From positions 1 through 64,000 of IMG/VR virus record IMGVR_UViG_3300023223_000769: DNA of 64,000 nt; one strand, given 5' to 3'. Both the position numbers and the translations under genes were made by a program. Source of the stretch: a virus. The notes under the pieces were generated by a model. It saw nothing but the letters and a program-made list of their open reading frames with translations. It ran no database searches and was not told where the DNA came from. Below are positions 1-64,000 of the stretch, one piece after another (the stretch's first letter is position 1; every line of letters begins with the position of its first letter).

Positions 1-101
1 ACAGATAACGGTATATGTAATGAGTGACAGAATGTGGTACCACAATTTGTCACCGTGGGATATGAGACAGGGAAAAGGTAATGGTTGCAAGGGTCAGCAT
101 A

Positions 102-117
102 TGGCACGGTACTTGCT
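102..117 (+). promoter_or_regulatory. sigma-54-type (-24/-12) promoter 1
   Basis: TGGCACG (102-108) and TTGCT (113-117) put the invariant GG (103-104) and GC (115-116) exactly ten bases apart, a full match to the RpoN consensus. The same 19-base block recurs at 11878. Predicted start of transcription is about 128, just before the first small gene. An activator site upstream cannot be judged because the window begins here. Confidence 0.8.
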
Positions 118-130
118 TCTATAAGAAGCT

Positions 131-265
131 ATGAACGGACAAAACAAAAAGAGCTTATACGATATAACCACCAGTGACCAGATACCTACTAGGCTCCTGG
201 TGATAGCAGGGTCAGCAGATGAGGCAAAGGACATAGTAAGGGCAGAGGGGCATAAGGTAGCCTAG
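131..265 (+). CDS. unknown 44-aa protein, first gene after promoter 1
   Basis: Not recognised. The ATG lies about three bases after the start predicted from the sigma-54 promoter, with only a weak AAGAAG run before it, so the message would be nearly leaderless. Soluble, mixed charge, no Cys. It heads the cluster 131-1842. Confidence 0.5.
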   Translation: MNGQNKKSLYDITTSDQIPTRLLVIAGSADEAKDIVRAEGHKVA

Positions 266-313
266 CCTAAGGGACCACCCCGCAGGGAAAAGAATAGAAG
301 GGAAAAAAAGATT

Positions 314-490
314 ATGACTATAACAGACCTCCGCTCCATGACTAGGGACCAGCTACTTAAGGCCCCCCTCAAGCTGAAGGAAGTAACGTACAATACAGAC
401 AGAAGTCAGGTTGTGCTTAAGGATGGAATCTATACAGTGAGTGCGTTGCGTAAGCTGTCGGGTCAGACCACGCTAGTATGGGGTGCATAG
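314..490 (+). CDS. unknown 58-aa protein
   Basis: Not recognised. The start follows a GAAGGG/AAAAAAAG purine stretch. Basic N-terminal half, then a beta-rich C-terminus ending TTLVWGA. Same cluster as the preceding gene, separated by 48 bp. Confidence 0.5.
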   Translation: MTITDLRSMTRDQLLKAPLKLKEVTYNTDRSQVVLKDGIYTVSALRKLSGQTTLVWGA

Positions 491-521
491 TACAAGGGTA
501 CACAGGCACAAAGGAATCATT

Positions 522-755
522 ATGGGTAGAAGAAAGAAGGTAGAGGCACAGGCCCACGCAGCACAGGGTATCCGAGTGGCATGGGTAGGGGAGGGGGGTG
601 TAGTGAAAGAAGAAAAGTATTTTCCAGTGAGTGATAACTACAGGCTTATGAAAGCATTTGTTGCTGTATGCAAGCATATCGAGAGACATCAAAGAGAGAT
701 CATTGAAGGCATTAAATATAAGGGTTATTTACAGGGCAGTAAAGCGCACAAATAA
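522..755 (+). CDS. unknown 77-aa basic protein
   Basis: Starts MGRRKK after AAGGAATCATT; a longer start at 483 lacks a ribosome site and would overlap the previous gene. Basic N-terminus, a short beta segment, then a helical stretch (about 45-68) with HIERHQREIIEG. No family recognised. A C-run/G-run hairpin follows at 768-811. Confidence 0.55.
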   Translation: MGRRKKVEAQAHAAQGIRVAWVGEGGVVKEEKYFPVSDNYRLMKAFVAVCKHIERHQREIIEGIKYKGYLQGSKAHK

Positions 756-767
756 TTGTACAGGAAA

Positions 768-811
768 CCCCCCCATTTTGGAAATTTGAAAATGATTTTG
801 GTGGAGGGGGG
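768..811 (+). terminator. C-run/G-run hairpin, possible terminator
   Basis: Six or seven C (768-774) face six G (806-811); inside, CATTTT (774-779) pairs with AAAATG (789-794). There is no U-run after it, so intrinsic termination is doubtful. It lies in the 100-bp gap between two small genes. Confidence 0.35.
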
Positions 812-878
812 TGGGGACCATTTGATCAACGATTTCAATATATTATAAAATTATAGCATGATATCAGGAAAGGCTAAA

Positions 879-1061
879 ATGGCAGACTTAACAGAAAAGG
901 AACCGGGATGGTTTTTGAGATTTGAGGCAGAGGTAATAAGGCTCGATCCAGGTACGGAGGGTACAATCCATAACAAGGATATTCTCTATTACTATCGGCA
1001 CTATACCTCAGTCGAGGTTGCAGCAAAAAAGTATATCCAAAGTCGAAAGGGAAGATGGTAA
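879..1061 (+). CDS. unknown 60-aa protein
   Basis: ATG 879 is chosen over 858 because AGGAAAGG (866-873) is well spaced from it. Contains WFLRFEAEV and DILYYYRHY segments and a basic tail. No family recognised. The next gene begins one base after the stop. Confidence 0.55.
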   Translation: MADLTEKEPGWFLRFEAEVIRLDPGTEGTIHNKDILYYYRHYTSVEVAAKKYIQSRKGRW

Positions 1062-1062
1062 A

Positions 1063-1185
1063 GTGAAACGAGAAAAGAAAAAATGTGCTAAGTGTGGACG
1101 CATGACCCGTACCACTATGGGAGGGGAAAATTCAGAGGGTGTTTTTATGTGCCACAAACATTGGCCTTATAAAAGGAAAGGGTAG
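1063..1185 (+). CDS. small zinc-ribbon-like protein, 40 aa
   Basis: GTG start immediately after the previous stop. C8-x2-C11 and C30-x2-H33 form a four-ligand zinc site in a lysine-rich chain. Function unknown; one of many mini zinc proteins in this arm. Confidence 0.55.
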   Translation: MKREKKKCAKCGRMTRTTMGGENSEGVFMCHKHWPYKRKG

Positions 1186-1190
1186 TACAA

Positions 1191-1462
1191 ATGGGTAAAA
1201 ATGGGAAGACTCAATCGAGTATTTCTCAGAACGATGCGCTAAAAAAGAGCATACTGATACAGGGGAAGCTTGGGACCTACTGTTGGAATTACAGACGAAA
1301 ATGACAGATATGGTATACGGGTCAGCCAAGCCTCTTACAGAGGTACACGGCGGCGGTGAATGCTCAGAGTGTGGGGTAGATATCCCGGCAGATGAGATCG
1401 ACCTACCCTGTCCAGAATGTGAAGATATCCAGGTGAGATTGAATGAAATGAACAGGGAGTAA
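1191..1462 (+). pseudogene. zinc-ribbon protein gene split by a frameshift in an A-run
   Basis: Frame 1 starts MGKNGKT with a good purine-rich ribosome site but stops at 1304. A second frame without an ATG runs on to 1462 and encodes a convincing protein (DSIEYFSERC, then CSEC and CPEC zinc knuckles). Five A at 1197-1201 sit where the frames must join; a sixth A would give one ORF of about 90 aa beginning MGKKWEDSIEY. It is a sequencing error, a real mutation or programmed slippage; the sequence alone cannot decide. Confidence 0.6.
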
Positions 1463-1463
1463 A

Positions 1464-1583
1464 ATGAAAAAGCTAGGACGTATACCTCTGCCACCTAGGA
1501 CAGGTGGACCACAGACCACGAAGAAAGGTAAAAAGGGGTACAATCGTAAACTCGAAAGGTCTAAAAAGTACAAAGGGGAATAG
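1464..1583 (+). CDS. small basic protein, 39 aa
   Basis: Starts MKKLGRIPLPPRTGGP and continues with a lysine-rich tail. This layout recurs in small phage proteins, but no function is known to me. Start is two bases after the previous stop. Confidence 0.6.
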   Translation: MKKLGRIPLPPRTGGPQTTKKGKKGYNRKLERSKKYKGE

Positions 1584-1584
1584 T

Positions 1585-1842
1585 ATGAAAGAAAAAGAAC
1601 TATTGGCACAGGCCAAAAAAGGGAATCGAGAGACAGAGTTATTGAATGCAGCCAGGTTGATGTTCAAGGCATTGAATAAAGCAGTATGGGTGCCGGATGA
1701 CGTAGCGGCCTTGATAGTGGCAGAGAGAGGCAAACCCTCAGGGTTCGGATTGGCCTATGGGAAGCTGGCCGAGGCCTTAGAAGCCTTTGGGCCAGAGACA
1801 CCAGAAGCTTTAGGTGTGGCGGTTTTCAGGACAATAAAGTAA
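1585..1842 (+). CDS. unknown 85-aa protein
   Basis: ATG 1585 follows AAAGGGGAATAGT; the 1504 start would overlap the neighbour. Mostly helical: LLNAARLMFKALNKA, then an acidic, alanine-rich C-half (KLAEALEAFGPETPEAL). No family recognised. Last gene before promoter 2. Confidence 0.6.
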   Translation: MKEKELLAQAKKGNRETELLNAARLMFKALNKAVWVPDDVAALIVAERGKPSGFGLAYGKLAEALEAFGPETPEALGVAVFRTIK

Positions 1843-1879
1843 CAAAGTTTGGTACGATGCCAGGAAATGGTTGCCCTAT

Positions 1880-1893
1880 TGTGCAAAAGCACA
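1880..1893 (+). promoter_or_regulatory. palindrome upstream of promoter 2
   Basis: TGTGC-AAAA-GCACA is a perfect inverted repeat about 40 bp upstream of the -24 element. Sigma-54 promoters need an activator that usually binds dyad sites upstream, so this is a candidate site by inference only. It could also be a terminator stem for the preceding gene. Confidence 0.35.
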
Positions 1894-1924
1894 TAACGGG
1901 CCTTGGATTTAAAGGGTTTTTTCT

Positions 1925-1940
1925 TGGCATGGACCTTGCT
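1925..1940 (+). promoter_or_regulatory. sigma-54-type promoter 2
   Basis: TGGCATG-GACC-TTGCT: GG 1926-1927 and GC 1938-1939 are ten bases apart. A T-tract precedes it. The 28 bases 1912-1939 recur with one change at 8811-8838. Predicted start is about 1951, which fits the AAAGGAGC ribosome site and ATG at 1981. Confidence 0.8.
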
Positions 1941-1980
1941 TCTATAGTACAGCATGAGCGACACAAAAAAGGAGCAAAAC

Positions 1981-2154
1981 ATGAGCATATACAATCCTTG
2001 GGAAGATTTTGAGTATGCGATAGCCACAGAGAGAGTGAATCAGGAGCTTTATGACCGGGAACAGGATTCACTATGGGAGTCCAACAGGTGTCCAGATTGT
2101 GGCGTACACGGAGAGATTAAGGGACATATGACATGCCAGTATCCAGAGGACTAA
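1981..2154 (+). CDS. small zinc-finger-like protein, 57 aa
   Basis: ATG 1981 is preferred to 1954 because the predicted transcript starts near 1951 and AAAGGAG precedes 1981. Acidic helical N-half, then C37-x2-C40 with H49 and C52 as a possible zinc site. Unknown function. First gene of the long operon 1981-8748. Confidence 0.65.
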   Translation: MSIYNPWEDFEYAIATERVNQELYDREQDSLWESNRCPDCGVHGEIKGHMTCQYPED

Positions 2155-2171
2155 AAAAGGAGCAAAGGAAC

Positions 2172-2351
2172 ATGAGCGAATATATCGATCCAGAATTTAA
2201 CGATGCGGTTAACGATGCAGCAAAAACGGCCAGCAAAGCACGAAAGGCTAAGGTCCGTAGGGCCATGAGAAAAGAGATCGATGCGGCCATGAGGGACATA
2301 GGCCTTACAAAGGTGCGGGGGGCCGTAAGTGGAAAGGTATATTGGGAGTAG
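2172..2351 (+). CDS. small phage protein, 59 aa, VRGAVSG type
   Basis: SD AAAAGGAG. Acidic start (MSEYIDPEF), a highly charged alanine/lysine helix, then IGLTKVRGAVSGKVYWE. That C-terminal signature looks familiar from small proteins of many tailed phages, but I know no function for it. Confidence 0.65.
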   Translation: MSEYIDPEFNDAVNDAAKTASKARKAKVRRAMRKEIDAAMRDIGLTKVRGAVSGKVYWE

Positions 2352-2356
2352 GGGCC

Positions 2357-2533
2357 ATGGAAAACATACAAGAAATAACGGGCATAGTACCTCTAACCAG
2401 GAGGGCAAAAAACAGGGTACGGGAACACGGTAACGTGTTTTGGGTACGCAAGGAAACGGCTACGGAAATCTTGGTGGTTTCCCTGGATCGAGAATGGTTC
2501 GGTTGGTTTACAAAAGGAAAGGACATAGAATAA
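2357..2533 (+). CDS. unknown 58-aa protein
   Basis: ATG 2357 has GGGGCC just upstream and avoids overlap with the previous gene. Basic centre, then hydrophobic beta segment (TEILVVSLDREWFGWF). Unknown. Its TAA shares an A with the next ATG. Confidence 0.55.
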   Translation: MENIQEITGIVPLTRRAKNRVREHGNVFWVRKETATEILVVSLDREWFGWFTKGKDIE

Positions 2534-2868
2534 TGGCTATCATAATCGCTAGGTTTAACGGACATTGCAGGGCCGAGTGTGGCAAGAAAATTGCCAAGGG
2601 TGACAAGATTGTACACCGGGGGCCTTTCAAGTCATGGCATGTAGATTGTTACGATAAGACCGGGGCGGTTACCGGGGTGTACGGTGTTGATCCTGGGAAT
2701 GCGGCAGAGATCGCCTTAGCAAGGCGGGAGACTTCCAGGGACAACCGGGAGTATCAGCAGGGGGTACGGGACTACGAAAATTGGAAGTTTAATCAATCGA
2801 TTTATGGCGAAGAGGCAGCAGAGGCCATGGAAATAGAACGAGAGTTGAAGGAAGGTTGGGATTATTAG
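2533..2868 (+). CDS. treble-clef-like zinc protein, 111 aa
   Basis: C12-x3-C16 followed by WHVDC (H36-x2-C39) resembles the zinc knuckle of PARP/LIM-type fingers. The C-terminal two thirds are charged and helical (RRETSRDNREYQQGVRDYE). The ATG overlaps the previous stop, which implies translational coupling. Function unknown. Confidence 0.65.
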   Translation: MAIIIARFNGHCRAECGKKIAKGDKIVHRGPFKSWHVDCYDKTGAVTGVYGVDPGNAAEIALARRETSRDNREYQQGVRDYENWKFNQSIYGEEAAEAMEIERELKEGWDY

Positions 2869-2869
2869 T

Positions 2870-3058
2870 ATGTGGGAACGTCATACAGGGATAGTGGATT
2901 TTGAATGTCCACAGTGTAAGCAGATTACTACGGGGGAGGCCTTGGAAACCTTACCGGATAACAGTACAAAGGGAACATCGTTTAATAAACTTTTCCTTTG
3001 TGGACATAAGGCGAATTTAATTACGGATAGCGTTATAAGACATTGGAGGTCGATTTAA
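2870..3058 (+). CDS. small zinc-ribbon protein, 62 aa
   Basis: C13-x2-C16 and C44-x-H46 are the likely zinc ligands. Starts one base after the previous stop. Unknown function. Confidence 0.6.
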   Translation: MWERHTGIVDFECPQCKQITTGEALETLPDNSTKGTSFNKLFLCGHKANLITDSVIRHWRSI

Positions 3059-3059
3059 A

Positions 3060-3281
3060 ATGTTAAAGGTTCACATATATCACGGTAACGGAAAGTCAGC
3101 TACCATTAAGGCAAGCGAAATGATAGGCCTTACGATCCTCAGACAGGATAGCGTATCAGATAAGGATGAGGCAAGGAGTGTTAGGCCTAAGGGTCAACAG
3201 CTAGTCATGTTGGAAGTTACTGAGGCCGATGGAGAGTTGTTTATTTCGAATCTGAGAACAGACGAAAAAATTAAACTCTAA
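3060..3281 (+). CDS. unknown 73-aa protein
   Basis: Compact, beta-rich, no Cys (KVHIYHGNGKSATIKASEM at the start). ATG is two bases after the previous stop. No family recognised. Confidence 0.6.
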   Translation: MLKVHIYHGNGKSATIKASEMIGLTILRQDSVSDKDEARSVRPKGQQLVMLEVTEADGELFISNLRTDEKIKL

Positions 3282-3308
3282 ATTTTTTTTGGATCGGAGA
3301 ACAGGACA

Positions 3309-3545
3309 ATGATTAACAGGTATGCAGGAATTTGTCAGGTATGCGGCACGAATGTTAAGCCCAATGCCGGTACTACCCAAAGGCCTAGGGGGGCCAAAAG
3401 GTGGTATGTGTATTGCTCTACACATTCCGCAGACCATTCACAGATGGTCCATACTTTTTATTTTCCTAGCACTGGACACACTGCGTATCGCAATGCTAGG
3501 GGCAGGTGCGAAGATGCCCCATGTTGCGGGTGCTGCACAATTTAA
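3309..3545 (+). CDS. Cys-rich small protein, 78 aa
   Basis: C9-x2-C12 with C36-x2-H39 form a probable zinc site. The tail CEDAPCCGCCTI adds five Cys, a second metal- or redox-type cluster. Unknown function. Confidence 0.6.
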   Translation: MINRYAGICQVCGTNVKPNAGTTQRPRGAKRWYVYCSTHSADHSQMVHTFYFPSTGHTAYRNARGRCEDAPCCGCCTI

Positions 3546-3560
3546 TTGAAAGGATCGAAA

Positions 3561-3803
3561 ATGGAAAACAGAGATTGGTACGTTAGGTCAAAATTTGCTA
3601 GTGTGTCAAATTACAATGGGGCCGAGGGGCCAAAGTTGAAAACCCAAGGGTGCGGGTGTTGCAGTAGGGAAGTGATTTTGACTGAGGAAAATTTGACTGA
3701 GGCAATTGTAGACACAGAAAATTTTGCCTCTGAGTTGAAGGCAATAAAGGCATCTATCGATTGGGCAGATGTTGAAAAACAGGCAAAGGAATATAACGAG
3801 TAA
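3561..3803 (+). CDS. unknown 80-aa protein with CGCC motif
   Basis: ATG 3561 follows AAAGGATCG; the TTG at 3546 is less likely. QGCGCCSREV (C31, C33, C34) suggests metal binding. C-terminal half is acidic and helical. Unknown. Confidence 0.6.
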   Translation: MENRDWYVRSKFASVSNYNGAEGPKLKTQGCGCCSREVILTEENLTEAIVDTENFASELKAIKASIDWADVEKQAKEYNE

Positions 3804-3806
3804 ATT

Positions 3807-4340
3807 ATGGAAATGTCAGAGATACGCAGGACAGTCATAGACAAGGTTAACGAAACTTTGACCACGTTGGATTGCAGCAGGTTTCCGTTTACCATCGTCT
3901 ATAAGAGACTAGGGGGCCGTTATGGATTCTATTCTCCTAAGACGAATACCTTAGTATTCGATCCGTTGTACATTCGTCAGAATTTTGAGAGGTACCTGGA
4001 AATCGTTGTGCCTCACGAGACTTGTCATTTGGTCCAGACACTAAAGTATGGGGATATCGATAAGGCGCACGGTTTCGTATGGCAGGGTTTAATGCGTCAG
4101 GTTGGTTTAAGGCCGGATAGGGTTATTGGAGGTTTCGAAACGATACCTATGCGAAAAGTTAAAACGGTACCTTATACGTGTGGGTGTAGGGAGTGGCCTT
4201 TTACAAAAAAGCGTATTAATAATGATCTACGGTTTCAACAGAAGCTGGCAGAGAAAAATAAAATGGTCAGACCACGTTATAGTTGTCCGTTATGTAAGCG
4301 GAGAATTAGACCGGTGGGGGAGGAGATAAATGCAAATTAA
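3807..4340 (+). CDS. SprT-like zinc metalloprotease
   Basis: 177 aa. HETCH (70-74) is the HExxH catalytic site and H88 in the HGFVWQ segment is the likely third zinc ligand, the SprT/Spartan arrangement. A C-terminal zinc ribbon follows (C125-x-C127 and C160-x2-C163), also usual for SprT proteins. Cellular SprT-type proteases cut DNA-bound proteins; the phage substrate is unknown. It overlaps the next gene by 11 bp. Confidence 0.8.
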   Translation: MEMSEIRRTVIDKVNETLTTLDCSRFPFTIVYKRLGGRYGFYSPKTNTLVFDPLYIRQNFERYLEIVVPHETCHLVQTLKYGDIDKAHGFVWQGLMRQVGLRPDRVIGGFETIPMRKVKTVPYTCGCREWPFTKKRINNDLRFQQKLAEKNKMVRPRYSCPLCKRRIRPVGEEINAN

Positions 4341-4590
4341 TTTAGGTATCAAAATAAAGCAGATTGACATAGGTGAAGTTTTGAATGCATTTTACAGATA
4401 CGTCTATGTCTTAGGTTTCAGTGGTAACCTTAAGAGTAGGGAATGGTATACAGGCTATGCGTGTGCCTTGAGGGATGCGGAGATTATAAGTCACGCTACC
4501 TGGGATGAGTTAACCAACAGGATTAACGATGATCGGCTTTTTAAGGCCATGGACCGTTACAATAGAGCTATAACGTCAGTGGTTGATTAA
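4330..4590 (+). CDS. unknown 86-aa protein
   Basis: Starts inside the end of the SprT-like gene, after GGAGGAG. Helical, no Cys motif (VLNAFYRYVYVLGFSGN). Unknown. Confidence 0.55.
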   Translation: MQINLGIKIKQIDIGEVLNAFYRYVYVLGFSGNLKSREWYTGYACALRDAEIISHATWDELTNRINDDRLFKAMDRYNRAITSVVD

Positions 4591-4602
4591 GGAGAAAGTA
4601 TA

Positions 4603-4839
4603 ATGGTTAATTTAGAAGATATTGGTGATGTAGTTACAATAATAAATGCAGATCGAAAGATCGATGCCATCAAGAGGGCCAGAGAACTTTTTAACCTGCC
4701 TCTGATTACGGCAAAGTGTTTTGTCGAGACATTGCAAATTATCAACGGCAGTGCGCTTTGTCCACATTGCCATGTGATAATCGATCCTAACGAAATGCGG
4801 ATACCCGCTACCATTAGTATTCGGAGGGGCAGGGGTTAG
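4603..4839 (+). CDS. small protein with an L7/L12 C-terminal-like segment
   Basis: 78 aa. Residues about 19-44 (KIDAIKRARELFNLPLITAK, then FVE) echo the ribosomal L7/L12 C-terminal pattern (IKxVR...GLxLKEAKxLVE). A CPHC pair follows. In bacteria that surface of L7/L12 recruits translation GTPases; whether this protein does anything similar is a guess from local similarity. Confidence 0.55.
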   Translation: MVNLEDIGDVVTIINADRKIDAIKRARELFNLPLITAKCFVETLQIINGSALCPHCHVIIDPNEMRIPATISIRRGRG

Positions 4840-4842
4840 ATA

Positions 4843-5154
4843 ATGTTTGATTTAGAATACGATACAAAATTTGGTTTGCATAGTGACATTCCCATCTGTT
4901 GTATAGTGGCCTATACTACGGATAACATGCCCCCTCCCGCAGGTAGGGTATGGAATTATCGTCCCTGTTGGGAATGTTTTTTAAGAGGAAAATGGGTTAG
5001 TATCCATCTTTGTACTAGGGGATGTAAAAGTTTTTTGAAGTCTATAGGGTTAACAAGTGATCGTTATTTAAAGGGTCTAAAAACAAAAAAGGAGATGAGA
5101 AAATGGAAAACACAGAGAACAAAAAGCCAGAGAGAAATGAGAAGAAACAAGTAA
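4843..5154 (+). CDS. Cys-rich protein, 103 aa
   Basis: C19-C20, C42-x2-C45, C57 and C61 suggest zinc sites. The last 30 residues are strongly basic, and their coding bases overlap the next gene in another frame, so the real C-terminus may be less conserved. Unknown function. Confidence 0.5.
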   Translation: MFDLEYDTKFGLHSDIPICCIVAYTTDNMPPPAGRVWNYRPCWECFLRGKWVSIHLCTRGCKSFLKSIGLTSDRYLKGLKTKKEMRKWKTQRTKSQREMRRNK

Positions 5155-5276
5155 TGGGCAAGCATCAATCGAATTATGCTCGTAAGACTATTTACCTCAA
5201 GGGTCTTAGTCGGCGCACTGGTTATAGGGTATTCGGTTTCGAGGTTCCTTTCCCTAAGCCTTGGACGGTGAAATAA
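5103..5276 (+). CDS. small basic protein, 57 aa
   Basis: A strong AAAAAAGGAG precedes the ATG. Charged N-terminus, then a basic core (RRTGYRVFGFEVPFPKPW). It overlaps the end of the previous ORF by 52 bp, and its stop overlaps the next ATG. Unknown. Confidence 0.55.
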   Translation: MENTENKKPERNEKKQVMGKHQSNYARKTIYLKGLSRRTGYRVFGFEVPFPKPWTVK

Positions 5277-5533
5277 TGGGTACAAGAAAACCGGCAGAGC
5301 CAAGGATGAGCAGTGGCCGTGTAGGTCGTTATAATGAGTACGTTGAGTGGCGAGTAGGTAAACATCAAATCGTATGGGTTGCCCAAAGGGGTGCCGAGGG
5401 ATTTTGGTTTATCTATGAAGTGCATCCTGGGGGCATGGGTATGGTAAAAACACTTGCGTCTTTTGCTCCGTTGCAAAAGACACAGGCGGTAGAGTTCGCA
5501 CGTCAACAGGCAGAGAATATGTTTTGGGGGTAA
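5276..5533 (+). CDS. unknown 85-aa protein
   Basis: ATG 5276 overlaps the previous TAA. Basic start, aromatic beta-rich core (HQIVWVAQRGAEGFWFIYEV), helical end. Unknown. Confidence 0.6.
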   Translation: MGTRKPAEPRMSSGRVGRYNEYVEWRVGKHQIVWVAQRGAEGFWFIYEVHPGGMGMVKTLASFAPLQKTQAVEFARQQAENMFWG

Positions 5534-5535
5534 TC

Positions 5536-5739
5536 ATGGATAAGATCCAGAAGCTTTACAAAAAGACATTGGCCTTGGTGCCAGAGGTCCGAGAGGAAAT
5601 TTGCGATCATTCCTGCGGTGGACATTATACAGGGTCGATGCCTTGCACCGGCAGGATAGCGTGTTTCATGTGTGGAGTTACGTTAGATGAAAAGGGCATG
5701 GTCCAGGACGTAAAAAAGAAATGGATGCAACTGATCTAA
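5536..5739 (+). CDS. Cys/His-rich small protein, 67 aa
   Basis: C23, H25, C27, H30, C37 and C43-x2-C46 form one or two zinc sites. ATG 5536 is preferred over 5524. Unknown function. Confidence 0.55.
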   Translation: MDKIQKLYKKTLALVPEVREEICDHSCGGHYTGSMPCTGRIACFMCGVTLDEKGMVQDVKKKWMQLI

Positions 5740-5924
5740 TGGAACATTATACGTTAGATAAAAAACAGCGTGATTTTTTACATGACCTCCTGGAAAAGAA
5801 TATACAACGTCCATTAGGTATAGCACGAAATCTATGGCTAATGGATTTGGTGATGTTGTTTGACAGTACGAATGACAAAATAATTATCGTAAAGGGAGAT
5901 AAGAATGAAAACATCAATGGTTGA
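5739..5924 (+). CDS. unknown 61-aa protein
   Basis: The ATG shares bases with the previous stop; an in-frame ATG at 5721 is an alternative with slightly better purines upstream. Helical (KKQRDFLHDLLEKNIQ), no Cys. Unknown. Confidence 0.5.
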   Translation: MEHYTLDKKQRDFLHDLLEKNIQRPLGIARNLWLMDLVMLFDSTNDKIIIVKGDKNENING

Positions 5925-6147
5925 TTTTCTTCCTGGGGATGGCAAGACATACGTGGTCGAGGTTGCCTATATTCATCAGAATGCGGTAGACGTTAATAGT
6001 CTCTGTGCTTTTTGTCATGGTGATCCGTGTGCGGAAGAGTATCCAGAAAATCCATTATCATCTATGATCGGGTACTACCGGGATAGCTGCAAGGATCAAG
6101 GTTACACATTCGAAACGTGTCCTATGTGTAGCGGGAGGCCTTCATGA
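5905..6147 (+). CDS. Cys-rich zinc protein, 80 aa
   Basis: Two C-x2-C pairs (34/37 and 72/75) plus C42 and C62. SD AAAGGGAG. It overlaps the end of the previous gene by 20 bp. Unknown function. Confidence 0.6.
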   Translation: MKTSMVDFLPGDGKTYVVEVAYIHQNAVDVNSLCAFCHGDPCAEEYPENPLSSMIGYYRDSCKDQGYTFETCPMCSGRPS

Positions 6148-6380
6148 ATAGATGGCATGAGATATCGAAGGAAACGTATCGGGCGATTTATACAGAGTTG
6201 TTAGATGAACTACATGTCTTTGGTACTATCACTAATCTTGGTGCGCCAGTTATGCCGGATCTACCAAAGATGATACTAACTGAGTGGGGTTTTAAAGACG
6301 AAGATTTTCCGTTGATTAAAAGTGAGATCACAGAAGAGGGTAAAAAGTTTTACATCATAAAGGCAGGGAGTTTTGTATGA
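6144..6380 (+). CDS. unknown 78-aa protein
   Basis: ATGA overlap with the previous gene. Helical N-half, acidic, with a Lys-rich C-terminus. No family recognised. Confidence 0.55.
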   Translation: MNRWHEISKETYRAIYTELLDELHVFGTITNLGAPVMPDLPKMILTEWGFKDEDFPLIKSEITEEGKKFYIIKAGSFV

Positions 6381-6514
6381 TCGAGTTTACAATCGTGTGT
6401 ATAACTTTGACCGTGGTTTACTTGGTATCAGCATTGCCAGAGTTTTTTCTTGGTTATTACGGAATAAGTTTTGGGATTTCTGCATACCTTTATACGTATA
6501 TAGTTTTTGATTGA
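6377..6514 (+). CDS. small membrane protein, 45 aa
   Basis: Two hydrophobic stretches (about 4-24 and 27-44) predict one or two membrane helices. ATGA overlap with the previous gene. Unknown function. Confidence 0.5.
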   Translation: MIEFTIVCITLTVVYLVSALPEFFLGYYGISFGISAYLYTYIVFD

Positions 6515-6526
6515 GGGGAAAGAAAA

Positions 6527-6994
6527 ATGTTTACGCAAAAACAATTGAGACTAATTCATTTCTGTGCAGTGGAAGTAGACCGTCAGGAAGATGCGCCTAG
6601 AAGGGTATCTGACATGCTCCATGCGTGGAATGAGGTAGCTAAGGATATACGGCAGGGCCGTAGTCATAGAGCAATCTGTGGAATGTTAACTACTCAGTAT
6701 GTTCAGTACATTGCACTAAAGACACAACCGGATAAGGGCGTGTATCGTGCAGGGCCGGTAGTTATTCACCATCGAGCAGTTGGGCCTAGCCATACGGAGA
6801 TTCCGAGGCTCATGGGAACTTTGTTCGCCATGCCGACATTGAATGCTCTTACACCTTTGCAGGTGTATATCGAGTTCGAAAAGATTCATCCGTTTTCAGA
6901 CGGTAATGGTCGAGTGGGTTTGATTATTTTTAATGCTTTGAACGGATCTATTGAGACTCCGTTAAGGCCAAACGTTGGAAACGTTTTTGCATAG
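6527..6994 (+). CDS. Fic-domain protein
   Basis: 155 aa. HPFSDGNGR (121-129) is the Fic core; its His is the catalytic base for transferring AMP or another nucleotide/phosphate group to target hydroxyls. YRAGPVVI (about 73-80) fits the preceding Fic flap. The usual second Arg after GNGR is absent (VGL instead), so activity may differ or be lost. No separate inhibitory helix motif is evident. SD GGGGAAAG. Its place among mini-genes suggests a host-modifying role, which is inference. Confidence 0.8.
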   Translation: MFTQKQLRLIHFCAVEVDRQEDAPRRVSDMLHAWNEVAKDIRQGRSHRAICGMLTTQYVQYIALKTQPDKGVYRAGPVVIHHRAVGPSHTEIPRLMGTLFAMPTLNALTPLQVYIEFEKIHPFSDGNGRVGLIIFNALNGSIETPLRPNVGNVFA

Positions 6995-7003
6995 GAGAAA
7001 AAT

Positions 7004-7291
7004 ATGGAAAATAAAATATACAGAGTATTTGTGACACGGCATTTTATAGCTGTTAAATGGTATGATGTTGTGGCGACAAGTCCAAAGAAAGCAGGAAGGT
7101 TGGGAGAGAAAGCAGCTAAAGAATATTCCAAGGGGGCCGATGTTCGATCAGAGGCTACGGACAATCACTGGCATTCGGATGAACCTATGGAGATAGGGTG
7201 TCTTGGCTATGGTGGTGAGAATGGCGAGTACACAGAGGAATTGAAAGAGGTTATAAACGTTCCTGGGGCATGGGAATCGAAAGGGGTTTAA
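7004..7291 (+). CDS. unknown 95-aa protein
   Basis: SD AGGAG. Beta-rich start with a transducer-like pattern (YRVFVTRHF, then KWYDVVATSPKKAGRL), acidic C-half. Unknown. Confidence 0.6.
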   Translation: MENKIYRVFVTRHFIAVKWYDVVATSPKKAGRLGEKAAKEYSKGADVRSEATDNHWHSDEPMEIGCLGYGGENGEYTEELKEVINVPGAWESKGV

Positions 7292-7292
7292 G

Positions 7293-7856
7293 ATGGAAGC
7301 AATAGAAACGAAAAAAGTTAGAGGGTATACAATCGAGATCCACCAGGATGAAGATGCCGAGTCTCCGAGAGAGTGTAGTACGTTTGGTACAATGTTTTGT
7401 ACTCATAGACGGTACAATCTTGGTGATAAACAGATAGGGTCAATGGCTAAAGGAGAATTTGACAAACTCATTAATCGTAAAGACGTAAAGTATCTGCCTC
7501 TGTACCTGTACGATCATTCGGGCCTTACCATGAGTACGAGTCCGTTTAGTTGTCCATGGGATTCGGGCCAGGTCGGGGTCATCCTTGCTACGCACGAAGA
7601 TATTCGTAAAGAGTTCGGGCCACAGGGTAGGGCCATGACGCATATATCTAAAAAGGCCATTTCAAGTGCCTTCAAATTGATGCGTCAGGAAGTGGAAGTG
7701 TACGATGCATTTCTCCGAGGTAACGTGTATGGATACGTGATCCTGGATAAGAAAGGTGAGACTATGGATTCATGTTGGGGTTTTATTTGTGTCGATGGCA
7801 AGTTGGATTACGTCTATGAGGCGGCAATGGAAAATATACCAAAGGGGAAAGTATGA
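7293..7856 (+). CDS. unknown phage protein, DEDAESPRE family
   Basis: 187 aa. IEIHQDEDAESPRE followed by FGTMFCTHRRYNLGD is a signature I recognise from a widespread phage protein family without a known function. Three aromatic-rich beta segments follow. Begins one base after the previous stop and overlaps the next gene by an ATGA. Confidence 0.7.
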   Translation: MEAIETKKVRGYTIEIHQDEDAESPRECSTFGTMFCTHRRYNLGDKQIGSMAKGEFDKLINRKDVKYLPLYLYDHSGLTMSTSPFSCPWDSGQVGVILATHEDIRKEFGPQGRAMTHISKKAISSAFKLMRQEVEVYDAFLRGNVYGYVILDKKGETMDSCWGFICVDGKLDYVYEAAMENIPKGKV

Positions 7857-8116
7857 CTGATCGAGATAAAAAAATCAGGGCCATGTTGAAAGACGAGAAT
7901 CATGTTGTCCTGGAAGTAGACGGTCAAAAAGATCGATATGGTAAAACTCCATTTACAGCCTTTTGGTTGACCAGTTATATTCCAGGATTACCGTTTGATG
8001 ATACCGAATTGAAAATGAGGGCGCAGTGCTTTAGAACTTTATTTGACGTGTCCGTTCGTACTTGGCAAAAGCGTGGTAAGATCGTTCACGTTATCGATTT
8101 GATGGATAAATTATAG
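7853..8116 (+). CDS. unknown 87-aa protein
   Basis: ATGA overlap with the previous gene. Basic and mixed alpha/beta, with FTAFWLTSYIPGLPF in the centre. Unknown. Confidence 0.6.
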   Translation: MTDRDKKIRAMLKDENHVVLEVDGQKDRYGKTPFTAFWLTSYIPGLPFDDTELKMRAQCFRTLFDVSVRTWQKRGKIVHVIDLMDKL

Positions 8117-8125
8117 GAGTAAATG

Positions 8126-8311
8126 ATGGACGTAACCACGCAGGTAAATAGAATGTGTTGGGAGTGTAATAAAGAACACGAGAGAATTGCGTTTTGTACA
8201 AACTGTAAAGCTTGCCTATACCTACATTCCAAACAGGATATAGTGGCGGCTGACATGGGTTACCCTATGTTCTTTTGTACGAAGTGTGGTCAAAATAATT
8301 TTTGGGATTAG
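8126..8311 (+). CDS. zinc-ribbon protein, 61 aa
   Basis: Seven Cys in three pairs plus one: C11/C14, C24/C27, C30 and C51/C54, a two-zinc arrangement. ATG 8126 is six bases after AGGAG; ATG 8123 would be only three. Unknown function. Confidence 0.6.
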   Translation: MDVTTQVNRMCWECNKEHERIAFCTNCKACLYLHSKQDIVAADMGYPMFFCTKCGQNNFWD

Positions 8312-8320
8312 GAGTAAATT

Positions 8321-8542
8321 ATGAATGCGAGACAATTACATCTAGTTATTCAAGAGCGCAAAAAGTTACAGGCGCAGCTAGGGAACACACATACCGGTTT
8401 CAGGGTTAGGTGTGTGACTGCGGTTGCCCGAAACATACTGTTAGAGGGTGTCTATTTTTGGAATGGGAGACATTGTAACCCTAGAGCAAAGAGCATAGGG
8501 GCAGGTGTCTACGAGGTTTGGTTAGAGAAGGAAGGGGTCTAA
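8321..8542 (+). CDS. unknown 73-aa basic protein
   Basis: SD AGGAG. Helical, Arg/Lys-rich start, then beta segments (GVYFWNGRHCNPRAK). Its C-terminal half resembles the next gene product loosely (GAGVYEVWL versus CPGVFEITL), a possible paralogue pair. Confidence 0.55.
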   Translation: MNARQLHLVIQERKKLQAQLGNTHTGFRVRCVTAVARNILLEGVYFWNGRHCNPRAKSIGAGVYEVWLEKEGV

Positions 8543-8544
8543 TT

Positions 8545-8748
8545 ATGCTTACAGGTGACTTACCGAGAAGCTTTTTTGATGAGCCGGGGAATGCAGTAGC
8601 GAGAGTTAACTTAAAAAAGTTACAAGCTATCATGATGCATTATGGCGAGACTTTAACGGTCAAAAATATTAGGTATCACATTCTCCATAAGCAGTTATGT
8701 CCAGGAGTTTTTGAGATAACGTTAACCACTAGGGTTTCCAGAGTTTGA
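8545..8748 (+). CDS. unknown 67-aa protein
   Basis: Follows GAAGGGGTC. Residues 30-60 resemble the end of the previous gene product. Last gene of the operon that begins at 1981. Confidence 0.55.
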   Translation: MLTGDLPRSFFDEPGNAVARVNLKKLQAIMMHYGETLTVKNIRYHILHKQLCPGVFEITLTTRVSRV

Positions 8749-8767
8749 CATCAAATGACAAATTATG

Positions 8768-8800
8768 GGTGCCAAAATGCGGTACTTGCATCGAGGCACC
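8768..8800 (+). promoter_or_regulatory. inverted repeat upstream of promoter 3
   Basis: GGTGCC (8768-8773) and GGCACC (8795-8800) are inverted copies 21 bp apart, centred about 41 bp upstream of the -24 element. Candidate activator site or the end of the preceding transcript; inference only. Between them, CGGTACTTGCATC resembles a degenerate -12 half. Confidence 0.35.
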
Positions 8801-8823
8801 TAATAAACTCAAGGCTTTTTTCT

Positions 8824-8839
8824 TGGCATGGACCTTGCG
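8824..8839 (+). promoter_or_regulatory. sigma-54-type promoter 3
   Basis: TGGCATG-GACC-TTGCG: GG 8825-8826 and GC 8837-8838 ten bases apart. With the T-tract before it, 27 of 28 bases match promoter 2. Predicted start is near 8850, where no gene but a long hairpin-rich RNA begins. Confidence 0.8.
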
Positions 8840-8849
8840 TTAGTAAAAG

Positions 8850-9520
8850 GCAAGCTCGTCATCGAGTATGTCATGTGATAATAAGACATTGCATGGCTAA
8901 GGGGCGAGTGATTGACAGCTATGCTGTCGCCTACGGTCTAGGATAGAGCCTTTAAAAGGGGTATCCTGCTCGTTGAGATAGGAGTCCAGAATTGGAATCC
9001 GTGGATGCTTGGCCTCTCTAACACCAGGCCCTAGGCGAGAGCATAGTTGAGAATCCAGACTGCACTTTAAAATGGGTTGCGGATCATGCACTAGGAGCTA
9101 TAGAGCCTGTCGTATCCAGAGAGGGACCGACCCTCAGACAGGAGATCACTCTAGTAGCGAAACGGCATAAAGACTGTAACCATTCAGGCTAGTGACGGAC
9201 CCACCACGAGTTTTCTCGTGGCACTGGACTAGATAACGGCTGAAAATCACCTCTGTATCAGGGGCCGAGTCAGTTAGGTTGGTTGGAGGTTCTAGATTCA
9301 GTGGGGTGCAGTGTGGATTTTTACGGGGGAGATGGTCTGATACGGGGCCAGAATATGAATGAGGAAAGCAATGAGTAGTACTCTCCTTGGGAGAAGAAAG
9401 TTGTTAGTATTCTCCGATTATACAAGTCGGATAAGGAAGAAAAATCGTTCTGGCGATAAAGTACTTTTCATACCCGGATTATTCAGGTTCGATTCCTGAT
9501 TCCCTCATCAGTTTTATTTT
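8850..9520 (+). ncRNA. candidate large structured non-coding RNA
   Basis: About 670 bases with no credible ORF, starting at the predicted sigma-54 start and ending with a T-rich run (9512-9520). Stems visible: CTCG/CGAG 8855-8866; GACAGC/GCTGTC 8914-8928; GGATA/TATCC 8941-8966; ATGCT/AGCAT 9005-9044 enclosing GGCCT/AGGCC; CTAGgAG/CTCTAG 9091-9154 enclosing CCTGTC/GACAGG and GAGGG/CCCTC; CTAGT/ACTAG 9189-9232 enclosing CCACGAG/CTCGTGG. The 3' part (9361-9507) is tRNA-like. Size, ornateness and phage setting recall the GOLLD and ROOL classes, but I cannot test membership. Confidence 0.6.
9361..9507 (+). other. tRNA-like 3' domain of the large RNA
   Basis: TCAGG-TTCGATT-CCTGA (9483-9499) is a standard T-arm. 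The next seven bases, TTCCCTC, pair with GAGGAAA (9361-9367) with one mismatch. Between them are four small hairpins (GAGTAGTACTC, TCTCC/GGAGA, TCCGA/TCGGA, ATCG/CGAT) instead of D- and anticodon arms. The end reads ATCA, not CCA. No tag ORF was found, so it is not an ordinary tmRNA. Confidence 0.45.
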
Positions 9521-9536
9521 ATAGGAAGGAGTAGCT

Positions 9537-9677
9537 ATGGAGAATTTAGAAATTTTGATTAAGCAAATTCGAAAAGAAGTAGCGTTAGATATTGCTCAAG
9601 ATTTTTTGGCACAACTGAGTGAGAATGAACTTGCGGAATTGGCATTACAATATAATCAGATGATCGGAGATAATTAA
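9537..9677 (+). CDS. unknown 46-aa helical protein
   Basis: SD AAGGAG. Leucine/glutamate-rich helix throughout (LAQLSENELAELALQ), possibly oligomerising. First gene after the structured RNA. Confidence 0.55.
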   Translation: MENLEILIKQIRKEVALDIAQDFLAQLSENELAELALQYNQMIGDN

Positions 9678-9678
9678 T

Positions 9679-9825
9679 ATGTGGGTTTATCAGAGAACAG
9701 AAGCTAATTTGTACAGTGTTGGTTTTTATAAACCAAATGGTAAGTGGGTACCGGAAAGCGATTACAACGATAGAGAACAGGCTGCAAGGCGAGTTCATTT
9801 TTTGAATGGTGGAGGAAGGGTGTAA
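9679..9825 (+). CDS. small phage protein, 48 aa (MWVYQRTE type)
   Basis: WVYQRTEANLYSVGFYKPNG and the AARRVHFLNGG end match a small phage family whose pattern I recognise (query against own data plus a helix). Function unknown. Confidence 0.65.
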   Translation: MWVYQRTEANLYSVGFYKPNGKWVPESDYNDREQAARRVHFLNGGGRV

Positions 9826-9827
9826 AG

Positions 9828-9950
9828 ATGGAAATATTTGTACCGGCTACGGACGCAGACAGACAGTATCTTTTGTGGTGTGCGCTTGAACTTGCAAAAG
9901 CAATTGTTCGCAAACAGCAGGGAGAAAAAAATGGAAATGTTAATGTGTAG
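9828..9950 (+). CDS. unknown 40-aa protein
   Basis: Short helical protein (RQYLLWCALELAKAIVRKQQ). Start two bases after the previous stop, overlaps the next gene by 20 bp in another frame. Weakly supported. Confidence 0.4.
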   Translation: MEIFVPATDADRQYLLWCALELAKAIVRKQQGEKNGNVNV

Positions 9951-10047
9951 ATGCGGTAGAATTTTGGTCGGCATGTGGGAGAGGCTTAGAGGGGTTTGTT
10001 ATATCTGTAAGCCTACAGGCCGATGGACAAACGAACCGGGGCCATAG
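9931..10047 (+). CDS. small zinc-ribbon protein, 38 aa
   Basis: SD GGGAG. C6-x-C8 and C23-x2-C26 are the likely zinc ligands. Unknown. Confidence 0.5.
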   Translation: MEMLMCRCGRILVGMWERLRGVCYICKPTGRWTNEPGP

Positions 10048-10055
10048 GAGGGTCT

Positions 10056-10232
10056 ATGTATAAAGTAGAAGTGATAGCGGATAATTCAGGCACCTATGCC
10101 GGGAACGCATTGACGTTCGATCACGTAGCAGAGGCAGAAGAGTATGGGATCGATCTTATGTCCAGGTGGATGTTGGTTAGAACGTGGCGAGTGGTCGAGA
10201 TCGAAACCGGCAAGGTCATGAGGCAGTACTAA
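10056..10232 (+). CDS. small phage protein, 58 aa
   Basis: SD GGAGGG. MYKVEVIADNSGTYAGN, then FDHVAEAEEYGIDLMSRW, then beta segments WRVVEIETG. The layout is familiar from small phage proteins; unknown function. Its stop overlaps the next ATG. Confidence 0.65.
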   Translation: MYKVEVIADNSGTYAGNALTFDHVAEAEEYGIDLMSRWMLVRTWRVVEIETGKVMRQY

Positions 10233-10378
10233 TGCTTCACATAAGGGTTTATGGTGAAAATCCTAGATGGTGGTTTGGCTTCTTAAATAAGGGGGCGTTT
10301 CGTCAGACCACAGAGCATGACGGTATCATTTTATACGGTGAGGAAGGTAAAGATTTTCGAGTAGCAGTAGCAAAGTAA
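10232..10378 (+). CDS. unknown 48-aa protein
   Basis: ATG overlaps the previous TAA. Beta-rich with two Trp (PRWWFGFLN). Unknown. Confidence 0.5.
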   Translation: MLHIRVYGENPRWWFGFLNKGAFRQTTEHDGIILYGEEGKDFRVAVAK

Positions 10379-10387
10379 GGAGCATTT

Positions 10388-10483
10388 ATGATCGATGATT
10401 TTCTTGTTATGGGTTTCTTTGTGTCCGTGGGATACCTTCTCTGCATGGGTGTCAATTGGATAAGGAGAAAGTTCAATGGCTAA
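10388..10483 (+). CDS. single-span membrane peptide, 31 aa
   Basis: SD AAGGAG. One hydrophobic helix (about 5-23) followed by a basic tail (RRKFNG), so probably an inner-membrane peptide with a cytoplasmic C-terminus. Unknown. Confidence 0.45.
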   Translation: MIDDFLVMGFFVSVGYLLCMGVNWIRRKFNG

Positions 10484-10682
10484 GTTGTGTCGGATAACGG
10501 TCTTAGCTTATCAATTTGAAGGCGTTGGACCAAGAGATGGTTACAAGCGTCAAGATTTAGAGAATGGCATCGAGTTCTGCGAAGATTTAATTGACCAAGG
10601 TTTCAAGGAAGAGCCGATGGATCATTTCAGTTTGCGTGGATATATCAAGTGGGCAAACATGGAGATCATGAGGAGATTCTAA
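10476..10682 (+). CDS. unknown 68-aa protein
   Basis: SD AAGGAG lies inside the preceding membrane-peptide gene. Soluble, acidic centre. Unknown. Confidence 0.55.
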   Translation: MAKLCRITVLAYQFEGVGPRDGYKRQDLENGIEFCEDLIDQGFKEEPMDHFSLRGYIKWANMEIMRRF

Positions 10683-10864
10683 TGCGTACTAGGCACCAAA
10701 GACTTTTTATGTATGCACGGTCTGCGCTTGTTATGTGCAAGTGTGGAACTAAGTTTGAGCTACAAGAGGGAGCTATTGAGGAAGTCACTTGTGCCTCCTG
10801 CGGTGAGGAGTTTCGTCTTAGGGACTACAGGGGTCCGTATGGGCCGGAGAACGATTGCGAATAA
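10682..10864 (+). CDS. zinc-ribbon protein, 60 aa
   Basis: ATG overlaps the previous TAA. C19-x-C21 and C37-x2-C40 form a zinc ribbon (CKCGTKFEL, CASCGEEF). Unknown function. Confidence 0.6.
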   Translation: MRTRHQRLFMYARSALVMCKCGTKFELQEGAIEEVTCASCGEEFRLRDYRGPYGPENDCE

Positions 10865-10901
10865 ATTGCGGTTTTGTTGCGTCTATCGGTGGGTCGGGGA
10901 A

Positions 10902-11183
10902 ATGGAAATGACAACCGACCCTCTTTACAGCCTAGTGGCCGTGGACGCAACAATGGTTGGTGAATGCAGAAAGGATCTAGATGCTGTCCTTTTTGCTAGT
11001 CGGTTTGAGGGTGTGACAGTGGAACGAGAGGGTAAGGACGCTTATCGTATCCGATGTATCCCCTGGACACACCCCTGCCGTGGTTATGTCCGGTTTAATG
11101 GCCGGTTGTGTCGAGTTGCCCACAGGAGGGCAGATCGACCTAGCGGCAATGGTAGGGGGCCGGTTCCGTGGCCGGTTGCTTAA
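10902..11183 (+). CDS. unknown 93-aa protein
   Basis: ATG 10902 is chosen because the longer 10713 start would overlap the previous gene almost wholly. GTCGGGGAA is a mediocre ribosome site. Helical N-half, Arg-rich C-half with CIPWTHPC. G/C-rich third positions at the end differ from its neighbours. Unknown. Confidence 0.5.
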   Translation: MEMTTDPLYSLVAVDATMVGECRKDLDAVLFASRFEGVTVEREGKDAYRIRCIPWTHPCRGYVRFNGRLCRVAHRRADRPSGNGRGPVPWPVA

Positions 11184-11213
11184 AATCGATTTATAGCGAA
11201 GTTAGGGGGGTTT

Positions 11214-11402
11214 ATGCAAAGAGACTATACAGAGTTTGCTGTCGAGAGTGCTAACAGGGCCATAAAGTGGATTCGCAGGTATGAGGAAGAGATAAACCGT
11301 GAATTTGGCAGGGATTATAGTAAGGTTCTGTTGGATAGCAGGATCAGGAAGCTTAGACTTGCTCAGAAAAATCTGACTTATCTTAATAGGGGCTTAGATT
11401 AA
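11214..11402 (+). CDS. unknown 62-aa helical protein
   Basis: SD AGGGGGG. Almost wholly helical and highly charged (IKWIRRYEEEINREFGRDY). Unknown. Confidence 0.6.
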   Translation: MQRDYTEFAVESANRAIKWIRRYEEEINREFGRDYSKVLLDSRIRKLRLAQKNLTYLNRGLD

Positions 11403-11415
11403 AAAGGAGGAAATT

Positions 11416-11523
11416 ATGAGCATTGCAGAGGGACAGCAGGTGCTAAATATGCTATTTTATGTGGCTATTACGGGTCCGGTGATATCCCTTACCTGGGCCG
11501 TGTATCTGTTATTGAATCGGTAA
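11416..11523 (+). CDS. single-span membrane peptide, 35 aa
   Basis: Strong SD AAGGAGG. One hydrophobic helix (about 10-33). Unknown. Confidence 0.5.
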   Translation: MSIAEGQQVLNMLFYVAITGPVISLTWAVYLLLNR

Positions 11524-11538
11524 CCGGGGGGAGGGTGC

Positions 11539-11769
11539 ATGAAAGGTCTAACAAAGAAACAAAAACAGATAAAGATTAATGACATACAGGTTGATATCGA
11601 AGATGAAATAGAGTTTGTCGATATAAAGCCATATAGTCATAACTTAATTTCAATGAGACTAAGGCACATTTCCGATCTTGGAGGGGTTAAAGAGGCCAAT
11701 AGGGTCATTAGGGAGCTAGGCCTTGAGAGTTTAGGTTGGCGTAAAGTATCAAAAAATGATACCAAGTGA
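11539..11769 (+). CDS. unknown 76-aa protein
   Basis: SD GGGGGGAG. Lys-rich start, acidic middle, then a helical segment (LGGVKEANRVIRELGLES). Unknown. Last gene before promoter 4. Confidence 0.6.
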   Translation: MKGLTKKQKQIKINDIQVDIEDEIEFVDIKPYSHNLISMRLRHISDLGGVKEANRVIRELGLESLGWRKVSKNDTK

Positions 11770-11793
11770 CAATTTTTGGAGCCGTATTTTGGC

Positions 11794-11831
11794 ATTCGCT
11801 ATTTGCGAATCGAGAATCGCTCATAGCGAAT
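11794..11831 (+). promoter_or_regulatory. nested palindromes upstream of promoter 4
   Basis: ATTCGC-TATTT-GCGAAT (11794-11810) is a perfect dyad, and ATTCGCTAT (11794-11802) is inverted again as ATAGCGAAT (11823-11831). They are centred about 67 bp upstream of the -24 element, a usual place for a sigma-54 activator. Which protein binds is unknown. Confidence 0.5.
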
Positions 11832-11877
11832 AGCCTATAATCAAGGACTTAGAGAGATTGCGGAGGCTGGCGAGAGT

Positions 11878-11893
11878 TGGCACGGTACTTGCT
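11878..11893 (+). promoter_or_regulatory. sigma-54-type promoter 4
   Basis: TGGCACG-GTAC-TTGCT, a perfect -24/-12 match: GG 11879-11880 and GC 11891-11892 ten bases apart. Identical to promoter 1 over 19 bases. Predicted start about 11904. Confidence 0.85.
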
Positions 11894-11909
11894 TCTTATA
11901 AGAGCTACC

Positions 11910-11961
11910 GGGACGCAATTTGCCTAAGGACTCAAGGCCATAAAGATGAGTTCAGCGTCCC
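11910..11961 (+). promoter_or_regulatory. leader stem-loop after promoter 4
   Basis: GGGACGC (11910-11916) pairs with GCGTCCC (11955-11961), enclosing 38 bases of the 80-base leader before the gene at 11985. It may hold or release the ribosome site that follows. Inference. Confidence 0.35.
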
Positions 11962-11984
11962 TCACCAAAAAAAGGGAGTACGGG

Positions 11985-12143
11985 ATGGAAATTGATCTTT
12001 GTTCTATTTGCCATGAGGCAGAGGCAGATATCGATGATTATGGGCTATTGATATGCAATCCGTGTCTTGATATTAGACCGGATCTTAAGGCAGGATTAGA
12101 TCGGGCATTTAGAAACGATCCTGTAGAATGGGACCATGAATAA
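11985..12143 (+). CDS. zinc-ribbon protein, 52 aa
   Basis: ATG 11985 follows AAAGGGAG; an upstream start at 11946 would lie in the leader stem. C6-x2-C9 and C24-x2-C27. Acidic. First gene of the last sigma-54 unit. Confidence 0.6.
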   Translation: MEIDLCSICHEAEADIDDYGLLICNPCLDIRPDLKAGLDRAFRNDPVEWDHE

Positions 12144-12156
12144 TAAGGAGAAAATA

Positions 12157-12561
12157 ATGGATACGAAATTTGGTTTCAATGACATTGATAAGGTCGTTAA
12201 CAGTATTCGGAAGGGTTTACAAGATTGGCAGAAAAGACGTGAAGATAAAAGATATGATAAACTAACTGTTGGTTTCAATAAAGACGGTAGATTTTCTGTA
12301 GCTAAATTTGAATTGTCACTGGATAGTTGGTCAGGCACGTATGGCAGTAGTAGCTGTAGTTCGTTTTTCTACGTTTCCAATTCAGAGATTTTCAGAAATG
12401 CATTTATCAGAGTACTCAATATAAAATTAGCTGGCTTGCTTAAAGAAACGGCAAACCTATTGGACGGAGAGAATCGAGAAGCTAGAGGGAAGAAAATTAT
12501 TGAGATGGAAGCTGAGTTGACACAGCTAAAAGAAAAACAGGAGAAAATAGAAGAAGAGTAA
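12157..12561 (+). CDS. unknown 134-aa protein with coiled-coil end
   Basis: SD AAGGAG. Basic N-terminus, a beta-rich middle with a Ser-rich patch (YGSSSCSSFFYVS), and a heptad-like C-terminus (EMEAELTQLKEKQEKIEEE) that should form a coiled coil. Unknown. Confidence 0.65.
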   Translation: MDTKFGFNDIDKVVNSIRKGLQDWQKRREDKRYDKLTVGFNKDGRFSVAKFELSLDSWSGTYGSSSCSSFFYVSNSEIFRNAFIRVLNIKLAGLLKETANLLDGENREARGKKIIEMEAELTQLKEKQEKIEEE

Positions 12562-12591
12562 GAGGTTATTAAAAAATTTTTAGGAGGTTTT

Positions 12592-12810
12592 ATGAATGTT
12601 ACAATCGTTTATTTTCTGTGGGCTATGCTATTGGGTGACCCTAATGCCGTTAGAAGCAACTTAAGTTCACACGCAAATATTGTTGAGTGTGAGAGGGCTA
12701 TGAACGAGATAGCACCGGGAACCAATGCTGTTTGGGGTTGTGACGGTTGGACGATACATTGGGGTGATAACAATGAACAGATTGTTGGGGTTGTGAGGGT
12801 GGCTGAATGA
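12592..12810 (+). CDS. unknown 72-aa protein, possibly exported
   Basis: SD TAGGAGG. Hydrophobic start (VTIVYFLWAMLLG) could be a signal or anchor. Two Cys (33 and 50) could form a disulfide outside the cytoplasm. Unknown. Confidence 0.55.
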   Translation: MNVTIVYFLWAMLLGDPNAVRSNLSSHANIVECERAMNEIAPGTNAVWGCDGWTIHWGDNNEQIVGVVRVAE

Positions 12811-12884
12811 AGATTGCAATATATACAATGGCATCTTTCGCCGCACTTGTGATGTATGCACGATTAGTGGAATGGTTACAGTAA
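12807..12884 (+). CDS. membrane micro-peptide, 25 aa
   Basis: ATGA overlap with the previous gene; one short hydrophobic helix. Weakly supported because of its size. Confidence 0.35.
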   Translation: MKIAIYTMASFAALVMYARLVEWLQ

Positions 12885-12895
12885 AGGGAGGCATG

Positions 12896-13378
12896 ATGTA
12901 TAGCAAATTAATGTCAGACCAAAAAACTCTTTTGAAAGTAAGTTATGTGGAGGCTATGAGGCTTGGGGCTACTGATCCCCTACATGCCGTGGCCTGTGCT
13001 GCAAAAGATGTTCTTGTAGGTGACGATACTGCAAAGTGGAATGGTCCAGTGGGCCAGGATGCGTTTGCTGCTGCTTTAGCTTTTTTGGTAACGGAAAAAA
13101 TTGTCAAGATTAAGGGGCCGGTCAAACATACGAGAGTGAAAAAAGCTGTAGAGATAATTGCGAGATATTATGACTATCCCAATGTAGGTTGGTGGGAATT
13201 AAAGAAAGCTAGAGCAAAAAGAATGACTTTGAGCGAGTTGGATTTTGCCAGAAGGGATTGCAACGATACGGCTAGAAATGGTATGCCTGAGAATCAGGGT
13301 AAGTACACGGATGAGGCTACCATCTACGCAGAGGAAATGAGAAAACGAGTAGGTGAGGAAGTAAAGGGGGTACATTAA
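12896..13378 (+). CDS. unknown 160-aa protein
   Basis: ATG 12896 is five bases after GGGAGG. Helical, with TDPLHAVACAAKDVL early and LDFARRDCNDTARNG later. No family recognised. Its TAA shares a base with the next ATG. Confidence 0.65.
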   Translation: MYSKLMSDQKTLLKVSYVEAMRLGATDPLHAVACAAKDVLVGDDTAKWNGPVGQDAFAAALAFLVTEKIVKIKGPVKHTRVKKAVEIIARYYDYPNVGWWELKKARAKRMTLSELDFARRDCNDTARNGMPENQGKYTDEATIYAEEMRKRVGEEVKGVH

Positions 13379-13686
13379 TGAATCCTGAATTTGATGAAAG
13401 ATTTCGTCAGTTATTGAAAAGTACACCTAACATGATGGTTAACGGTAGAGGTATGTTGGAGTTCACTTGTTTTCAGTGTAAGCCAAAAAGAACTTTTCCT
13501 GATTTAGAGGGGCATCGAGATCATTGTTTAGAAATACATAACACTAATATTTCTTACAAAAATCTTTTGATGGTCCATGTAGGTCCAGGGCAAAGTAAAA
13601 TGATGGGTCTGGATCAAAAAACAGAGACAGAAATTATTGATTTAATAAATCGATTCGATGCAAACATGGCAAGAAGGAGCCGATAA
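13378..13686 (+). CDS. C2H2-like zinc-finger protein, 102 aa
   Basis: C31-x2-C34-x11-H46 with H49 or H54 resembles a single C2H2 finger (CFQCKPKRTF, GHRDHCLEIH). It might bind nucleic acid. ATG overlaps the previous stop. Confidence 0.6.
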   Translation: MNPEFDERFRQLLKSTPNMMVNGRGMLEFTCFQCKPKRTFPDLEGHRDHCLEIHNTNISYKNLLMVHVGPGQSKMMGLDQKTETEIIDLINRFDANMARRSR

Positions 13687-14087
13687 TGGGTAAAGTAAGA
13701 GAGTTTAATAAAGTTAGTGCTGTTTTGGTACGGGATGAAATTAAAAAGACGCTACGAGAATTAGCAGAAGAGCTTGGATTATTTATCAGTACCGGTCACG
13801 GTACGTTTAGTCCTAGTGAACTTACACTTCGTTTAAATATTTCTCTGCAAGAGGGCTTCGATGGAAAGACCGGCAAACAGGCTGAGTTTGAACGTCACGC
13901 TTTCGCATTTGGTTTGAAAGATAATATGTTTGGTAGAAAGTTTGCCTTTGGTGGTGAGATTTTTACAGTATCAGGGATTCGACCTAGGGCTAGAAAGAAT
14001 CCAGTTCTAGCTACGAATAGTAGGGGTAAGGAATTTATTTTCCCGGTTGATGTTGTAAAAGGCCAAGTGGATTATTTTAAGAGTTAG
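13686..14087 (+). CDS. unknown 133-aa protein
   Basis: Helical start (VLVRDEIKKTLRELAEELG), then beta-rich segments including a short SH3-like stretch (FAFGGEIFTVSGIRPRARK). No family recognised. Last gene before the double terminator. Confidence 0.65.
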   Translation: MGKVREFNKVSAVLVRDEIKKTLRELAEELGLFISTGHGTFSPSELTLRLNISLQEGFDGKTGKQAEFERHAFAFGLKDNMFGRKFAFGGEIFTVSGIRPRARKNPVLATNSRGKEFIFPVDVVKGQVDYFKS

Positions 14088-14092
14088 CGGAG

Positions 14093-14121
14093 GCCGTGCG
14101 TTTATTCCCTTTTCGCACGGC
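14093..14121 (+). terminator. stem-loop of a double terminator
   Basis: GCCGTGCG (14093-14100) pairs with CGCACGGC (14114-14121) just after the stop at 14087. The second hairpin follows three bases later. Confidence 0.55.
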
Positions 14122-14123
14122 AA

Positions 14124-14169
14124 GTGGAGCTAGGTTTTTGCCCGATCTAGCTCCACATTATTTAGTTTT
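14124..14169 (+). terminator. intrinsic terminator
   Basis: GTGGAGCTAG (14124-14133) and CTAGCTCCAC (14147-14156) form a perfect ten-base stem followed by an A/T-rich tail with TTAGTTTT. It closes the left accessory region. Confidence 0.65.
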
Positions 14170-14193
14170 GCATAATGCAGATGGAGGTAAAAT

Positions 14194-14373
14194 ATGGGAA
14201 TGTTTTTCACAATAGCTACTAGAACATATGTTATAGGTTTGATCGTTTGCATTCTTGCAGCAAAGGCAATAGAAATTGTCGAGGAATGCAAAAAGGATGA
14301 AACGTTTATGAAGTTTTGGAATAATTTTAAGAAAGATTTAGGCTTTAAAAAAAGAGAGGCAAAAAATGTCTAA
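14194..14373 (+). CDS. small membrane protein, 59 aa
   Basis: SD TGGAGG. One N-terminal membrane helix (about 5-26), then a charged cytoplasmic tail. Overlaps the RNA ligase start by 8 bp. Unknown. Confidence 0.55.
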   Translation: MGMFFTIATRTYVIGLIVCILAAKAIEIVEECKKDETFMKFWNNFKKDLGFKKREAKNV

Positions 14374-15298
14374 GATAGGTGGTTACTCAAAAGTCTATGC
14401 TATAGGGCATCATGCAATCCAGGGCCTCCTGGAAGAGCCGGTGTTAGTCGAGGAAAAGATTGATGGTTCGCAATTCTCTTTTGCAGATTTGGATGGGGAA
14501 TTGGTTTGCCGGTCACATACTAAGGATATCATCATAGACGCACCGGAGAAAATGTTTAACAAGGCAGTTGCGGTTTGCCAAGAGCTATATGCTACACACC
14601 AATTGCATCCAGGTTGGGTTTATCGGGCTGAGTATTTGCAGAAGCCAAAGCATAACACGCTTACTTATGATCGAATCCCGGAAAAGGGTTTGGTGATTTA
14701 TGATATCGATACAGGCTTGGAATGTTATTTGGATTGGCCCCAAAAAAATGTCGAGGCTAAACGATTGGGCCTTGAAGTGGTACCAATACTCTTCCATGGT
14801 CGCATTACATCTATGGATTTCATACGGAGTATGTTGGACACGGTTTCTTTTCTAGGTGGGACAAAAATCGAAGGCGTGGTTGCTAAACGATACGGTTATT
14901 TTACTGTCGATGGCAAGACTGCCATGGGTAAGTATGTATCCGAGTTGTTTAAAGAGAAACACGTTAAGGAATGGAAGAAAGGTACAACCAAAGACGTTGT
15001 ACAGAATTTGATCCTGGAATTGAAGAGTGAGGCTAGATGGCAAAAGTCAGTACAGCATTTAAAAGAGGCAGGTCAGCTAGACGGTTCTCTGAAAGATATC
15101 GGGCCACTAATCAGGGCTGTCCCGGAAGATATTTTGGAGGAAGAGAAGCAACATATTATGGAAGAGTTGTTCAATCATTTCTGGCCTCAGATTCGCAGGG
15201 CGGTTACCGGGGGGCTTCCTGAGTGGTACAAGGAAGAGTTAGCTAAGAAAGAATTTGAGGAAGATCAAGAATATCAATTACGTTCTCGTCAGGAGTAA
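14366..15298 (+). CDS. RNA ligase, Rnl2-type
   Basis: 310 aa. Nucleotidyltransferase motifs in order: I KIDG (K31, the AMP-accepting Lys), III RAEYLQ (87-92), IIIa GLVIYDID (108-115), IV EGVVAKR (169-175), V GKYVSE (188-193). This is the covalent nucleotidyltransferase fold of T4 Rnl2-like ligases (RNA_ligase family), which seal nicked RNA with ATP. A charged helical C-terminal domain of about 100 residues follows. With RtcB at 26836 and 27 tRNAs in the window, tRNA repair is the likely role (inference). Confidence 0.85.
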   Translation: MSKIGGYSKVYAIGHHAIQGLLEEPVLVEEKIDGSQFSFADLDGELVCRSHTKDIIIDAPEKMFNKAVAVCQELYATHQLHPGWVYRAEYLQKPKHNTLTYDRIPEKGLVIYDIDTGLECYLDWPQKNVEAKRLGLEVVPILFHGRITSMDFIRSMLDTVSFLGGTKIEGVVAKRYGYFTVDGKTAMGKYVSELFKEKHVKEWKKGTTKDVVQNLILELKSEARWQKSVQHLKEAGQLDGSLKDIGPLIRAVPEDILEEEKQHIMEELFNHFWPQIRRAVTGGLPEWYKEELAKKEFEEDQEYQLRSRQE

Positions 15299-15300
15299 TT

Positions 15301-15381
15301 ATGTTTTGTATAGAAATTGTAGTTGCAATATTGATTGCCAAGTATGTTGCTTGGAAGAAATGGAAGAAACAAAATGGGTAA
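15301..15381 (+). CDS. membrane micro-peptide, 26 aa
   Basis: One hydrophobic helix and a WKKWKKQNG basic tail; overlaps the next gene by 8 bp. Weakly supported by size. Confidence 0.35.
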   Translation: MFCIEIVVAILIAKYVAWKKWKKQNG

Positions 15382-15613
15382 TTCAACCATAATCGAAATC
15401 AACCATGATCAGGCGCACGAGATCGAAGAGGATAGGATTCGGTTTGCCGAGGTTGTGTTAATGCAGTGTAGGGCTGCTGAGTACACAGGGCAACGTATTC
15501 CTGGTGGAAGGATCATAGCATTCTTTCATAGGTCGGGGCCGGTATATGATGCGTGGATCGATTTTAAACATAAATGGTTTCCAGATCCGTTTCGTAAGGT
15601 AAGGAGAGATTAA
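15374..15613 (+). CDS. unknown 79-aa protein
   Basis: ATG 15374 follows GGAAGAAAC. Acidic helical first half, then aromatic/basic end (FHRSGPVYDAWIDFKHKWF). Unknown. Confidence 0.55.
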   Translation: MGNSTIIEINHDQAHEIEEDRIRFAEVVLMQCRAAEYTGQRIPGGRIIAFFHRSGPVYDAWIDFKHKWFPDPFRKVRRD

Positions 15614-15614
15614 C

Positions 15615-16124
15615 ATGATGAACGAAAATATACACCAAAAACATGCATTGGATTTAATTGATGCTGTACGGCTGGCTACGATTGCTCACAAGGATCAGCT
15701 AGACAAGAATGGCTTGCCTTATATTTGGCATCCTCTTGACGTTATGCGTAGAGTGGCCGAGGCCGGTTATGTGTATACTAGCGTGTTGGTCACTGCGGTC
15801 TTGCATGATGTTGTTGAAGATACTGAATATACCTTGATGGATATCGGGGATGCTTTTGGTACTGAGGTCGAGATGGCAGTTGATGCAGTGTCCAGGCGTG
15901 AGGGTGAAAAGTATCGTGACTTTGTTCTCCGGGCCATGTTGCATCCTATTGGAGTGATCGTAAAGTTTCACGATATCCAGGATAACCTGGACCCGAAACG
16001 TGCGGTGAAAGATAAAGCTAGGCATCTTACCGAGCGATATGGATGGGCCATGGACCAGTATCGGCAGAGAAATTTTGGTACGACTACTTTGTATGAAGCA
16101 ATGATGAAAGCAGGTGTAAAATGA
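15615..16124 (+). CDS. RelA/SpoT-type HD hydrolase
   Basis: 169 aa. Single HD domain with the SpoT/MESH1 layout: H25 in AHKDQ, H39 in HPLDV, HDVVEDT (H64-D65), and VKFHDIQDN (D120, N124) in place of the usual VKxADRLHN. No synthetase, TGS or ACT domain, so it resembles small alarmone hydrolases that break down (p)ppGpp. If active, it could blunt the host stringent response; that role is inference. Confidence 0.75.
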   Translation: MMNENIHQKHALDLIDAVRLATIAHKDQLDKNGLPYIWHPLDVMRRVAEAGYVYTSVLVTAVLHDVVEDTEYTLMDIGDAFGTEVEMAVDAVSRREGEKYRDFVLRAMLHPIGVIVKFHDIQDNLDPKRAVKDKARHLTERYGWAMDQYRQRNFGTTTLYEAMMKAGVK

Positions 16125-16387
16125 TAGTCGAACATGCATTTGGACTTTTAGTTAGAGATCGTTTTTTTAAATTGATTCTTAACGTGGATAGTGATGATCC
16201 GAATAAGGTTATCTTGGATACGTTTCACCTTATACATAAATCCGATGTTGTGATGAATCTTAGTACGGGTGAAAAATTAAAAGACAGATGGGATATCCAT
16301 CCGACAATTTATCAGAGGTTGTTTGGAGATGTTTGGCCGACTAGAAACACGGATGAGATTCACATTTGGGCAGGGAGTGGACGATGA
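16121..16387 (+). CDS. unknown 88-aa protein
   Basis: ATGA overlap with the hydrolase gene. Mixed alpha/beta, no motif recognised. Confidence 0.55.
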   Translation: MIVEHAFGLLVRDRFFKLILNVDSDDPNKVILDTFHLIHKSDVVMNLSTGEKLKDRWDIHPTIYQRLFGDVWPTRNTDEIHIWAGSGR

Positions 16388-16629
16388 TTAAGGAAACGAG
16401 AGACTACTGGTTAGGTGTTTGTGTCGCACTTCTTGGTTTTTGGTTGGGTGGTTTATTTGTTGCGGCGAAAGAATATCCAAAAGAGTTTATACTCATGGAT
16501 CTTATTCGAACGCAGAGTTTTATGATTGCAGAGTTAGAATATGCTCTTGAAAGTGAGCGATCAATAGCAAATTCATGTGTGAGTAAGTACACGGTTTGTT
16601 TATTCGGAAACAAACAAGGGGATAAATAA
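16384..16629 (+). CDS. membrane-anchored small protein, 81 aa
   Basis: ATGA overlap. One membrane helix (about 9-29), then a helical region with two Cys. The 27-aa spacing between helix and tail is typical of small spanin or holin-associated proteins, but no lysis gene is adjacent, so no function is assigned. Confidence 0.5.
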   Translation: MIKETRDYWLGVCVALLGFWLGGLFVAAKEYPKEFILMDLIRTQSFMIAELEYALESERSIANSCVSKYTVCLFGNKQGDK

Positions 16630-16820
16630 TGGAATTAACTCTCGTACAATCGTTAATGCTTGGTTTTGTCGGGATCTTAATTCTTATTTTGGGTTATATT
16701 TTTGGACTTTTAACTAACGTGATTAAACTAGATTATTTCTTAAATGCTTTACTAGAAAGAGAGAGAAAATTTCATGAAAAAAGAAGGATTAACAAACAGA
16801 AAGTTCGCAAAAGAAGATGA
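16629..16820 (+). CDS. membrane-anchored small protein, 63 aa
   Basis: One long hydrophobic helix (about 5-30) followed by a very basic tail (EKRRINKQKVRKRR). ATG overlaps the previous TAA. Unknown. Confidence 0.5.
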   Translation: MELTLVQSLMLGFVGILILILGYIFGLLTNVIKLDYFLNALLERERKFHEKRRINKQKVRKRR

Positions 16821-16926
16821 GAAGTTTCTACAGGCATGTGTCGATGCCGAATTTGAGCCTACAGTTAGACAGGCCTCAAAGTTCAGAAACAAAAAAGGCA
16901 AGGTCTTTAAGAGACTAAGAGACTAA
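16774..16926 (+). CDS. small basic phage protein, 50 aa
   Basis: Starts inside the previous gene in another frame. NRKFAKEDEKF and RQASKFRNKKGK are a pattern I recognise from tiny phage ORFs. Its last codons lie in a triple AGACTAAG repeat. Unknown function. Confidence 0.5.
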   Translation: MKKEGLTNRKFAKEDEKFLQACVDAEFEPTVRQASKFRNKKGKVFKRLRD

Positions 16927-16936
16927 GAGACTAAGA

Positions 16937-17121
16937 GGCAGTGCTACCTAGCCAGTAGCTAGGCGGGACCAATCCCGTTGACGATAACCTTACCAAGGCG
17001 GTAGGGAACAAAGGTCTAGCCTTGAATCGGGCCGGTATGGTAAACCGTTAGTGGGCCAAGTGGAGATCCTCATGGATAGAATCTGGTGGATCAATGAAGC
17101 GAGGCCCACAGCCGAATTTTA
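16937..17121 (+). ncRNA. structured RNA block before tRNA-Tyr
   Basis: About 185 bases without an ORF. Perfect stems: CCTAGC/GCTAGG (16947-16963), CGGGA/TCCCG (16964-16977), CTTACC/GGTAGG (about 16989-17005) and a closing pair GTGGGCC/GGCCCAC (17051-17109). No known family recognised. It may be a tRNA-processing leader or an independent RNA. Confidence 0.45.
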
Positions 17122-17197
17122 CGGACGGTGGTGTAAGTGGGCAGCACGTCAGGCTGTAACCCTGAAAGTGTAGGATCATGGCCTACCTGTCCGACCA
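17122..17197 (+). tRNA. tRNA-Tyr(GTA), short variable loop
   Basis: CGGACGG/CTGTCCG acceptor, D-arm GTGT/GCAC, anticodon arm TCAGG-CTGTAAC-CCTGA, discriminator A, encoded CCA. The variable loop is only AAGT, whereas bacterial tRNA-Tyr normally has a long arm. The T-loop (ATCATGG) is atypical. Confidence 0.8.
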
Positions 17198-17212
17198 AAA
17201 AAGGAGTTGATT

Positions 17213-17620
17213 ATGTGTTTATATAAAGTCAATCAAAGGTTAGCGGGTCGAGGAACAAAAATTTATACTGGATGGAAGGTATTCGATAAATTAGGGTCTG
17301 AATATTATTTTCGATATTTTCTTCATGAGGGAAAAACTGCCGTTCCAGTAAATCAGTGGTTGAAAGCGAATGAGCGTTCCATAGGGTCTGTTATGGGAAC
17401 AGGGCCTAGGTATGATTCAGGTTTTCACATATTTAAATATCCTTACCCTGCTCAGTATACGGCAAAGGTTTGGGATCACCTGGTAGCAGTTAGAGTGAAA
17501 TTCAGGGGAGTGGTTGCCAGAGGCAGAGAAGCGGATAATGAAGTAATAGTGGCAAGAGAAATGTACGTACCTTATCGGAAACCAGGGCGTACACGAAACG
17601 TGAACAAGAAGAAAAAGTGA
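17213..17620 (+). CDS. unknown phage protein, MCLYKVN family
   Basis: 135 aa. SD AAGGAG. MCLYKVN, then TGWKVFDK and a C-terminal EMYVPYRK match a phage protein family I recognise without a known function. Basic tail. Confidence 0.65.
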   Translation: MCLYKVNQRLAGRGTKIYTGWKVFDKLGSEYYFRYFLHEGKTAVPVNQWLKANERSIGSVMGTGPRYDSGFHIFKYPYPAQYTAKVWDHLVAVRVKFRGVVARGREADNEVIVAREMYVPYRKPGRTRNVNKKKK

Positions 17621-17632
17621 ATAGGAGGCTTT

Positions 17633-17926
17633 ATGGATAGTTTTGAAAGAAGAGGTTTAAATTCTGATCTTCGTGATTTGAAGATGCAGATTGCAGATAT
17701 AGATAGAAGGCTGAATGAGGAAGATGAGGCCGAATCTCTAGGAATTAAAACAATAGAGATGGAGAGTGATCGGAATTATCCCGGACATAGTGATAAAACA
17801 TACACGGTGTCTAGGATGGTTACAGTTAAGTGGCATTGTACGTGTCCTGATAATAGATATCGATCACCTGGGGAGTGCAAGCATATTCAGAGGGCGCAAA
17901 TGTTACCACTACATCGATTTGAATAG
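17633..17926 (+). CDS. SWIM-type zinc-finger protein
   Basis: 97 aa. C69-x-C71-x10-C82-x-H84 fits the SWIM consensus CxCxnCxH, seen in DNA- or protein-binding modules. An N-terminal charged helix precedes it. A second SWIM gene is at 32207. Partner unknown. Confidence 0.7.
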   Translation: MDSFERRGLNSDLRDLKMQIADIDRRLNEEDEAESLGIKTIEMESDRNYPGHSDKTYTVSRMVTVKWHCTCPDNRYRSPGECKHIQRAQMLPLHRFE

Positions 17927-17935
17927 GAGATAACT

Positions 17936-18166
17936 ATGTATATTTTTGAAATGAAGCATTTGATTTTTATAAGTAATTTTAGGCACGAGAATCTTGAGAT
18001 TAGTCCTATACGGCATTGGGGTGGTCCGATGGCCGTTCCATACAATGGTTATAGCTTGAGGCATCTGAATCAGCATGGACCGGTTAGGGAACTCAAGGAT
18101 ATGACCATGGAAGAGATCAGAAAGTTAGAAATCAGATACGATACAGTTATTAGGAGTTCAAAATGA
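17936..18166 (+). CDS. unknown 76-aa protein
   Basis: SD TAGGAG. Beta-rich start, helical end. Unknown. ATGA overlap with the next gene. Confidence 0.55.
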   Translation: MYIFEMKHLIFISNFRHENLEISPIRHWGGPMAVPYNGYSLRHLNQHGPVRELKDMTMEEIRKLEIRYDTVIRSSK

Positions 18167-18711
18167 ATACCAATCGTATATTTTACGTAGTAACCATGTG
18201 TTCATTGGTGGCCATTGCCATATCAATAGGAATTGATACAGGCAAGGATTTTGTTAGGAAAAATGAATCGAATAAAATTTGGGTACTCCCGGACTATCAA
18301 GCTATTTCTCAAGTGGCTGAGTTTGAAGTTACGGCCTATGACGCATACAGTAAACAATCTATTAACGTCAGTAAGTGGCGGGATGGTAAGACCGCATTGG
18401 GCAGAAAGGCTATACCGGGACGCACGATTGCAGTAGATCCTAGGATCATTCCTTTTGATTCTCTTGTCTACATTCCTGAGTTTGGTTGGTGGGTAGCAGA
18501 AGATGTGGGTAGTGCAATCAAGGGTTATCGGATTGATATGCTATTGGGGACTACAGGTAAAGCTATGAAGTGGGGGCGTAAGAAAGTACCTGTGTTGTGG
18601 GTGCCTCCATATGCGAAAGACGTAGTAATGGATAGAGTGAAAAAGACAGCAAAACGTAAGGCAAAAAGTAAGACGAATCGTAAGACAAATAATAAGAAGG
18701 GGAAGAAATGA
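18163..18711 (+). CDS. membrane-anchored 3D-domain protein
   Basis: 182 aa. N-terminal membrane helix (about 6-24), then a 3D/double-psi-barrel domain: VTAYDAYS, KTALGRK, IAVDPRIIPFDSLVYI and EDVGSAIKGYRIDML, where the conserved Asp residues of the 3D family sit. This fold occurs in cell-wall-associated proteins such as MltA-type lytic transglycosylases. The tail is a long run of Lys/Arg. It may act on or bind peptidoglycan; the enzyme activity is not shown. Confidence 0.75.
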   Translation: MNTNRIFYVVTMCSLVAIAISIGIDTGKDFVRKNESNKIWVLPDYQAISQVAEFEVTAYDAYSKQSINVSKWRDGKTALGRKAIPGRTIAVDPRIIPFDSLVYIPEFGWWVAEDVGSAIKGYRIDMLLGTTGKAMKWGRKKVPVLWVPPYAKDVVMDRVKKTAKRKAKSKTNRKTNNKKGKK

Positions 18712-18803
18712 ACGAAGTGGAAATAGCAATTATGAAACGGATATATGAGGATCATATATCCACCTGTAAGAAAAAGAAATGTTGGTGTAAGGGGGGCAAA
18801 TGA
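18708..18803 (+). CDS. Cys-containing micro-protein, 31 aa
   Basis: ATGA overlap with the 3D gene. Ends TCKKKKCWCKGGK; three Cys in a Lys-rich tail. Weakly supported by size. Confidence 0.4.
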   Translation: MNEVEIAIMKRIYEDHISTCKKKKCWCKGGK

Positions 18804-19219
18804 GTATCGCACAATCAGGAATGTATATATTTGTAGGTGAGAGGCCTTCCATCTCTGCGTGGAAATTTAGTAAGCAGTGGAGTGATGGGGCCTATGCCGG
18901 GAAACAATTAAAAGATGCAATTGATAAGATCGATTGTTTAGAGTTTGCAGATATAACGTTTTGCAATCTGTGGACAAAGCCAAAAGAAAAATCTACTCCG
19001 GCTATTGATGTTGTAGATTTAGACAAGTCGTTACACGAAATAACCTTGTACAGCAAATGGTGGACCGTAGTAGGTATGGGCAAAATAGTTCAAGATCAAC
19101 TAGGCAATGCTGGAATTAGACATTTAAAATTAGTTCATCCGGCTGCAAGAGGGAAGATTAGAAGGAAAGATCGGTACCTTAAACATTGTAAACAGGTTTT
19201 ATGTCAGGAGGTTTTATGA
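18800..19219 (+). CDS. uracil-DNA-glycosylase-fold-like protein (tentative)
   Basis: 139 aa. YIFVGERPS, ITFCNLW, VGMGKIVQDQL and HPAARGKIR fall in the order of UDG-superfamily motifs (active-site loop, central strand, C-terminal HP loop). I recognise the family from phages but not its function. It could also be an inactive fold relative. Overlaps neighbours on both sides by 4 bp. Confidence 0.55.
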   Translation: MSIAQSGMYIFVGERPSISAWKFSKQWSDGAYAGKQLKDAIDKIDCLEFADITFCNLWTKPKEKSTPAIDVVDLDKSLHEITLYSKWWTVVGMGKIVQDQLGNAGIRHLKLVHPAARGKIRRKDRYLKHCKQVLCQEVL

Positions 19220-19350
19220 TAGCTACAATGGGAGTAATGATAGTTCTGCATTTTAGTGATTTGGTTATCACGTTCCCGAATGAGGCATGGGGCATGGTGG
19301 GTGTGGGCATCGTGATCGAAATATGGATAAAGATTTTTAATAAGGGATAG
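19216..19350 (+). CDS. small membrane protein, 44 aa
   Basis: SD CAGGAGG. Two hydrophobic stretches and a basic end (WIKIFNKG). Unknown. Confidence 0.45.
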   Translation: MIATMGVMIVLHFSDLVITFPNEAWGMVGVGIVIEIWIKIFNKG

Positions 19351-19352
19351 CC

Positions 19353-20521
19353 ATGAAAACGATTAAACGTTGGCTCAGACTCTATACGCCTCAGTGGGTG
19401 TTGGCTGTTGGGTTTTTATCGGGTGCTATACAGACTTGGGCAATAGAAACCCAAGGGTCCACTATCAAAACCCATTGGGGGCAGGTCGGTGGAGCTATTC
19501 AGGATACAGCCGAAACCATTAAGGAAGGTAAGAATGTAGGTAAGGCTAACGCAACAACTCCGGTGCAACAGGCCGAGGCCGAGGCCAAGTCTACATGGGA
19601 ACTTAAGAAGAAAAAAGGTTATGTGGAAGATATGACTCATGCCGTGGCCGGTAAAGTCGATGCGATAATCGAAGGCGGGATTTTCCCGATGCTGGCGCAT
19701 ACCATCGAGAAACGAGGCAAGGATCTTAAGTATCCCTGTTTTGTGCAGCCAAAATTAGATGGGCATCGTTGTATTGCTATCTGTAAGAACGGGAAGGTTA
19801 CTTTGTGGAGCCGGTCAAGGAAACCGATTACTGGTGTGCCTCATATCATAAAGGCACTTGAGAGCATAGGTGGATTTGTTGGTGAGAATTTTATTTTGGA
19901 TGGTGAATTGTACAACCATGACTATCGTTTCAACTTTGAAGAGTTGACGCATTTTATTCGGCAGCAAAAACCAATTGCCGGTCATGAAGTTGTGCAATAC
20001 CATATTTATGATCTTCCTATACACGAAGATTATGAGGAGAGATTAAAAATATTGAAAAATTTCTTTTTTAATGTTCCTCCTCACAGAGAGACACCATTGA
20101 GGTTTGTGGAGACAAATGATGTCGTAAATGAAAAGGAAATGATGTGTAACTATGATAATTTTATAGAGAAGGGATACGAGGGAGCTATACTCAGAAATGC
20201 TAAAGGCCTCTATAAGAATAAACGATCCTCTGACTTACTCAAGGTAAAGCAATTTCAGGATGAAGAGTTTGAAGTGATAGAGGTCGTAGAGGGTAAAGGT
20301 AAATTAGTTGGACACGGTATTTTTATTTGCCGTTGCATATCGCCAGAAAGTCCAGAGGGTAAGTTTAAGACCAAGATGTCGGTGACCTAGGTAACTTAAA
20401 ACAGTATTGGGATAATCCAAAGCTGGCAATTGGCAGGTATCTAACGGTACAGTTTCAAGGGTATTCCGTTTATGGCATACCGAGATTCCCGGTGGGTCTG
20501 AGATTTAGAAAGGATATATAA
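19353..20521 (+). pseudogene. ATP-dependent DNA ligase with WGR domain, frameshifted near the 3' end
   Basis: Frame 1 (345 aa, stop at 20390) has a WGR-like module (about 27-92, HWGQVGG), then adenylation motifs: I KLDG (K134), III ILDGELY, IV EGAILRN, V LLKVKQF. The last part of the OB fold (GDLGNLKQYWDN, then YGIPRFPVGLRF) is in another frame and ends at 20521, so one base is missing near 20376-20381. The first 26 residues are hydrophobic and do not belong to WGR, possibly a fused small membrane peptide. If the shift is real the ligase may still be active but lacks its C-terminus. Confidence 0.8.
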
Positions 20522-20522
20522 G

Positions 20523-20681
20523 ATGGAAGACAAAGATAGGTGTTGTGGTGATGGTAGTAAAGGTTGTACCAACAAAGCAGCCTCGCCGCATGTCTGCCCA
20601 TTTCAGTATGAGATAAATAATGATAAGACAGAGTGCGAGTGCTGCGAAGAATGCGAAGCAGGTTGTGCAGACGAAATTTAA
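20523..20681 (+). CDS. Cys-rich micro-protein, 52 aa
   Basis: Ten Cys in 52 residues (RCCGDG, ECECCEECEAGC), acidic. It could bind metals. Starts two bases after the ligase stop with SD AAAGGA. Unknown. Confidence 0.55.
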   Translation: MEDKDRCCGDGSKGCTNKAASPHVCPFQYEINNDKTECECCEECEAGCADEI

Positions 20682-20692
20682 GGAGATATAAG

Positions 20693-21040
20693 ATGGTTAT
20701 AATTCCAGTAAAAGATATAAACGGGTTTACCCTGTATCGCAGGAAACGTCTGGGAGAAAAAATCCCTCTGTATGTTGCTTACCCCACCACGGGAAGCTAT
20801 CCAGATGCTGATATTGCTCCGATGCAGGGAGAGTATAAGTCGATTCGAGATGCAGAACGGGATCTAGATCCAGGTCCGGCAGAGTTTAAGGTTACTGCCC
20901 ATATCAAAGTTGCCAGGGTGTGGATCGATGATGGGTTTTGCCGGAAGACGTTGGAGGAGAGGCTAAGAGAGTTCATCGAGGAAGAGATGCTAGATTTTTC
21001 AGTCGAGGGCGAAGTGACGGTACGGTTAAAAATAAAATAA
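20693..21040 (+). CDS. unknown 115-aa protein
   Basis: SD AAGGAG. Beta-rich start (VIIPVKDINGFTLYRRK), acidic helical centre and a beta end (GEVTVRLKIK). Unknown. Confidence 0.6.
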   Translation: MVIIPVKDINGFTLYRRKRLGEKIPLYVAYPTTGSYPDADIAPMQGEYKSIRDAERDLDPGPAEFKVTAHIKVARVWIDDGFCRKTLEERLREFIEEEMLDFSVEGEVTVRLKIK

Positions 21041-21049
21041 GGAGATCGG

Positions 21050-21190
21050 ATGAAAAATTTCATAATAGTTTTAGCGTTAGTTAGTTCGTTGTTGTTTTCA
21101 GGTTGTACGGCTGCTCTTCTATTGGGGGCCGGGGGTGCTGCGGGTTATCTGTGGAGTGAGAATCAAGAATTAAAAGAGGAGAAGAAATAA
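21050..21190 (+). CDS. small lipoprotein, 46 aa
   Basis: Signal peptide with lipobox LFSGC (Cys19), then a Gly/Ala-rich segment and a charged end. Lipobox and length suggest an outer- or inner-membrane lipoprotein made in a Gram-negative host. Could be a lysis (o-spanin-like) or exclusion lipoprotein; no partner is identified. Confidence 0.65.
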   Translation: MKNFIIVLALVSSLLFSGCTAALLLGAGGAAGYLWSENQELKEEKK

Positions 21191-21193
21191 ATC

Positions 21194-21421
21194 ATGGAAT
21201 ATTTTCCAGGTACAAGACTTATGGTGTTTGATCCATCCTTGTTTAAGGATGATGTAACGACACCTTTGAGTATGACAATGAAGCCAGCCACGGTTACGTG
21301 TTGGTACGGTTATCGAGATAAGCAGTTTGGGATTTATGGAAATATGGTGGACGTTCTTTTCGATCACAGACCGGAAAGGGTATCTAAAGGTCATTTTATA
21401 TGGGCGGTAAAAAAATTATAG
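21194..21421 (+). CDS. unknown 75-aa protein
   Basis: Beta-rich (MVFDPSLFKDD, TCWYGYRDKQFGIYG). Short gap after the lipoprotein. Unknown. Confidence 0.55.
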   Translation: MEYFPGTRLMVFDPSLFKDDVTTPLSMTMKPATVTCWYGYRDKQFGIYGNMVDVLFDHRPERVSKGHFIWAVKKL

Positions 21422-21429
21422 GAGGTTCT

Positions 21430-21894
21430 ATGTTTAAGATTATTACTTTTAAAAAGGATGATATGAAGAGAAGGTTCATGGACCCCTTAGGTTGTCCCAT
21501 TCACGCAGCAATGAAAAGGGCCGGTGTGCCTGTATCCACAGTTGGTGGGGATTCATGGTATACAGAGGCTATTAGCCTTGATGGTGAGAGACAAGAGAAT
21601 AATTTTAGTAAAAAGTTGAAAGCAGCATCAAGTATTCTATCGGAGTCTGCGGTTAGTAGCCCAAAGGTAAAGACTATGCTCAGACAGAAACTTATTGGCA
21701 AATCGTTCAAGGTTGCATATCTATTTCTGTTCTTGATGGTCATGGCCGGTTGTCGGGTCGAGGGAGTATTCCTGGATAAGGCGTACCGTATTTGCCGTGG
21801 GCATAACGGTATTCAAAGTGTGAATATGGATACAAGAGAGGTTGCTTGTCACGATGGACTCGTGAAGAATTTTAGGACAAGAGCCAGAGGATGA
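21430..21894 (+). CDS. paralogue of the 22144 gene fused to a lipoprotein-like tail
   Basis: 154 aa. Residues 1-96 align with the protein at 22144 (ITFxK, PxGCxI, AMKRA, PVxxV, then LxGKSF). The partner stops there, but this ORF goes on with a hydrophobic segment and lipobox-like VMAGC (Cys108) and 46 more residues. ATG 21676, after AAAGG, could start a separate 72-aa lipoprotein in the same frame. So it is a fusion, or two overlapping genes. Confidence 0.55.
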   Translation: MFKIITFKKDDMKRRFMDPLGCPIHAAMKRAGVPVSTVGGDSWYTEAISLDGERQENNFSKKLKAASSILSESAVSSPKVKTMLRQKLIGKSFKVAYLFLFLMVMAGCRVEGVFLDKAYRICRGHNGIQSVNMDTREVACHDGLVKNFRTRARG

Positions 21895-22142
21895 GAAAAG
21901 CTAAAATAAACTTTGGCAAGGTAAGCACATGTAGTAATTGCGGCTGGATAACTCCGTGGGTGATTATAAAGCAATTGGGGGGAGCCGAGCCGGGGAAATA
22001 CTATGTGTGCTTGGGTTGTAAGAAAGAATACTGTATCCTGTGTTGGGCATCCGTACCGGGGACCGAGTACCTATGCCCAGACTTCCCGAAAGGTCAAATA
22101 AAAGAAGATGACCCTATGCGTTGGGTCCAGAAGAGGTATTAA
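21891..22142 (+). CDS. zinc protein, 83 aa
   Basis: CSNC, CLGC, CILC pairs plus one more Cys give a two-zinc RING- or ribbon-like pattern. ATGA overlap with the previous gene. Unknown. Confidence 0.6.
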   Translation: MRKAKINFGKVSTCSNCGWITPWVIIKQLGGAEPGKYYVCLGCKKEYCILCWASVPGTEYLCPDFPKGQIKEDDPMRWVQKRY

Positions 22143-22143
22143 A

Positions 22144-22419
22144 ATGGAAAAAACAATTACTTTTACCAAAGGGGATTTAGAGAAAAATTATACGTCACCA
22201 TGCGGCTGTTCAATTTATACAGCTATGAAGAGAGCCAGAATACCAGTACTCAGTGTTACCCCGGAATTTTGGAGGTTGCCTGTCAATCGCTGTATAGCAT
22301 TTGGTGTAGAGTTACAGGAAGCTTCTGATATACTTGCTGATGCCTGTAACAGTCGAGATGAAAAGGCCCTTGCACTTAGAGATTCTTTGTTAGGCAAATC
22401 TTTTGTAATCTCGTATTAA
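22144..22419 (+). CDS. unknown 91-aa protein, paralogue of the 21430 gene
   Basis: Shares ITFxKxD, GCxIxxAMKRA, PVxSV and LLGKSF with the N-terminal part of the gene at 21430. The two probably arose by tandem duplication. Unknown function. Confidence 0.6.
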   Translation: MEKTITFTKGDLEKNYTSPCGCSIYTAMKRARIPVLSVTPEFWRLPVNRCIAFGVELQEASDILADACNSRDEKALALRDSLLGKSFVISY

Positions 22420-22431
22420 GGAGATATTAAA

Positions 22432-22707
22432 ATGACTATTGAGGAATTTGAAATAATAATGGATGACGAGAGTGGTAGTTTTGATAATGAATTTTTCAGT
22501 AATCTTGAAGATGATAATGCAGTGTTAGGTTTATTACTTATTCGAAAATATCTGCCAAAGGCTGGTATCGAGGGAGCAGATCATGATGTGATTTTTGGTG
22601 CAGATATTGAAACTTTGGTTAAGGCTGGAATTACAAAAGATGATGCACTTATGCTGAAAAGTTTGAATTGGATGATCCAGGATGATTCGTTAGCTTGTTT
22701 CGTATAG
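22432..22707 (+). CDS. unknown acidic 91-aa protein
   Basis: SD AAGGAG. Very acidic, mostly helical; no Cys motif. Unknown. Confidence 0.55.
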   Translation: MTIEEFEIIMDDESGSFDNEFFSNLEDDNAVLGLLLIRKYLPKAGIEGADHDVIFGADIETLVKAGITKDDALMLKSLNWMIQDDSLACFV

Positions 22708-22715
22708 GAGATCAG

Positions 22716-22910
22716 ATGGCACATACAACTGAATTAAACGATGGTTACTGTATGCGTTGTAGCTGGCCTGAGTACAAGTCACCGGTAGCTACTTTTTACT
22801 TAGGTAATTTTCAGGCTAGGTTGTGCGTCACACATGCTCGTGAGTTGATCGAGGAATTAACAAATTGGTCAAGAGATGGTTATGGAGGTTTTAAGAATGA
22901 GCGCAGATAA
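22716..22910 (+). CDS. zinc-like protein, 64 aa
   Basis: SD TAGGAG. CMRC early and CVTH later could bind one zinc. Ends with an Arg-rich tail that overlaps the next gene. Unknown. Confidence 0.55.
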   Translation: MAHTTELNDGYCMRCSWPEYKSPVATFYLGNFQARLCVTHARELIEELTNWSRDGYGGFKNERR

Positions 22911-23205
22911 CGGAATCTATATCGGTGTATTCGATGATGGCTATAGGGTCGTTCACGCACAAGCGATTGAGAATTGCGAGGGTGACGATGATGTGACGTT
23001 GGCCTATATCCATACCTATTTTAAAGATGCAAAGGTAATATCTAATCGAGAAGAGGCTTGGCAAGCGGCACGAGATATTTATGATGAAATGGGGCTGGAT
23101 GATTTTGCTGTCCTTGAGTATGGGATCTCTGAGATCCAGTTTAATGTTCCTTTTCCTAAAATGACAGAGGAAAAGTGTAAGAGACTCATGGGGGCGTTAT
23201 GGTAA
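22897..23205 (+). CDS. unknown phage protein, MSADNGIYI family
   Basis: 102 aa. ATG 22897 follows TGGAGG. MSADNGIYIG, then YRVVHAQAIEN and a Glu/Asp-rich middle is a phage signature I recognise, function unknown. Confidence 0.65.
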   Translation: MSADNGIYIGVFDDGYRVVHAQAIENCEGDDDVTLAYIHTYFKDAKVISNREEAWQAARDIYDEMGLDDFAVLEYGISEIQFNVPFPKMTEEKCKRLMGALW

Positions 23206-23366
23206 AGGGAAGTGATTACATTCTGTATCAGGACCGTGAATGCGCTTCGTGCAATAGACTGTGTGCAATGTCTAATATGCATCAATGGGAGCATAAATAT
23301 TACTGTCCTAATGAGGAATGTTGGCCGGAAGAATACTACAGATTGTACTTCCATCACGAATTTTAA
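23199..23366 (+). CDS. zinc-ribbon protein, 55 aa
   Basis: CASC, a third Cys, and CPNEEC give a plausible zinc site. Overlaps the previous gene by 7 bp. Unknown. Confidence 0.55.
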   Translation: MVKGSDYILYQDRECASCNRLCAMSNMHQWEHKYYCPNEECWPEEYYRLYFHHEF

Positions 23367-23379
23367 GGAGGGTACTTAA

Positions 23380-23868
23380 ATGCGATCTGATACAAAATTA
23401 GCTAAACTTGCAACCAAATGGAGTAACGGCACGGCATCAAGTGTGGCCGCACCGGATCACGTTGTACAGGATATGAATTATCTCATTGGTAGGGTTAATG
23501 AATTGGAGCATCAATTGGATATGCATTTTGAGAATGATACAACCGGGGACTGTCCTGGCTGTTACATGGAAGTGATTTGGGAGAAACAGATAGAGGAAGT
23601 GCAAAAGAAGCTTAAGGTTGCAAGAAAGAGTTTTAGAGAAGCAGATAGAGAAAACCTAGGTTTGTCCGGGATTGTTTGTAACTTGTCCAAGTTACACAAG
23701 ACTTTGTTAAATAGCTCTTCTAGTCAGGCCTTTTTCTTTATGCAACAGGCTTACGGGACAGATTTGGAATGGGACGAAGTTAAAAATTTGATGGAGGAAC
23801 ATGCGAAATGGTGTAGAGGTAAGTTATCGAAAAAATTGAAGAAACACCTAGATTTGCTACAAGGGTAG
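23380..23868 (+). CDS. coiled-coil protein, 162 aa
   Basis: SD AAGGAGG. CPGC pair near residue 65, then a charged heptad-like helix (EEVQKKLKVARKSFREADRE) and a second helical stretch. Unknown. Followed by a promoter overlapping its stop. Confidence 0.6.
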   Translation: MRSDTKLAKLATKWSNGTASSVAAPDHVVQDMNYLIGRVNELEHQLDMHFENDTTGDCPGCYMEVIWEKQIEEVQKKLKVARKSFREADRENLGLSGIVCNLSKLHKTLLNSSSSQAFFFMQQAYGTDLEWDEVKNLMEEHAKWCRGKLSKKLKKHLDLLQG

Positions 23869-23894
23869 ACAAAAAACATTGGTCCTGCTATAAT
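23866..23894 (+). promoter_or_regulatory. sigma-70-type promoter for the DUF932 gene
   Basis: TAGACA, 17 bases, TATAAT. The core AACATTGGTCC, the GCTAYAATG -10 region and following RTCTTATG are shared with the promoter at 42519, so they look like one phage promoter family. The leader then contains GGGGTTTCCCC near 23946. Confidence 0.7.
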
Positions 23895-23980
23895 GATCTT
23901 ATGAATGGCGGTAGTCTGGAATGGCTACTATTAATTCCCACGGTAGGGGTTTCCCCACAGTAGGGAAGGAGGTCATAATT

Positions 23981-25144
23981 ATGGAGCTATTTACAGCTTC
24001 GAATCAATGGGCATCTCGCCCAAGTGACGAAAGATTTTCCAACCTGGAAGATCTTTATAACCAGTGTGCGGAATATAGGATAAGGGCAAAAGAAAAGACA
24101 GTAGATTTTGGTGATCTACGTGTCAATGCCGATAACGGTGAGGTCGTAATCACAGGTAAGCAGAATCTTCCTGCGAAAATGACTCATTGGGCATTCGGTC
24201 AGTTGTGTACAAAGCTTGGCGCACCTGGATCTTATCTCCGGGATTTACCTGCTACTTTGGCTGCTCAGAATATTAATTATGGGTTAGCTAAAGGTTTGTA
24301 CAAAGAGAATGGGGATGAGAAGGAAGCGAGTTTGCTTCTCCATCGTATGGCAGACAATGTTATGCTTAGTGCCATAACAAGTCCTAAGTATTCTCGCATT
24401 TGGAACTCGCAGGTGGTTACAGAGGTCAGGGGCCTCACAGAGTTTGGTTGGAGGGTGCCTCCGGCAAGACCTGCATTCGGAAAGGTGGTTGGAGCTAGAC
24501 CGGCTACGGCTGAAGACGTGTTGAACGATAGTGGTTTTGGTTTGTCGGTCAACATAGGTGATATGATTGCTCCGGCTGGCTTGTATGCTAGTGACCATGA
24601 TCTTTTTATTTTCATGGTTAATGAGAAATTTAGAATCAACGATGGATCGAATGATGGTTTGTCTCGTGGCTTCTTTGTCGAGAATAGCGAAGTGGGTGCT
24701 GCGAGTTTGAAGGTTCTTAGTTTTCTCTATAAGCATGTTTGCGGTAATCACATTGTATGGGATGCATCCGGTGTACAAGAACTTAGGATTCCCCATATCG
24801 GTGATGCTAACGAGAGATACCAGGGAGAGATAGTGTCAGAGCTTCAACGGTATGCCGAATCATCTGCCCAAGAGACAGAGCAAGCGATTCGGGTTAGTCA
24901 GAATTTTCAGATAGAGGTTGATAAGGATAAGGTTGTGGATTTTCTTTTTGGAAAAAAGATCCTTACCAAAAGACGTGCAACGGAAGCATTTGAGGATGCC
25001 GAAACGCATCCAGAAGATGGTTCTCCACGGTCTGCCTGGGGAATGGCCCAGGCAATTACTCGCTTGTCTCAGCAAAGTCCCTATGCTGACGAGAGAGTGA
25101 AGATGGATCGTGCGGCTGCAAAGGTACTAACTATTGCTCAGTAG
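23981..25144 (+). CDS. DUF932 family protein
   Basis: 387 aa. Strong SD AAGGAGG; the upstream ATG at 23921 would lie in the leader. LPAKMTHWAFGQLCTKLG, the HRMADNVMLSAITSPKY stretch, and a C-terminal helical region fit the DUF932/TIGR03299 phage-plasmid family. Function is unknown. It has a promoter and terminator of its own, so it is probably expressed on its own schedule. Confidence 0.75.
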   Translation: MELFTASNQWASRPSDERFSNLEDLYNQCAEYRIRAKEKTVDFGDLRVNADNGEVVITGKQNLPAKMTHWAFGQLCTKLGAPGSYLRDLPATLAAQNINYGLAKGLYKENGDEKEASLLLHRMADNVMLSAITSPKYSRIWNSQVVTEVRGLTEFGWRVPPARPAFGKVVGARPATAEDVLNDSGFGLSVNIGDMIAPAGLYASDHDLFIFMVNEKFRINDGSNDGLSRGFFVENSEVGAASLKVLSFLYKHVCGNHIVWDASGVQELRIPHIGDANERYQGEIVSELQRYAESSAQETEQAIRVSQNFQIEVDKDKVVDFLFGKKILTKRRATEAFEDAETHPEDGSPRSAWGMAQAITRLSQQSPYADERVKMDRAAAKVLTIAQ

Positions 25145-25162
25145 TACCCTTGCCTAATTGGT

Positions 25163-25195
25163 GGACCCTCCGGTGATCTCCTCCCCGGAGGGTCC
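25163..25195 (+). terminator. terminator after the DUF932 gene
   Basis: GGACCCTCCGG (25163-25173) and CCGGAGGGTCC (25185-25195) form a perfect eleven-base stem 18 bases after the stop. The tail is only weakly U-rich (GATGTTGT). Confidence 0.65.
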
Positions 25196-25221
25196 GATGT
25201 TGTCATAGAAAGGAATCTATA

Positions 25222-25359
25222 ATGAAGATTGAAAAAAGAGATTACGATACGCTTGACGCACTAACGGTGATAGCTCTCACGTCAGACTTGGATACGCATC
25301 CTGCGAATTATCATGGCGCATGTATCTGTAATACCTGTCACGCACTGCGAATGATATGA
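25222..25359 (+). CDS. small zinc-like protein, 45 aa
   Basis: SD AAAGGAATC. CICNTCH at the C-terminus gives three Cys and a His. Its stop lies in the first iteron. Unknown. Confidence 0.5.
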   Translation: MKIEKRDYDTLDALTVIALTSDLDTHPANYHGACICNTCHALRMI

Positions 25360-25421
25360 AACGATTATGAAACGATTATGACTTGATTATGAAACGATTA
25401 TGACTTGATTATGAAACGATT
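25356..25421 (+). repeat. 11-bp iteron-like tandem array
   Basis: Six direct repeats, ATGAAACGATT four times and ATGACTTGATT twice, alternating at the end, with a partial seventh. The 11-bp period places all copies on about the same face of the helix, typical of protein-binding iterons. It lies directly upstream of the lipoprotein gene. Replication origin or operator are both possible. Confidence 0.65.
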
Positions 25422-25460
25422 ATGACAGGGTACAAAAAATCATTTCAATAGGAGGATAAA

Positions 25461-26144
25461 ATGCGTCAATTTGTATTGCTTTTGGTTTCTATATTTTTTG
25501 CCGGTTGTTCTGGACTAACAGTGTTGGGTACCCATCAGTTACTGGATGGTACCACAATGGAAGTTATCCAAATGACTAGCAAGGGTGAGTCTGGACCTAA
25601 GATTAAGGTTCTTGAGGTTCATATCTATGATCCTGAGGCAGAGGAATCTGTTTTGGAGTCTCGTTACAGTGCATCCGGTCAAGGTATTGTTGATTCCATT
25701 ATTTCAACTAGCATACCGGCTGCAATTTCGGGTGGCTTAAGTGTTGCTGCTGCTAGAGCGAGAAGGCCTAACAAAACTACTGTAACGCAGAGTGGTGGTG
25801 GAGCCGTTTCTACAGGTGGAAGTTCTTCATCTTCTGCTAAGGCTAAAGGTGGAGCCGGGGGCGAAGGTGGAAATTCCAATTCGGAATCATCTGCTACAGC
25901 TACCGGAGGCGAAGGTGAAGTTTATTATGAGGGTGAGATAAACGTGAATACTACTAACACGAACACCAATACCTCTGAATCTTCGTCTAGCTCTGAATCC
26001 TCAAGTGAGAGTAATTCCGAGGGTGGATCAGGCGGCGAAGGTGGCTCCGGTGGTGAAGGTGGAAGTGGTGGAAGTGGTGGAGCCGGTGGTCATGGTTGCC
26101 CAGGAAATTCTTGTGGCAGACAAGATCCACCTAACGAACATTAA
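25461..26144 (+). CDS. lipoprotein with Gly/Ser-rich low-complexity tail
   Basis: 227 aa. Lipobox FFAGC (Cys16). A compact N-terminal domain of about 90 residues is followed by Ala/Gly/Ser repeats, a TNTNTNT stretch, a Ser run and GGSGGEGG repeats; two Cys near the end. Lipid-anchored, mostly disordered and repetitive, so it may reach far from the membrane. Phage lipoproteins often block superinfection, but nothing here proves that. SD AGGAGG. Confidence 0.7.
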   Translation: MRQFVLLLVSIFFAGCSGLTVLGTHQLLDGTTMEVIQMTSKGESGPKIKVLEVHIYDPEAEESVLESRYSASGQGIVDSIISTSIPAAISGGLSVAAARARRPNKTTVTQSGGGAVSTGGSSSSSAKAKGGAGGEGGNSNSESSATATGGEGEVYYEGEINVNTTNTNTNTSESSSSSESSSESNSEGGSGGEGGSGGEGGSGGSGGAGGHGCPGNSCGRQDPPNEH

Positions 26145-26146
26145 TT

Positions 26147-26373
26147 AGCTTGGGAAGCTGGCCGATCCGGGGGAGGCGCATCCGGGGTGATAATAACACG
26201 CTTAGTCAGCTAGATCTCGTGCCACCTGGGGACTAACCAGGGTACCATTGCGGGTGGAGTGGGCCGTGCCACGGAACCCCTAAGGCTAACGGTACACGGA
26301 CATGCCGGTGAAGGATACACACTGCTTTTTGGCCTGTGGTGTATGGATCTGTAGACCGGTGACGAGATAATTT
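26147..26373 (+). ncRNA. structured RNA block before tRNA-Met
   Basis: About 225 bases with no ORF. AGCTT/AAGCT (26147-26159), CCTGG-GGACTAA-CCAGG (26225-26241, a 5-7-5 arm), and a nested hairpin with CCGGT/ACCGG (26305-26359) enclosing ATACAC/GTGTAT. Direct repeats ATCCGGGG and CGTGCCAC also occur. Same arrangement as before tRNA-Tyr. No known family recognised. Confidence 0.45.
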
Positions 26374-26445
26374 TGCGGGGAGTCTTGGAGACAGGGAAGG
26401 CTCATAACCTTTTCAGAGTGGGTTCGATACCCATCCCCGCATCCA
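26374..26445 (+). tRNA. tRNA-Met(CAT)
   Basis: TGCGGGG/CCCCGCA acceptor, anticodon arm with loop CTCATAA, T-arm GTGGG-TTCGATA-CCCAT, discriminator T, encoded CCA. CAT could also be a tRNA-Ile read with lysidine; the D-arm is hard to fold. Elongator versus initiator not resolved. Confidence 0.75.
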
Positions 26446-26455
26446 TGGAGGAATT

Positions 26456-26707
26456 ATGACTGATAAAGAAGTAGGAGAAGCATTCAAAGAAACGCAAATC
26501 TTTGGTACTGATTATAACGATAACGGGGCCAAAATGCGTAGCTATAATTTAAAGATACGAATGCGTGAGGTAATTTCTAAGCTTGTAACTGAACGTGCAG
26601 ATTCTCAATACTATGAACCTGGCGGTACTGGTCGAGAAGGCATACAGTATGCTCTAATAGATTTTGGTATTAAAGAGGAAGATTGGGATGGCTATAATAA
26701 AAATTGA
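26456..26707 (+). CDS. unknown 83-aa protein
   Basis: SD GGAGG. Helical, soluble, ends in a GIKEEDWDGYN stretch. Unknown. Confidence 0.6.
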   Translation: MTDKEVGEAFKETQIFGTDYNDNGAKMRSYNLKIRMREVISKLVTERADSQYYEPGGTGREGIQYALIDFGIKEEDWDGYNKN

Positions 26708-26852
26708 ATCTAGTGATGGAACTTTTGTTTGGGAAAAAGAATTTACGGGCGAAGATATTTATTATATGCAAAAAGAAAGTTATGGACTTCTTGATGCACT
26801 AAATAAAGCTGCTGATATAGATGAAAGGAATCAAAATGAGTCAGATGATTGA
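26688..26852 (+). CDS. unknown 54-aa protein
   Basis: Starts inside the end of the previous gene. Beta start (MAIIKIESSDGTFVWEKEF), acidic tail that overlaps the RtcB start. Unknown. Confidence 0.5.
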   Translation: MAIIKIESSDGTFVWEKEFTGEDIYYMQKESYGLLDALNKAADIDERNQNESDD

Positions 26853-28005
26853 CAATAAAATAATTGCGTTTTTGGACCCTGAGACAATTGAGGAAGCAGC
26901 AAAGCAGCAATTGTTTAATATCGCACGTCTACCTTTTATCTTTAGGCATGTGGCCGTGATGCCAGATTGCCATTTAGGGAAAGGTGCGACTGTTGGATCT
27001 GTCATTGCAACCAAAGGGGCTGTCGTACCGGCTGCTGTGGGTGTGGATATCGGTTGTGGCATGATTGCAGTAAAGACAGCAGCTAGTGCAAATCATTTGC
27101 CAGATAATTTAAAAGACTTGCGGGATGGTATTGAGAAAAGGGTGCCTAGTGGTTTTGCTGTTAATCAACATATGACAGTTTCAGCTAGGGACAGAGCAAC
27201 CATGTTGAATCTGAAGAGTATGAGGGATTATGATGAGGTCGATCCTAAGTGGCCTAAGGCTATTGGGTCATTAGGTGGTGGAAATCATTTCATCGAAATT
27301 TGTTTAGATGAAGATGATTACGTGTGGATCGTGTTGCATTCAGGTTCTCGTGGTATCGGAAATAAGATTGCTCGTTTTCATATGGATGCTGCAAAGGACT
27401 GTATGAAAAAATGGCATATCGAATTGGCAGACCGGGACTTGGCTTACTTACCGGAGAAGACACCAGAGTATATAGCCTACATGAGAGATTTAAAGTGGGC
27501 GCAAGATTTTGCGTTGGCGAACCGGGAAGAAATGATGGATCGTGTATTGGTTGAGTTTTTTAAATCTGTCCCTGAAATAATACGGGGGATAGAGATGGAG
27601 CGAATCAATTGTCATCACAATTTTACGCAGATGGAAAACCATTATGGTCAGAATGTTTTAGTTACTCGTAAAGGTGCTATCCAAATGCGGAGGGGTCAGA
27701 GGGGCGTAATACCGGGATCGATGGGAACCAAATCTTACATCGTGTCGGGTTTGGAAAACAGAGAGGCGTTTCATTCGGCACCCCATGGGGCCGGTAGACG
27801 CTTTTCTAGGACAGAAGCTAGAAGGCGTTTTACCATGGATGATTACAAAGAGGCCATGAAGGGCATTGAGTGTCGGGAGTCGAAAGCTTTGTTAGATGAG
27901 ATACCGGCTGCATACAAGGATATCGATGTTGTCATGGAAAACAGTAACGAGTTGGTCGAAGTGAAGCACGTACTGAAACAGGTCTTGAATGTGAAGGGTG
28001 ATTAA
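26836..28005 (+). CDS. rtcB: RtcB-type RNA ligase
   Basis: 389 aa, near the normal RtcB length. Motifs in order: MPDCHLGKGATVG, DIGCGM (Cys74, metal ligand), GGGNHFIE, HSGSRGIG, NCHHN, GSMGTKSY and SAPHGAGR with the His that takes GMP. RtcB joins a 2',3'-cyclic phosphate or 3'-phosphate to a 5'-OH end, using GTP and Mn2+, as in tRNA splicing and repair. SD AAAGGAATC. Complements the Rnl2-type ligase at 14366, which needs the opposite end chemistry. Confidence 0.95.
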   Translation: MSQMIDNKIIAFLDPETIEEAAKQQLFNIARLPFIFRHVAVMPDCHLGKGATVGSVIATKGAVVPAAVGVDIGCGMIAVKTAASANHLPDNLKDLRDGIEKRVPSGFAVNQHMTVSARDRATMLNLKSMRDYDEVDPKWPKAIGSLGGGNHFIEICLDEDDYVWIVLHSGSRGIGNKIARFHMDAAKDCMKKWHIELADRDLAYLPEKTPEYIAYMRDLKWAQDFALANREEMMDRVLVEFFKSVPEIIRGIEMERINCHHNFTQMENHYGQNVLVTRKGAIQMRRGQRGVIPGSMGTKSYIVSGLENREAFHSAPHGAGRRFSRTEARRRFTMDDYKEAMKGIECRESKALLDEIPAAYKDIDVVMENSNELVEVKHVLKQVLNVKGD

Positions 28006-28006
28006 G

Positions 28007-28225
28007 ATGAAATTAACACTTACTTATCATTATGATCCTGGTGTCAATAACCATATGGTATGTGTGGTTTATAATGAGGAGGGTAAAAAGATAGCGAGTG
28101 GGTATCATAGCCGGGATTTTACGGAAGCTAAATGGGCAGCATTACGTGAAGCACAACGAATTTTCTCTATTAAACCCATTATAGTTCCGAAAACAGAATA
28201 CGTTGATGTTAGTTGGGGGGTTTGA
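28007..28225 (+). CDS. unknown 72-aa protein
   Basis: ATG 28007 follows AAGGGTG; GTG 27998 is an alternative overlapping RtcB. Beta-rich with an alpha-helix (AKWAALREAQRIF). Unknown. Confidence 0.55.
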   Translation: MKLTLTYHYDPGVNNHMVCVVYNEEGKKIASGYHSRDFTEAKWAALREAQRIFSIKPIIVPKTEYVDVSWGV

Positions 28226-28521
28226 TGGCTAAATTTCAGATCGGTGATAAAGTATTTATTAATTCTTACGGCAATACAGGTAAGCCTAGGATAGGTCCGG
28301 GAGAGATCATTCATATTTTTAAAGCCGGAGAAAAACCAGACCACTATCTGGTCAAAGAATACTACGGTGTTTCGTCAATACATAAAAACTTTAAAGGTTT
28401 TATGCGAACACTAGAGGTAGATCGTGTCGTTGTTCGGAGAGAGGATGGTGACGGTGGGTGTCTGGTAATCGCTGGAAATGTTATAAGAGCCATATTAAAG
28501 AAAGTTAGGGTATTCAAATGA
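28225..28521 (+). CDS. unknown 98-aa protein
   Basis: FQIGDKVFINSYGNTGKPRIGPGE resembles a small SH3/KOW-type barrel. Basic C-terminus. ATGA overlaps both neighbours. Unknown. Confidence 0.6.
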   Translation: MAKFQIGDKVFINSYGNTGKPRIGPGEIIHIFKAGEKPDHYLVKEYYGVSSIHKNFKGFMRTLEVDRVVVRREDGDGGCLVIAGNVIRAILKKVRVFK

Positions 28522-28740
28522 AGAAAGATCCAAAGAGAGTAGACCCTTTGATGAAAAGACTAACGGCTGTATGGAGGCAAAATCCAGAGTTACGTTTAGG
28601 TCAGTTGATTGGTAATGCTTTGAATAGCAACGTTGCTATATTACGTTGAAGATGATAAACTGATAAACGAACTTGAACTTTACACTGCCGGTTACTATGG
28701 AGAACGGTCTGCCAGTACTGGCACAAAAAGGATGCCATGA
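28518..28740 (+). pseudogene. small phage gene split by a +1 frameshift
   Basis: Frame 1 (28518-28649) reads MKKDPKRVDPLMKRLTAVW, then QNPELRLGQLIGNAL; the second frame continues with LYYVEDDKLINELELY and stops at 28740, inside tRNA-Cys. Together they match a familiar phage protein layout (WxxNPxLRLGQLIxNA ... YVEDDxLIxxLE). The shift lies near 28630-28640. Sequencing error, pseudogene or recoding. Confidence 0.65.
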
Positions 28741-28806
28741 CAGAATGGCAATTGTCTGTGTTTGCAAAACACAAGTACGAGGGTTCGATTCCCTCTGGCA
28801 TCTCCA
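28731..28806 (+). tRNA. tRNA-Cys(GCA)
   Basis: GATGCCA/TGGCATC acceptor, anticodon arm TGTGT-TTGCAAA-ACACA, T-arm GAGGG-TTCGATT-CCCTC, discriminator T, encoded CCA. Its first ten bases overlap the end of the frameshifted gene. Confidence 0.9.
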
Positions 28807-28825
28807 AAATTAAAAGGAGAATGGA

Positions 28826-29146
28826 ATGAAAAAGATAACGATAGATCGAAAAATTTGGTTACGTGGTAAAATGTGTTGCGTTGGAATTTATCTCAGTCAA
28901 TGCAAGGTTCCTAAAAAGGAATTACTTGATATGCCCGATGCCGCATCAGTATCTGAACGAGAAGTTAAGATACCTAAACAGGCTGAGTGGCTCTTAGATC
29001 GTAGGAGTTATGGTGTTAATGATTTTTATTGCGATAACTCCGATGCGGCAGGTAAGTTAATGACTTTAAATGATAGGAATCCAAATGAAAAGAAAATAGC
29101 TGCTATATTTGCTAAGAATGGTGTTGAAATAGAATTTATTAACTAG
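28826..29146 (+). CDS. unknown phage protein, MCCVGIY type
   Basis: 106 aa. SD AAGGAG. KMCCVGIYLSQC after an RKIWLRG strand is a phage signature I recognise, function unknown. C-terminal half is charged. Directly upstream of the pilin cassette. Confidence 0.6.
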   Translation: MKKITIDRKIWLRGKMCCVGIYLSQCKVPKKELLDMPDAASVSEREVKIPKQAEWLLDRRSYGVNDFYCDNSDAAGKLMTLNDRNPNEKKIAAIFAKNGVEIEFIN

Positions 29147-29154
29147 GAGAAAAA

Positions 29155-30234
29155 ATGCTTCGAAATGAAAAAGGATTTCTACTGATTGTCACAATTCATC
29201 TTTTGGCGATTATTTTATTCCTAGGCAGTGCGGCCTTGGTTCTTACTCGTATCGATCTTAAGATTACGGGTAACCACAAAACACGCACCACTGCCTTTTG
29301 GATAGCGGAAGCTGCTACACAGTACGCTAGGACTGCGTATGCTTCGTCTACTCTTGATGGTGGAGTTGTATTTACATGGAATAGTTCGGGGTTGCTTTAT
29401 CCTAGCTCTACGGGACTAGTAACGATAACCCCCGATGCTGTAGATCCAGATTTAGGTATAATTTCATCTACAGCTACTTATAGAGGTTCTACGACTACAG
29501 TAGAGGTAGGTTTCAAGAGGAATCTGCCTACGTTTGCAGGTGTGTTAGGCGGTGTTACAGCTAATGGACCGATAGAGGTTAATGGAACATTAGATATAGA
29601 TGGACGTGATCATGATTTAAACTGTAACGTAACCGGTACTCCTGGTGTCATGGGCATATATACTAATGCTACCTTTGGTCAAAGTGGTAATGCTGACGTT
29701 GGAGGCCACGCCTCCGGGACCGATTATGTACCGTCTAATCCAGGAGATCCGGCTGTAATTACTCAAGGTGGGACAGAGGCTACCTCTACGCCTGATGCAG
29801 CTATAGGTATGGATGAAGGTACTCTTAAGTGGCTGGCGCAGAGTGGTATAGGCGGTGGTCAGTATGTGACTGATCCTAATAATTTGACTTTACCTTTGCA
29901 GGGTATCACATATGTTGAGCTAGGCCCCGGTGAGGTTTGGCAATCATCGAATATGTTGACTGATGGTTCTGGTGTTTTGGTTGTGCATAATGCAACCACT
30001 AATGCGATTTTAGAAAATACGAATGGTGGAACATTCACAGGGTTGGTTATTACCGATGATATTGTCCATTTACACAACGAGATCGTAGGTGCCTTAGTTA
30101 CACTAACGCCTAATCCATCAAATGGTAATGTGCTAGGCAACGGCACCGGTTCTGTATGTTTTAGTAGTATAGCTTTTGGAGGCATAGATATTCTGGAAGA
30201 TATTGCAGAGACTTCGTGGAAGGAAGATATGTAA
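29155..30234 (+). CDS. PilX/GspK-like minor pilin
   Basis: 359 aa. MLRNEKG-FLLIVTI is a prepilin leader with cleavage after Gly7; the mature helix runs to about residue 29 and is followed by LKITGNHKTRTTAFWIAEAA, the PilX N-terminal signature. No Glu at +5, as in PilX and GspK. The rest is beta-rich, Gly/Thr/Asn-rich and fits an exposed minor pilin. SD AGGAG. A pilin gene in a lytic-type phage genome is unusual. Confidence 0.8.
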   Translation: MLRNEKGFLLIVTIHLLAIILFLGSAALVLTRIDLKITGNHKTRTTAFWIAEAATQYARTAYASSTLDGGVVFTWNSSGLLYPSSTGLVTITPDAVDPDLGIISSTATYRGSTTTVEVGFKRNLPTFAGVLGGVTANGPIEVNGTLDIDGRDHDLNCNVTGTPGVMGIYTNATFGQSGNADVGGHASGTDYVPSNPGDPAVITQGGTEATSTPDAAIGMDEGTLKWLAQSGIGGGQYVTDPNNLTLPLQGITYVELGPGEVWQSSNMLTDGSGVLVVHNATTNAILENTNGGTFTGLVITDDIVHLHNEIVGALVTLTPNPSNGNVLGNGTGSVCFSSIAFGGIDILEDIAETSWKEDM

Positions 30235-30597
30235 ATGAAAACACAAAAAGGTTTTACCTTAATCGAAATTTTAGTTGCAATGTCTATATTGTCTGTCGGT
30301 TTTCTAGGGTCTGCTAGTCTAGCCGTAGGGATTATGAAAGGCAACTATCATGCTAAAAGTGTAACCACTGCGATTGTTCTAGCTCAAGATAAGTTAGAAT
30401 CGATGAAGAATACAGGCTACCCTTTTGCTGTGTCGGGTACCGAGGGGTATAACACTATGCCAGAATTTTGGCACTATAAGAGAGTTACAACGGTGTCAGT
30501 TAATACTCCGTTAGCGGATATGAAAACGGTTAACGTTCAAGTTTTTTGGAAGAGTGATGCCGGTTCGGTAATTGTCAAAACAGTTTTAACTCCGTAG
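30235..30597 (+). CDS. PilV-like type IV pilin
   Basis: 120 aa. MKTQKG-FTLIEILVAM: cleavage after Gly6, Glu at +5, then SILSVGFLGSASLAVGIM and LAQDKLESMKNTGYP, the usual PilV/GspI-type pattern. Starts immediately after the PilX-like stop, so they are one operon. An ORF lacking a start codon follows. Confidence 0.85.
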   Translation: MKTQKGFTLIEILVAMSILSVGFLGSASLAVGIMKGNYHAKSVTTAIVLAQDKLESMKNTGYPFAVSGTEGYNTMPEFWHYKRVTTVSVNTPLADMKTVNVQVFWKSDAGSVIVKTVLTP

Positions 30598-30801
30598 GAG
30601 GACAAACCTGATCCGCAGCAACAAGTAACTTACTATGTTTATAAACAGAGTAGCGTGACTACTATAAAAGCATATGGCTTTAAGGTTATAGAGGGGGCGT
30701 TGGTACTTACAGATAGAGATGGCGATATTATCCGAGTGTTTGCGTCTGGTGTGTGGAAAGAGATTCTACTGGAAGGAAAGAATAATGATACAGGCTATTA
30801 A
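30598..30801 (+). pseudogene. ORF without a start codon after a perfect SD
   Basis: In frame after the TAG of the PilV-like gene lies 67 open codons reading EDKPDPQQQVTYYVYKQSSV and later GALVLTDRDGDIIRVFASG-W. This matches a phage small-protein layout (YxVY ... GALxxxDxDGxIxxxFAxGxW). AGGAGG overlaps the stop, but no ATG, GTG or TTG follows at a useful distance; CCT stands where a start would be. Decayed start, base error, or TAG readthrough. Confidence 0.5.
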
Positions 30802-30952
30802 ATGTTTACTTGATTATCACGGCAAGACAGTGACAAAGGAATATCTTGGATTTATGGATTTGTACGATATGGAAGTGTGTGAGTTTTGTGAGAAACCGAC
30901 TACCGGAAAACAAATTTACGAAAGACTAGATAAATTAGAAGGAATACGTTTT

Positions 30953-31333
30953 ATGAATAACAAAGGCTTTACACTTATCGAGTTGTTAGTTGTTATTGCA
31001 ATTATTGGGATACTTGCGGCAATCGCCATTCCCCAATTTATGTCATACAGTCACCGGGGTTTTGATGCTGACGTAAGATCGAATGTAAAGAATATGATCT
31101 TGGCGCAAGAAACCTATTTTGTAGACGTAGATACATATGCCAGTGGTACCGGTACATCTCCGGTATTTACCAGTAGAGGTTTTAGGTTGAGTCCAAATGT
31201 AAATATTGTGTCAACCAACTTTTCTACGTTCTTTACTGTTACGGCGAATGCTATAAAAGGTTGTTCTCCTGGTACCGGGGTTTGGACCTATACTAGTGCA
31301 ACCGGCCAGCATTCAGGAAGCAGATGTAATTAG
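30953..31333 (+). CDS. PilA-like major type IV pilin
   Basis: 126 aa. MNNKG-FTLIELLVVIAIIG, then ILAAIAIPQF: cleavage after Gly5, Glu at +5, full hydrophobic N-helix. SHRGFDADVRSNVKNMILAQ and QETYFVDVDTYASG resemble pilins of Deltaproteobacteria. Two C-terminal Cys (GCSP and RCN) can form the pilin D-loop disulfide. ATG 30953 follows AAGGAATACG. The frame is open back to ATG 30785, which would add 56 residues of different character (FCEKP zinc-like); that part is probably a separate gene that lost its stop. Confidence 0.85.
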   Translation: MNNKGFTLIELLVVIAIIGILAAIAIPQFMSYSHRGFDADVRSNVKNMILAQETYFVDVDTYASGTGTSPVFTSRGFRLSPNVNIVSTNFSTFFTVTANAIKGCSPGTGVWTYTSATGQHSGSRCN

Positions 31334-31341
31334 GAGGGATT

Positions 31342-31575
31342 ATGGCTGTATTTGTGAATTTAACAGGATTACAGGGAGAAAAATACTATGTCAATGTGGA
31401 TCGAATTTCCATGGAAGAAGTTGAAAATTATATGCTTCCTGGACAGTATGCAGCTAATCCAGAATGGCATGGACAAAAAGCTAGATGGACCATAATCAGT
31501 GAAGAAGGCGTAGTTAATCGTCTGGTCAATGAGAGTGCAGAAGATATTCTAAAGTCAGCGAGAAGATTAAAATAG
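31342..31575 (+). CDS. unknown 77-aa protein
   Basis: SD AGGAGGG. Beta start (AVFVNLTGLQGEKYYVNVD) then helical end. Adjacent to the pilin genes; no pilus link visible. Confidence 0.55.
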   Translation: MAVFVNLTGLQGEKYYVNVDRISMEEVENYMLPGQYAANPEWHGQKARWTIISEEGVVNRLVNESAEDILKSARRLK

Positions 31576-31583
31576 GAGAAATT

Positions 31584-31718
31584 ATGAATCCATTAGAAAT
31601 GTTAGTAATAGCTATGGCAATGTTAGCACAAACGGCAGCAACCGAAGTCGAGAAAGAAAAAGTTATTCCAGATGTATCTGTTCCTGCTATTATTGTGATA
31701 GAGGATCATGAATGGTAA
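31584..31718 (+). CDS. small protein, 44 aa
   Basis: SD TAGGAG. Hydrophobic start, Glu/Lys middle, VSVPAIIVIEDHEW end. It might be secreted or anchored. Overlaps the next gene by 7 bp. Confidence 0.45.
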   Translation: MNPLEMLVIAMAMLAQTAATEVEKEKVIPDVSVPAIIVIEDHEW

Positions 31719-32005
31719 CTTGTATTTGGTGTAGAAAAAGCCATGAGGTTACCACACGGTTTCGTTGTTACCGGTGTGGCACAGTCTTATGTGAAGAGCA
31801 GATGGAGATACTTCCTTCCCTCATCACCGGTTCAATGGGTGTTATGTGTCATGCCAATAGATCTTGTGGGCCTGTTTATGATACAATGAGCGTGTCTCCT
31901 GTCGATAGAATAATGTGGTTTATGCGTAGTATCGATGGGAGAGGGATACCTGTAGCTAATCCTAGATACGTAGCGAAGGTAACGAATGGAAAAACAAAAA
32001 CGTAA
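31712..32005 (+). CDS. zinc protein, 97 aa
   Basis: CIWC, CYRC, and later Cys/His form a two-zinc site. Basic end. Unknown. Confidence 0.6.
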   Translation: MVTCIWCRKSHEVTTRFRCYRCGTVLCEEQMEILPSLITGSMGVMCHANRSCGPVYDTMSVSPVDRIMWFMRSIDGRGIPVANPRYVAKVTNGKTKT

Positions 32006-32174
32006 AATAGCATACCCTATGTCTTGCGTTGACTGTGGTAAAGAGATAGAGGTAGAAGTTGATTACCCGCAAACTGAAGATGAATGGAAAAGAATTCAAG
32101 GAAATGTAAATAAAAAAGGTAGATGCGATCCGTGTCAAAAACAATTTAATTATGACTATTGCGAATTCGAATAA
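31986..32174 (+). CDS. zinc-ribbon protein, 62 aa
   Basis: CVDC near 14-17 and CDPC near 47-50 form a zinc ribbon. Starts inside the previous gene. Unknown. Confidence 0.6.
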   Translation: MEKQKRKIAYPMSCVDCGKEIEVEVDYPQTEDEWKRIQGNVNKKGRCDPCQKQFNYDYCEFE

Positions 32175-32206
32175 AGAACGATTTAAAAACGAAGGGGGTG
32201 AGAAAG

Positions 32207-32413
32207 ATGGAAACTGTATTGATGCCCGATTTAGAGAAATCTAACGGACTCCGGCGTGAAGCCAGGGATAGAGAAGGTCCAGTACGTTTGCTTACCGCAG
32301 AGGGTAAGACATACTACGTGACCAAGAAGATCGAATACACTTGTACCTGTCCTGACTATATTTATAGGCAGATGGAGTGTAAGCATATTCGTACTATGAA
32401 GTCATTCATGTAA
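32207..32413 (+). CDS. SWIM-type zinc-finger protein, 68 aa
   Basis: C46-x-C48-x9-C58-x-H60 is a SWIM motif, close in spacing to the gene at 17633, so the two may be distant paralogues. ATG 32207 after GGGGGTG is preferred over 32159. Confidence 0.65.
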   Translation: METVLMPDLEKSNGLRREARDREGPVRLLTAEGKTYYVTKKIEYTCTCPDYIYRQMECKHIRTMKSFM

Positions 32414-32429
32414 ACACAGGTGGTTCTTT

Positions 32430-32660
32430 ATGGCTAAAAGTGGACCCGCAAATACACCTATTGATCCTTTCTACCCTAGATTAGTTTTGACACCTATGGC
32501 AGATGGATGGATGGTTGAAGTGGATTTCTCCCAGGAATATTGTGTAGCTACGGGTCCATTTGATGATGTGTATGACGCTCTTCACGCAGGAATGGCACGT
32601 TTAGATAAGCAGAATACATTAGATGAAGAGGAAGAAGATTTTAAGAACAGGGGATGCTAA
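32430..32660 (+). CDS. unknown 76-aa protein
   Basis: Starts after CAGGTGG. PFYPRLVLTPMADGWMVEVDF, then a helical region and an acidic end. Unknown. Confidence 0.55.
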   Translation: MAKSGPANTPIDPFYPRLVLTPMADGWMVEVDFSQEYCVATGPFDDVYDALHAGMARLDKQNTLDEEEEDFKNRGC

Positions 32661-32661
32661 T

Positions 32662-32970
32662 ATGAGATTTTTATTTAAAGATTATACCCATGCCATACCA
32701 ATCCGACCATTGCATTTAGTGTTAGCTACCTTAGATGGACTTCAACCAACTATAGATGTTTCACCAGAAGAGATCGATGTTGTTAGAAACGCTATAATAA
32801 GAATATGCAAAGACGTTTCCAAGGAATACAAGTATGATTACGAAACAGGTCCGTTAATCAGTAATGCAGCCTTTGCTAAGAGACTTCGCCTGGAAGCGGA
32901 TATAACGAATAATATCATTTTGGAAAGTGAGTTACGTGCCTTGGCAATTCTTGTAGATGAGTCACTTTAA
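32662..32970 (+). CDS. unknown 102-aa protein
   Basis: Helical with a mixed start (RFLFKDYTHAIPIRPL). Start chosen just after the previous stop, with AACAGGGG before it. Unknown. Confidence 0.55.
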   Translation: MRFLFKDYTHAIPIRPLHLVLATLDGLQPTIDVSPEEIDVVRNAIIRICKDVSKEYKYDYETGPLISNAAFAKRLRLEADITNNIILESELRALAILVDESL

Positions 32971-33149
32971 TGGAAAAAGTTACTACCAAATATGGCTACA
33001 TTTGCGCCCAATGCAATGACAAGTTTTTCACTGATCGCAGATGGACCACGAGGGATAAACGAAACAAAAGTATGCTAAACCATACTAAAAAGACGAAACA
33101 TAGTATGCTTTACCGTACTATTGATGAGAGGATATCATTCTATGAGTAA
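32970..33149 (+). CDS. C2H2-like zinc-finger protein, 59 aa
   Basis: YICAQCNDKFF then H...KKTKH gives Cys-x2-Cys and two spaced His, a finger-like pattern in a strongly basic chain. ATG overlaps the previous TAA. Its end overlaps the nuclease gene. Confidence 0.5.
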   Translation: MEKVTTKYGYICAQCNDKFFTDRRWTTRDKRNKSMLNHTKKTKHSMLYRTIDERISFYE

Positions 33150-33705
33150 TTTAAAATTTGCTTCTTCTATGCTTGGTGGTTCTTTAGTAGCCGCAATGGT
33201 AATCGCTTTTACTTTATTGTGGTTGACTAAAGATGTGAATAAAGGTGATGTAGAAATAATTGGCTACGGTGTTACTAGTGAGTTTCAAGAAGAAGTTGGT
33301 GCTACATGGGTGCCTATTGCAGTAGATGATACTGGTGGTGCAACTTGGCATATACCTTTAACATGTGATGTTGCTCCTGTTAGAATTATTGATGGCGATA
33401 CATTTAAAGCTGCTACTGTAACTACTATTTCACCTACCCTGGAAGTGACAGAATTAACCGGTTTTCGACTGTTAGGTGTAGATACCCCGGAGAGAGGGGA
33501 AGAAGGCTATCAAGAGGCCAAAGATTATTTACAGAAAAAGATTGGCGGTAAACTTATCCATATTAGTCTTAAAAGTGGTGCCGGAAAAAAGAGAGATTCG
33601 TTTGGTCGATTTTTAGTTGACATTGTTCTGTGTACTAAGAATTCATACGTTGATATAAATCGAGAAATTATTAAGAAAGGCTTAGGAAAGGAGTATCCAC
33701 GATGA
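33142..33705 (+). CDS. membrane-anchored SNase-like nuclease
   Basis: 187 aa. N-terminal membrane helix (about 11-29). Thermonuclease motifs: RIIDGDTFKA (D84, D86), FRLLGVDTPERG (R109, E117) and RDSFGRF (R156), matching catalytic Arg/Glu/Arg and Ca ligands of staphylococcal nuclease. Anchored in the membrane, it could degrade nucleic acid outside the cytoplasm, for example incoming DNA. That role is inference. Confidence 0.8.
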   Translation: MSNLKFASSMLGGSLVAAMVIAFTLLWLTKDVNKGDVEIIGYGVTSEFQEEVGATWVPIAVDDTGGATWHIPLTCDVAPVRIIDGDTFKAATVTTISPTLEVTELTGFRLLGVDTPERGEEGYQEAKDYLQKKIGGKLIHISLKSGAGKKRDSFGRFLVDIVLCTKNSYVDINREIIKKGLGKEYPR

Positions 33706-33989
33706 GGAAATTGAAACTAGTGAAAAAAGAGAAAGTTAAAGAAAATTCAGTAGTTGGGGATGGTATTGAGGTTCAGTGTGGGAATCCTGAATGTAATAGC
33801 AAGATCAAGATAACCAATGGTTTTACTTTAGAGACTATCGATGCTAGTATAAAAATTGGGCCATGCATCAAAGCAGTTTGGATTTGTGATGCTTGTAGGT
33901 CCAACGGAATGCTCAAGGCTGTTAGACATATAGCTAATGAGCATCTTTTTAAAGAGCATATGGTTAGAAACTTTTTTCCCGCTATGTAA
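33702..33989 (+). CDS. zinc protein, 95 aa
   Basis: CGNPEC and CDAC pairs form a zinc ribbon in a basic chain. ATGA overlap with the nuclease gene. Unknown. Confidence 0.6.
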   Translation: MRKLKLVKKEKVKENSVVGDGIEVQCGNPECNSKIKITNGFTLETIDASIKIGPCIKAVWICDACRSNGMLKAVRHIANEHLFKEHMVRNFFPAM

Positions 33990-33998
33990 GGAGAATTT

Positions 33999-34253
33999 AT
34001 GGTCGCTCAAAAAATACATATGATTATTAGTAGTGTCGATTTCGAAGGATGGTTAAAGCCTATCCCAGGTGGTAGTTTTCAGGGAGAAGATCTGCAAGAA
34101 GTCAGGGAAAGAGCAAAGGCATTTAAAAAAGACTTTTTGAGTCAATGGCCTGATTTACATGAAGGTCAAGTTGTACAGCAAGAATCATTTTTCAATCTGA
34201 GAAATAACCGCCCCGACCTTCAAGGAATAGTTGAAGGCGAAGACAAAGACTAA
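33999..34253 (+). CDS. unknown 84-aa protein
   Basis: SD AAGGAG. Beta start, acidic helical end. Unknown. Confidence 0.55.
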   Translation: MVAQKIHMIISSVDFEGWLKPIPGGSFQGEDLQEVRERAKAFKKDFLSQWPDLHEGQVVQQESFFNLRNNRPDLQGIVEGEDKD

Positions 34254-34256
34254 TTT

Positions 34257-34511
34257 ATGGAACCAACAATTTTAGGTTATATACGAGAGAAGATACTGGC
34301 CCTTTCTGAGGGCAAGCTTTTACCTGTAGCTGCGCTTAGTAAAGCTGTGATAAAGAAATTTCCAAAGCTTGCCGGAGGATCGAATATTTATACCCGAATT
34401 AATAAAGTACTAGCTGAAAAAGAGATCGCAGAAAAGTATGAGAAGAAAAAAGGTAGACCAAAGGATGAGCCGGTAGTCGGCCCACCAAGAACATACATAC
34501 GAAAAAAATAA
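34257..34511 (+). CDS. possible winged-helix DNA-binding protein, 84 aa
   Basis: Helix-turn-helix-like spacing in LPVAALSKAVIKKFPK and SNIYTRINKVLAEKE, then a KKKGRPKDEP AT-hook-like stretch. Could bind DNA. Tentative. Confidence 0.5.
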   Translation: MEPTILGYIREKILALSEGKLLPVAALSKAVIKKFPKLAGGSNIYTRINKVLAEKEIAEKYEKKKGRPKDEPVVGPPRTYIRKK

Positions 34512-34871
34512 ATGAGATTTGCTAAAGAAAGTGAAAGCTGGAAGGTTGCCGTTGGCTCTTGTCCTTGTCTTATTTCGTCTAACGATCTAAGCAAATGGAA
34601 TATTTCCATAGAATGTCCTGATTTACCTTGTCCAAGTGATATGCTTAGAGATTTCTTAGTTGGACAACAAACTCCTACTCGTGCTGCTTTTGTCGAGGCC
34701 CTAATAAAAACGGGCGAACTTACTAGAAAACAGATTTTCTCTGCCTTACAAGAATTCCTTGGTGTCAAAGCTAGGAAGACTTGCGAGTGGCATTTACAGG
34801 ATGCTATTCATAAGATGAAAGATCGTGGCATCAAGGTCAGGAGGGTGTATGGCATTTACAAAATTCAATAA
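34512..34871 (+). CDS. unknown 119-aa protein, possible winged helix
   Basis: Cys-rich start, then helices ARKTCEWHLQDAIHKMKDRG and RRVYGIYKI resembling a winged-helix pair. Starts at the previous stop. Unknown. Confidence 0.5.
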   Translation: MRFAKESESWKVAVGSCPCLISSNDLSKWNISIECPDLPCPSDMLRDFLVGQQTPTRAAFVEALIKTGELTRKQIFSALQEFLGVKARKTCEWHLQDAIHKMKDRGIKVRRVYGIYKIQ

Positions 34872-35109
34872 GGTTGTAGTTGTCAAATATGGTGGTGCGT
34901 ATGCTTCACACCCCTACATATCTAGTAAACAAGCTAAGAAGATAACCCTCAGAAGTATGGAAGATGGAGATCCGTTTACAACCGGTCCTTGGGGTCCTAG
35001 ATATAAACAGTGTAACACTAGATGGAAAATGTCTAAGGACAAGAAAAAGATTTACGCTATCTGTCCACATAAAATAAAATTTGTATTGGATGAGAGCAAT
35101 AATGGATAG
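34849..35109 (+). CDS. unknown basic 86-aa protein
   Basis: SD AGGAGGG. Overlaps the end of the previous gene. Lys-rich beta segments with two Cys. Unknown. Confidence 0.55.
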   Translation: MAFTKFNKVVVVKYGGAYASHPYISSKQAKKITLRSMEDGDPFTTGPWGPRYKQCNTRWKMSKDKKKIYAICPHKIKFVLDESNNG

Positions 35110-35278
35110 GAATATTTACAAAGGAAACGATCTCATCCTAATAGAAAAAAGCGTTAAGCCAGTTTGTGGAGAAGATTTTTGCGATACCTGCGGGGATTGT
35201 TTGAATTGTTATGGGGATCTAACATGCCTCCGCAATAAGGATGGTAAGCATTTTTGGGTCTTTTACCAGGAGGATTAA
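35102..35278 (+). CDS. Cys-rich small protein, 58 aa
   Basis: CGEDFCDTCGDCLNCYG packs five Cys, a likely metal cluster, with one further Cys. Unknown. Confidence 0.55.
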   Translation: MDRNIYKGNDLILIEKSVKPVCGEDFCDTCGDCLNCYGDLTCLRNKDGKHFWVFYQED

Positions 35279-35512
35279 ATGGGGGCTATTCAAGTAGTTC
35301 ATTCAGTAGATAAACCAGTTGTCATTTCCTACAGGAAGGACAAAGGTAAGTGGAAAAGGTTATGTGTGTTGGCTGCTGATGAGACTGCCCGGAGAACTAG
35401 TAAGTATGTTCTTTTGGTAACTGGAAGTCGGCCTACCTTGTATAATTTGCGTAATGGCGAAGCTGAACGTGTAACAAAAGATAGTAAAGTAGGAAGGAAG
35501 TATCTCAGATGA
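35279..35512 (+). CDS. unknown 77-aa basic protein
   Basis: Starts at the previous stop after CAGGAGG. Beta-rich, Arg/Lys-rich. Unknown. ATGA overlap with the SLOG gene. Confidence 0.55.
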   Translation: MGAIQVVHSVDKPVVISYRKDKGKWKRLCVLAADETARRTSKYVLLVTGSRPTLYNLRNGEAERVTKDSKVGRKYLR

Positions 35513-35982
35513 AATTTGGCTTTACTGGTACTCGTGCTGGAATGACTGAGAAGCAACATAGGGCATGTATCTCTATCTTTGAAAATTATGGTGGTAAAGA
35601 AATTCACCACGGAGATTGTGTCGGCTCTGATTATGAAATACATCAAGCTTTTATATATCGACCAGTTAATATTATAGTGCATCCCCCAATAGTGGATAAG
35701 TTCCGTGCTTATTCCGGTGGGCGAATAATATCAATGTCAGCAGAAGGAAAAACAGAACATAAGACAATCGAGTTTCGCAGACCGAAAAGTTATTTTGCTA
35801 GGAATCGAGATATTGTCGAGGAGACAGATGCCATGATAGCTGCTCCCTTAACGGAAGAGGAAAAGGGAGGCACTTGGTACACCATAAACTATGCTAGGCA
35901 ATTAAAGCGTCCCATTTTTATTGTAATGCCAAATGGAACTTTTGTTGAGGAGAATGATCTATGTTGTACTTACAAAAAGTGA
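35509..35982 (+). CDS. SLOG-fold (YspA/DprA-like) nucleotide-binding protein
   Basis: 157 aa. FTGTRAGMT, HHGDCVGSDYEIH, IIVHPP, the RN-x-IVEETDAMIAAP segment and GGTWYTINYARQ follow the SLOG/YspA pattern. Such domains bind nucleotides or nucleic acid and occur in phage and defence settings. The ligand is unknown. Confidence 0.75.
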   Translation: MKFGFTGTRAGMTEKQHRACISIFENYGGKEIHHGDCVGSDYEIHQAFIYRPVNIIVHPPIVDKFRAYSGGRIISMSAEGKTEHKTIEFRRPKSYFARNRDIVEETDAMIAAPLTEEEKGGTWYTINYARQLKRPIFIVMPNGTFVEENDLCCTYKK

Positions 35983-35992
35983 GGGATAAAGT

Positions 35993-36142
35993 ATGACACC
36001 AGAATTTAGAAAGATATGTATAGATGAGGGAGTGTGGATAGAGAGAACATTGTGTTTCTTTTTTCGTACTCATAAGGATCACCAGATGATTGATCCAGAC
36101 GGTTTCTGTTATTTGTGTTTTAAAAAGGTGGGTAAAGTATGA
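35993..36142 (+). CDS. small protein, 49 aa
   Basis: Aromatic and Cys-containing (TLCFFFRTH, FCYLCF). ATGA overlap with the next gene. Unknown. Confidence 0.5.
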   Translation: MTPEFRKICIDEGVWIERTLCFFFRTHKDHQMIDPDGFCYLCFKKVGKV

Positions 36143-37200
36143 AGATTCTTCATACCGCAGATAACCACCATGATTTCTTCGCTACTAGGCTAGGTTCTAT
36201 GCAGATCGTGAATGGCAAGAATGCTATTTATGAGGAGCGAGTTGCGAGAACCGAAGATATAGTTTCAGCAGGTATGATACAAAACGTGGACTTCTTTGTA
36301 TTTGCCGGAGACTTTTTTAACAAGACCAAACCACCTCCGCAAGAATATGCAGATGCCATGCGAATTTTTGATTGGGTTGCTGAAAGGAAACCTGTTATCA
36401 TAATTGCTGGTAACCATGATGAAGCAACGGCAAAAGGTTGTCCTTTGTCCGTAATACAGGGTCGCAATAAGAATATACATGTGGCTTGGTCCATTGATAG
36501 CTTTGAACTTAATGGAGTTGATTTTGTTTTGGCCCCATGGGGTACAGACATGGATGATATCAAACGGAGAAGGGACGTGTGTAACCCTAATCGTCCCAAA
36601 GTACTTGTATACCATGTGGGCGTTAGAATGGAGGGGTTGCATTGGGCAGAGGTCGAAGGTGAGAACGGAACAGTTGATTTCGACCAGATAGAAGAGTTAG
36701 GTTTTGATGCTGTTCTCATGGGACATTACCACGGTCAGACTATGTTTAAAAATCTTGGGCATCCTGTGACTTGTTATGCTGGCTCACCAGAAATGTATAA
36801 CTTTGGGGAAGAGGAACAAAAGAAAGGTTTCTTGATATGGACAGTAGATGATAAGGCTAAGAAGTTTTCTACCTTTGAGTCCAGGGAAGTTCCGTATCCT
36901 AAGTTTAAAACATATAGCATAGAAGAGTTTCTAGATCCAAAGGAAACTGGTTTCGATGGATTCATAAGGGTACTAGGCGAGGCCTCCCAGGAAGAGATAA
37001 AGGCGGTTTTTGATAAAGGGAAAAACTTCGAGTGTCGGGGTTTTAGACCTTCTCTTAAAAATAAAATGAAAATACAAAAGGTATTTACTGTGAAAGGTCA
37101 ATCCAATAAAGACATACTTAGGAATTATTTAAGAGCTAAGAAGGTTGATGGAATCGATAACCTGATGAAGATCGATGCCAGTATAGAGGAAGAAATATGA
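36139..37200 (+). CDS. Mre11/SbcD-like metallophosphoesterase
   Basis: 353 aa. HTADNHHD, FAGDFFN, GNHDE, YHVG and GHYHG are the five metallophosphoesterase motifs of the SbcD/Mre11/T4 gp47 nuclease. It works with the ATPase encoded immediately after (4-bp overlap) to process DNA ends in recombination-dependent replication. Confidence 0.9.
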   Translation: MKILHTADNHHDFFATRLGSMQIVNGKNAIYEERVARTEDIVSAGMIQNVDFFVFAGDFFNKTKPPPQEYADAMRIFDWVAERKPVIIIAGNHDEATAKGCPLSVIQGRNKNIHVAWSIDSFELNGVDFVLAPWGTDMDDIKRRRDVCNPNRPKVLVYHVGVRMEGLHWAEVEGENGTVDFDQIEELGFDAVLMGHYHGQTMFKNLGHPVTCYAGSPEMYNFGEEEQKKGFLIWTVDDKAKKFSTFESREVPYPKFKTYSIEEFLDPKETGFDGFIRVLGEASQEEIKAVFDKGKNFECRGFRPSLKNKMKIQKVFTVKGQSNKDILRNYLRAKKVDGIDNLMKIDASIEEEI

Positions 37201-39248
37201 GGCCACTAAAAATAATTGTTGAGGATTTTCTTCCATTTCAGGGTAAGGTCGAGATCGATTTATCTGATGTACATGCAGCTACAGTTACTGGTAAAAATGG
37301 GGCCGGTAAATCATCTTTCTTTATTGATGCTATTTTATTCGCTTTGTTTGGTCAGGCTCGAAAAAGACCGGAGGGACTGATCAACGATCTGTCTACTAAG
37401 ATGAGGGTAGATTTATATTTCCAACATCGAGATCAGTGTTATCTCGTAGAAAGGTCCATTGAGCATAATAAACAACAACGATTAAAGTTTTTTCAAATAT
37501 ATGATTTTGAAACTAAGGATAGTAAGAAGGAGGATCTCTCTGAAAGGCTACTGACTGAGACTCAAAAAAAGTTGGTTGATGTTCTTGGTATAAGTTACGG
37601 GCTGTTACTGTCTACTTCTATAGCACAACAGGAAGATATTAACCGACTGTTTAATTTAACAGCTAATCAACGGCAGGATATGATCACCGAGATGTTGTCT
37701 TTGGATTATTGGGATAAAAAGAAGGCAGCATTGATGGAGCATCTTAAGGATAGCAAAGATCTAGACGAGAAGCTTGATCAAACACAAACAGAATTGGCAG
37801 TAGCAGAGGGACAGGTAGAGACTCTTCAAAAGGAAATTAACGAATATCGGGATAAATTAAAACCCTTGGTATTAAAACTGAATGGTCTTAATGAAGATAT
37901 TGGTAAGAAGCAATCGGAAGCTACTCAAGTCGATGAACGTAAACGGTTAGAGCTAGAGCATAGTACTCTACTTGGGAAATTAAATGGGATGGTTGAAAGA
38001 GTAAAGAATTTAAGTAAATTACCAACTAAAGATTTTGTTGTAGATGAAATTGAAGGCCTTGAAAGGGATATCGAGGTCTTTAAGAAAATGGTGGGTGAGG
38101 CTGATACACAGTTAGAGAAATTGAAACTTGAACGTGAAGATATACGGAGTAAGGATATCCATGTATGTTCTCTGATGTATAATCAGCAAGACGTACAGAT
38201 TTTAACTCGTGTTCCATGCGTCAATACAAATTACTATGACAAGTGCCAGCTTTTGTCTCAGGCAAAAAATAAACAGGAGGATATCCTTAAATATTTAGAA
38301 GGCCTGTCTAATAGGTTTGCTACTTTAGAAGATGTCAAGAAATTTCTTGATGATCGTGCAACTAAAATCGAAGAAGGGATGAAACGTTTAACCGATTCTA
38401 AAACGTCCTCTACCAAACGACAAACTGATGCGGGACATTCGATAGAAGAATATGAGAGCATGTTAGGAGATATTGCTGAACGTGCAAAGTTAAATAAATC
38501 TGTTGGTGATCTTGAAAATGAGATAGAAACTCTTAAACGTAAAATAGAAAAACTACCAGAGTTGGATATAGGTGAGATGCTTAAACTGCAAGCTGTCTTA
38601 AACCTGGTTGTCGAGTCAATTAATTCCTATGAGAAAGATATCGCTACTAAAGAAAAAGAACGAGAGCTTATCCAGAGGGCGATTACGAAAATAAAAGCAA
38701 ACCTAGCCTTATATGAGGCAGAGGAAGCAAAGATAGCTGGTTATCGTGTTCTCAATCAGGCCTATAGTGAGATTCCAGCACATTTGTTTGGTGAAGCAGT
38801 ACCTCATATTGAGGCTTATGCAAATGAGATCCTAGGGAAGATCGATCCATTGAAGAGAATACAACTTAGACCCTTCAAAGATACCAAGAGTGGCACACAA
38901 ACAAAGGCTCTTGATGTGTTGGGGTGGACCGGGACCGGCCTCCGGGACTTCGAAAACTTATCAGGATCTGAGAAATTTAGGCAGGGTCTTGCGGTTCGTG
39001 CGGCTTTGGCTCGTGTCAATGCAGAGATGTACAACACGCAAATTGGTTTCTTTATCATCGATGAGGGTTTTGGTAGCTTAGACCCTGAAAATGTGGATGC
39101 AGTGAAAGACGTTCTCCGGGAAGTGGCGAAGCAGTTTGACTTATTCTTGGTTATAACTCATATCGAAGATCTTAAAGATACCTTCGATGAAGAGATCCAT
39201 GTTAGTTCTTTAAAAGATGGTTCACATATCGATATTTTGAAACACTAA
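37197..39248 (+). CDS. Rad50/SbcC-like recombination ATPase
   Basis: 683 aa. Walker A GKNGAGKSS (32-40), long coiled coils flanking the centre, ABC signature LSGSEKFRQGLA and Walker B IGFFIIDEGFGSLDPE. T4 gp46/SbcC type. The centre has PCVNTNYYDKC (Cys-x8-Cys) rather than the usual hook C-x2-C, so zinc dimerisation may differ. Partner of the nuclease at 36139. Confidence 0.9.
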   Translation: MRPLKIIVEDFLPFQGKVEIDLSDVHAATVTGKNGAGKSSFFIDAILFALFGQARKRPEGLINDLSTKMRVDLYFQHRDQCYLVERSIEHNKQQRLKFFQIYDFETKDSKKEDLSERLLTETQKKLVDVLGISYGLLLSTSIAQQEDINRLFNLTANQRQDMITEMLSLDYWDKKKAALMEHLKDSKDLDEKLDQTQTELAVAEGQVETLQKEINEYRDKLKPLVLKLNGLNEDIGKKQSEATQVDERKRLELEHSTLLGKLNGMVERVKNLSKLPTKDFVVDEIEGLERDIEVFKKMVGEADTQLEKLKLEREDIRSKDIHVCSLMYNQQDVQILTRVPCVNTNYYDKCQLLSQAKNKQEDILKYLEGLSNRFATLEDVKKFLDDRATKIEEGMKRLTDSKTSSTKRQTDAGHSIEEYESMLGDIAERAKLNKSVGDLENEIETLKRKIEKLPELDIGEMLKLQAVLNLVVESINSYEKDIATKEKERELIQRAITKIKANLALYEAEEAKIAGYRVLNQAYSEIPAHLFGEAVPHIEAYANEILGKIDPLKRIQLRPFKDTKSGTQTKALDVLGWTGTGLRDFENLSGSEKFRQGLAVRAALARVNAEMYNTQIGFFIIDEGFGSLDPENVDAVKDVLREVAKQFDLFLVITHIEDLKDTFDEEIHVSSLKDGSHIDILKH

Positions 39249-39259
39249 TTCAAATTATC

Positions 39260-39475
39260 ATGATAAAAAAGAAAAATACTTCTCATACAAAGATGGTTAA
39301 TGTCATGATGTGTCCTCTTGCCGGTTGCAAGGGAGATGAAGAAGGTTGTAATAGTTCGGAATGCAAGAAACCGGTGTGGAGAAGGTACAGTCATTTTATG
39401 TTTGTAAATTTTTATGGAAGATGTCCACGAATTTGTAGGAAGAAGAAGGAGGATCTATGTCAACATCAACAGTAG
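39260..39475 (+). CDS. Cys-rich small protein, 71 aa
   Basis: CPLAGCKGDEEGCNSSEC packs four Cys, with three more later. Basic. Unknown. Overlaps the next gene by 19 bp. Confidence 0.5.
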   Translation: MIKKKNTSHTKMVNVMMCPLAGCKGDEEGCNSSECKKPVWRRYSHFMFVNFYGRCPRICRKKKEDLCQHQQ

Positions 39476-39675
39476 TACGTCCACCGATTAGGATAGCAAT
39501 CAATGTAGACAGAAATGAAGCTACTATTATTAAAGATCTATTTGGTGCAATGAGCGACCACACCACTGAGGTTTTATTGAAAGGTAAAAACCATAAAATG
39601 ACTGATGCACTTAATCTTACAGCAGAGATTTACTATGACTTAGACCACCTACTGGATGAAGATAATGAAGATTGA
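39457..39675 (+). CDS. unknown 72-aa protein
   Basis: SD AAGGAGG. Basic start, helical acidic end. Unknown. Confidence 0.5.
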   Translation: MSTSTVVRPPIRIAINVDRNEATIIKDLFGAMSDHTTEVLLKGKNHKMTDALNLTAEIYYDLDHLLDEDNED

Positions 39676-40933
39676 AATCCTAGATCATAATTTTTCTCGT
39701 ATGGATACCATACTACCTTGGTTGAGTGAACATCTATCCTATATGTTTGAGATGTATAACTCTAGGTCTAAGAGATGGAAGCGAGAAAGAGTGTACTTGG
39801 TAGATGCGTTTGGTACGTTTTTTACTGGATTAGTGCCTTATGCTGTACAGGAGTTAACACGTAAAAGAATTCCCATCGAAATAGACGATAATCGGGAATT
39901 TCCTAAGATTGAATATAAGATCCCGGACATAACGGTTGATCTGCGTCTTTATCAAATCGAGTATCTAGCAAAGGCTCTTAGAGAAAAACGCATGATCGTG
40001 GATTCAGTAACCGGTAGCGGTAAAACGGTCATGATGGCATCTATCCTGGATACATTAGGAAAGACATTTGGCTTTGTCGGTGGCGGCGTAAAGGATTTAG
40101 CCACAGTGACAATAGGGTTAAGTCGATCTTTGATGAAGTTAACTGCTGAAGAGTTAGGGAAATTTAAACTCCTATTAGTCGATGATGCTCATTGTGCAGC
40201 AGCAAATCAAATTTCAGAGATCATTATTAGGATGAATGCTCCTTATCGGTTTGGTTTTACTGGTACGTCAACCGGTAGAAGTGACAATAAGGATCTAGTT
40301 GTCCATGGCCTCCTGGGGCAACCTATTAGATTGATTGAGCCTCAGGAACTTGTGAAGGCCGGATATATAGCTGATGTACAGGCAAGTATGTTTTATGGTA
40401 ATTGGCAGGGAAACTATAATCACCTTGAGGATCTTCTTATTGTACATAACCCTGTACGTAATGAATTGATAAAGAAGATTGTAAAGAATCATCCAAATCG
40501 TACAATACTAATTTTAGTTCGCAGATTAGATCACGGAGAAATACTTAAATCGATGTTTAGAGGAAGTGTATTTGTATCAGGAGAATTGAATACTGAGGAA
40601 AGAGAAGAGATTAGAGAAGATGTAAAGGCAGGAAGAGTTAAGATATTGATAGCTAGTGGTGTGTATGCAACCGGACTTGATATACCAAATCTTGATATTG
40701 GGATTAATGCGGCTGGCGGTAAGGGTGAGATTCTTACAAAGCAGAAGATAGGCCGGTTAATGAGGCCGTGGAATAACTTATGTAAGAAGTGGTTTGATAT
40801 ATTTGACTATTACCATCCAACACTAGAAGAGCATTCGAAAGAACGATTTAGGATTTACAAAGAGAGCAACGTGAACATAGATCTTATCGGGTTTCCTCCT
40901 GGTAAGAAGAAAAGATTAGAAGAACAAGAATGA
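39665..40933 (+). CDS. UvsW-like superfamily 2 helicase, lacking motif Ia region
   Basis: 422 aa. LRLYQIEYL (Q-tip-like), VTGSGKT (Walker A), LLLVDDAHCA (DEAH variant), GFTGTSTGR, then YATGLDIPNLDIG and KQKIGRLMRP (motif VI). T4 UvsW/XPB type, which remodels recombination forks and R-loops. Between ASILDTLGK and TFGFVGGG about 25 residues that carry motif Ia in relatives are missing. It may be functional, or the gene may carry an in-frame deletion. Two close ATGs (39656, 39665). Confidence 0.85.
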   Translation: MKIEILDHNFSRMDTILPWLSEHLSYMFEMYNSRSKRWKRERVYLVDAFGTFFTGLVPYAVQELTRKRIPIEIDDNREFPKIEYKIPDITVDLRLYQIEYLAKALREKRMIVDSVTGSGKTVMMASILDTLGKTFGFVGGGVKDLATVTIGLSRSLMKLTAEELGKFKLLLVDDAHCAAANQISEIIIRMNAPYRFGFTGTSTGRSDNKDLVVHGLLGQPIRLIEPQELVKAGYIADVQASMFYGNWQGNYNHLEDLLIVHNPVRNELIKKIVKNHPNRTILILVRRLDHGEILKSMFRGSVFVSGELNTEEREEIREDVKAGRVKILIASGVYATGLDIPNLDIGINAAGGKGEILTKQKIGRLMRPWNNLCKKWFDIFDYYHPTLEEHSKERFRIYKESNVNIDLIGFPPGKKKRLEEQE

Positions 40934-41190
40934 TTATAATAAACGCAATGGATTGTCAGATGGTTTTTCGAAAGGCATTGGTGGAAAATTATCCACGTTC
41001 AAAGTCTTTCCTTGGACCTAAGTTAGAGCGTTTCGAGAGACTCGCTCACATATTAACTTTGAATATGGTGCAGCCTGAGGAATACATTCCTTTTGTTTTT
41101 AGTGCATGGGAAGGACTTTATCCTCCCACGCCTGAGACTTTGGCTAATCCGCTTCAATTTCAACATTATAGAAAGATGCAGGTGAAATAA
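40930..41190 (+). CDS. unknown 86-aa protein
   Basis: ATGA overlap with the helicase. Helical with PEEYIPFVFSAWEGLYPPTP. Its position between two helicases suggests a helicase loader or T4 gp59-like partner, but no motif supports this. Confidence 0.5.
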   Translation: MIIINAMDCQMVFRKALVENYPRSKSFLGPKLERFERLAHILTLNMVQPEEYIPFVFSAWEGLYPPTPETLANPLQFQHYRKMQVK

Positions 41191-42513
41191 TTGGCTTCGT
41201 TTCCGAATTCATATCAAATACGTTTGTTAGCTCTACTATGTATAGATAAACAGACGTATCTGAAACATGGTAGTTTCATAGAAGACACCATGTTTTCCAC
41301 GGCAGTAAGCCAGTGGGTGTTTAATAAGATAAAAGAATATTATACCACATACAGAAAACCGCCTACTAGAAATGTATTTGACACAGAACTAAGTAAAGAG
41401 GATGCGTGGCGACCATTACCAGAGGAACAACCTCTACTTCAAGAATTCCTAGCTCTTTTAAGCGCAGGATCAATTACCGATGAGCAGTATATTAAAGATA
41501 CCGTACTGCAATACATGTCAGCTAAGGCTATGCGTAATGTCCTTAGTGAACAAACTGAGAATGTCGATAATGGTGAATTTGATGACGTACTGGCCGCATT
41601 ACGAAAAACTAGGAAGGAATTACTATCTAAAGAGGGTGGTCTAGTTGATGAGAATGGTGAGTTATTTTCTCTTAAGAATTTAGAACCAATCTATTTATCA
41701 AATACAGCCATAAAGACAGGCTTTAATTTACTCGATCACGAAATCAAAGGAGTGGTTGCAAAAGAACTCACTATGGTTTTGGCAGATACGAGTATAGGTA
41801 AGAGTGTTGCTCTATCCCAAATGGGAAGCTTTATGGTTAAAAATCATCATAAGGTGCTGCATGTGACATTAGAAATGTCGGCTCCAAGAGTTTTGGCTAG
41901 ATATCTGTCCATGTTAAGTGTAGGCTATGAAGAATTTGATTGGTTATCGATTAATGACATTCTTGATTTCCAACCTGATATAAGGGCGCAAGTATTTGAC
42001 TATGTTGTTAAGTTTTTAAAGCCAAAATTTGAAGGGTATCTGAGCATCGAAGAACTTCCTACAGGCAAAGGAACCATAGAGCAAATTTCTGGTTTAGTTG
42101 AATTGCGAAAACCAGAAGTATTGATAGTCGATTACCTGGACTTGCTCAGACCACCAAAATCGAGACAAGATTATAGATTCGAATTGAAAGATATCACTAC
42201 GCAGCTTCGTGCCGTGGGGGTTGAACAAAATCTTCCTGTTATCACAGCTACACAGGCGAATCGAAATGCGGTAGGTAAAAGAATAGTTAGAAAGGATATG
42301 GTAGCTGAAGACTATGAAAAAATACGAATAGCTGATACTGCTTTTAGTATTGGACAGAGCCAAGCAGATGCAGACGTGAATAAGGTTCTCTTCTATCTGA
42401 TTAAAGCTAGGAATGCAGACAGGGAGAAAGCGGAGTTTTATAGACTGAATAAAAAGAAGATTTTCTTTGAGTTTTTGAACGAGCATGTCATAGACAGACG
42501 AGATGATAAGTGA
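41191..42513 (+). CDS. DnaB-like replicative helicase
   Basis: 440 aa, TTG start right after the previous stop with AGGTG. RecA-like C-domain: ADTSIGKS (Walker A), HVTLEMSAPRVLAR, VLIVDYLDLLRP (Walker B), TATQANRNAVGK. N-terminal helical domain binds primase in this family. Hexameric 5'-3' helicase, partner of the primase at 47781. Confidence 0.85.
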   Translation: MASFPNSYQIRLLALLCIDKQTYLKHGSFIEDTMFSTAVSQWVFNKIKEYYTTYRKPPTRNVFDTELSKEDAWRPLPEEQPLLQEFLALLSAGSITDEQYIKDTVLQYMSAKAMRNVLSEQTENVDNGEFDDVLAALRKTRKELLSKEGGLVDENGELFSLKNLEPIYLSNTAIKTGFNLLDHEIKGVVAKELTMVLADTSIGKSVALSQMGSFMVKNHHKVLHVTLEMSAPRVLARYLSMLSVGYEEFDWLSINDILDFQPDIRAQVFDYVVKFLKPKFEGYLSIEELPTGKGTIEQISGLVELRKPEVLIVDYLDLLRPPKSRQDYRFELKDITTQLRAVGVEQNLPVITATQANRNAVGKRIVRKDMVAEDYEKIRIADTAFSIGQSQADADVNKVLFYLIKARNADREKAEFYRLNKKKIFFEFLNEHVIDRRDDK

Positions 42514-42518
42514 GGTAG

Positions 42519-42548
42519 TTGACAGGAAACATTGGTCCATGCTACAAT
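42519..42548 (+). promoter_or_regulatory. sigma-70-type promoter of the tRNA region
   Basis: TTGACA, 18 bases, TACAAT, preceded by TGC. ACATTGGTCC and the RTCTTATG after the -10 are shared with the promoter at 23866. It faces the structured leader and tRNA cluster. Confidence 0.7.
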
Positions 42549-42584
42549 GGTCTTATGGTGATAGAGAATTAGATATTTTAACCC

Positions 42585-42649
42585 CTCAGGGGATGCTGGA
42601 CGCAAAGCGACCAGAAGGCCCATCCCCTGAGTATTTCTTCAGTAAATAC
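42585..42649 (+). ncRNA. structured leader before the tRNA cluster
   Basis: CTCAGGGGATG (42585-42595) pairs perfectly with CATCCCCTGAG (42621-42631); inside is CTGG-A-CGC-AAA-GCG-A-CCAG with a symmetrical A/A mismatch. A second stem GTATTT/AAATAC (42631-42649) follows and shares a base with the first. Likely a processing, attenuation or riboswitch-like element. No known class recognised. Confidence 0.55.
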
Positions 42650-42727
42650 CTGAGAGTAGCTCAGTCAGGCCAGAGTCCCCGCCTTGGAAGCGGGTTGTCC
42701 CAGGTTCAAATCCTGGCTCTCAGACCA
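42650..42727 (+). tRNA. tRNA-Pro(TGG)
   Basis: CTGAGAG/CTCTCAG acceptor, anticodon arm CCCGC-CTTGGAA-GCGGG, T-arm CCAGG-TTCAAAT-CCTGG, discriminator A, encoded CCA. Confidence 0.95.
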
Positions 42728-42764
42728 GTACGAGGAGTGATTATGATGCAAAGGATGGAACATA

Positions 42765-42881
42765 ATGAATCCCCCTATGATCCCCCGCAGATGGCTATGG
42801 ATAACCGTAGCGATAGCGGTAGGGTCCGACATAATCATTTTTCTGATGGGGTATTTCATTCGATGGTTCACCGAACGATAG
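42765..42881 (+). CDS. small membrane protein, 38 aa
   Basis: WITVAIAVGSDIIIFLMGYF membrane helix, then IRWFTER. Ribosome site AAAGGATGG. A competing overlapping ORF at 42743-42916 (57 aa, His/Ser-rich) is less protein-like. Lies between tRNA-Pro and tRNA-Gly. Confidence 0.45.
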   Translation: MNPPMIPRRWLWITVAIAVGSDIIIFLMGYFIRWFTER

Positions 42882-42928
42882 GAACCACAGGTACAACCTC
42901 GCCCAATAAGGGGTAAATGTAAATGTAC

Positions 42929-43002
42929 GCTACTATCGTTCAACGGCAGGACCTTTGGCTTCCACCCAAATGATGAGAGTTCGAATCCCTCTAGTAGCTC
43001 CA
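42929..43002 (+). tRNA. tRNA-Gly(TCC)
   Basis: GCTACTA/TAGTAGC acceptor, anticodon arm TTTGG-CTTCCAC-CCAAA, one mismatch in the T-stem, discriminator T, encoded CCA. Confidence 0.9.
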
Positions 43003-43007
43003 AAGCT

Positions 43008-43081
43008 GCTAGAGTAGTATAATGGCATTATGCCTGTTTTGTAATCAGGAGATGGGGGTTCGATTCCTCTCTCTAGCTCCA
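43008..43081 (+). tRNA. tRNA-Thr(TGT)
   Basis: GCTAGAG/CTCTAGC acceptor, anticodon loop TTTGTAA closed by CCTG/CAGG, T-arm GGGG-TTCGATT-CCTC, discriminator T, encoded CCA. Confidence 0.9.
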
Positions 43082-43089
43082 AAATTTTT

Positions 43090-43485
43090 ATGTTTGATAG
43101 AAAAACATACATGCGGGAATACATGCGGAAATACAGCCTCATTTATTACCACGAGAAGAGAAAAGAAGCACGTATCAAACTAGGTGGAGAGTGTGTTGAA
43201 TGCGGATCAAAAGATAAATTGGAGTTTGATCATATTGATCCAGAAACAAAGTCGTTCGATATTAATACTAATGTAAGCGTAGAACGTTTTTGGAAAGAAG
43301 TAGCAAAGTGTCAATTGTTATGTAAGGGGTGTCATTTTAAGAAGACACTTAAAGAACGAGGTTTCACTTCGACTAGAGGGAAACATGGAACGCCAACCAC
43401 TTATAAGAAATGTAAGTGCGAGGAATGCAGGGCAGCAAAAAGTTTAGAAATGAAGCGGTATATGGAAACGTATATTCGTCCATAG
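43090..43485 (+). CDS. HNH homing-type endonuclease
   Basis: 131 aa. C35-x2-C38, LEFDHIDP (D47-H48, catalytic), C78-x2-C81-H82: a zinc-ribbon HNH domain. A second Cys pair (CKCEEC) is in the C-terminus. Freestanding HNH genes often sit between tRNA or core genes in phages as selfish elements. Its stop overlaps tRNA-Ile. Confidence 0.85.
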   Translation: MFDRKTYMREYMRKYSLIYYHEKRKEARIKLGGECVECGSKDKLEFDHIDPETKSFDINTNVSVERFWKEVAKCQLLCKGCHFKKTLKERGFTSTRGKHGTPTTYKKCKCEECRAAKSLEMKRYMETYIRP

Positions 43486-43557
43486 GCTAGTAGCTTAATG
43501 GCAAAGCGTTCCCCTTATAAGGGATTGTCCATGGTTCGATTCCATGCTGGCCTACCA
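43484..43557 (+). tRNA. tRNA-Ile(TAT)
   Basis: AGGCTAG/CTGGCCT acceptor, anticodon loop CTTATAA, T-arm CATGG-TTCGATT-CCATG, discriminator A, encoded CCA. First base lies in the HNH stop codon. Confidence 0.9.
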
Positions 43558-43564
43558 AAAATAT

Positions 43565-43638
43565 GGGTCTGTAGTTCAATGGGAGAACGGTTGCCCTACA
43601 AGCAACATACCAGGGTTCGATTCCTTGTGGACCCACCA
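43565..43638 (+). tRNA. tRNA-Val(TAC)
   Basis: GGGTCTG/TGGACCC acceptor, anticodon arm GTTGC-CCTACAA-GCAAC, discriminator A, encoded CCA. Confidence 0.9.
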
Positions 43639-43684
43639 GTTGCAAAATATGTGAAGTGTTACTGATTTAGTAACGGGGGGAATT

Positions 43685-43873
43685 ATGGATACAGTAAATA
43701 ATTTTAGATATATCAAAGGAGAACGTGATATTGGGCCATTAAATAATCACGAAATAAAAGAGTTGAACAGAGATTTTAATATTCAGATTGAAGGTTATTA
43801 TGTTGTTGCAGCTTTAACAAAGAAAGAATGGGAACATTTAAAAGTAATTAGAGAGATAAAATTATTAGATTAG
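43685..43873 (+). CDS. unknown 62-aa protein
   Basis: SD GGGGGG. Mixed charge, ends KVIREIKLLD. Stop overlaps tRNA-Ala. Unknown. Confidence 0.5.
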   Translation: MDTVNNFRYIKGERDIGPLNNHEIKELNRDFNIQIEGYYVVAALTKKEWEHLKVIREIKLLD

Positions 43874-43948
43874 GGTCGGCATGTTCCAAGCGGGCGACTG
43901 ACACTTGCAATGTCGGTGTGGTGAGTTGGATTCTCACCCGATCCACCA
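43873..43948 (+). tRNA. tRNA-Ala(TGC)
   Basis: GGGTCGG/CCGATCC acceptor, anticodon arm TGACA-CTTGCAA-TGTCG, T-arm GTGAG-TTGGATT-CTCAC, discriminator A, encoded CCA. The T-loop has G for the usual C in TTC. Confidence 0.85.
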
Positions 43949-43953
43949 GTTAT

Positions 43954-44062
43954 GGGCAGGTAGTTTAATGGAAAACTCCGGGCCTGAGTAAGAAGTTTGT
44001 TGAGGGGTCTTCATGCTTTTGAAATGGACCGGCATCCCCGGCCTCAACTCCGGGTCTGCCCA
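43954..44062 (+). other. tRNA-like RNA with expanded interior, no CCA
   Basis: GGGCAGG pairs with TCTGCCC, a D-arm-like GTTT/AAAC follows, and CCCGG/CCGGG forms a T-stem with loop CCTCAACT. The centre (about 60 bases) has no normal anticodon arm; TTGAGG/CCTCAA and GGTC/GACC make a long nested hairpin. No CCA. Possibly an interrupted or decayed tRNA, or another tRNA-shaped RNA. Confidence 0.45.
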
Positions 44063-44071
44063 TATTAATTT

Positions 44072-44159
44072 GGAGGGATGGCTGAGAGGCTTAAGGCTCA
44101 CGTTTGCTAAACGTGCGTACCCTAATAAGGTGCCGAAGGTTCGAATCCTTCTCTCTCCG
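44072..44159 (+). tRNA. tRNA-Ser(GCT), no encoded CCA
   Basis: GGAGGGA/TCTCTCC acceptor, anticodon arm CACGT-TTGCTAA-ACGTG, long variable arm, T-arm GAAGG-TTCGAAT-CCTTC, discriminator G, followed by CAT, so CCA must be added. Confidence 0.9.
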
Positions 44160-44164
44160 CATTT

Positions 44165-44260
44165 GGAAGAGTGGCTGAGTGGGTGAAAGCGATAGTCCTG
44201 AAAACTATTGGGCGCAGTAAGCTCTGTGTTCCGTGGGTTCGAATCCCACCTCTTCCTCCA
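44165..44260 (+). tRNA. tRNA-Ser(TGA)
   Basis: GGAAGAG/CTCTTCC acceptor, anticodon arm ATAGT-CCTGAAA-ACTAT, long variable arm, discriminator T, encoded CCA. Confidence 0.9.
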
Positions 44261-44269
44261 ATTTGCCTG

Positions 44270-44300
44270 GGGGTGTCCAGTACAGAGGCTTAGACACCCC
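44270..44300 (+). terminator. perfect hairpin after tRNA-Ser(TGA)
   Basis: GGGGTGTC (44270-44277) pairs with GACACCCC (44293-44300), followed by GTTTATT. Possible terminator or processing stem just before the next gene. Confidence 0.5.
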
Positions 44301-44307
44301 GTTTATT

Positions 44308-44598
44308 ATGAGTGATAGAAAACGAAATATTCCGGCAGAAGATCCGGTTGACAGGCACAGAGGCCGTAAGAAAAAAACCGGCGTATGGTGCAAAGGTAAG
44401 GTAGGGACAAAACATAAAGGTGAATGGAAAATAGATCAGAGGTACACACATTTTTTGAGTATTTGGTATACGAAGCAATGTACAGTTTGTAAAAAGCATC
44501 TTGGTTACTGGATTGATGATAGCAAAAATCCTAATTGGACAGGCTTCCCAAGGTGGCAGAAGAAACCGGCTGATCTTAATATGGAGAAAGTAAAATGA
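44308..44598 (+). CDS. unknown basic 96-aa protein
   Basis: Arg/Lys-rich (RHRGRKKKTGVWCKGK), then CTVC and a GYWIDDSKNPNW stretch. Possible zinc site. Unknown. Confidence 0.55.
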   Translation: MSDRKRNIPAEDPVDRHRGRKKKTGVWCKGKVGTKHKGEWKIDQRYTHFLSIWYTKQCTVCKKHLGYWIDDSKNPNWTGFPRWQKKPADLNMEKVK

Positions 44599-44678
44599 AA
44601 ACACTGGCTATATGGATTTTTTACTTTTTGGTTCTAACGCCATTATGGATATATGCAGTTATGGTAGGTGTAAAATGA
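44595..44678 (+). CDS. membrane micro-peptide, 27 aa
   Basis: ATGA overlap with the previous gene; one hydrophobic helix. Weakly supported by size. Confidence 0.35.
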   Translation: MKTLAIWIFYFLVLTPLWIYAVMVGVK

Positions 44679-45061
44679 AATTAACTTTTAATAATGTAAC
44701 CGTACTTATCGCAGATGGCATGACAGATAGTGGTGGATTTCGATATAATATTGATAAAGTTGATTTCCTTCCAACTGTGCCTGTGACCTATAATTTTAGT
44801 TCGGACATGGTTGTGGGTAGAGCGAGTCTGAGTAAAGTGGGAAATGAGATACGTGCAGATGTAACCATAAATTCGGATATGATTGCGGATTTGATGGATG
44901 CGGGGGTGCCTTTGATTCCGTGTGTTGGTGGTATTGTAGGGGATGGTACTTTTAAGAAAAATGTTGTAGAGTGTTCGATTAGCTTGAATACTATTGGTTT
45001 ATCTCCTGCTAATATGGATAGAAGGATAAAGCCGTTGTCCAATGGAGAGAAAGTAAAATGA
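44675..45061 (+). CDS. unknown 128-aa protein
   Basis: ATGA overlap. Beta-rich throughout (KLTFNNVTVLIADGM) with two Cys. Unknown. Confidence 0.6.
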   Translation: MKLTFNNVTVLIADGMTDSGGFRYNIDKVDFLPTVPVTYNFSSDMVVGRASLSKVGNEIRADVTINSDMIADLMDAGVPLIPCVGGIVGDGTFKKNVVECSISLNTIGLSPANMDRRIKPLSNGEKVK

Positions 45062-45396
45062 AAAACGATCCAGCACCTAGACAATGGCCTGATGGATTTG
45101 AGACTTTCCAACTTTGGTTTGGTTGGATAACGATATACCTTTTCGGAGGCATGGTTTGGAATTTTGCTTTTAGGCTATATAATCGGATGGAAAATTTACG
45201 TCCGGGTGGAGGTTTTAGTAATTATACTTTGTACCTTCATAAAAGATTAAACAGACCAAAGTATATAATGACTATGGATGAATGTGTAATGGAAGGAATA
45301 CATAGAACAGTACCATGGGAGGGGCCAGATAATTTTGGTGCATGGCGTTGCCCCGGCTGCGGAATACATGGATATTTAAAAAAGGTGAAAAAGTGA
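45058..45396 (+). CDS. unknown 112-aa protein
   Basis: ATGA overlap. A weak membrane-like segment (LWFGWITIYLFGGMVWNFAF) and a C-terminal CPGC pair. Unknown. Confidence 0.55.
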   Translation: MKNDPAPRQWPDGFETFQLWFGWITIYLFGGMVWNFAFRLYNRMENLRPGGGFSNYTLYLHKRLNRPKYIMTMDECVMEGIHRTVPWEGPDNFGAWRCPGCGIHGYLKKVKK

Positions 45397-45569
45397 TTTG
45401 TAGGGTTAGAGACTATCCCGCTTTTAATTGGGGACCGGGAATAGTTATGGGCTTCGATGGAGATAAGGACTTACCAGACAGAGTAAATCCTGCTATAATG
45501 ATTTTCTTCGATAACGGAGAAACTGGTTTGTTATTTGAAAATGAAATAGAGCATGTGTCGGTGATGTAA
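45393..45569 (+). CDS. small KOW-like protein, 58 aa
   Basis: GTG 45393 overlaps the previous TGA and follows AAGGTG; the longer ATG 45342 lies inside the previous gene. WGPGIVMGFDGD and IMIFFDNGETG resemble a small barrel. Its last 15 bases overlap tRNA-His. Confidence 0.5.
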   Translation: MICRVRDYPAFNWGPGIVMGFDGDKDLPDRVNPAIMIFFDNGETGLLFENEIEHVSVM

Positions 45570-45629
45570 CGGTAGCCTATTCGGTTGTGGCCCGAAATGA
45601 GTGTGGTTCAACTCCACCCCGACACCCCA
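45555..45629 (+). tRNA. tRNA-His(GTG)
   Basis: GTGTCGG/CCGACAC acceptor, anticodon arm TTCGG-TTGTGGC-CCGAA, discriminator C (usual for His), encoded CCA. The base before position 1 is T, so the G-1 would be added after transcription. Confidence 0.9.
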
Positions 45630-45632
45630 AAT

Positions 45633-45707
45633 TGGACAGAGGCCGATTGGCGAGGCGGCTGACTTTGAATCAGTCTGTAATAGGTTCGATTCCTGTCTGT
45701 CCATCCA
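45633..45707 (+). tRNA. tRNA-Gln(TTG)
   Basis: TGGACAG/CTGTCCA acceptor, anticodon arm GCTGA-CTTTGAA-TCAGT, T-arm ATAGG-TTCGATT-CCTGT, discriminator T, encoded CCA. Near-identical acceptor to the next tRNA. Confidence 0.9.
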
Positions 45708-45710
45708 TAT

Positions 45711-45784
45711 TGGACAGTGATCTAATGGCAAGATAGTTGGCTCTGAACCAACACATATGGGTTCGATTCCTGTCTGTCCAGCCA
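45711..45784 (+). tRNA. tRNA-Gln(CTG)
   Basis: TGGACAG/CTGTCCA acceptor, anticodon arm GTTGG-CTCTGAA-CCAAC, discriminator G, encoded CCA. Probably a duplicate of the TTG gene that changed anticodon. Confidence 0.9.
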
Positions 45785-45785
45785 T

Positions 45786-45860
45786 TTTGAGGTAGCTTAA
45801 CGGCAAAGCACCTGTCTGTTAAACAGTAAGATGTAGGTTCGAATCCTACCCTCAGAGCCA
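45786..45860 (+). tRNA. tRNA-Asn(GTT)
   Basis: TTTGAGG/CCTCAGA acceptor (one G/T pair), anticodon loop CTGTTAA, T-arm GTAGG-TTCGAAT-CCTAC, discriminator G, encoded CCA. Confidence 0.9.
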
Positions 45861-45937
45861 TATAGAGAAGATGGGCGCATACTAGTTTTGAGTATGCATG
45901 ACACGGTATTGCGGATATGGGGGTACCGAGTCCAAAT
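45861..45937 (+). other. structured spacer in the tRNA array
   Basis: GCATACT/AGTATGC hairpin, then CGGTA/TACCG around a G-rich loop. No tRNA arms, no ORF. Could be a processing signal or a decayed tRNA. Confidence 0.35.
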
Positions 45938-46012
45938 AGAAGCATAGACTAACAGGAATAAGTCCCCTGACTTTCAATCAGGATGATACGGGTTCGAATC
46001 CCGTTGCTTCTA
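45938..46012 (+). tRNA. tRNA-Glu(TTC), no encoded CCA
   Basis: AGAAGCA/TGCTTCT acceptor, anticodon arm CCTGA-CTTTCAA-TCAGG, T-arm ACGGG-TTCGAAT-CCCGT, discriminator A followed by CGA. Confidence 0.9.
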
Positions 46013-46013
46013 C

Positions 46014-46088
46014 GAACCTATAGACTAAGGGCTAGGTCAACACATTCTCAGTGTGTGAGTCCCGGTTCGAATCCGGGTAGGTTCACCA
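46014..46088 (+). tRNA. tRNA-Glu(CTC)
   Basis: GAACCTA/TAGGTTC acceptor, anticodon arm ACACA-TTCTCAG-TGTGT, discriminator A, encoded CCA. Confidence 0.85.
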
Positions 46089-46090
46089 AC

Positions 46091-46165
46091 CGTGTATTGG
46101 TCTAATGGCCATGACACCTGCCTGTCACGTAGGAGATTCGGGTTCGATTCCCGGATACACGGCCA
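46091..46165 (+). tRNA. tRNA-Asp(GTC)
   Basis: CGTGTAT/ATACACG acceptor, anticodon arm CCTGC-CTGTCAC-GTAGG, discriminator G, encoded CCA. Confidence 0.9.
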
Positions 46166-46279
46166 AATTAGTTTAACGAGATCCTGTGGCACCGTTCCTG
46201 GGATGTGGACGGAAAGCGCAGGTTGCCGAGCATAGGAAGAATGGTAAGCCCATAACCTATGCTTGGCGTAAAAGTTTAA
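46166..46279 (+). other. structured spacer with a 12-bp stem
   Basis: GCCGAGCATAGG pairs with CCTATGCTTGGC (one G/T) across 46219-46262, with inner ATGG/CCAT. A weaker GATCC/GGGATG stem precedes it. No ORF or tRNA arms. Unknown. Confidence 0.4.
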
Positions 46280-46353
46280 TGGCGAGTAGTTCAATGGTAG
46301 AACAGTTGGCCGATAACCGACAAACCAAGGTTCGATCCCTTGCTTGCCAACCA
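46280..46353 (+). tRNA. tRNA-Ile(GAT)
   Basis: TGGCGAG/CTTGCCA acceptor, anticodon arm GTTGG-CCGATAA-CCGAC, discriminator A, encoded CCA. Confidence 0.9.
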
Positions 46354-46358
46354 ATTGT

Positions 46359-46434
46359 GGGGAAGTGATGGAACGGTATACATGCTAGTTTTAGAAACTA
46401 GATTTTGCAGGTTCGACTCCTGTCTTCCCTACCA
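46359..46434 (+). tRNA. tRNA with Leu anticodon (TAG), short variable loop
   Basis: GGGGAAG/CTTCCCT acceptor, anticodon arm CTAGT-TTTAGAA-ACTAG, five-base variable loop ATTTT, T-arm GCAGG-TTCGACT-CCTGT, discriminator A, CCA. Bacterial tRNA-Leu normally has a long variable arm; this one does not. Confidence 0.85.
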
Positions 46435-46440
46435 AAAAAA

Positions 46441-46577
46441 TCTGCTGCGGTGTGGTGGGGACACACTGAGGGTTCAAGTTACAACGGCCCATGAGTACCA
46501 TGAACGGCGAAAGCTTAGTAGGCGAAGAGTGGGCAACGGACGCAACGTAACAAGTTGGTTCAAATCCAACCAGCAGA
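46441..46577 (+). other. tRNA-like RNA with large interior arm, no CCA
   Basis: TCTGCTG pairs with CAGCAGA; GTTGG-TTCAAAT-CCAAC is a normal T-arm. In place of D- and anticodon arms are CGGTGTG/CACACTG (7-base loop) and a long arm closed by GTTAC/GTAAC and GCCCA/TGGGC, with a GCGAAAGC tetraloop inside. No CCA and no anticodon. Resembles 43954-44062 and 9361-9507 in plan. Confidence 0.5.
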
Positions 46578-46584
46578 TTAAAAT

Positions 46585-46660
46585 AGGATAGTAGCCCAAC
46601 GGCAGAGGCAATAGGCTCAAACCCTATTCAGTGTGGGTTCGAATCCCTCCTATCCTACCA
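46585..46660 (+). tRNA. tRNA with Leu anticodon (CAA), short variable loop
   Basis: AGGATAG/CTATCCT acceptor, anticodon arm ATAGG-CTCAAAC-CCTAT, variable loop TCAGT, one T-stem mismatch, discriminator A, CCA. Again class I in form. Confidence 0.85.
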
Positions 46661-46661
46661 T

Positions 46662-46753
46662 AGGGCAGTAGCCCAACGGCAGAGGCAACAGGCTTAAACC
46701 CTGTACAGTGTGGGTTCGAAACCCACCTGGTTTGACTCCCACCTACCCTACCA
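46662..46753 (+). tRNA. tRNA with Leu anticodon (TAA), insertion after the T-arm
   Basis: AGGGCAG/CTACCCT acceptor with one mismatch, anticodon arm ACAGG-CTTAAAC-CCTGT, T-arm GTGGG-TTCGAAA-CCCAC. Then about 16 extra bases that look like a partial copy of the T-arm (TGGTTTGACTCCCA) before the acceptor strand and CCA. Possibly non-functional. Confidence 0.65.
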
Positions 46754-46760
46754 AATGTGC

Positions 46761-46837
46761 AGGGCTGTAACTCAATAGCGCAGAGTACCGGTCTTTTAAA
46801 CCGGGCAATGTGGGTTCGACTCCCACCGGCCCTACCA
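46761..46837 (+). tRNA. tRNA-Lys(TTT)
   Basis: AGGGCTG/CGGCCCT acceptor, anticodon arm CCGGT-CTTTTAA-ACCGG, T-arm GTGGG-TTCGACT-CCCAC, discriminator A, CCA. Confidence 0.95.
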
Positions 46838-46855
46838 AAAATTGGAGGTTAACAC

Positions 46856-47173
46856 ATGGACACGGATGATATTTTCAGAGCGAAGGCACCAGAAATACGT
46901 GAGCAATTGAAGCGTGGTCTATGTTTACAATGTGGAAAAACTGGAATTGGACCAGATCATAAACATTCAAAAGATGATGGTTGTTTCAGTTTTGTTAGTA
47001 ATGGAGAATGTGGTATCCATATAAGTAACGAGAATGATCCTGACAGTTGGCAGTGTATGACTTGTTTGAATTTTTTTACTGGATCTTGTTATGTGATGGG
47101 TTATAATGAAGGGGATTCATTATGTTTTGAATGTGAACGAGCGCACTATTTAGATTGGGGATCGATTGATTAA
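46856..47173 (+). CDS. zinc protein, 105 aa
   Basis: SD TTGGAGG. CLQC near 23-26, CMTC and CFEC later, with other Cys/His; two zinc sites. Sits within the tRNA array. Unknown. Confidence 0.6.
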   Translation: MDTDDIFRAKAPEIREQLKRGLCLQCGKTGIGPDHKHSKDDGCFSFVSNGECGIHISNENDPDSWQCMTCLNFFTGSCYVMGYNEGDSLCFECERAHYLDWGSID

Positions 47174-47177
47174 TAAT

Positions 47178-47255
47178 GGGGTAGTAGCTCAGTGGACATA
47201 GAGTAGGGGTCTTCTAAGCCCAAGGTCGTAGGTTCGAATCCTACCTACCCCTCCA
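47178..47255 (+). tRNA. tRNA-Arg(TCT)
   Basis: GGGGTAG/CTACCCC acceptor, anticodon loop CTTCTAA, T-arm GTAGG-TTCGAAT-CCTAC, discriminator T, CCA. Confidence 0.9.
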
Positions 47256-47261
47256 AATTTT

Positions 47262-47338
47262 GGGGTTGTAGCTCAGTGGAGCAGAGCAATGGCCTCCTAA
47301 GCCATAGGTCGCAGGTTCGAATCCTGCCGACCCCACCA
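47262..47338 (+). tRNA. tRNA-Arg(CCT)
   Basis: GGGGTTG/CGACCCC acceptor, anticodon arm ATGGC-CTCCTAA-GCCAT, discriminator A, CCA. Confidence 0.95.
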
Positions 47339-47343
47339 AAATT

Positions 47344-47373
47344 TGTAATGAAGAGTGACCAGTTTTCATTACA
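47344..47373 (+). other. hairpin between tRNA genes
   Basis: TGTAATGA (47344-47351) pairs with TCATTACA (47366-47373), eight bases, no U-run. Probably a processing stem. Confidence 0.35.
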
Positions 47374-47380
47374 GGAATAT

Positions 47381-47458
47381 GGGGCATTAGCTCAGTGGAC
47401 TTAGAGCAGGGGTCTTCGAAGCCTCGTGTCGTAGGTTCGAATCCTACATGCCCCTCCA
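47381..47458 (+). tRNA. tRNA-Arg(TCG)
   Basis: GGGGCAT/ATGCCCC acceptor, anticodon loop CTTCGAA, T-arm GTAGG-TTCGAAT-CCTAC, discriminator T, CCA. Confidence 0.9.
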
Positions 47459-47463
47459 AAAAT

Positions 47464-47537
47464 GGAACTTTAGTGAAATGGTATCACTCCTGGTTGAAGC
47501 CCAGGAATTGGAGGTTCAAGTCCTTCAGGTTCCACCA
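47464..47537 (+). tRNA. tRNA-Phe(GAA)
   Basis: GGAACTT/AGGTTCC acceptor, anticodon arm CCTGG-TTGAAGC-CCAGG, discriminator A, CCA. Last tRNA of the array. Confidence 0.9.
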
Positions 47538-47555
47538 AAAATTATAGGAGGTTTT

Positions 47556-47768
47556 ATGAGAAAGTGGAAAGTGTATCAAAAAGGAAATCGTTTTCGTATA
47601 GCTGAAGAGACAAATTCTCATGGTAGTTTATTTTTCTTTACAGATGAAAACTCCACCGTATTTTGGGAGTCTAATACTAAGGAAACTGCTCTCACAAAGG
47701 CTCATATACTAAATAATCCAGTGCCTGTTGAGAGATGGACCGTAGTGGACGATGACCGAGCTATATAG
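47556..47768 (+). CDS. unknown 70-aa protein
   Basis: SD TAGGAGG. Beta-rich start (WKVYQKGNRFRIAEE) and a helix. Unknown. Confidence 0.55.
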   Translation: MRKWKVYQKGNRFRIAEETNSHGSLFFFTDENSTVFWESNTKETALTKAHILNNPVPVERWTVVDDDRAI

Positions 47769-47780
47769 AAGAATACGAAG

Positions 47781-48656
47781 ATGGATAAATCTACAATCGT
47801 TCGTTTAATCAGTTCTCGTTTCGGAGATTACCGGGATGCCGGTGGCAACGAGATCCGTGTGTGTTGCCCATTCTGTTTATTGAGAGGAAAAACACAAGAT
47901 GACAAACACAAGTTATACATCAACCCTGTCAGAAATGTTGTACACTGCTTTAGGTGCGACTACAAAAGTAGAGCTTCCGACCTCTTCCCTCAACTTGCAA
48001 GTCTTGGAGTCGAGTTTGACAAAATTGGAAGAAGATCTGAAAACGCCACTCTTGAAGCGATTCCCACCGGCTGTTATAATCTGTCCCAATTGCCTACCTC
48101 TCACCTTTGTAGAGAGTTTCTTGAAGGAAGGGGATTTAGGTTATCAGACTTTGATATGGCTGGTGGAATATTATTCTGTGAGGATTACAAAAAGGGGAAT
48201 TTCTCTTTTGGCCCCCGATTACTTTTCCCGGTGTACCAATTTGGGGCATACCGTGGCTTCCAAGCCAGAACCATTTGGAAGAATACTGATCCTAAGTATA
48301 TAAATGCAAGTGGGATGGAAAAGAAAACCGTCCTGTATAACTACGATAATGCTTTCAAACAAAATAAAGATCTATATATCGTGGAGGGTTGTTTCGATGC
48401 TTCACGCACCGGTCTTGAAAGAACAGTTGCCTCATTTGGGAAGGCGGTTTCTGACGAACAGATTAGGCTTATTGCTTTGGGCGATTTTAAGAGAGTTATC
48501 CTTTTACTGGACCCGGATGCAAAGAAAGAGGGAGAGGCTAGTGCTAGAAAACTATCAACGAATTTCAATACTTACGTTGGTCTTTTGTCTGAAAAAGACC
48601 CTGGCGAAATGACACGAGAAGAAATCGATAGAGTTGAATTGAAAAGAGTATTTTAA
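47781..48656 (+). CDS. DnaG-type DNA primase
   Basis: 291 aa. Zinc-binding domain C29-x2-C32 and C56-x2-C59 (CPFC, CFRC), then a TOPRIM core: LYIVEGCFDASRTG (Glu) and VILLLDPDAKKEG (DxD). Shorter than cellular DnaG, as in T4 gp61-like primases. Makes RNA primers with the helicase at 41191. Confidence 0.85.
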   Translation: MDKSTIVRLISSRFGDYRDAGGNEIRVCCPFCLLRGKTQDDKHKLYINPVRNVVHCFRCDYKSRASDLFPQLASLGVEFDKIGRRSENATLEAIPTGCYNLSQLPTSHLCREFLEGRGFRLSDFDMAGGILFCEDYKKGNFSFGPRLLFPVYQFGAYRGFQARTIWKNTDPKYINASGMEKKTVLYNYDNAFKQNKDLYIVEGCFDASRTGLERTVASFGKAVSDEQIRLIALGDFKRVILLLDPDAKKEGEASARKLSTNFNTYVGLLSEKDPGEMTREEIDRVELKRVF

Positions 48657-48657
48657 C

Positions 48658-48686
48658 TTGCAAAGTGGAGGAACCAATGCTATGAT
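48658..48686 (+). promoter_or_regulatory. possible sigma-70-type promoter
   Basis: TTGCAA, 17 bases, TATGAT, followed by GGTCTTA as in the promoters at 23866 and 42519. The -10 overlaps the start codon of the gene at 48682, so either this promoter or that start is wrong. SD GGAGG (48667-48671) supports the start. Confidence 0.4.
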
Positions 48687-48903
48687 GGTCTTAAGTGAAG
48701 GGTACGGATTTACCGTAATTTTTACAGATAAACTTGATTTAGAACACGCTATAAAACAGTTAGAGGATGAATTGAAATCGAATATAGGAGTAAAAGATCT
48801 TCCTCCCTATGTTATTTCTTTTTATACAGACAATGGTGTTACACCCGAATTCATGAAGAAACATTTAACCGATCTGAAAAAGAGATTTAAGAATGCCAAA
48901 TAA
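48682..48903 (+). CDS. unknown 73-aa protein
   Basis: ATG ATG after GGAGG. Mixed alpha/beta, Lys-rich helical end. Unknown. Overlaps the polymerase start by 11 bp. Confidence 0.55.
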   Translation: MMVLSEGYGFTVIFTDKLDLEHAIKQLEDELKSNIGVKDLPPYVISFYTDNGVTPEFMKKHLTDLKKRFKNAK

Positions 48904-51439
48904 AAAGAACGAGCAACCACATAAAAAAGTAGAGCGAAAAAATAAAGTTTACGCTCTTGACGAAACCCCCTGTAAGTCTTGCTCCCTTTGGGAAACCTCT
49001 GCCTACAATGACATACGCCGATCACAAATCTATGGACGTGGTTCTGGCAAAATTCCTCTTGTTGTCTACTGTAACAAATTAGGTGGTTCTGAGATTTTTG
49101 ACGCTCGTGTTCTCTCAGGAGAAGCCGGAAGCATCTACTCTCAAATTCTCCGAGAAGTAGGTTTGTCTGAGGATCAAATTTTTACTACGAGTGTAGTCAG
49201 GTGTAGAACCCCGGACAATAGAAATCCATTGGTAGAGGAAATGGATACCTGCATGGAGAAACATGGAGTGCAGGACTTCCCTAAAACCCCGCCTAAGGTT
49301 GTAGTTGTGATGGGCAATACTCCTCTTAAAGCAATACTCGACCTACAAAAGATTACAGACAAACGTGGCATGTTTTATGATGCTGAACTCAATGGGCATC
49401 AAGTAAAGGTCATGGTGACCTTTGATCCAGCTTCTGTTATGTTCGATCCTTCCAAATATCAAACCATTAAAAACGATTTCTTAAAAGTTAAGGACGTACT
49501 TGAAGATACGGAACGTCCTCCCCTTCCACCAATAAAAAGGGAATACATAAACAGTAAGGGACGGTTTATGGCCTGGATGGTATATCTCCTGCAACATCCT
49601 GAACTCGATCTCTATTGTGATGTAGAAACTACTGGCCTAAGCTTTTTTAAAGATACAATCATATCAAATGCGATAGTGTTTCACATGCCTCCTACCGGGG
49701 ATCTAGTGGGTCTTGCTTTCCTCACAGTACCTAGAGAGGGTTGGTGGTATGCAGATCTTAAAGACCCTGAGATTAAAGATGCATTAACAAAAGTTTTTGT
49801 CTCACATAAACTTGAATGGCACGGTGGAAACTTTGACTGCAAGATGTATTGGAAGCATGGTTATCAAGTAACCGATGATTTTGATACCATCGATGCCCAT
49901 GTATTATTCCACGAGAAACCACCCCATAAGCTTGAAGTTCTCGTTACAAATTATCTTGATGATGTTGGAGGTTATAAGAAGGCCTTCCGGGAAACCTTAG
50001 AACAAGGTGGCTCGTATGCCAGTGCAGAGCCTCATTCACTTTTAGAATACAACATGGATGATTGTTATTATGGAAAGATACTTCGTGATAAATTTGAAGT
50101 GACGCTTAAAAAGACAAACATGTTGCCGTTCTTTCACAATCATCAAATGCGTACAAAAGATTCTTTTACTAAAATATCTTATCGAGGATTCATGGTAGAT
50201 AGGGAGAGGGTAACTAAGCTATCCAAAAAATATAGAGCGAAGATTCAGACGGTACAAGAGAAGATGTTTACTAAAGCAGAACGAAGATTCGATTGGAAAA
50301 AGGCCGATGAACTCGCCGCCTTCCTCTATAAAGATTTAAAGTTAGAAATTATAAATCGTACAGCTAAAACTCAATCGCCTTCTACAGATAAGAAAACTCT
50401 TGAAACTTTATATGACCAGACAGAGAATCCAGCAATTAAAGATATTCTCGATATGAAGCATTGGGGCAAGCTACTACGAGATTATCTAGATGGTGATGAT
50501 GGAGTAACTGACGAAAAAGATAAAAAACAAGAAACCGGTATTATCAGGTGGTTAGATGAGAATGATCGAGTACACTGTAACCTAATGACTCACGGTACCT
50601 TGAGTGGTCGGCCAGCAGGTCGAGATCCTGCTTTGTTAACCATCGTACAAGATGCAGAGATTCGATCTTGCTACATGGCTCCTCCCGGTTGGAGTCTTAT
50701 CGATCTTGACTACACTCAAGCAGAGTTGGTTATACTTGCATACTTAGCGCAGTGTAAGGCCATGATAAAGGCGGTGAATACAGGGGATCTTCACGCCGAG
50801 GTTGCAATAGGGTTTATGGCGAAAGCCACGGTCCATGGGGATATGCGAACAAGCGCAAAGAAGACTAATTTTCATAAAGTGTATGGCGGTGGACCTTTCT
50901 CTTTAGCAAAGATGCTAGGTCTTGAGGTAGAAGAAGTCGAAGAATGGTTTCGCATGTGGGATGAAATGTTTCCGATGGTTCCTATTTGGAGTAGGGACCA
51001 ACGAATGAAATGGAGACAAGATAATATTATTGAGGGCATCTACGGTAGGTTACTTCATTTCCCACCGGCTGTAACAAGAAAGATTGAATCTTATTTTGAT
51101 CGGTTATGTGTAAACTGGCAGTGTCAAAATGGCGTGGCTGATACAACAAATCGGGCCGTGTATACTATTGATGAATACCTCGAAAGAATCTACGGTTGGG
51201 ATATCAGAAATATATACGAAGTACCTGGTATCGTTTTAACTATGTATGACAGCATCATGATCGAGGCCCCCAATGAGTTAGTACCTTCTATAAAAAAGCT
51301 TGCTGAGAATGTGATGCACCGGCCTGTTCCCAAATTGAATTGTGTACTTCGAAATGATTGTGATATAAGCCAACGATGGTACGAGAACAAGGCCAAGAAA
51401 AAGATTGAAGAGAATATTCCAGAGGAGGAAAGAGTATGA
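48893..51439 (+). CDS. UDG-domain / family A DNA polymerase fusion
   Basis: 848 aa. Residues 20-200 resemble a family 4 uracil-DNA glycosylase: C27-x2-C30, C104 and C120 as FeS-type ligands, SGEAG near 75-79, and VTFDPAS where an HP motif is usual, so glycosylase activity is doubtful. Then 3'-5' exonuclease motifs (CDVETTG with D243-E245, GGNFDCKM, YNMDDCYYG) and polymerase motifs A DLDYTQAELV, B KKTNFHKVYGGGP and C MYDSIMIE (usual HDE altered). The main replicative polymerase of the phage. Confidence 0.9.
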   Translation: MPNKKNEQPHKKVERKNKVYALDETPCKSCSLWETSAYNDIRRSQIYGRGSGKIPLVVYCNKLGGSEIFDARVLSGEAGSIYSQILREVGLSEDQIFTTSVVRCRTPDNRNPLVEEMDTCMEKHGVQDFPKTPPKVVVVMGNTPLKAILDLQKITDKRGMFYDAELNGHQVKVMVTFDPASVMFDPSKYQTIKNDFLKVKDVLEDTERPPLPPIKREYINSKGRFMAWMVYLLQHPELDLYCDVETTGLSFFKDTIISNAIVFHMPPTGDLVGLAFLTVPREGWWYADLKDPEIKDALTKVFVSHKLEWHGGNFDCKMYWKHGYQVTDDFDTIDAHVLFHEKPPHKLEVLVTNYLDDVGGYKKAFRETLEQGGSYASAEPHSLLEYNMDDCYYGKILRDKFEVTLKKTNMLPFFHNHQMRTKDSFTKISYRGFMVDRERVTKLSKKYRAKIQTVQEKMFTKAERRFDWKKADELAAFLYKDLKLEIINRTAKTQSPSTDKKTLETLYDQTENPAIKDILDMKHWGKLLRDYLDGDDGVTDEKDKKQETGIIRWLDENDRVHCNLMTHGTLSGRPAGRDPALLTIVQDAEIRSCYMAPPGWSLIDLDYTQAELVILAYLAQCKAMIKAVNTGDLHAEVAIGFMAKATVHGDMRTSAKKTNFHKVYGGGPFSLAKMLGLEVEEVEEWFRMWDEMFPMVPIWSRDQRMKWRQDNIIEGIYGRLLHFPPAVTRKIESYFDRLCVNWQCQNGVADTTNRAVYTIDEYLERIYGWDIRNIYEVPGIVLTMYDSIMIEAPNELVPSIKKLAENVMHRPVPKLNCVLRNDCDISQRWYENKAKKKIEENIPEEERV

Positions 51440-51927
51440 AGATTGCATTTATGGGTTTTGATACTGAGGAAAAAAGAAAAGTAGTTCTAGAATTGTTACC
51501 CACCTTTCAGGATGAAATGGGTTTAAAGGTTTATTTGGATGAACGAATCGATGTACAGTACGGTAATCTAGGAGAACACTTTAAAGAACCTAAAGCTAGA
51601 AAGAAAGTTCAAAGATGGCTCGATTATTGGTTTGTCTTTACACATTATTTTAAAAAGAACTTTGTTTCTTCCGCTTCAATCTACGATGCATGGGCTACGG
51701 CTCGTGTATCTGTATCTCCATGGTATCATGAGATGCTGTTTGCGTGGGCTTTCAAACGCATATGGTATGACTATTTATTCTATATCTATCCTGCGGGACC
51801 GGTTGATCCAGCACGAGAACGTGAACTAAACGCAGTTGTAACATATTCTCGTGTACCGTTTCATATACTGTCCGGGTCAACAAAGGATAAGATCGATCAA
51901 GTTAAAGTTACGATGGGGAGGATCTAA
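51436..51927 (+). CDS. unknown 163-aa protein, possibly degenerate NTPase
   Basis: ATGA overlap with the polymerase. MKIAFMGFDTEEKRKV is where a P-loop would sit in AAA_28-type phage kinases, but GKS/T is absent. Rest is aromatic-rich. Function unknown. Confidence 0.5.
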   Translation: MKIAFMGFDTEEKRKVVLELLPTFQDEMGLKVYLDERIDVQYGNLGEHFKEPKARKKVQRWLDYWFVFTHYFKKNFVSSASIYDAWATARVSVSPWYHEMLFAWAFKRIWYDYLFYIYPAGPVDPARERELNAVVTYSRVPFHILSGSTKDKIDQVKVTMGRI

Positions 51928-52364
51928 TGCAAATCGATTTAGTAGATTTTTATAAAAACGCAATACAATACACGCACGTAAACGAAGCTGATCTAGAAGG
52001 TCAAATGGCTACGTGTTCCTCTTATGCTTACACAGCCGGTGCCGGTTCTGTTGACGCTGAGATTAGATATGAACGTGCAGTTAAGATACGAGAGAAAAAA
52101 GAAGCGGAACTCATGAAAGATATTATGAAGGAAGCAGATGGTAAGAAGTGGAAGTCAGTATCAGAACTAAAGATGTTGTTTAGAGAAGATGAACAATGGG
52201 ACAAATTAAAAGAAGAGGAGTTGAATAAATATGCTATATGGAAAAAGTTAACGAAACTAGCTAACGCATTTGAGATTAAAGCGAAGATGCTAATGAGTTT
52301 AAATCGTAGACAGTTAGCTAAACTCGAAAAAGGCATCCGAAGTGATTTTGAGACTGAAGGATAG
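51927..52364 (+). CDS. unknown 145-aa helical protein
   Basis: ATG overlaps the previous stop. Highly charged, mostly helical with KIREKKEAELMKDIMKEADG and a Lys-rich end. Probably oligomerises. Unknown. Confidence 0.6.
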   Translation: MQIDLVDFYKNAIQYTHVNEADLEGQMATCSSYAYTAGAGSVDAEIRYERAVKIREKKEAELMKDIMKEADGKKWKSVSELKMLFREDEQWDKLKEEELNKYAIWKKLTKLANAFEIKAKMLMSLNRRQLAKLEKGIRSDFETEG

Positions 52365-52396
52365 TACGAAAAAAATTTAATAAGGAGGAAAAGATT

Positions 52397-53284
52397 ATGT
52401 ACTATAAATACAACGCAGATGCTGCAAAGGCTATGCGACCAGAGGGGAATTCTTATATTAAGAATGTACCTCAAGAAAAGCAATTTTCACCAAAGGCAGA
52501 TTCTAAACACCGAATTAGAATTATGCCTCCTTGGAGTAAGGTAGGAGTGATCTTCAAACATATGAAGATGCACTACAGGGTAGGTCAAGGTCAAACGACC
52601 TTCCTATGCCCGGATAATTTTGGCGAACAGTGTCCATTTTGCCAAACACATGCACTCCTAAGAAAGGAATACGAGAAGTTCAAACCTGATGTGGACGCAG
52701 CAAGACCGGCCAACCGATATTGGTCCAATATTGTGTTTATGGAAAATAAGGAACGTGGAGTCCAGGTATACAGTTATGGTTGGACTGTATACAAGATGAT
52801 CTATGAGATTCAGGATAGTGGAATGTATGGTGACATTTCAGATCCTACGTCTGGTAAGGATCTTTTGTTAACTAGAACTGGTTCCGGTAGACAGGCACGA
52901 GATGCCATCTATGCTGATCCACAGACAAGCAAACTTGAAAATCCTAAGTGGCTCGACCAGATTTTTGATCTGGACACAATTTTTATTCAACCAGATCTAG
53001 AGGCAGTTAATGCTGCTTTCAAAAGCCAGCCTTGGAAAGTTTATACACCACCGGAACAGAGAGTGGCTGCTCAAGCTGTAGGGGAACAATTAAGTGAACC
53101 TGCTGCACAGCCAGGATCTGAAATCCCGCCTCCGGCTGATGAAACACAGACAGAGGCTCCTGCTCCTGTCCAGGAGGAAAAGGTCGCTGATACTCCTGAG
53201 GGAAAAGCACTCGATCCAATGGAAGAGATCGATAAGTTGGAGAAGGAACTTGCTGAACAAGAGGCGGCTAAGAAAAAGAAGTAA
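52397..53284 (+). CDS. gp32-like single-stranded DNA-binding protein
   Basis: 295 aa. SD AAGGAGG. HRIRIMPPW strand, then FLCPDNFGEQCPFCQTH with a zinc-type Cys cluster, SYGWTVYKMIYE, and a long Pro/Glu-rich tail ending EKELAEQEAAKKKK. The order (OB-like core with zinc, acidic tail) fits T4 gp32-like SSB, which coats ssDNA and recruits replication proteins. Followed by a strong terminator. Confidence 0.75.
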   Translation: MYYKYNADAAKAMRPEGNSYIKNVPQEKQFSPKADSKHRIRIMPPWSKVGVIFKHMKMHYRVGQGQTTFLCPDNFGEQCPFCQTHALLRKEYEKFKPDVDAARPANRYWSNIVFMENKERGVQVYSYGWTVYKMIYEIQDSGMYGDISDPTSGKDLLLTRTGSGRQARDAIYADPQTSKLENPKWLDQIFDLDTIFIQPDLEAVNAAFKSQPWKVYTPPEQRVAAQAVGEQLSEPAAQPGSEIPPPADETQTEAPAPVQEEKVADTPEGKALDPMEEIDKLEKELAEQEAAKKKK

Positions 53285-53340
53285 ACAATCGGGTCCATTA
53301 CCTAAGTCGGCTAAATGACCGGTAAGCAGGTGACCCTATG

Positions 53341-53370
53341 TGGGGGCCAATCTCTTGGCCCCCATTTACT
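53341..53370 (+). terminator. intrinsic terminator after the SSB gene
   Basis: TGGGGGCCAA (53341-53350), TCTC loop, TTGGCCCCCA (53355-53364), then TTTACTT. Perfect ten-base stem. Confidence 0.75.
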
Positions 53371-53383
53371 TAAGGAGGTTCCA

Positions 53384-53605
53384 ATGTCCGATTATGTAAA
53401 TGAAGAGAGACATAAACAGAGAATAAACTGGTTTTGGTCTGTTGTTGGTGGACTATGTGCATTAGTCTTTGTCTTTGCTATTTCAAGTTGGATTGATAAC
53501 GTGCATGAAGAGTGGATGAGATGCTACGCATTGCAAGAAAAGCTTGCATCAATCTCAACAGAGAAAGACAAATATGCTTCCAGCAGTAGATACTATTGTG
53601 ATTAG
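53384..53605 (+). CDS. small membrane protein, 73 aa
   Basis: SD AAGGAGG. One membrane helix (about 16-37) and a charged C-terminal region with two Cys. Unknown. Confidence 0.5.
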   Translation: MSDYVNEERHKQRINWFWSVVGGLCALVFVFAISSWIDNVHEEWMRCYALQEKLASISTEKDKYASSSRYYCD

Positions 53606-53613
53606 GAGGAATT

Positions 53614-54645
53614 ATGGCCGAGAAGAAAAACATGGCTACTCTGCTTGCAGATGCCATAAATAAACAGTTTAAAACTGAAGAGATCAATTTCGATACTGCA
53701 TTTACTTTAGATGAGATATTCTCACCAGAAGAAATGGGATTTATACCTACCGGTAATCTCGCCTTGGACTTTTGTATCGGTAAGCCTGGTTTCCCTGCGG
53801 GACGTGTACTGGAACTAGCAGGACCCTATGGCAGTGCCAAGTCTACCGTTATAGCTGGCGCAATCGCTGCTGCTCAGAAAGTAGGAATTCATTGTGTGCT
53901 ACATGACACTGAGTTTTCATATTCTGCTAAGTGGGCAAAGTTGCATGGCATAGATCCAGCAAATCTTACTCTGCTTCATCCAATACATTTGCAAGATGTT
54001 TTCGATAAAATAGTATTCATATTGGATAAAATAGCAGTAGAAAATAAAGGAAAGATGCCTGAGAAGCCCACACTCATAGCAGTAGATAGTCTTTCTATTG
54101 GGGCGGCTGAAGAGATGGAAGAGGAAGATTCCACTTCAGGAAAACAACGTGGTCTACATGCAAAGATTATTGCTCTTGGTCTTCGTAAGATTATAGGACG
54201 TGCATATAGGACTAGAGCATCTATAGTTTTCATATCACAGCTTAAGGATAATCCAGGAATGCTGCATGGTGCTAATCAATCGAAACTTGGTGGTCATGCA
54301 ATAGAATTCCAGGGAGGTATTTTACTTGAAATCAAACGAAGAACTTATCTTAAAGATCCTGCTTCGCCTAAACCCTATGGTATGACAGTCGCTATTAAAG
54401 CAATTAAGAATAAGTTCGTGGAGCCTTTCCGGGAGAGAACATTTGATATCATCTTCAGTGAAGGTATTCGACCAAAGGAAATCTTTGTAGATTTCTTGGA
54501 TGATCCATTAAAAGAGATTAGTAAATCTGGTGGATGGTTCGACTACAAAGGAAGTAAATACAGAAAATCAGATCTAGCTGAGAAATTAGGACCAGAGGAG
54601 ATTAAAGGTATTTATGAAAAGCTAGGTCTATTGGAGGAAGGATGA
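53614..54645 (+). CDS. RecA/UvsX-like recombinase
   Basis: 343 aa. Walker A GPYGSAKST, then LHDTEFSYS, Walker B LIAVDSLSIG, and KNKFVEPFRERTF. Strand-exchange ATPase that drives recombination-dependent replication and repair. GSAKST is a variant of GxxGxGKT. Confidence 0.85.
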   Translation: MAEKKNMATLLADAINKQFKTEEINFDTAFTLDEIFSPEEMGFIPTGNLALDFCIGKPGFPAGRVLELAGPYGSAKSTVIAGAIAAAQKVGIHCVLHDTEFSYSAKWAKLHGIDPANLTLLHPIHLQDVFDKIVFILDKIAVENKGKMPEKPTLIAVDSLSIGAAEEMEEEDSTSGKQRGLHAKIIALGLRKIIGRAYRTRASIVFISQLKDNPGMLHGANQSKLGGHAIEFQGGILLEIKRRTYLKDPASPKPYGMTVAIKAIKNKFVEPFRERTFDIIFSEGIRPKEIFVDFLDDPLKEISKSGGWFDYKGSKYRKSDLAEKLGPEEIKGIYEKLGLLEEG

Positions 54646-54875
54646 GATTTGCAATATTGTTTGCTGGTTTTCTAATTGCATTATCCATTGATGCAGAAGC
54701 TTTGTGGGCTAATTTTAGTTTTTGGTTTATTTATCCAACATTATTTCTTATGCTTTACCTTGACATTCTTACGTTATCCTTCGATAATGTAGACCAGTTG
54801 AAGAAGTTTGTAGAGGAGAACAAAAAGAAGACTAGTGATATTCCTCCTCCAAGGCCCCCAAACGTAACTCAATGA
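54642..54875 (+). CDS. small membrane protein, 77 aa
   Basis: ATGA overlap with RecA-like gene. Two membrane helices (about 3-22 and 26-47) then a charged tail with proline-rich end. Unknown. Confidence 0.5.
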   Translation: MRFAILFAGFLIALSIDAEALWANFSFWFIYPTLFLMLYLDILTLSFDNVDQLKKFVEENKKKTSDIPPPRPPNVTQ

Positions 54876-54890
54876 AAGGATCTGATATGT

Positions 54891-55100
54891 ATGTTAAGGA
54901 ATCCAAAGGTTGGTGAGAGGGTACGTGTGATGCAGAATCACAGGTGGATGAAAAGTGAATCAGGCGTTATAAAAGAAATTGAGCATAGAATTGGAAACAA
55001 TATAATTGTTAAGTTTGACCGGGATCTTCTAGGAATGTATCACGATGAGGATGGTGATGCGGTACTTAGACTTAGCGAAACCGATCTAGAAAGGAATTAA
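54891..55100 (+). CDS. KOW-like small protein, 69 aa
   Basis: VGERVRVMQNHRWMKSESG and GNNIIVKFDRDLLG resemble a small SH3/KOW barrel. Unknown function. Confidence 0.5.
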   Translation: MLRNPKVGERVRVMQNHRWMKSESGVIKEIEHRIGNNIIVKFDRDLLGMYHDEDGDAVLRLSETDLERN

Positions 55101-55101
55101 C

Positions 55102-55650
55102 ATGTTAGATGCTGATGAAATAGGTCGAGAGAGACAAGCTGTACATAGTGAAAGTAAAAATCGTAGACTATATGAGGATACAACCGTAGAGCATAGAAGG
55201 GGCGCACACGGAGAAAAAGAGTTTGTCGATGAATTTGGTTATCCATTGGATCGAAGAAAACGTAAAAGTGGAGATGATGGTTTCGATTTTGTAACAGCCA
55301 TGGGTTTAATCGATGTTAAAGCATCCATAGTTCCATCATTAGCAGTAAAAACATATGAAATTCACAGGCGAGTAGATATTTATGTTTTTGCTCATTATAA
55401 TGAAATAACCAAAACTGCTAAATTTCTTGGATGGGAATATCCAGAAGAAATGATAAAATGTCCGATTGAAGATCTTCCATATGGTCCGTGTTATGTCAAA
55501 CCCGCACATGCCTTAAAATCAATGGAACATTTCAGAATTATCATGGACCGTGTAGAAAAAAGTCGATCCGAATTAACTGCTAAACTAAAAGTAGCAAATT
55601 GGCCTGAGGTAATTTATATATGGGAGGATTGGCTTCATGGCAAAATTTGA
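55102..55650 (+). CDS. PD-(D/E)XK-like endonuclease
   Basis: 182 aa. DDGFDFVTAMGLIDVKAS gives the D ... D-x-K pattern of PD-(D/E)XK nucleases, and GEKEFVDEFG may add the upstream Glu. Ends WPEVIYIWEDW. Likely a recombination or DNA-end nuclease. Overlaps the next nuclease gene by 14 bp. Confidence 0.65.
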   Translation: MLDADEIGRERQAVHSESKNRRLYEDTTVEHRRGAHGEKEFVDEFGYPLDRRKRKSGDDGFDFVTAMGLIDVKASIVPSLAVKTYEIHRRVDIYVFAHYNEITKTAKFLGWEYPEEMIKCPIEDLPYGPCYVKPAHALKSMEHFRIIMDRVEKSRSELTAKLKVANWPEVIYIWEDWLHGKI

Positions 55651-56191
55651 TTTACCTACCGGAGCAGATTACGAAAAGCAAAACCTGCCTCCCGATGTTC
55701 GTGCCAAGATAAATAAACGTAGCTCACAAAAGGGTGGTGCGTATGAACGTGATATAGGTAAAAAGATAGCGGCGTATCACAATATGGAATGGACACAGGC
55801 TTTTCTTAAAACAAAAAGAACTACCGGGGGGCAACCCCATGGGGACTTAATGCCCATCATGGAGATGTATGATATTTGGAGAGCAGCCGGTCTTGGTCCC
55901 GTTGAATGTAAGAATAGAAAAGAATGGGCCTTCAATGAGATATTTAAAAGGCCCAACACCTGTACCCTTTTTAAATATTGGCTGAAGTCCAACGAGGATT
56001 GCAGCAGTGACAATTCTATTATTTTCTTTACTAAGCCTGGACTCATAGATTATGTCCTTCTCCGGGAAGATGGAGGTCTGATCTCTGCCCCCGGTATTCT
56101 TTTTTCTGCTATAGATCCTAAGACAGACATAACATATTCCTTTAAAATCATTACCTTAGATCGATTCCTTACCTCTACTTGGGTTAGGTAA
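55637..56191 (+). CDS. PD-(D/E)XK-like nuclease, resolvase type
   Basis: 184 aa. KGGAYERDIGKKIAAYH, then TTGGQPHGDLMP and GPVECKNRKEWAF give E, D and E-x-K in the order of phage endonuclease/Holliday-junction-resolvase-like proteins. Probably resolves branched DNA before packaging. Confidence 0.65.
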   Translation: MAKFDLPTGADYEKQNLPPDVRAKINKRSSQKGGAYERDIGKKIAAYHNMEWTQAFLKTKRTTGGQPHGDLMPIMEMYDIWRAAGLGPVECKNRKEWAFNEIFKRPNTCTLFKYWLKSNEDCSSDNSIIFFTKPGLIDYVLLREDGGLISAPGILFSAIDPKTDITYSFKIITLDRFLTSTWVR

Positions 56192-56206
56192 TTACATGAC
56201 AATCTG

Positions 56207-56234
56207 TTGACTTATTGTAATGCTATGCTAGATT
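56207..56234 (+). promoter_or_regulatory. sigma-70-type promoter for the packaging genes
   Basis: TTGACT, 16 bases, TAGATT preceded by TGC (extended -10). The start codon of the small terminase gene follows seven bases later, so the mRNA would be nearly leaderless or the start would lie further upstream. Confidence 0.45.
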
Positions 56235-56240
56235 CATCGT

Positions 56241-56888
56241 ATGGGTCGTACCAAAGATGTCTTCAACAGAAACAAAGCCTACCATCTTTACGCCAAATCT
56301 AGGAATGTTACCAGGGTTTCCGAAGAGCTTGATATTCCGGGACCTACCTTATTTGTCTGGAAAAGAGAAGATCGATGGGATGAACGAATTAAAGAGGTAG
56401 AGGTTTCACTCCAAGATAAGATAACTAATTCGGATGAGGCTTCCGAAGATAATGAGGCCATAACTAGTTTAACTAAATCCCTAGCCGAGCAGATCAACTC
56501 CCTCAACCTGATGGATCAAACCGCCGATGCTGCGGTTGCCGGGAACTTCAAAGACGTTTCCCTCCAACAGGTAATCAAAATAAAAGAATTCACTTCGAAA
56601 CAAAGAATAACTCTTCTTCGTGAACTAAAAAGTGGCGAGAAAGAGAAGAAAGACGCAGGTGCGTCTAAAGTTCTTGATACCCAAGATCTTGAAGAGAAAA
56701 AAGCAGAATGTCGAGAACTTAAGAAAATATTAGATCGGTTAGATCCAGAATGGGATAAGGATGAAGAGGTCCCAGATGTATTAAACATGCCGGAGGCACC
56801 GAAGGTATCAGTGGTAGCGAAGGTAACAGAGGTGACAAAACCTGAATTCGAATTTACTGATGATGGAAACACAAGAACTACAGAATAA
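56241..56888 (+). CDS. terS: small terminase subunit-like protein
   Basis: 215 aa. N-terminal helix-turn-helix (KSRNVTRVSEELDIPGPT, WKREDRW) like DNA-recognition domains of TerS, a coiled-coil-like centre (KKAECRELKKILDR), and an acidic end. Overlaps the large subunit gene by 26 bp, the usual order. Confidence 0.75.
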   Translation: MGRTKDVFNRNKAYHLYAKSRNVTRVSEELDIPGPTLFVWKREDRWDERIKEVEVSLQDKITNSDEASEDNEAITSLTKSLAEQINSLNLMDQTADAAVAGNFKDVSLQQVIKIKEFTSKQRITLLRELKSGEKEKKDAGASKVLDTQDLEEKKAECRELKKILDRLDPEWDKDEEVPDVLNMPEAPKVSVVAKVTEVTKPEFEFTDDGNTRTTE

Positions 56889-58329
56889 ATACGAAGCATA
56901 TTCCAGATTCGGTATGAGTCTTAAGGACGTGATCATTGAGAAATGTAGGGTAGATCCTAAATTTTTTATTGACTATGTTTTCAAGTATACCAGTGTGAAG
57001 ATGCATCATAATTGGCAGAATTTCATCGATAATTCAGATAGTGGTTTACTTTTAGCTCCCCGGAATCACGGCAAGACAGAACAGATAACGATAGGTAGGG
57101 TTTTGTGGTGGATTGGCAAAGATCCAAATGTACGAATAAAGATAGCTTGCGAGGCTGAAGATCTTGCAAAGAAAATCCTATCAAGAATCTCAGCCACTAT
57201 ACTTAAGAATAAAAGATTCAAAGAAATATTCCCCCGTTGCGTTCCGTCAGATATCGGTTCCTGGACTAAGTTTGATTTAACAGTCGAACGGGAAGAGGAC
57301 CATAAAGATCCCACCCTTGAAGCTGCTGGCGTTTTGTCCTCTGCAACCGGTGGGCGTATGGACAAACTTATATTTGATGACGTGACCGGTTACAGAAATA
57401 CTATTCAATTTCCAAGAATGCGTAAACAGGTTAAGGAAGCTGTTTATAATACTTGGTTGAATATGCTAGAACCTGATGGCGTGTGGTATATGGTAGGTAC
57501 GCCATGGCATGAAGATGATGTTATTTGGGAAATTAAAAATAATGAGTCGATAGCTAAAGGTCCTATTTATGTAGTCGATGAACATTTCAATTCTCCCTGG
57601 CCAGAGAAATGTACAGTAGATTTTTTAAAGAAAAAGCTTAGATTAATTAAGCTAAGAGCCTACAACAGGGCTTATCGTTTGCAGCCTATGGCTGACGATG
57701 AGAAGTGGGTGAACCCTACAGTTATCGATGCTTGTAAAGATAGAGAACTTAAAGTAATTGACGTTAAAAATAATACCGAATATATCAAATATACGGGAGT
57801 TGACCTTGGTCACCGAGAGGGAGAGGATGCTGCACCCTCAGTTATATTTACAATTGCTCGTACCCCATCCGGTAAACGGATACCTTGCGACATTCGGATA
57901 TCCCATGCAGGTTCGCCTTTGGAGATAGGCCGTGTTATAATAGATGTTTACAAAGAGCTAAAACCTGCTAAAATCATGGTAGAAAATGTGGGGGCGCAAA
58001 AATGGCTTGTGGAGCTACTTAAATCAATGGGGCCGACAGGCCTACCAATTGAAGGCTACTTTACTGGCATTCAAAAAATGAGTATCGAAAACGGGGTGCC
58101 TTCCCTTCTAGCAGAATTTGAAACCGGAGCATGGGTCATTCCTTTTGGAGCCGGGGGAACACACGATGAAGCTTGTGAGTGTAATTATTGCAGATGGATA
58201 AAAGAGATTAAAGGTTTTCCTCTTGGAGGCTACGACACACTTATGGCAAGCTGGTTTGCACTAGAGGGATTGAGGAAAGTAGCGGAACGAGGAAATTATC
58301 AAGGAAATTTTAGTGTATGGAAATGGTGA
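56863..58329 (+). CDS. terL: large terminase subunit
   Basis: 488 aa (ATG 56860 is an alternative). Walker A-type APRNHGKT, Walker B KLIFDDVTG, WYMVGTPWHEDD coupling motif, then nuclease residues TGVDLGHREGEDA. ATPase motor and headful/site nuclease that packages DNA into the prohead. Confidence 0.9.
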   Translation: METQELQNKYEAYSRFGMSLKDVIIEKCRVDPKFFIDYVFKYTSVKMHHNWQNFIDNSDSGLLLAPRNHGKTEQITIGRVLWWIGKDPNVRIKIACEAEDLAKKILSRISATILKNKRFKEIFPRCVPSDIGSWTKFDLTVEREEDHKDPTLEAAGVLSSATGGRMDKLIFDDVTGYRNTIQFPRMRKQVKEAVYNTWLNMLEPDGVWYMVGTPWHEDDVIWEIKNNESIAKGPIYVVDEHFNSPWPEKCTVDFLKKKLRLIKLRAYNRAYRLQPMADDEKWVNPTVIDACKDRELKVIDVKNNTEYIKYTGVDLGHREGEDAAPSVIFTIARTPSGKRIPCDIRISHAGSPLEIGRVIIDVYKELKPAKIMVENVGAQKWLVELLKSMGPTGLPIEGYFTGIQKMSIENGVPSLLAEFETGAWVIPFGAGGTHDEACECNYCRWIKEIKGFPLGGYDTLMASWFALEGLRKVAERGNYQGNFSVWKW

Positions 58330-58333
58330 TTTA

Positions 58334-59806
58334 ATGCCAACATATGATTTAAATGGAAATAGAATCTCTGATGGTGTTCCTAGTAATACAACCATTAAGA
58401 AGGGTATCGATAATTTCGAAAAATCAACAGGAAGACTTGCGACACACGATCCATCAAGGTTCAGTGAGATGGGTTTTCATCTTATTCATCCCTCCCAAAT
58501 AGGTAGAATAAATTTTCATCTTTTAAGACATCTCTATGCAAATTCATCTGCCGTAAGACCGGCTGTAGATGGCATCACAAGACAGGTAGCGCATTTACCT
58601 TGGACTATTCTTCATAAGGATATGCAATATCATCCTGCGGCAGAATCTGCTCGTATTCAGGAATTCTTTGAGTTTCCAAACTCTGACAATGAGGATCTCA
58701 CTACTGTTCTATCAAAATATCTTCACGACATGTTGGTTATTGGTAAAGGGGCGATTGAAAAAGTTCGAAATATTAATGGTAAGATCGTAGAGTTAGTTGC
58801 TAGGGATGCATCCGTTATCAGGCCTCAGATTGATAGGTTTGGTAATACCATTGGATATGAAGAGTTACGAAGACACTCCAATACGGTTATTCGTGTACAT
58901 GATAAGAAAGATTTTATTTATCGTGCTTTTACTCCTAATAGTTACCACCTAGGGACGATTCCTATTATTGAAACAATTGTTAACGAAGTAGCTCTATTGA
59001 TGCTTTCTGTTAAAGCAATAGGTTGGGCATTTACTAGAGGGGAAGTTCCACCAGGGGTATTACATCTAGGAGATATAGGAAAAGAAGCATTAGAAAGAGC
59101 GCAAGCTAGTTTTGAAGCTTCTGCTGGTTTACAGGGCGAAAATAAAATACGTGTGGTCGATAATGTAGATGAAGTAAACTGGGTACAATTCACAAAACCA
59201 TTTAGAGAAATGCAAGTAGCCGAGTTGATGCCTATCATTGAACGTATCGTAGCTAGGAACTTTGGTTTATCTTCAGTAGAATCTAGCCTCAGTGACGTTG
59301 CTGCTCGTAGTGCTGACGTATCCATCAGGCAAAGTAATTCTAGATTAATTATTCCTCTGTCTAAATTAATAGCGTTTGATATGAACACGGTTGTACGGGA
59401 ATTTGATTCAGCACAACAATTTAAGTTTATAGGTGGACCACAGGAACAGTTTAAAGAAAAAACTATTGGTCTTATTTCTCTGTGGAGAACAGGTATCTAT
59501 TCGAAAAATGAAGTTAGAGATGAATTAGGTAAACGTCCAGTAAAAGGAGGGGACCAAAGAACAGTTCTATTGGGAAATGAAGTTGTACCTATTGATGATG
59601 AGGGAAAACCTATAAAAGTTCTAACGCCTCCAAGACCGGATTTTACTCCCGGAGGTAATCCTCCACCCCCACAAGGCCCTACTCCCCCGCAGCAACAGCA
59701 AGCTAGTATTGAAAAGGAGTTAGAAGATCCCTTTTTCGATGATGAGGATGTTGATGACATTTTCGATCTCACAGAAGATGAAAAAGAGGATCTAGCGTGG
59801 AAGTAA
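58334..59806 (+). CDS. portal protein
   Basis: 490 aa. Follows TerL directly. SSAVRPAVDGITRQVAHLPW, IGKGAIEKVRN, KDFIYRAFTPNSYHLG and REMQVAELM are in portal order; proline/glutamine tail ends in an acidic patch. Twelve copies would form the DNA port of the capsid. A start at 58313 overlaps TerL. Confidence 0.85.
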   Translation: MPTYDLNGNRISDGVPSNTTIKKGIDNFEKSTGRLATHDPSRFSEMGFHLIHPSQIGRINFHLLRHLYANSSAVRPAVDGITRQVAHLPWTILHKDMQYHPAAESARIQEFFEFPNSDNEDLTTVLSKYLHDMLVIGKGAIEKVRNINGKIVELVARDASVIRPQIDRFGNTIGYEELRRHSNTVIRVHDKKDFIYRAFTPNSYHLGTIPIIETIVNEVALLMLSVKAIGWAFTRGEVPPGVLHLGDIGKEALERAQASFEASAGLQGENKIRVVDNVDEVNWVQFTKPFREMQVAELMPIIERIVARNFGLSSVESSLSDVAARSADVSIRQSNSRLIIPLSKLIAFDMNTVVREFDSAQQFKFIGGPQEQFKEKTIGLISLWRTGIYSKNEVRDELGKRPVKGGDQRTVLLGNEVVPIDDEGKPIKVLTPPRPDFTPGGNPPPPQGPTPPQQQQASIEKELEDPFFDDEDVDDIFDLTEDEKEDLAWK

Positions 59807-62373
59807 TTAAAAGAGAAACATTAGGTGATTTCGATGAGTCTGATGGGCTTGGTAGGCCTAAAGCGAAACAAAGCAAACCGTTAGCAGATACACCTAAACT
59901 AAGAAGGCCCAAAGTCGGTTCACCTGCCTTTCTTCCTGAAGATGAGAGAAAATCATACGATGAAATACATGGATTGCGAGAACAATTTCTACGTAGATTA
60001 AAATCAACTTGGAATGAATTCAAAAAAAAATACATAGCTACTTTCGATAAGCAAGTTACCAGAGAACAGCGTTCATTATTTAATGAGCTATTGGAAGATT
60101 TTAATGGGATTGCAGAGGATTCTTTTACAAAAGGAGTTCGTGCTGGTAACAGATATTACGAAGATCAATTTAGTTCTAAAGGATTATCTCCTGTCCAAGA
60201 GCGTAGAGTAGTTAGACAACATGCTAAGGTTTTTAGGGATAGATCAAAAATATTATTTCGAGATGATGTTTCTGAACAAGTAAATGAGGCATCATCAATT
60301 GGAGAGGCGGCATTAGTTCTTAATGGTTTTGATAAGTTCTTGAACGGATATGCTAACGTTGTAGGAGCTATAGCTTATGATGTTTTTGCTAGAAGTATAA
60401 GTACTTTAAATGCAGGATTATTTGAGGCTTTTAGTGCAGCAGGTGAGATCTTCCCGACAGAAGCTGTTAAAGTAGAGTGGGTATTATTTGATGACGCTGA
60501 ACATTCTTCCGATTGTTTAATATTGGCCGAGGGGGAAGATAGGGATGGTAGTGGCTTGTGGGATGCTAAAGCCTTAAGTGAAACAGGTTTAGTGCCAAGA
60601 TCACCTAATCTAGATTGCGGTGGAAATTGCAGATGCCATCTATCCCCGGTTGTCCCGTTAGCAGCAGATGCAGCCATGTGGTTAGACAGGATAAGTATTG
60701 CACCTATAATAAAAGATACATTAGCAACAGCTACAAACACATCAGAGATAGGTTTGTTGAATCTCTTTCAAACAAAAAACTTTAATATACCCTCAAGAAT
60801 AGCTGACGATATAGTTAGGCGACCATCGTTTCGTAGAAAAGAATTTTTTAATCAATTAGAAGGTGTTAATTTTCAAGTTGTACGGGGTCGTAGCTTTGCC
60901 GTTGGTGGGAAAACTAGATTTGCTGGCACTATACGGGATACTAAAGTTAGATCTATTGATATGACTATACGGTTAGGTCCAGGGCAAGAATTAAGTACTC
61001 TAACCCAAAGTCAGTTAGACGAAATCACTCAAGTCTTTGCTCACGAAGTCGGACATACATTTGCATCCACGGCCCCCACAGTGTCGAAACTTGGATTTGG
61101 ACTACATGGCCAACGTGCAGCAGATGATATAATGAAGATAGCTGGAAAGGAAAGAAAGGTAGCCTTACAACAAATTGAAAATAATTTTAATAATGTAGTA
61201 AATCGTATGTCTCAGGCACAGAAAGTTGAGAATGGTGGTGCTATTGTTGAGTTCCAACGTTTCTTACGGAATCCAGATGGTTTCATGGACGATCTTTTTA
61301 GATCCGTTCATAGAGGGGAAACATTTGGAGGAATAGATGCTGAAAGAGCATATCAAATATTAAATAGAACTATAACTGAATATTCTACAGGTACAAATTT
61401 AGTTCGTGGTTATCAGTTATGGGACAGAGGAGAATACTTTGCTGATTGGTTTTCCCTATTAATGGTTGATCCAGCCAAAGCTGCATTATTTAATCCCAAT
61501 TTAAATAAAGCTATGGCTAGTAAATTTCCCTCATTTTTTACAAAGATATCGGCAAGTAGAGCAAAACAAGTTATACCAGATGCCGTGGCCGCTTCCATGA
61601 GAGTTGATTTGCCCCTAGCATCTGCATTCCAACCTGTTGCGCCTAACTTAGAATCAATAGGTTCTGCGGCGGTTAAATTTAGAACAGCAACGAGTAGAGT
61701 GTCCAACTCCACTGTCCAGCGTCAGGTTGCAAAAACAATACGAGACAATCCTAGTTTACATCGTCAAGAATTTTATAGGGGATTAAAAGTTCGATACATA
61801 GACAAATTGCAAACAGGGCGCAGAACAGGATCTAGAAAAAACATAGCATTTTTTGAAAATGATCAGTTTTTTATTAATTATGATAAGTGGAGAATATTGC
61901 CAGATGAGGGTAAGGCTACTATTGTGAGTGATGTTATATCTAGACACGTATGGAACACTGCAAAGAGTCCTGTTAGAACTAGAATGAGAGATGCCTATTC
62001 TGATTATCTAGGCAGGTCAATTGACTTTATGGCTAATAAAGCCGATATTCAAAGTCTGTCTCGTAGACCAATTGAAAATGTGCGAGATGTCGTTCTAGGA
62101 AATAGATCGAAAGGTATACCTAAAAATCTTGGTTTTTGGGGTAGAAATTTTGATGCGATTAGGCCAACTATCGAAAAAGTGTCAGATTTGCCGATATTAA
62201 ATGTCGATAGTCTAGCAAGTCCACAGGCATTCTGGTCAGAGTGGTTTAAGTCATATGTAACACATCCCGGATTTGCTAACAACTATGCTCCAGAATTTAA
62301 AGATATATTAGAGGATTTCTTAAGAACAAGTCCTCTTGGAAAGTTTTTTAGTTTTATGAAGGAGAGAGTATAA
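59797..62373 (+). CDS. MuF-like minor head protein with metallopeptidase domain
   Basis: 858 aa, GTG start after AGAGGA. The N-terminal part has the Mu gpF-like pattern: helical start, DDAEHSSDCLILAEGED, and DCGGNCRCHLSP (Cys274 region). A second domain carries HEVGH (H416) and EYFADW (E546 to D550), an HExxH zinc metalloprotease site. MuF proteins sit near the portal and some carry effector domains. Cargo or maturation protease are both possible. Confidence 0.75.
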   Translation: MEVIKRETLGDFDESDGLGRPKAKQSKPLADTPKLRRPKVGSPAFLPEDERKSYDEIHGLREQFLRRLKSTWNEFKKKYIATFDKQVTREQRSLFNELLEDFNGIAEDSFTKGVRAGNRYYEDQFSSKGLSPVQERRVVRQHAKVFRDRSKILFRDDVSEQVNEASSIGEAALVLNGFDKFLNGYANVVGAIAYDVFARSISTLNAGLFEAFSAAGEIFPTEAVKVEWVLFDDAEHSSDCLILAEGEDRDGSGLWDAKALSETGLVPRSPNLDCGGNCRCHLSPVVPLAADAAMWLDRISIAPIIKDTLATATNTSEIGLLNLFQTKNFNIPSRIADDIVRRPSFRRKEFFNQLEGVNFQVVRGRSFAVGGKTRFAGTIRDTKVRSIDMTIRLGPGQELSTLTQSQLDEITQVFAHEVGHTFASTAPTVSKLGFGLHGQRAADDIMKIAGKERKVALQQIENNFNNVVNRMSQAQKVENGGAIVEFQRFLRNPDGFMDDLFRSVHRGETFGGIDAERAYQILNRTITEYSTGTNLVRGYQLWDRGEYFADWFSLLMVDPAKAALFNPNLNKAMASKFPSFFTKISASRAKQVIPDAVAASMRVDLPLASAFQPVAPNLESIGSAAVKFRTATSRVSNSTVQRQVAKTIRDNPSLHRQEFYRGLKVRYIDKLQTGRRTGSRKNIAFFENDQFFINYDKWRILPDEGKATIVSDVISRHVWNTAKSPVRTRMRDAYSDYLGRSIDFMANKADIQSLSRRPIENVRDVVLGNRSKGIPKNLGFWGRNFDAIRPTIEKVSDLPILNVDSLASPQAFWSEWFKSYVTHPGFANNYAPEFKDILEDFLRTSPLGKFFSFMKERV

Positions 62374-62753
62374 TGGCTACAGAAACAGAACAAGCGAGAC
62401 TATTAAGAGCCTTCACTCAGATAAGTGAAACTTTTGGTGTGGCTAGAAAAGGTATAATAGTTACTACCACGGGTACCAGAGTCGGTACATGGAATTGGAC
62501 CAAATCAGCAATACTAATAAATCCACAAGATGATACGTTCAAGGGACTCGTTCGTAGATTTTCTAAAAATGGTGTCTTCGTTAGACAACCCGCAAAGGAT
62601 GATCTTGATGCACCTATCGATGATGAGTTTCCAGGGGACAATTCAGTGTTAGTATCTAAGGCGTTGAGCAGACTAACACCAGGAGAATTGGATCATGCTC
62701 TCAAAAGAGAAGGTTATTTTTTAGTGGATCTAGATGTGCCAGTAGGTGAATAA
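62373..62753 (+). CDS. unknown 126-aa protein
   Basis: ATG overlaps the MuF-like stop. Beta-rich with a helical end (LTPGELDHALKREGYFLVD). Virion-associated by position only. Confidence 0.6.
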   Translation: MATETEQARLLRAFTQISETFGVARKGIIVTTTGTRVGTWNWTKSAILINPQDDTFKGLVRRFSKNGVFVRQPAKDDLDAPIDDEFPGDNSVLVSKALSRLTPGELDHALKREGYFLVDLDVPVGE

Positions 62754-62757
62754 GCTA

Positions 62758-62785
62758 TTGCAAAGATTAACTTATGTAGTATAGT
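62758..62785 (+). promoter_or_regulatory. possible weak promoter
   Basis: TTGCAA, 16 bases, TATAGT. Lies 15 bp before the next gene. Low information. Confidence 0.3.
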
Positions 62786-62799
62786 TAGGATGATATTCA

Positions 62800-63255
62800 A
62801 TGGGTAGTAATTTCAATAAAGCTTTAGATGAAAGTGATCTTCCTAGGACTCCTCCGGGTAGGCCCGTTGCCGTAGCTGATGGAAGTAACCAAGCAAAGGA
62901 GCCACTTTCTGATTGCGTGGAACGTAGAACCTTGGCTAACTTACGCCGGGGTATGTCCAGAGGGAAAGCAGTAGCCAGTGCAATTAAGGCTTGCGAAAAG
63001 AGCAGACCGGTGAGGGGAAAAAGCGTTGTACATGTGGACAAGGCCGGTGCAACCTTAGGGGCAGATAGTCTTCATGACCATGAGGAAAAGGTCATAGCTG
63101 AAGAACCAATAGCATCTGTGAATAAAGTGGGGGAACGTCAAAAAGGAGAATCCGTAAAGGATTGTGTTTCTCGTAAAATAGCGATTTTAATTAGAGAAGG
63201 AAAATCACAGGAACAGGCAGCAGCCGTAGCCTTTTCTTTGTGTGAGGATAGATAG
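62800..63255 (+). CDS. unknown 151-aa protein with two internal repeats
   Basis: Two Cys/Arg-rich helical units: LSDCVERRTLANLRRGMSRG then SAIKACE, and VKDCVSRKIAILIREGKSQ then AFSLCE. Each has two Cys at matching positions. Possibly head maturation or DNA-binding. Unknown. Confidence 0.65.
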   Translation: MGSNFNKALDESDLPRTPPGRPVAVADGSNQAKEPLSDCVERRTLANLRRGMSRGKAVASAIKACEKSRPVRGKSVVHVDKAGATLGADSLHDHEEKVIAEEPIASVNKVGERQKGESVKDCVSRKIAILIREGKSQEQAAAVAFSLCEDR

Positions 63256-63284
63256 TTGATATTTATGTTAAATACATGCATAAT
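63256..63284 (+). promoter_or_regulatory. possible sigma-70-type promoter
   Basis: TTGATA, 17 bases, CATAAT with TG one base upstream. Faces the AAA+ gene at 63321. Confidence 0.45.
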
Positions 63285-63320
63285 AGATCCAGACTTTGGA
63301 TAATTCCATGAGGTGAATTA

Positions 63321-64000
63321 ATGTCAGATAAAAAGGATACAAAAGAAATCACCAAATTTACAGATCCACAAAAAAAGTTTGCTGATGCAACTTTGGCAGA
63401 ATACGAAGAAATCTTACATGGTAAGAAAGTTCTTCCTGTGTTCCGCAGAATGATCATGGAATTTCTCGATACGCCATACAGTGATATGGTCAAAACATCA
63501 GAGTTTATTCCTGGCTACCGTGTAAATCTCTACCGCTTCGCTCTACTAAAAATTCTTAATAAAGATGAAATAGAATTCTCAGGTAATTTTGATGGATATG
63601 GTTCTGAGGATCTAGTCCCACCAGAATTTACTTTGTTCTCTACAGGAGATGAGGAACTAGAAGGAATCGCAGAAGGAGTTATGTTCCTTAAACGTAATGG
63701 AACTAAGTTTATTATGGCCTTCGCTCCTACCTGGGGTGGTTCTGTTATGACGCTAATTGGTTTAGATAAGAAAGATTTAAGTGCTTTTATCTTGGAAATT
63801 GAGGAGTTTATTTCTGAGAATAATTTTTTAAAGGGTAAGAAAATTGACGCATTTGGTCAGTTTCTTAAACTCAAAGATTATACATGGGATGATATAATCA
63901 TTCCTAGTAAGATAAGGAAGGATATTTGTACCTATACTCTGGACTATATTAAAATGATGCCAGAGTTGGCTGCAAAAGGCCTTCCAGTTAAGCGGGGCAT
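63321..64000 (+). CDS. AAA+ ATPase, 5' part (truncated by window end)
   Basis: Open to the window edge, 226 codons seen. SD GAGGTG. Starts MSDKKDTKEITKF; a substrate-type N-domain, then YTWDDIIIPSKIRKDI and MPELAAKGLPVKRG, the text that precedes the P-loop (ILYGPPGTGKT) in Cdc48/FtsH-type AAA+ ATPases. The P-loop itself is beyond 64000. Position in the head cluster suggests assembly or cargo remodelling, unproven. Confidence 0.7.
   Translation, partial: MSDKKDTKEITKFTDPQKKFADATLAEYEEILHGKKVLPVFRRMIMEFLDTPYSDMVKTSEFIPGYRVNLYRFALLKILNKDEIEFSGNFDGYGSEDLVPPEFTLFSTGDEELEGIAEGVMFLKRNGTKFIMAFAPTWGGSVMTLIGLDKKDLSAFILEIEEFISENNFLKGKKIDAFGQFLKLKDYTWDDIIIPSKIRKDICTYTLDYIKMMPELAAKGLPVKRG

What the first reader, a model, noticed from the sequence alone, without database searches (positions are those of the whole stretch)
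8850..9520. Large ornate non-coding RNA starting at a sigma-54 promoter
About 670 bases have no credible ORF but carry at least eight good stems, several in tiers, and end with a T-arm/acceptor and a U-rich run. Length, multi-helix design and phage/tRNA context resemble GOLLD and ROOL RNAs, large RNAs of unknown function found in phages. It could be a new or divergent member.
Basis: partly seen in the sequence, partly recalled or inferred. Interest (0 to 1): 0.85.

Follow-up and report, generated by a model that had tools for sequence, protein, structure and literature searches.

The report
Phage structured RNA with tRNA-like end
A tRNA-rich phage carries a roughly 660-base stretch that codes for no protein, starts at a sigma-54-type promoter, folds into long stems and ends in a tRNA-like arm; it is not a member of the known ROOL or GOLLD RNA families, and it resembles at its end a long-known but unexplained RNA of phage T4.

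Summary
The observation mostly holds. Window 8749-9536 is the longest ORF-free stretch inside the contig. It is preceded by an exact -24/-12 (sigma-54) motif at 8824-8838, one of four in the first 12 kb, all on the + strand. It folds better than shuffles (z about -4), but one of 40 ordinary windows of the same genome does better, and no homologue was found, so covariation is untested. The interpretation "GOLLD/ROOL member" fails: the ROOL model finds its known copy at 130 bits and nothing here even at E<=10. GOLLD also gives nothing, though without a positive control. There is no recognisable intrinsic terminator. The 3' end does carry a perfect tRNA T-arm (9483-9499). Only one other T-arm in the window lies outside a called tRNA: 46554-46570, closed by a perfect 9-bp stem in a ~141-nt element inside the tRNA array. 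That design matches T4 rnaC (species 1 RNA), whose acceptor and T-stem I show to covary in six phages. Best reading: a sigma-54-driven, phage-encoded large structured RNA whose tRNA-like end directs 3' processing. The main rival is a structured mRNA leader.

The parts
8811..8838 (+). sigma-54-type promoter: AAGGCTTTTTTCTTGGCATGGACCTTGC; -24/-12 core TGGCATGGACCTTGC at 8824-8838; predicted transcription start about 8850
   Evidence: Exact match to TGGCAYRNNNNTTGC; 28-nt repeat 96% identical at 1912-1939. Start site inferred from the usual 12-nt distance.
8850..9513 (+). predicted structured RNA (extent inferred: promoter start to last base of the closing helix)
   Evidence: ORF-free; fold z -3.96 for 8850-9519; helix list
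8854..8909 (+). 5' hairpin domain (8854-8860/8903-8909 enclosing 8870-8879/8888-8897)
   Evidence: Pair probabilities 0.85 and 0.71
8910..9513 (+). candidate closing helix P1 GATTGA 8910-8915 / TCAGTT 9508-9513
   Evidence: Probability 0.54 only
8916..9049 (+). P2 domain: 8916-8939/9026-9049, 22 pairs interrupted by two single mismatches
   Evidence: Probabilities 0.97-1.00; score 14 against a maximum of 13 in 240 shuffles
9050..9321 (+). P3 domain: 9050-9057/9314-9321 and 9059-9067/9304-9312 (17 pairs, one G.G mismatch), holding 9106-9111/9137-9142, 9121-9125/9131-9135, 9204-9210/9215-9221, 9222-9233/9291-9303 and others
   Evidence: Probabilities 0.88-1.00 for the named helices
9325..9507 (+). 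tRNA-like 3' domain: acceptor-like stem GGGGGAG 9325-9331/TTCCCTC 9500-9506, hairpin 9333-9350, long middle arm, T-arm, then A9507
   Evidence: Acceptor stem probability 0.83; T-arm plus acceptor costs 2 kcal/mol over the free fold; the acceptor alone is not significant
9483..9499 (+). canonical T-arm TCAGG-TTCGATT-CCTGA
   Evidence: All but two T-arms of this form in the window lie in called tRNAs; 0.15 expected per shuffled window
9510..9521 (+). U-rich run AGTTTTATTTTA, not recognised as an intrinsic terminator
46439..46579 (+). second tRNA-like element in the tRNA array: AATCTGCTG 46439-46447 / CAGCAGATT 46571-46579, hairpin 46448-46468, T-arm GTTGG-TTCAAAT-CCAAC 46554-46570, no CCA
   Evidence: not called by ARAGORN or Rfam

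Best explanation
Window 8850 to about 9513 encodes a phage RNA of about 660 nt that is not translated. Host RNA polymerase with sigma-54 starts it at 8824-8838 (inferred). The RNA folds into tightly packed domains: a 5' hairpin, P2, P3 and a tRNA-like 3' domain, meeting with linkers of 0 to 3 nt. The 3' domain stacks a 7-bp acceptor-like stem on a canonical T-arm, the minimal substrate shape of RNase P and tRNA 3' processing. I propose that the tRNA-like end is cut by host tRNA-maturation enzymes. That would free a stable RNA from the downstream mRNA, and possibly split it at 9324/9325 into a ~475-nt structured RNA and a ~183-nt tRNA-like RNA comparable to T4 rnaC. The mature RNA would act as a structural or scaffold RNA during infection, in the manner proposed for ROOL and GOLLD but without shared ancestry shown. 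Shown: the promoter motif, lack of coding, the T-arm, absence of ROOL. Predicted only: the fold. Inferred: transcription, processing and role.
For: Four exact sigma-54-type sites in order on one strand, one just upstream of the RNA. Longest internal ORF-free stretch, GC 47% against 41% for the genome. No coding signal. Fold z -3.96 and one helix beyond all shuffles. T-arm far above chance, and a second T-arm element of the same design in the same phage. T4 rnaC, a proven stable phage RNA (northern blot, PMC9697503), has the same acceptor plus T-arm end without CCA, with covariation.
Against: No homologue in 50,697 phages, in plasmids, or by the patterns tried in IMG/VR, so no covariation test. 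Some coding windows of this genome fold as well as or better than this one. The acceptor partner is not significant alone, and the free fold prefers pairs that break the T-arm by about 2 kcal/mol. No terminator was found, so a leader of the downstream genes is equally transcribable. Host and transcript data are lacking.
Confidence: 0.42

Rival explanations
1. Structured 5' leader of the sigma-54-driven mRNA that carries the small genes from 9537 onward; the stems protect the message or control elongation or translation, and no separate RNA accumulates.
For: No terminator before 9537; the next gene follows at once with a good ribosome-binding site; the other three sigma-54-type sites each head a run of small genes.
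Against: The other three promoters lack such a leader (first start codons within tens of bases to about 200 bases). A 690-nt leader with a canonical T-arm at its end is unusual. The ribosome-binding site lies outside the structure.
Confidence: 0.3
2. Only the last ~183 nt (9325-9507) is a functional tRNA-like stable RNA of the T4 rnaC kind; the upstream ~475 nt is a leader or spacer.
For: Complete acceptor, hairpin, arm and T-arm unit; sister element 46439-46579 of similar design; T4 rnaC precedent.
Against: The most significant helix (P2) lies in the upstream part; the acceptor of this element is weak.
Confidence: 0.15
3. Decayed DNA: a degenerate tRNA (ARAGORN at relaxed settings reads tRNA-Leu GAG with a 102-nt insert at 9325-9507) next to non-functional sequence.
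For: Relaxed ARAGORN call; Rfam tRNA at only 14.6 bits.
Against: The same relaxed setting gives two spurious calls on the other strand; the best helix exceeds all shuffles; phage genomes rarely keep 790 nt of dead DNA (general knowledge).
Confidence: 0.1
4. Divergent member of ROOL or GOLLD beyond the reach of their covariance models.
For: Similar length, phage origin, ornate predicted fold, tRNAs elsewhere in the genome.
Against: No match at E<=10 with ROOL while its known copy scores 130 bits; none for GOLLD; no T-arm-like element in the fetched ROOL locus.
Confidence: 0.03

Closest known systems
T4 rnaC (species 1 RNA) of Tevenvirinae
   Same: Phage-encoded non-coding RNA; canonical T-arm stacked on an acceptor-like stem at the 3' end; expanded middle instead of an anticodon arm; no encoded CCA
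   Different: 139 nt, in the tRNA cluster, late expression in T4 (PMC9697503); no sequence similarity; the window RNA is about five times longer and outside the array. The 141-nt element 46439-46579 is closer in size and place.
ROOL RNA (RF03087)
   Same: 500-600 nt, phage or prophage, multi-helix, unknown function
   Different: No covariance-model match; no T-arm found in the one ROOL locus examined
GOLLD RNA (RF02032)
   Same: Large ornate phage RNA, often near tRNAs, tRNAs sometimes inside its linker (PMC12286853)
   Different: No covariance-model match
MALAT1/mascRNA 3'-end maturation (from general knowledge)
   Same: A tRNA-like module at the 3' end of a long RNA could set its end through RNase P and RNase Z
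   Different: Human nuclear RNA; analogy of mechanism only, untested here

Membership tests
ROOL (RF03087) | Match to the family covariance model | tested here: not met
   No match at E<=10; positive control pMP118 130.4 bits, E 1e-29
GOLLD (RF02032) | Match to the family covariance model (conserved 3' half) | tested here: not met
   No match at E<=10; no known GOLLD copy was at hand as positive control
ROOL / GOLLD | Forms a multimeric RNA cage | not testable with these tools
   Needs cryo-EM or mass photometry
tRNA | Passes ARAGORN default or the Rfam gathering score | tested here: not met
   No call; 14.6 bits against 29 needed
T4 rnaC-type tRNA-like RNA | Canonical T-arm outside any tRNA | tested here: met
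   9483-9499; 0.15 expected per shuffled window
T4 rnaC-type tRNA-like RNA | Acceptor-like stem stacked on the T-arm | tested here: inconclusive
   GGGGGAG/TTCCCTC present but a partner of this quality is found in 23% of shuffles; met for 46439-46579 (0.8% for 7 bp without G-U)
T4 rnaC-type tRNA-like RNA | Sequence homology to rnaC | tested here: not met
   No BLASTN match of the RNA in the phage collection, which holds T4
T4 rnaC-type tRNA-like RNA | Stable transcript during infection | not testable with these tools
   No expression data for this phage
Group I / group II intron | Match to intron core models | tested here: not met
   No match at E<=10 in the region
sigma-54 promoter | -24/-12 elements TGGCAY and TTGC with correct spacing | tested here: met
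   8824-8838 exact, four sites in the window
sigma-54 promoter | Dependence on RpoN and an enhancer-binding activator | not testable with these tools
   Host unknown; no activator identified

The most novel reading that the evidence does not exclude
A new class of large phage RNA, switched on through host sigma-54, whose 3' end is made by host tRNA-processing enzymes acting on a built-in tRNA-like module. The same phage would carry a second, smaller RNA of this design, and T4 rnaC would be a distant functional analogue.
Probability: 0.2. Interest if true: 0.8.

Novelty: new variant of a known kind. Interest (0 to 1): 0.5.

Why it matters
Large phage RNAs such as ROOL and GOLLD, and the T4 stable RNAs C and D, have no known function. 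A third kind of large phage RNA, with an identifiable promoter and a tRNA-like end, would give a testable handle on how such RNAs are made. The covariation shown here for T4 rnaC supports treating acceptor plus T-arm ends as a design feature of phage RNAs rather than as broken tRNAs.

Tried and rejected
Rfam at gathering score and at E<=10: only chance hits and a weak tRNA. BLASTN of the RNA in phages and plasmids: nothing credible. IMG/VR scans with terminase, DNA polymerase, a joined query of two early proteins, the T-arm 24-mer, both promoter cores and an A-rich 16-mer: one 8.3-kb relative by terminase (77% identity) that lacks the region; pattern hits at chance level with no similarity beyond the pattern. 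Genome-contig scans with terminase and promoter: nothing. Group I intron or tRNA with intron: no Rfam match; the ARAGORN intron reading appears only at relaxed settings that also give spurious hits. tmRNA: none at default settings. Hidden ORF 9371-9499: rejected on codon score. RF01998 was searched by mistake for GOLLD (it is a group II model); the correct accession RF02032 was used. The two T-arm elements of the window share no sequence similarity.

Full report
What the window is. The window is nearly all of a 65,339-base IMG/VR virus contig with 26 tRNA genes, most of them in an array at 42.6-47.5 kb. It encodes RtcB, an RNA ligase, a DNA ligase, DnaB-like helicase, primase, RecA and other phage proteins. 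Its terminase is at best about 24-30% identical, over part of its length, to the matches listed from public phages, and the only close relative found is an 8.3-kb fragment. The lineage is therefore almost unsampled, which limits every comparative test below.

The observation. Between the stop at 8748 and the start at 9537 there is no credible gene. Six-frame reading gives only short frames. The single one with a plausible ribosome-binding site (9371-9499, 42 aa) has a codon score of -0.096; 24 small genes of the same region score 0.02 to 0.39, and spurious frames average -0.23. GC is 47% against 41% for the genome.

The promoter. TGGCATGGACCTTGC at 8824-8838 matches the sigma-54 consensus. The exact pattern TGGCAYRNNNNTTGC occurs four times, at 102, 1925, 8824 and 11878, all on the + strand; with one mismatch 11 sites are found against 3.05 expected, and no shuffle reaches 11. 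The sites come in two near-identical pairs, and 1912-1939 and 8811-8838 are 96% identical over 28 nt. I take this as good evidence of a real promoter set. Dependence on RpoN is inferred.

The fold. The 670-nt z-score is -3.96 against 60 shuffles, but 40 other windows of the genome average -0.91 with sd 1.53, and one coding window reaches -4.55. The best helix, 8916-8939/9026-9049, is beyond all 240 shuffles, although two other places in the genome have one as good. Predicted helices P1 (8910-8915/9508-9513, probability 0.54), P2, P3 (9050-9067/9304-9321) and the acceptor-like stem (9325-9331/9500-9506) meet with linkers of 0, 0, 3 and 1 nt. This is suggestive and no more; a single sequence cannot prove a structure.

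The 3' end. A perfect T-arm, TCAGG-TTCGATT-CCTGA, lies at 9483-9499. T-arms of this form are expected 0.15 times per shuffled window, and two are found outside called tRNAs. The T-arm is followed directly by TTCCCTC and A. The only 7-nt partner within 8700-9482 is GGGGGAG at 9325, with two G-U pairs; shuffled sequence offers such a partner in 23% of cases, so the acceptor is plausible but not established. The free fold is about 2 kcal/mol better than the one with T-arm and acceptor. No intrinsic terminator is recognised. Standard tRNA tests fail.

A second element and a precedent. The other orphan T-arm (46554-46570) lies in the tRNA array and is closed by a perfect 9-bp stem, 46439-46447/46571-46579, with a hairpin behind the 5' strand. 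Nearly all called tRNAs of this phage encode CCA; neither element does. At 141 nt in a tRNA cluster it recalls T4 rnaC (139 nt). I fetched rnaC and five relatives. It ends in a T-arm stacked on an acceptor-like stem. In the alignment the acceptor pair 7-143 changes between G-C and A-U, and the T-stem pair 124-136 appears as G-C, U-A and A-U; 98% of cells are paired, against 33-53% when the partners are slid, and five cells carry double changes. RNAalifold finds 20 of 47 pairs with compensatory changes. Rfam has no family that matches it above its threshold. RNAC is a real transcript of unknown role (PMC9697503, PMC3014915). So a non-tRNA phage RNA with an acceptor plus T-arm end is a known kind of object, though not one I found described in these terms; the literature search was limited.

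Not ROOL, not GOLLD. ROOL finds its known copy in pMP118 at 130 bits and nothing in this contig at E<=10. GOLLD gives nothing, but I had no positive control. Kinship to either is therefore not supported. Functional likeness remains open, because the functions of ROOL and GOLLD are unknown (PMC12286853, PMC5643018).

Mechanism. I favour a sigma-54-started large RNA whose tRNA-like end is cut by tRNA-maturation enzymes, leaving a stable RNA separate from the downstream genes. Every step after the DNA anatomy is inferred. A structured leader of the downstream mRNA is the main rival and cannot be excluded without transcript data.

Noticed in passing
window 102-116, 1925-1939, 8824-8838, 11878-11892: Four exact sigma-54-type promoters on one strand in the first 12 kb of a phage, in two sequence pairs. 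Each has an inverted repeat centred roughly 53-79 nt upstream of the -12 element (by eye), as if activator sites.
   Followed up: partly
window 46439-46579: 141-nt tRNA-like element with a perfect T-arm and 9-bp closing stem in the tRNA array, missed by ARAGORN and Rfam; similar in size, place and design to T4 rnaC.
   Followed up: partly
L026:1409-1547 (T4 rnaC) and alignment A2: T4 species 1 RNA shows covariation in acceptor-like stem, T-stem and inner arms across six Tevenvirinae; no Rfam family matches it.
   Followed up: partly
window 30719-31333 and 29155-30234: Type IV pilin-like protein with N-methylation motif and a PilX-like protein encoded by the phage; unusual cargo that may point to a type IV pilus-bearing host.
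   Followed up: no
window 25001-25200: Strongest local folding signal of the window (z -6.1 over 200 nt) at the end of the DUF932 gene.
   Followed up: no
window 7293-7856: Conserved phage protein of unknown function (phrog_6186, E 4e-34) about 1 kb upstream of the RNA.
   Followed up: no
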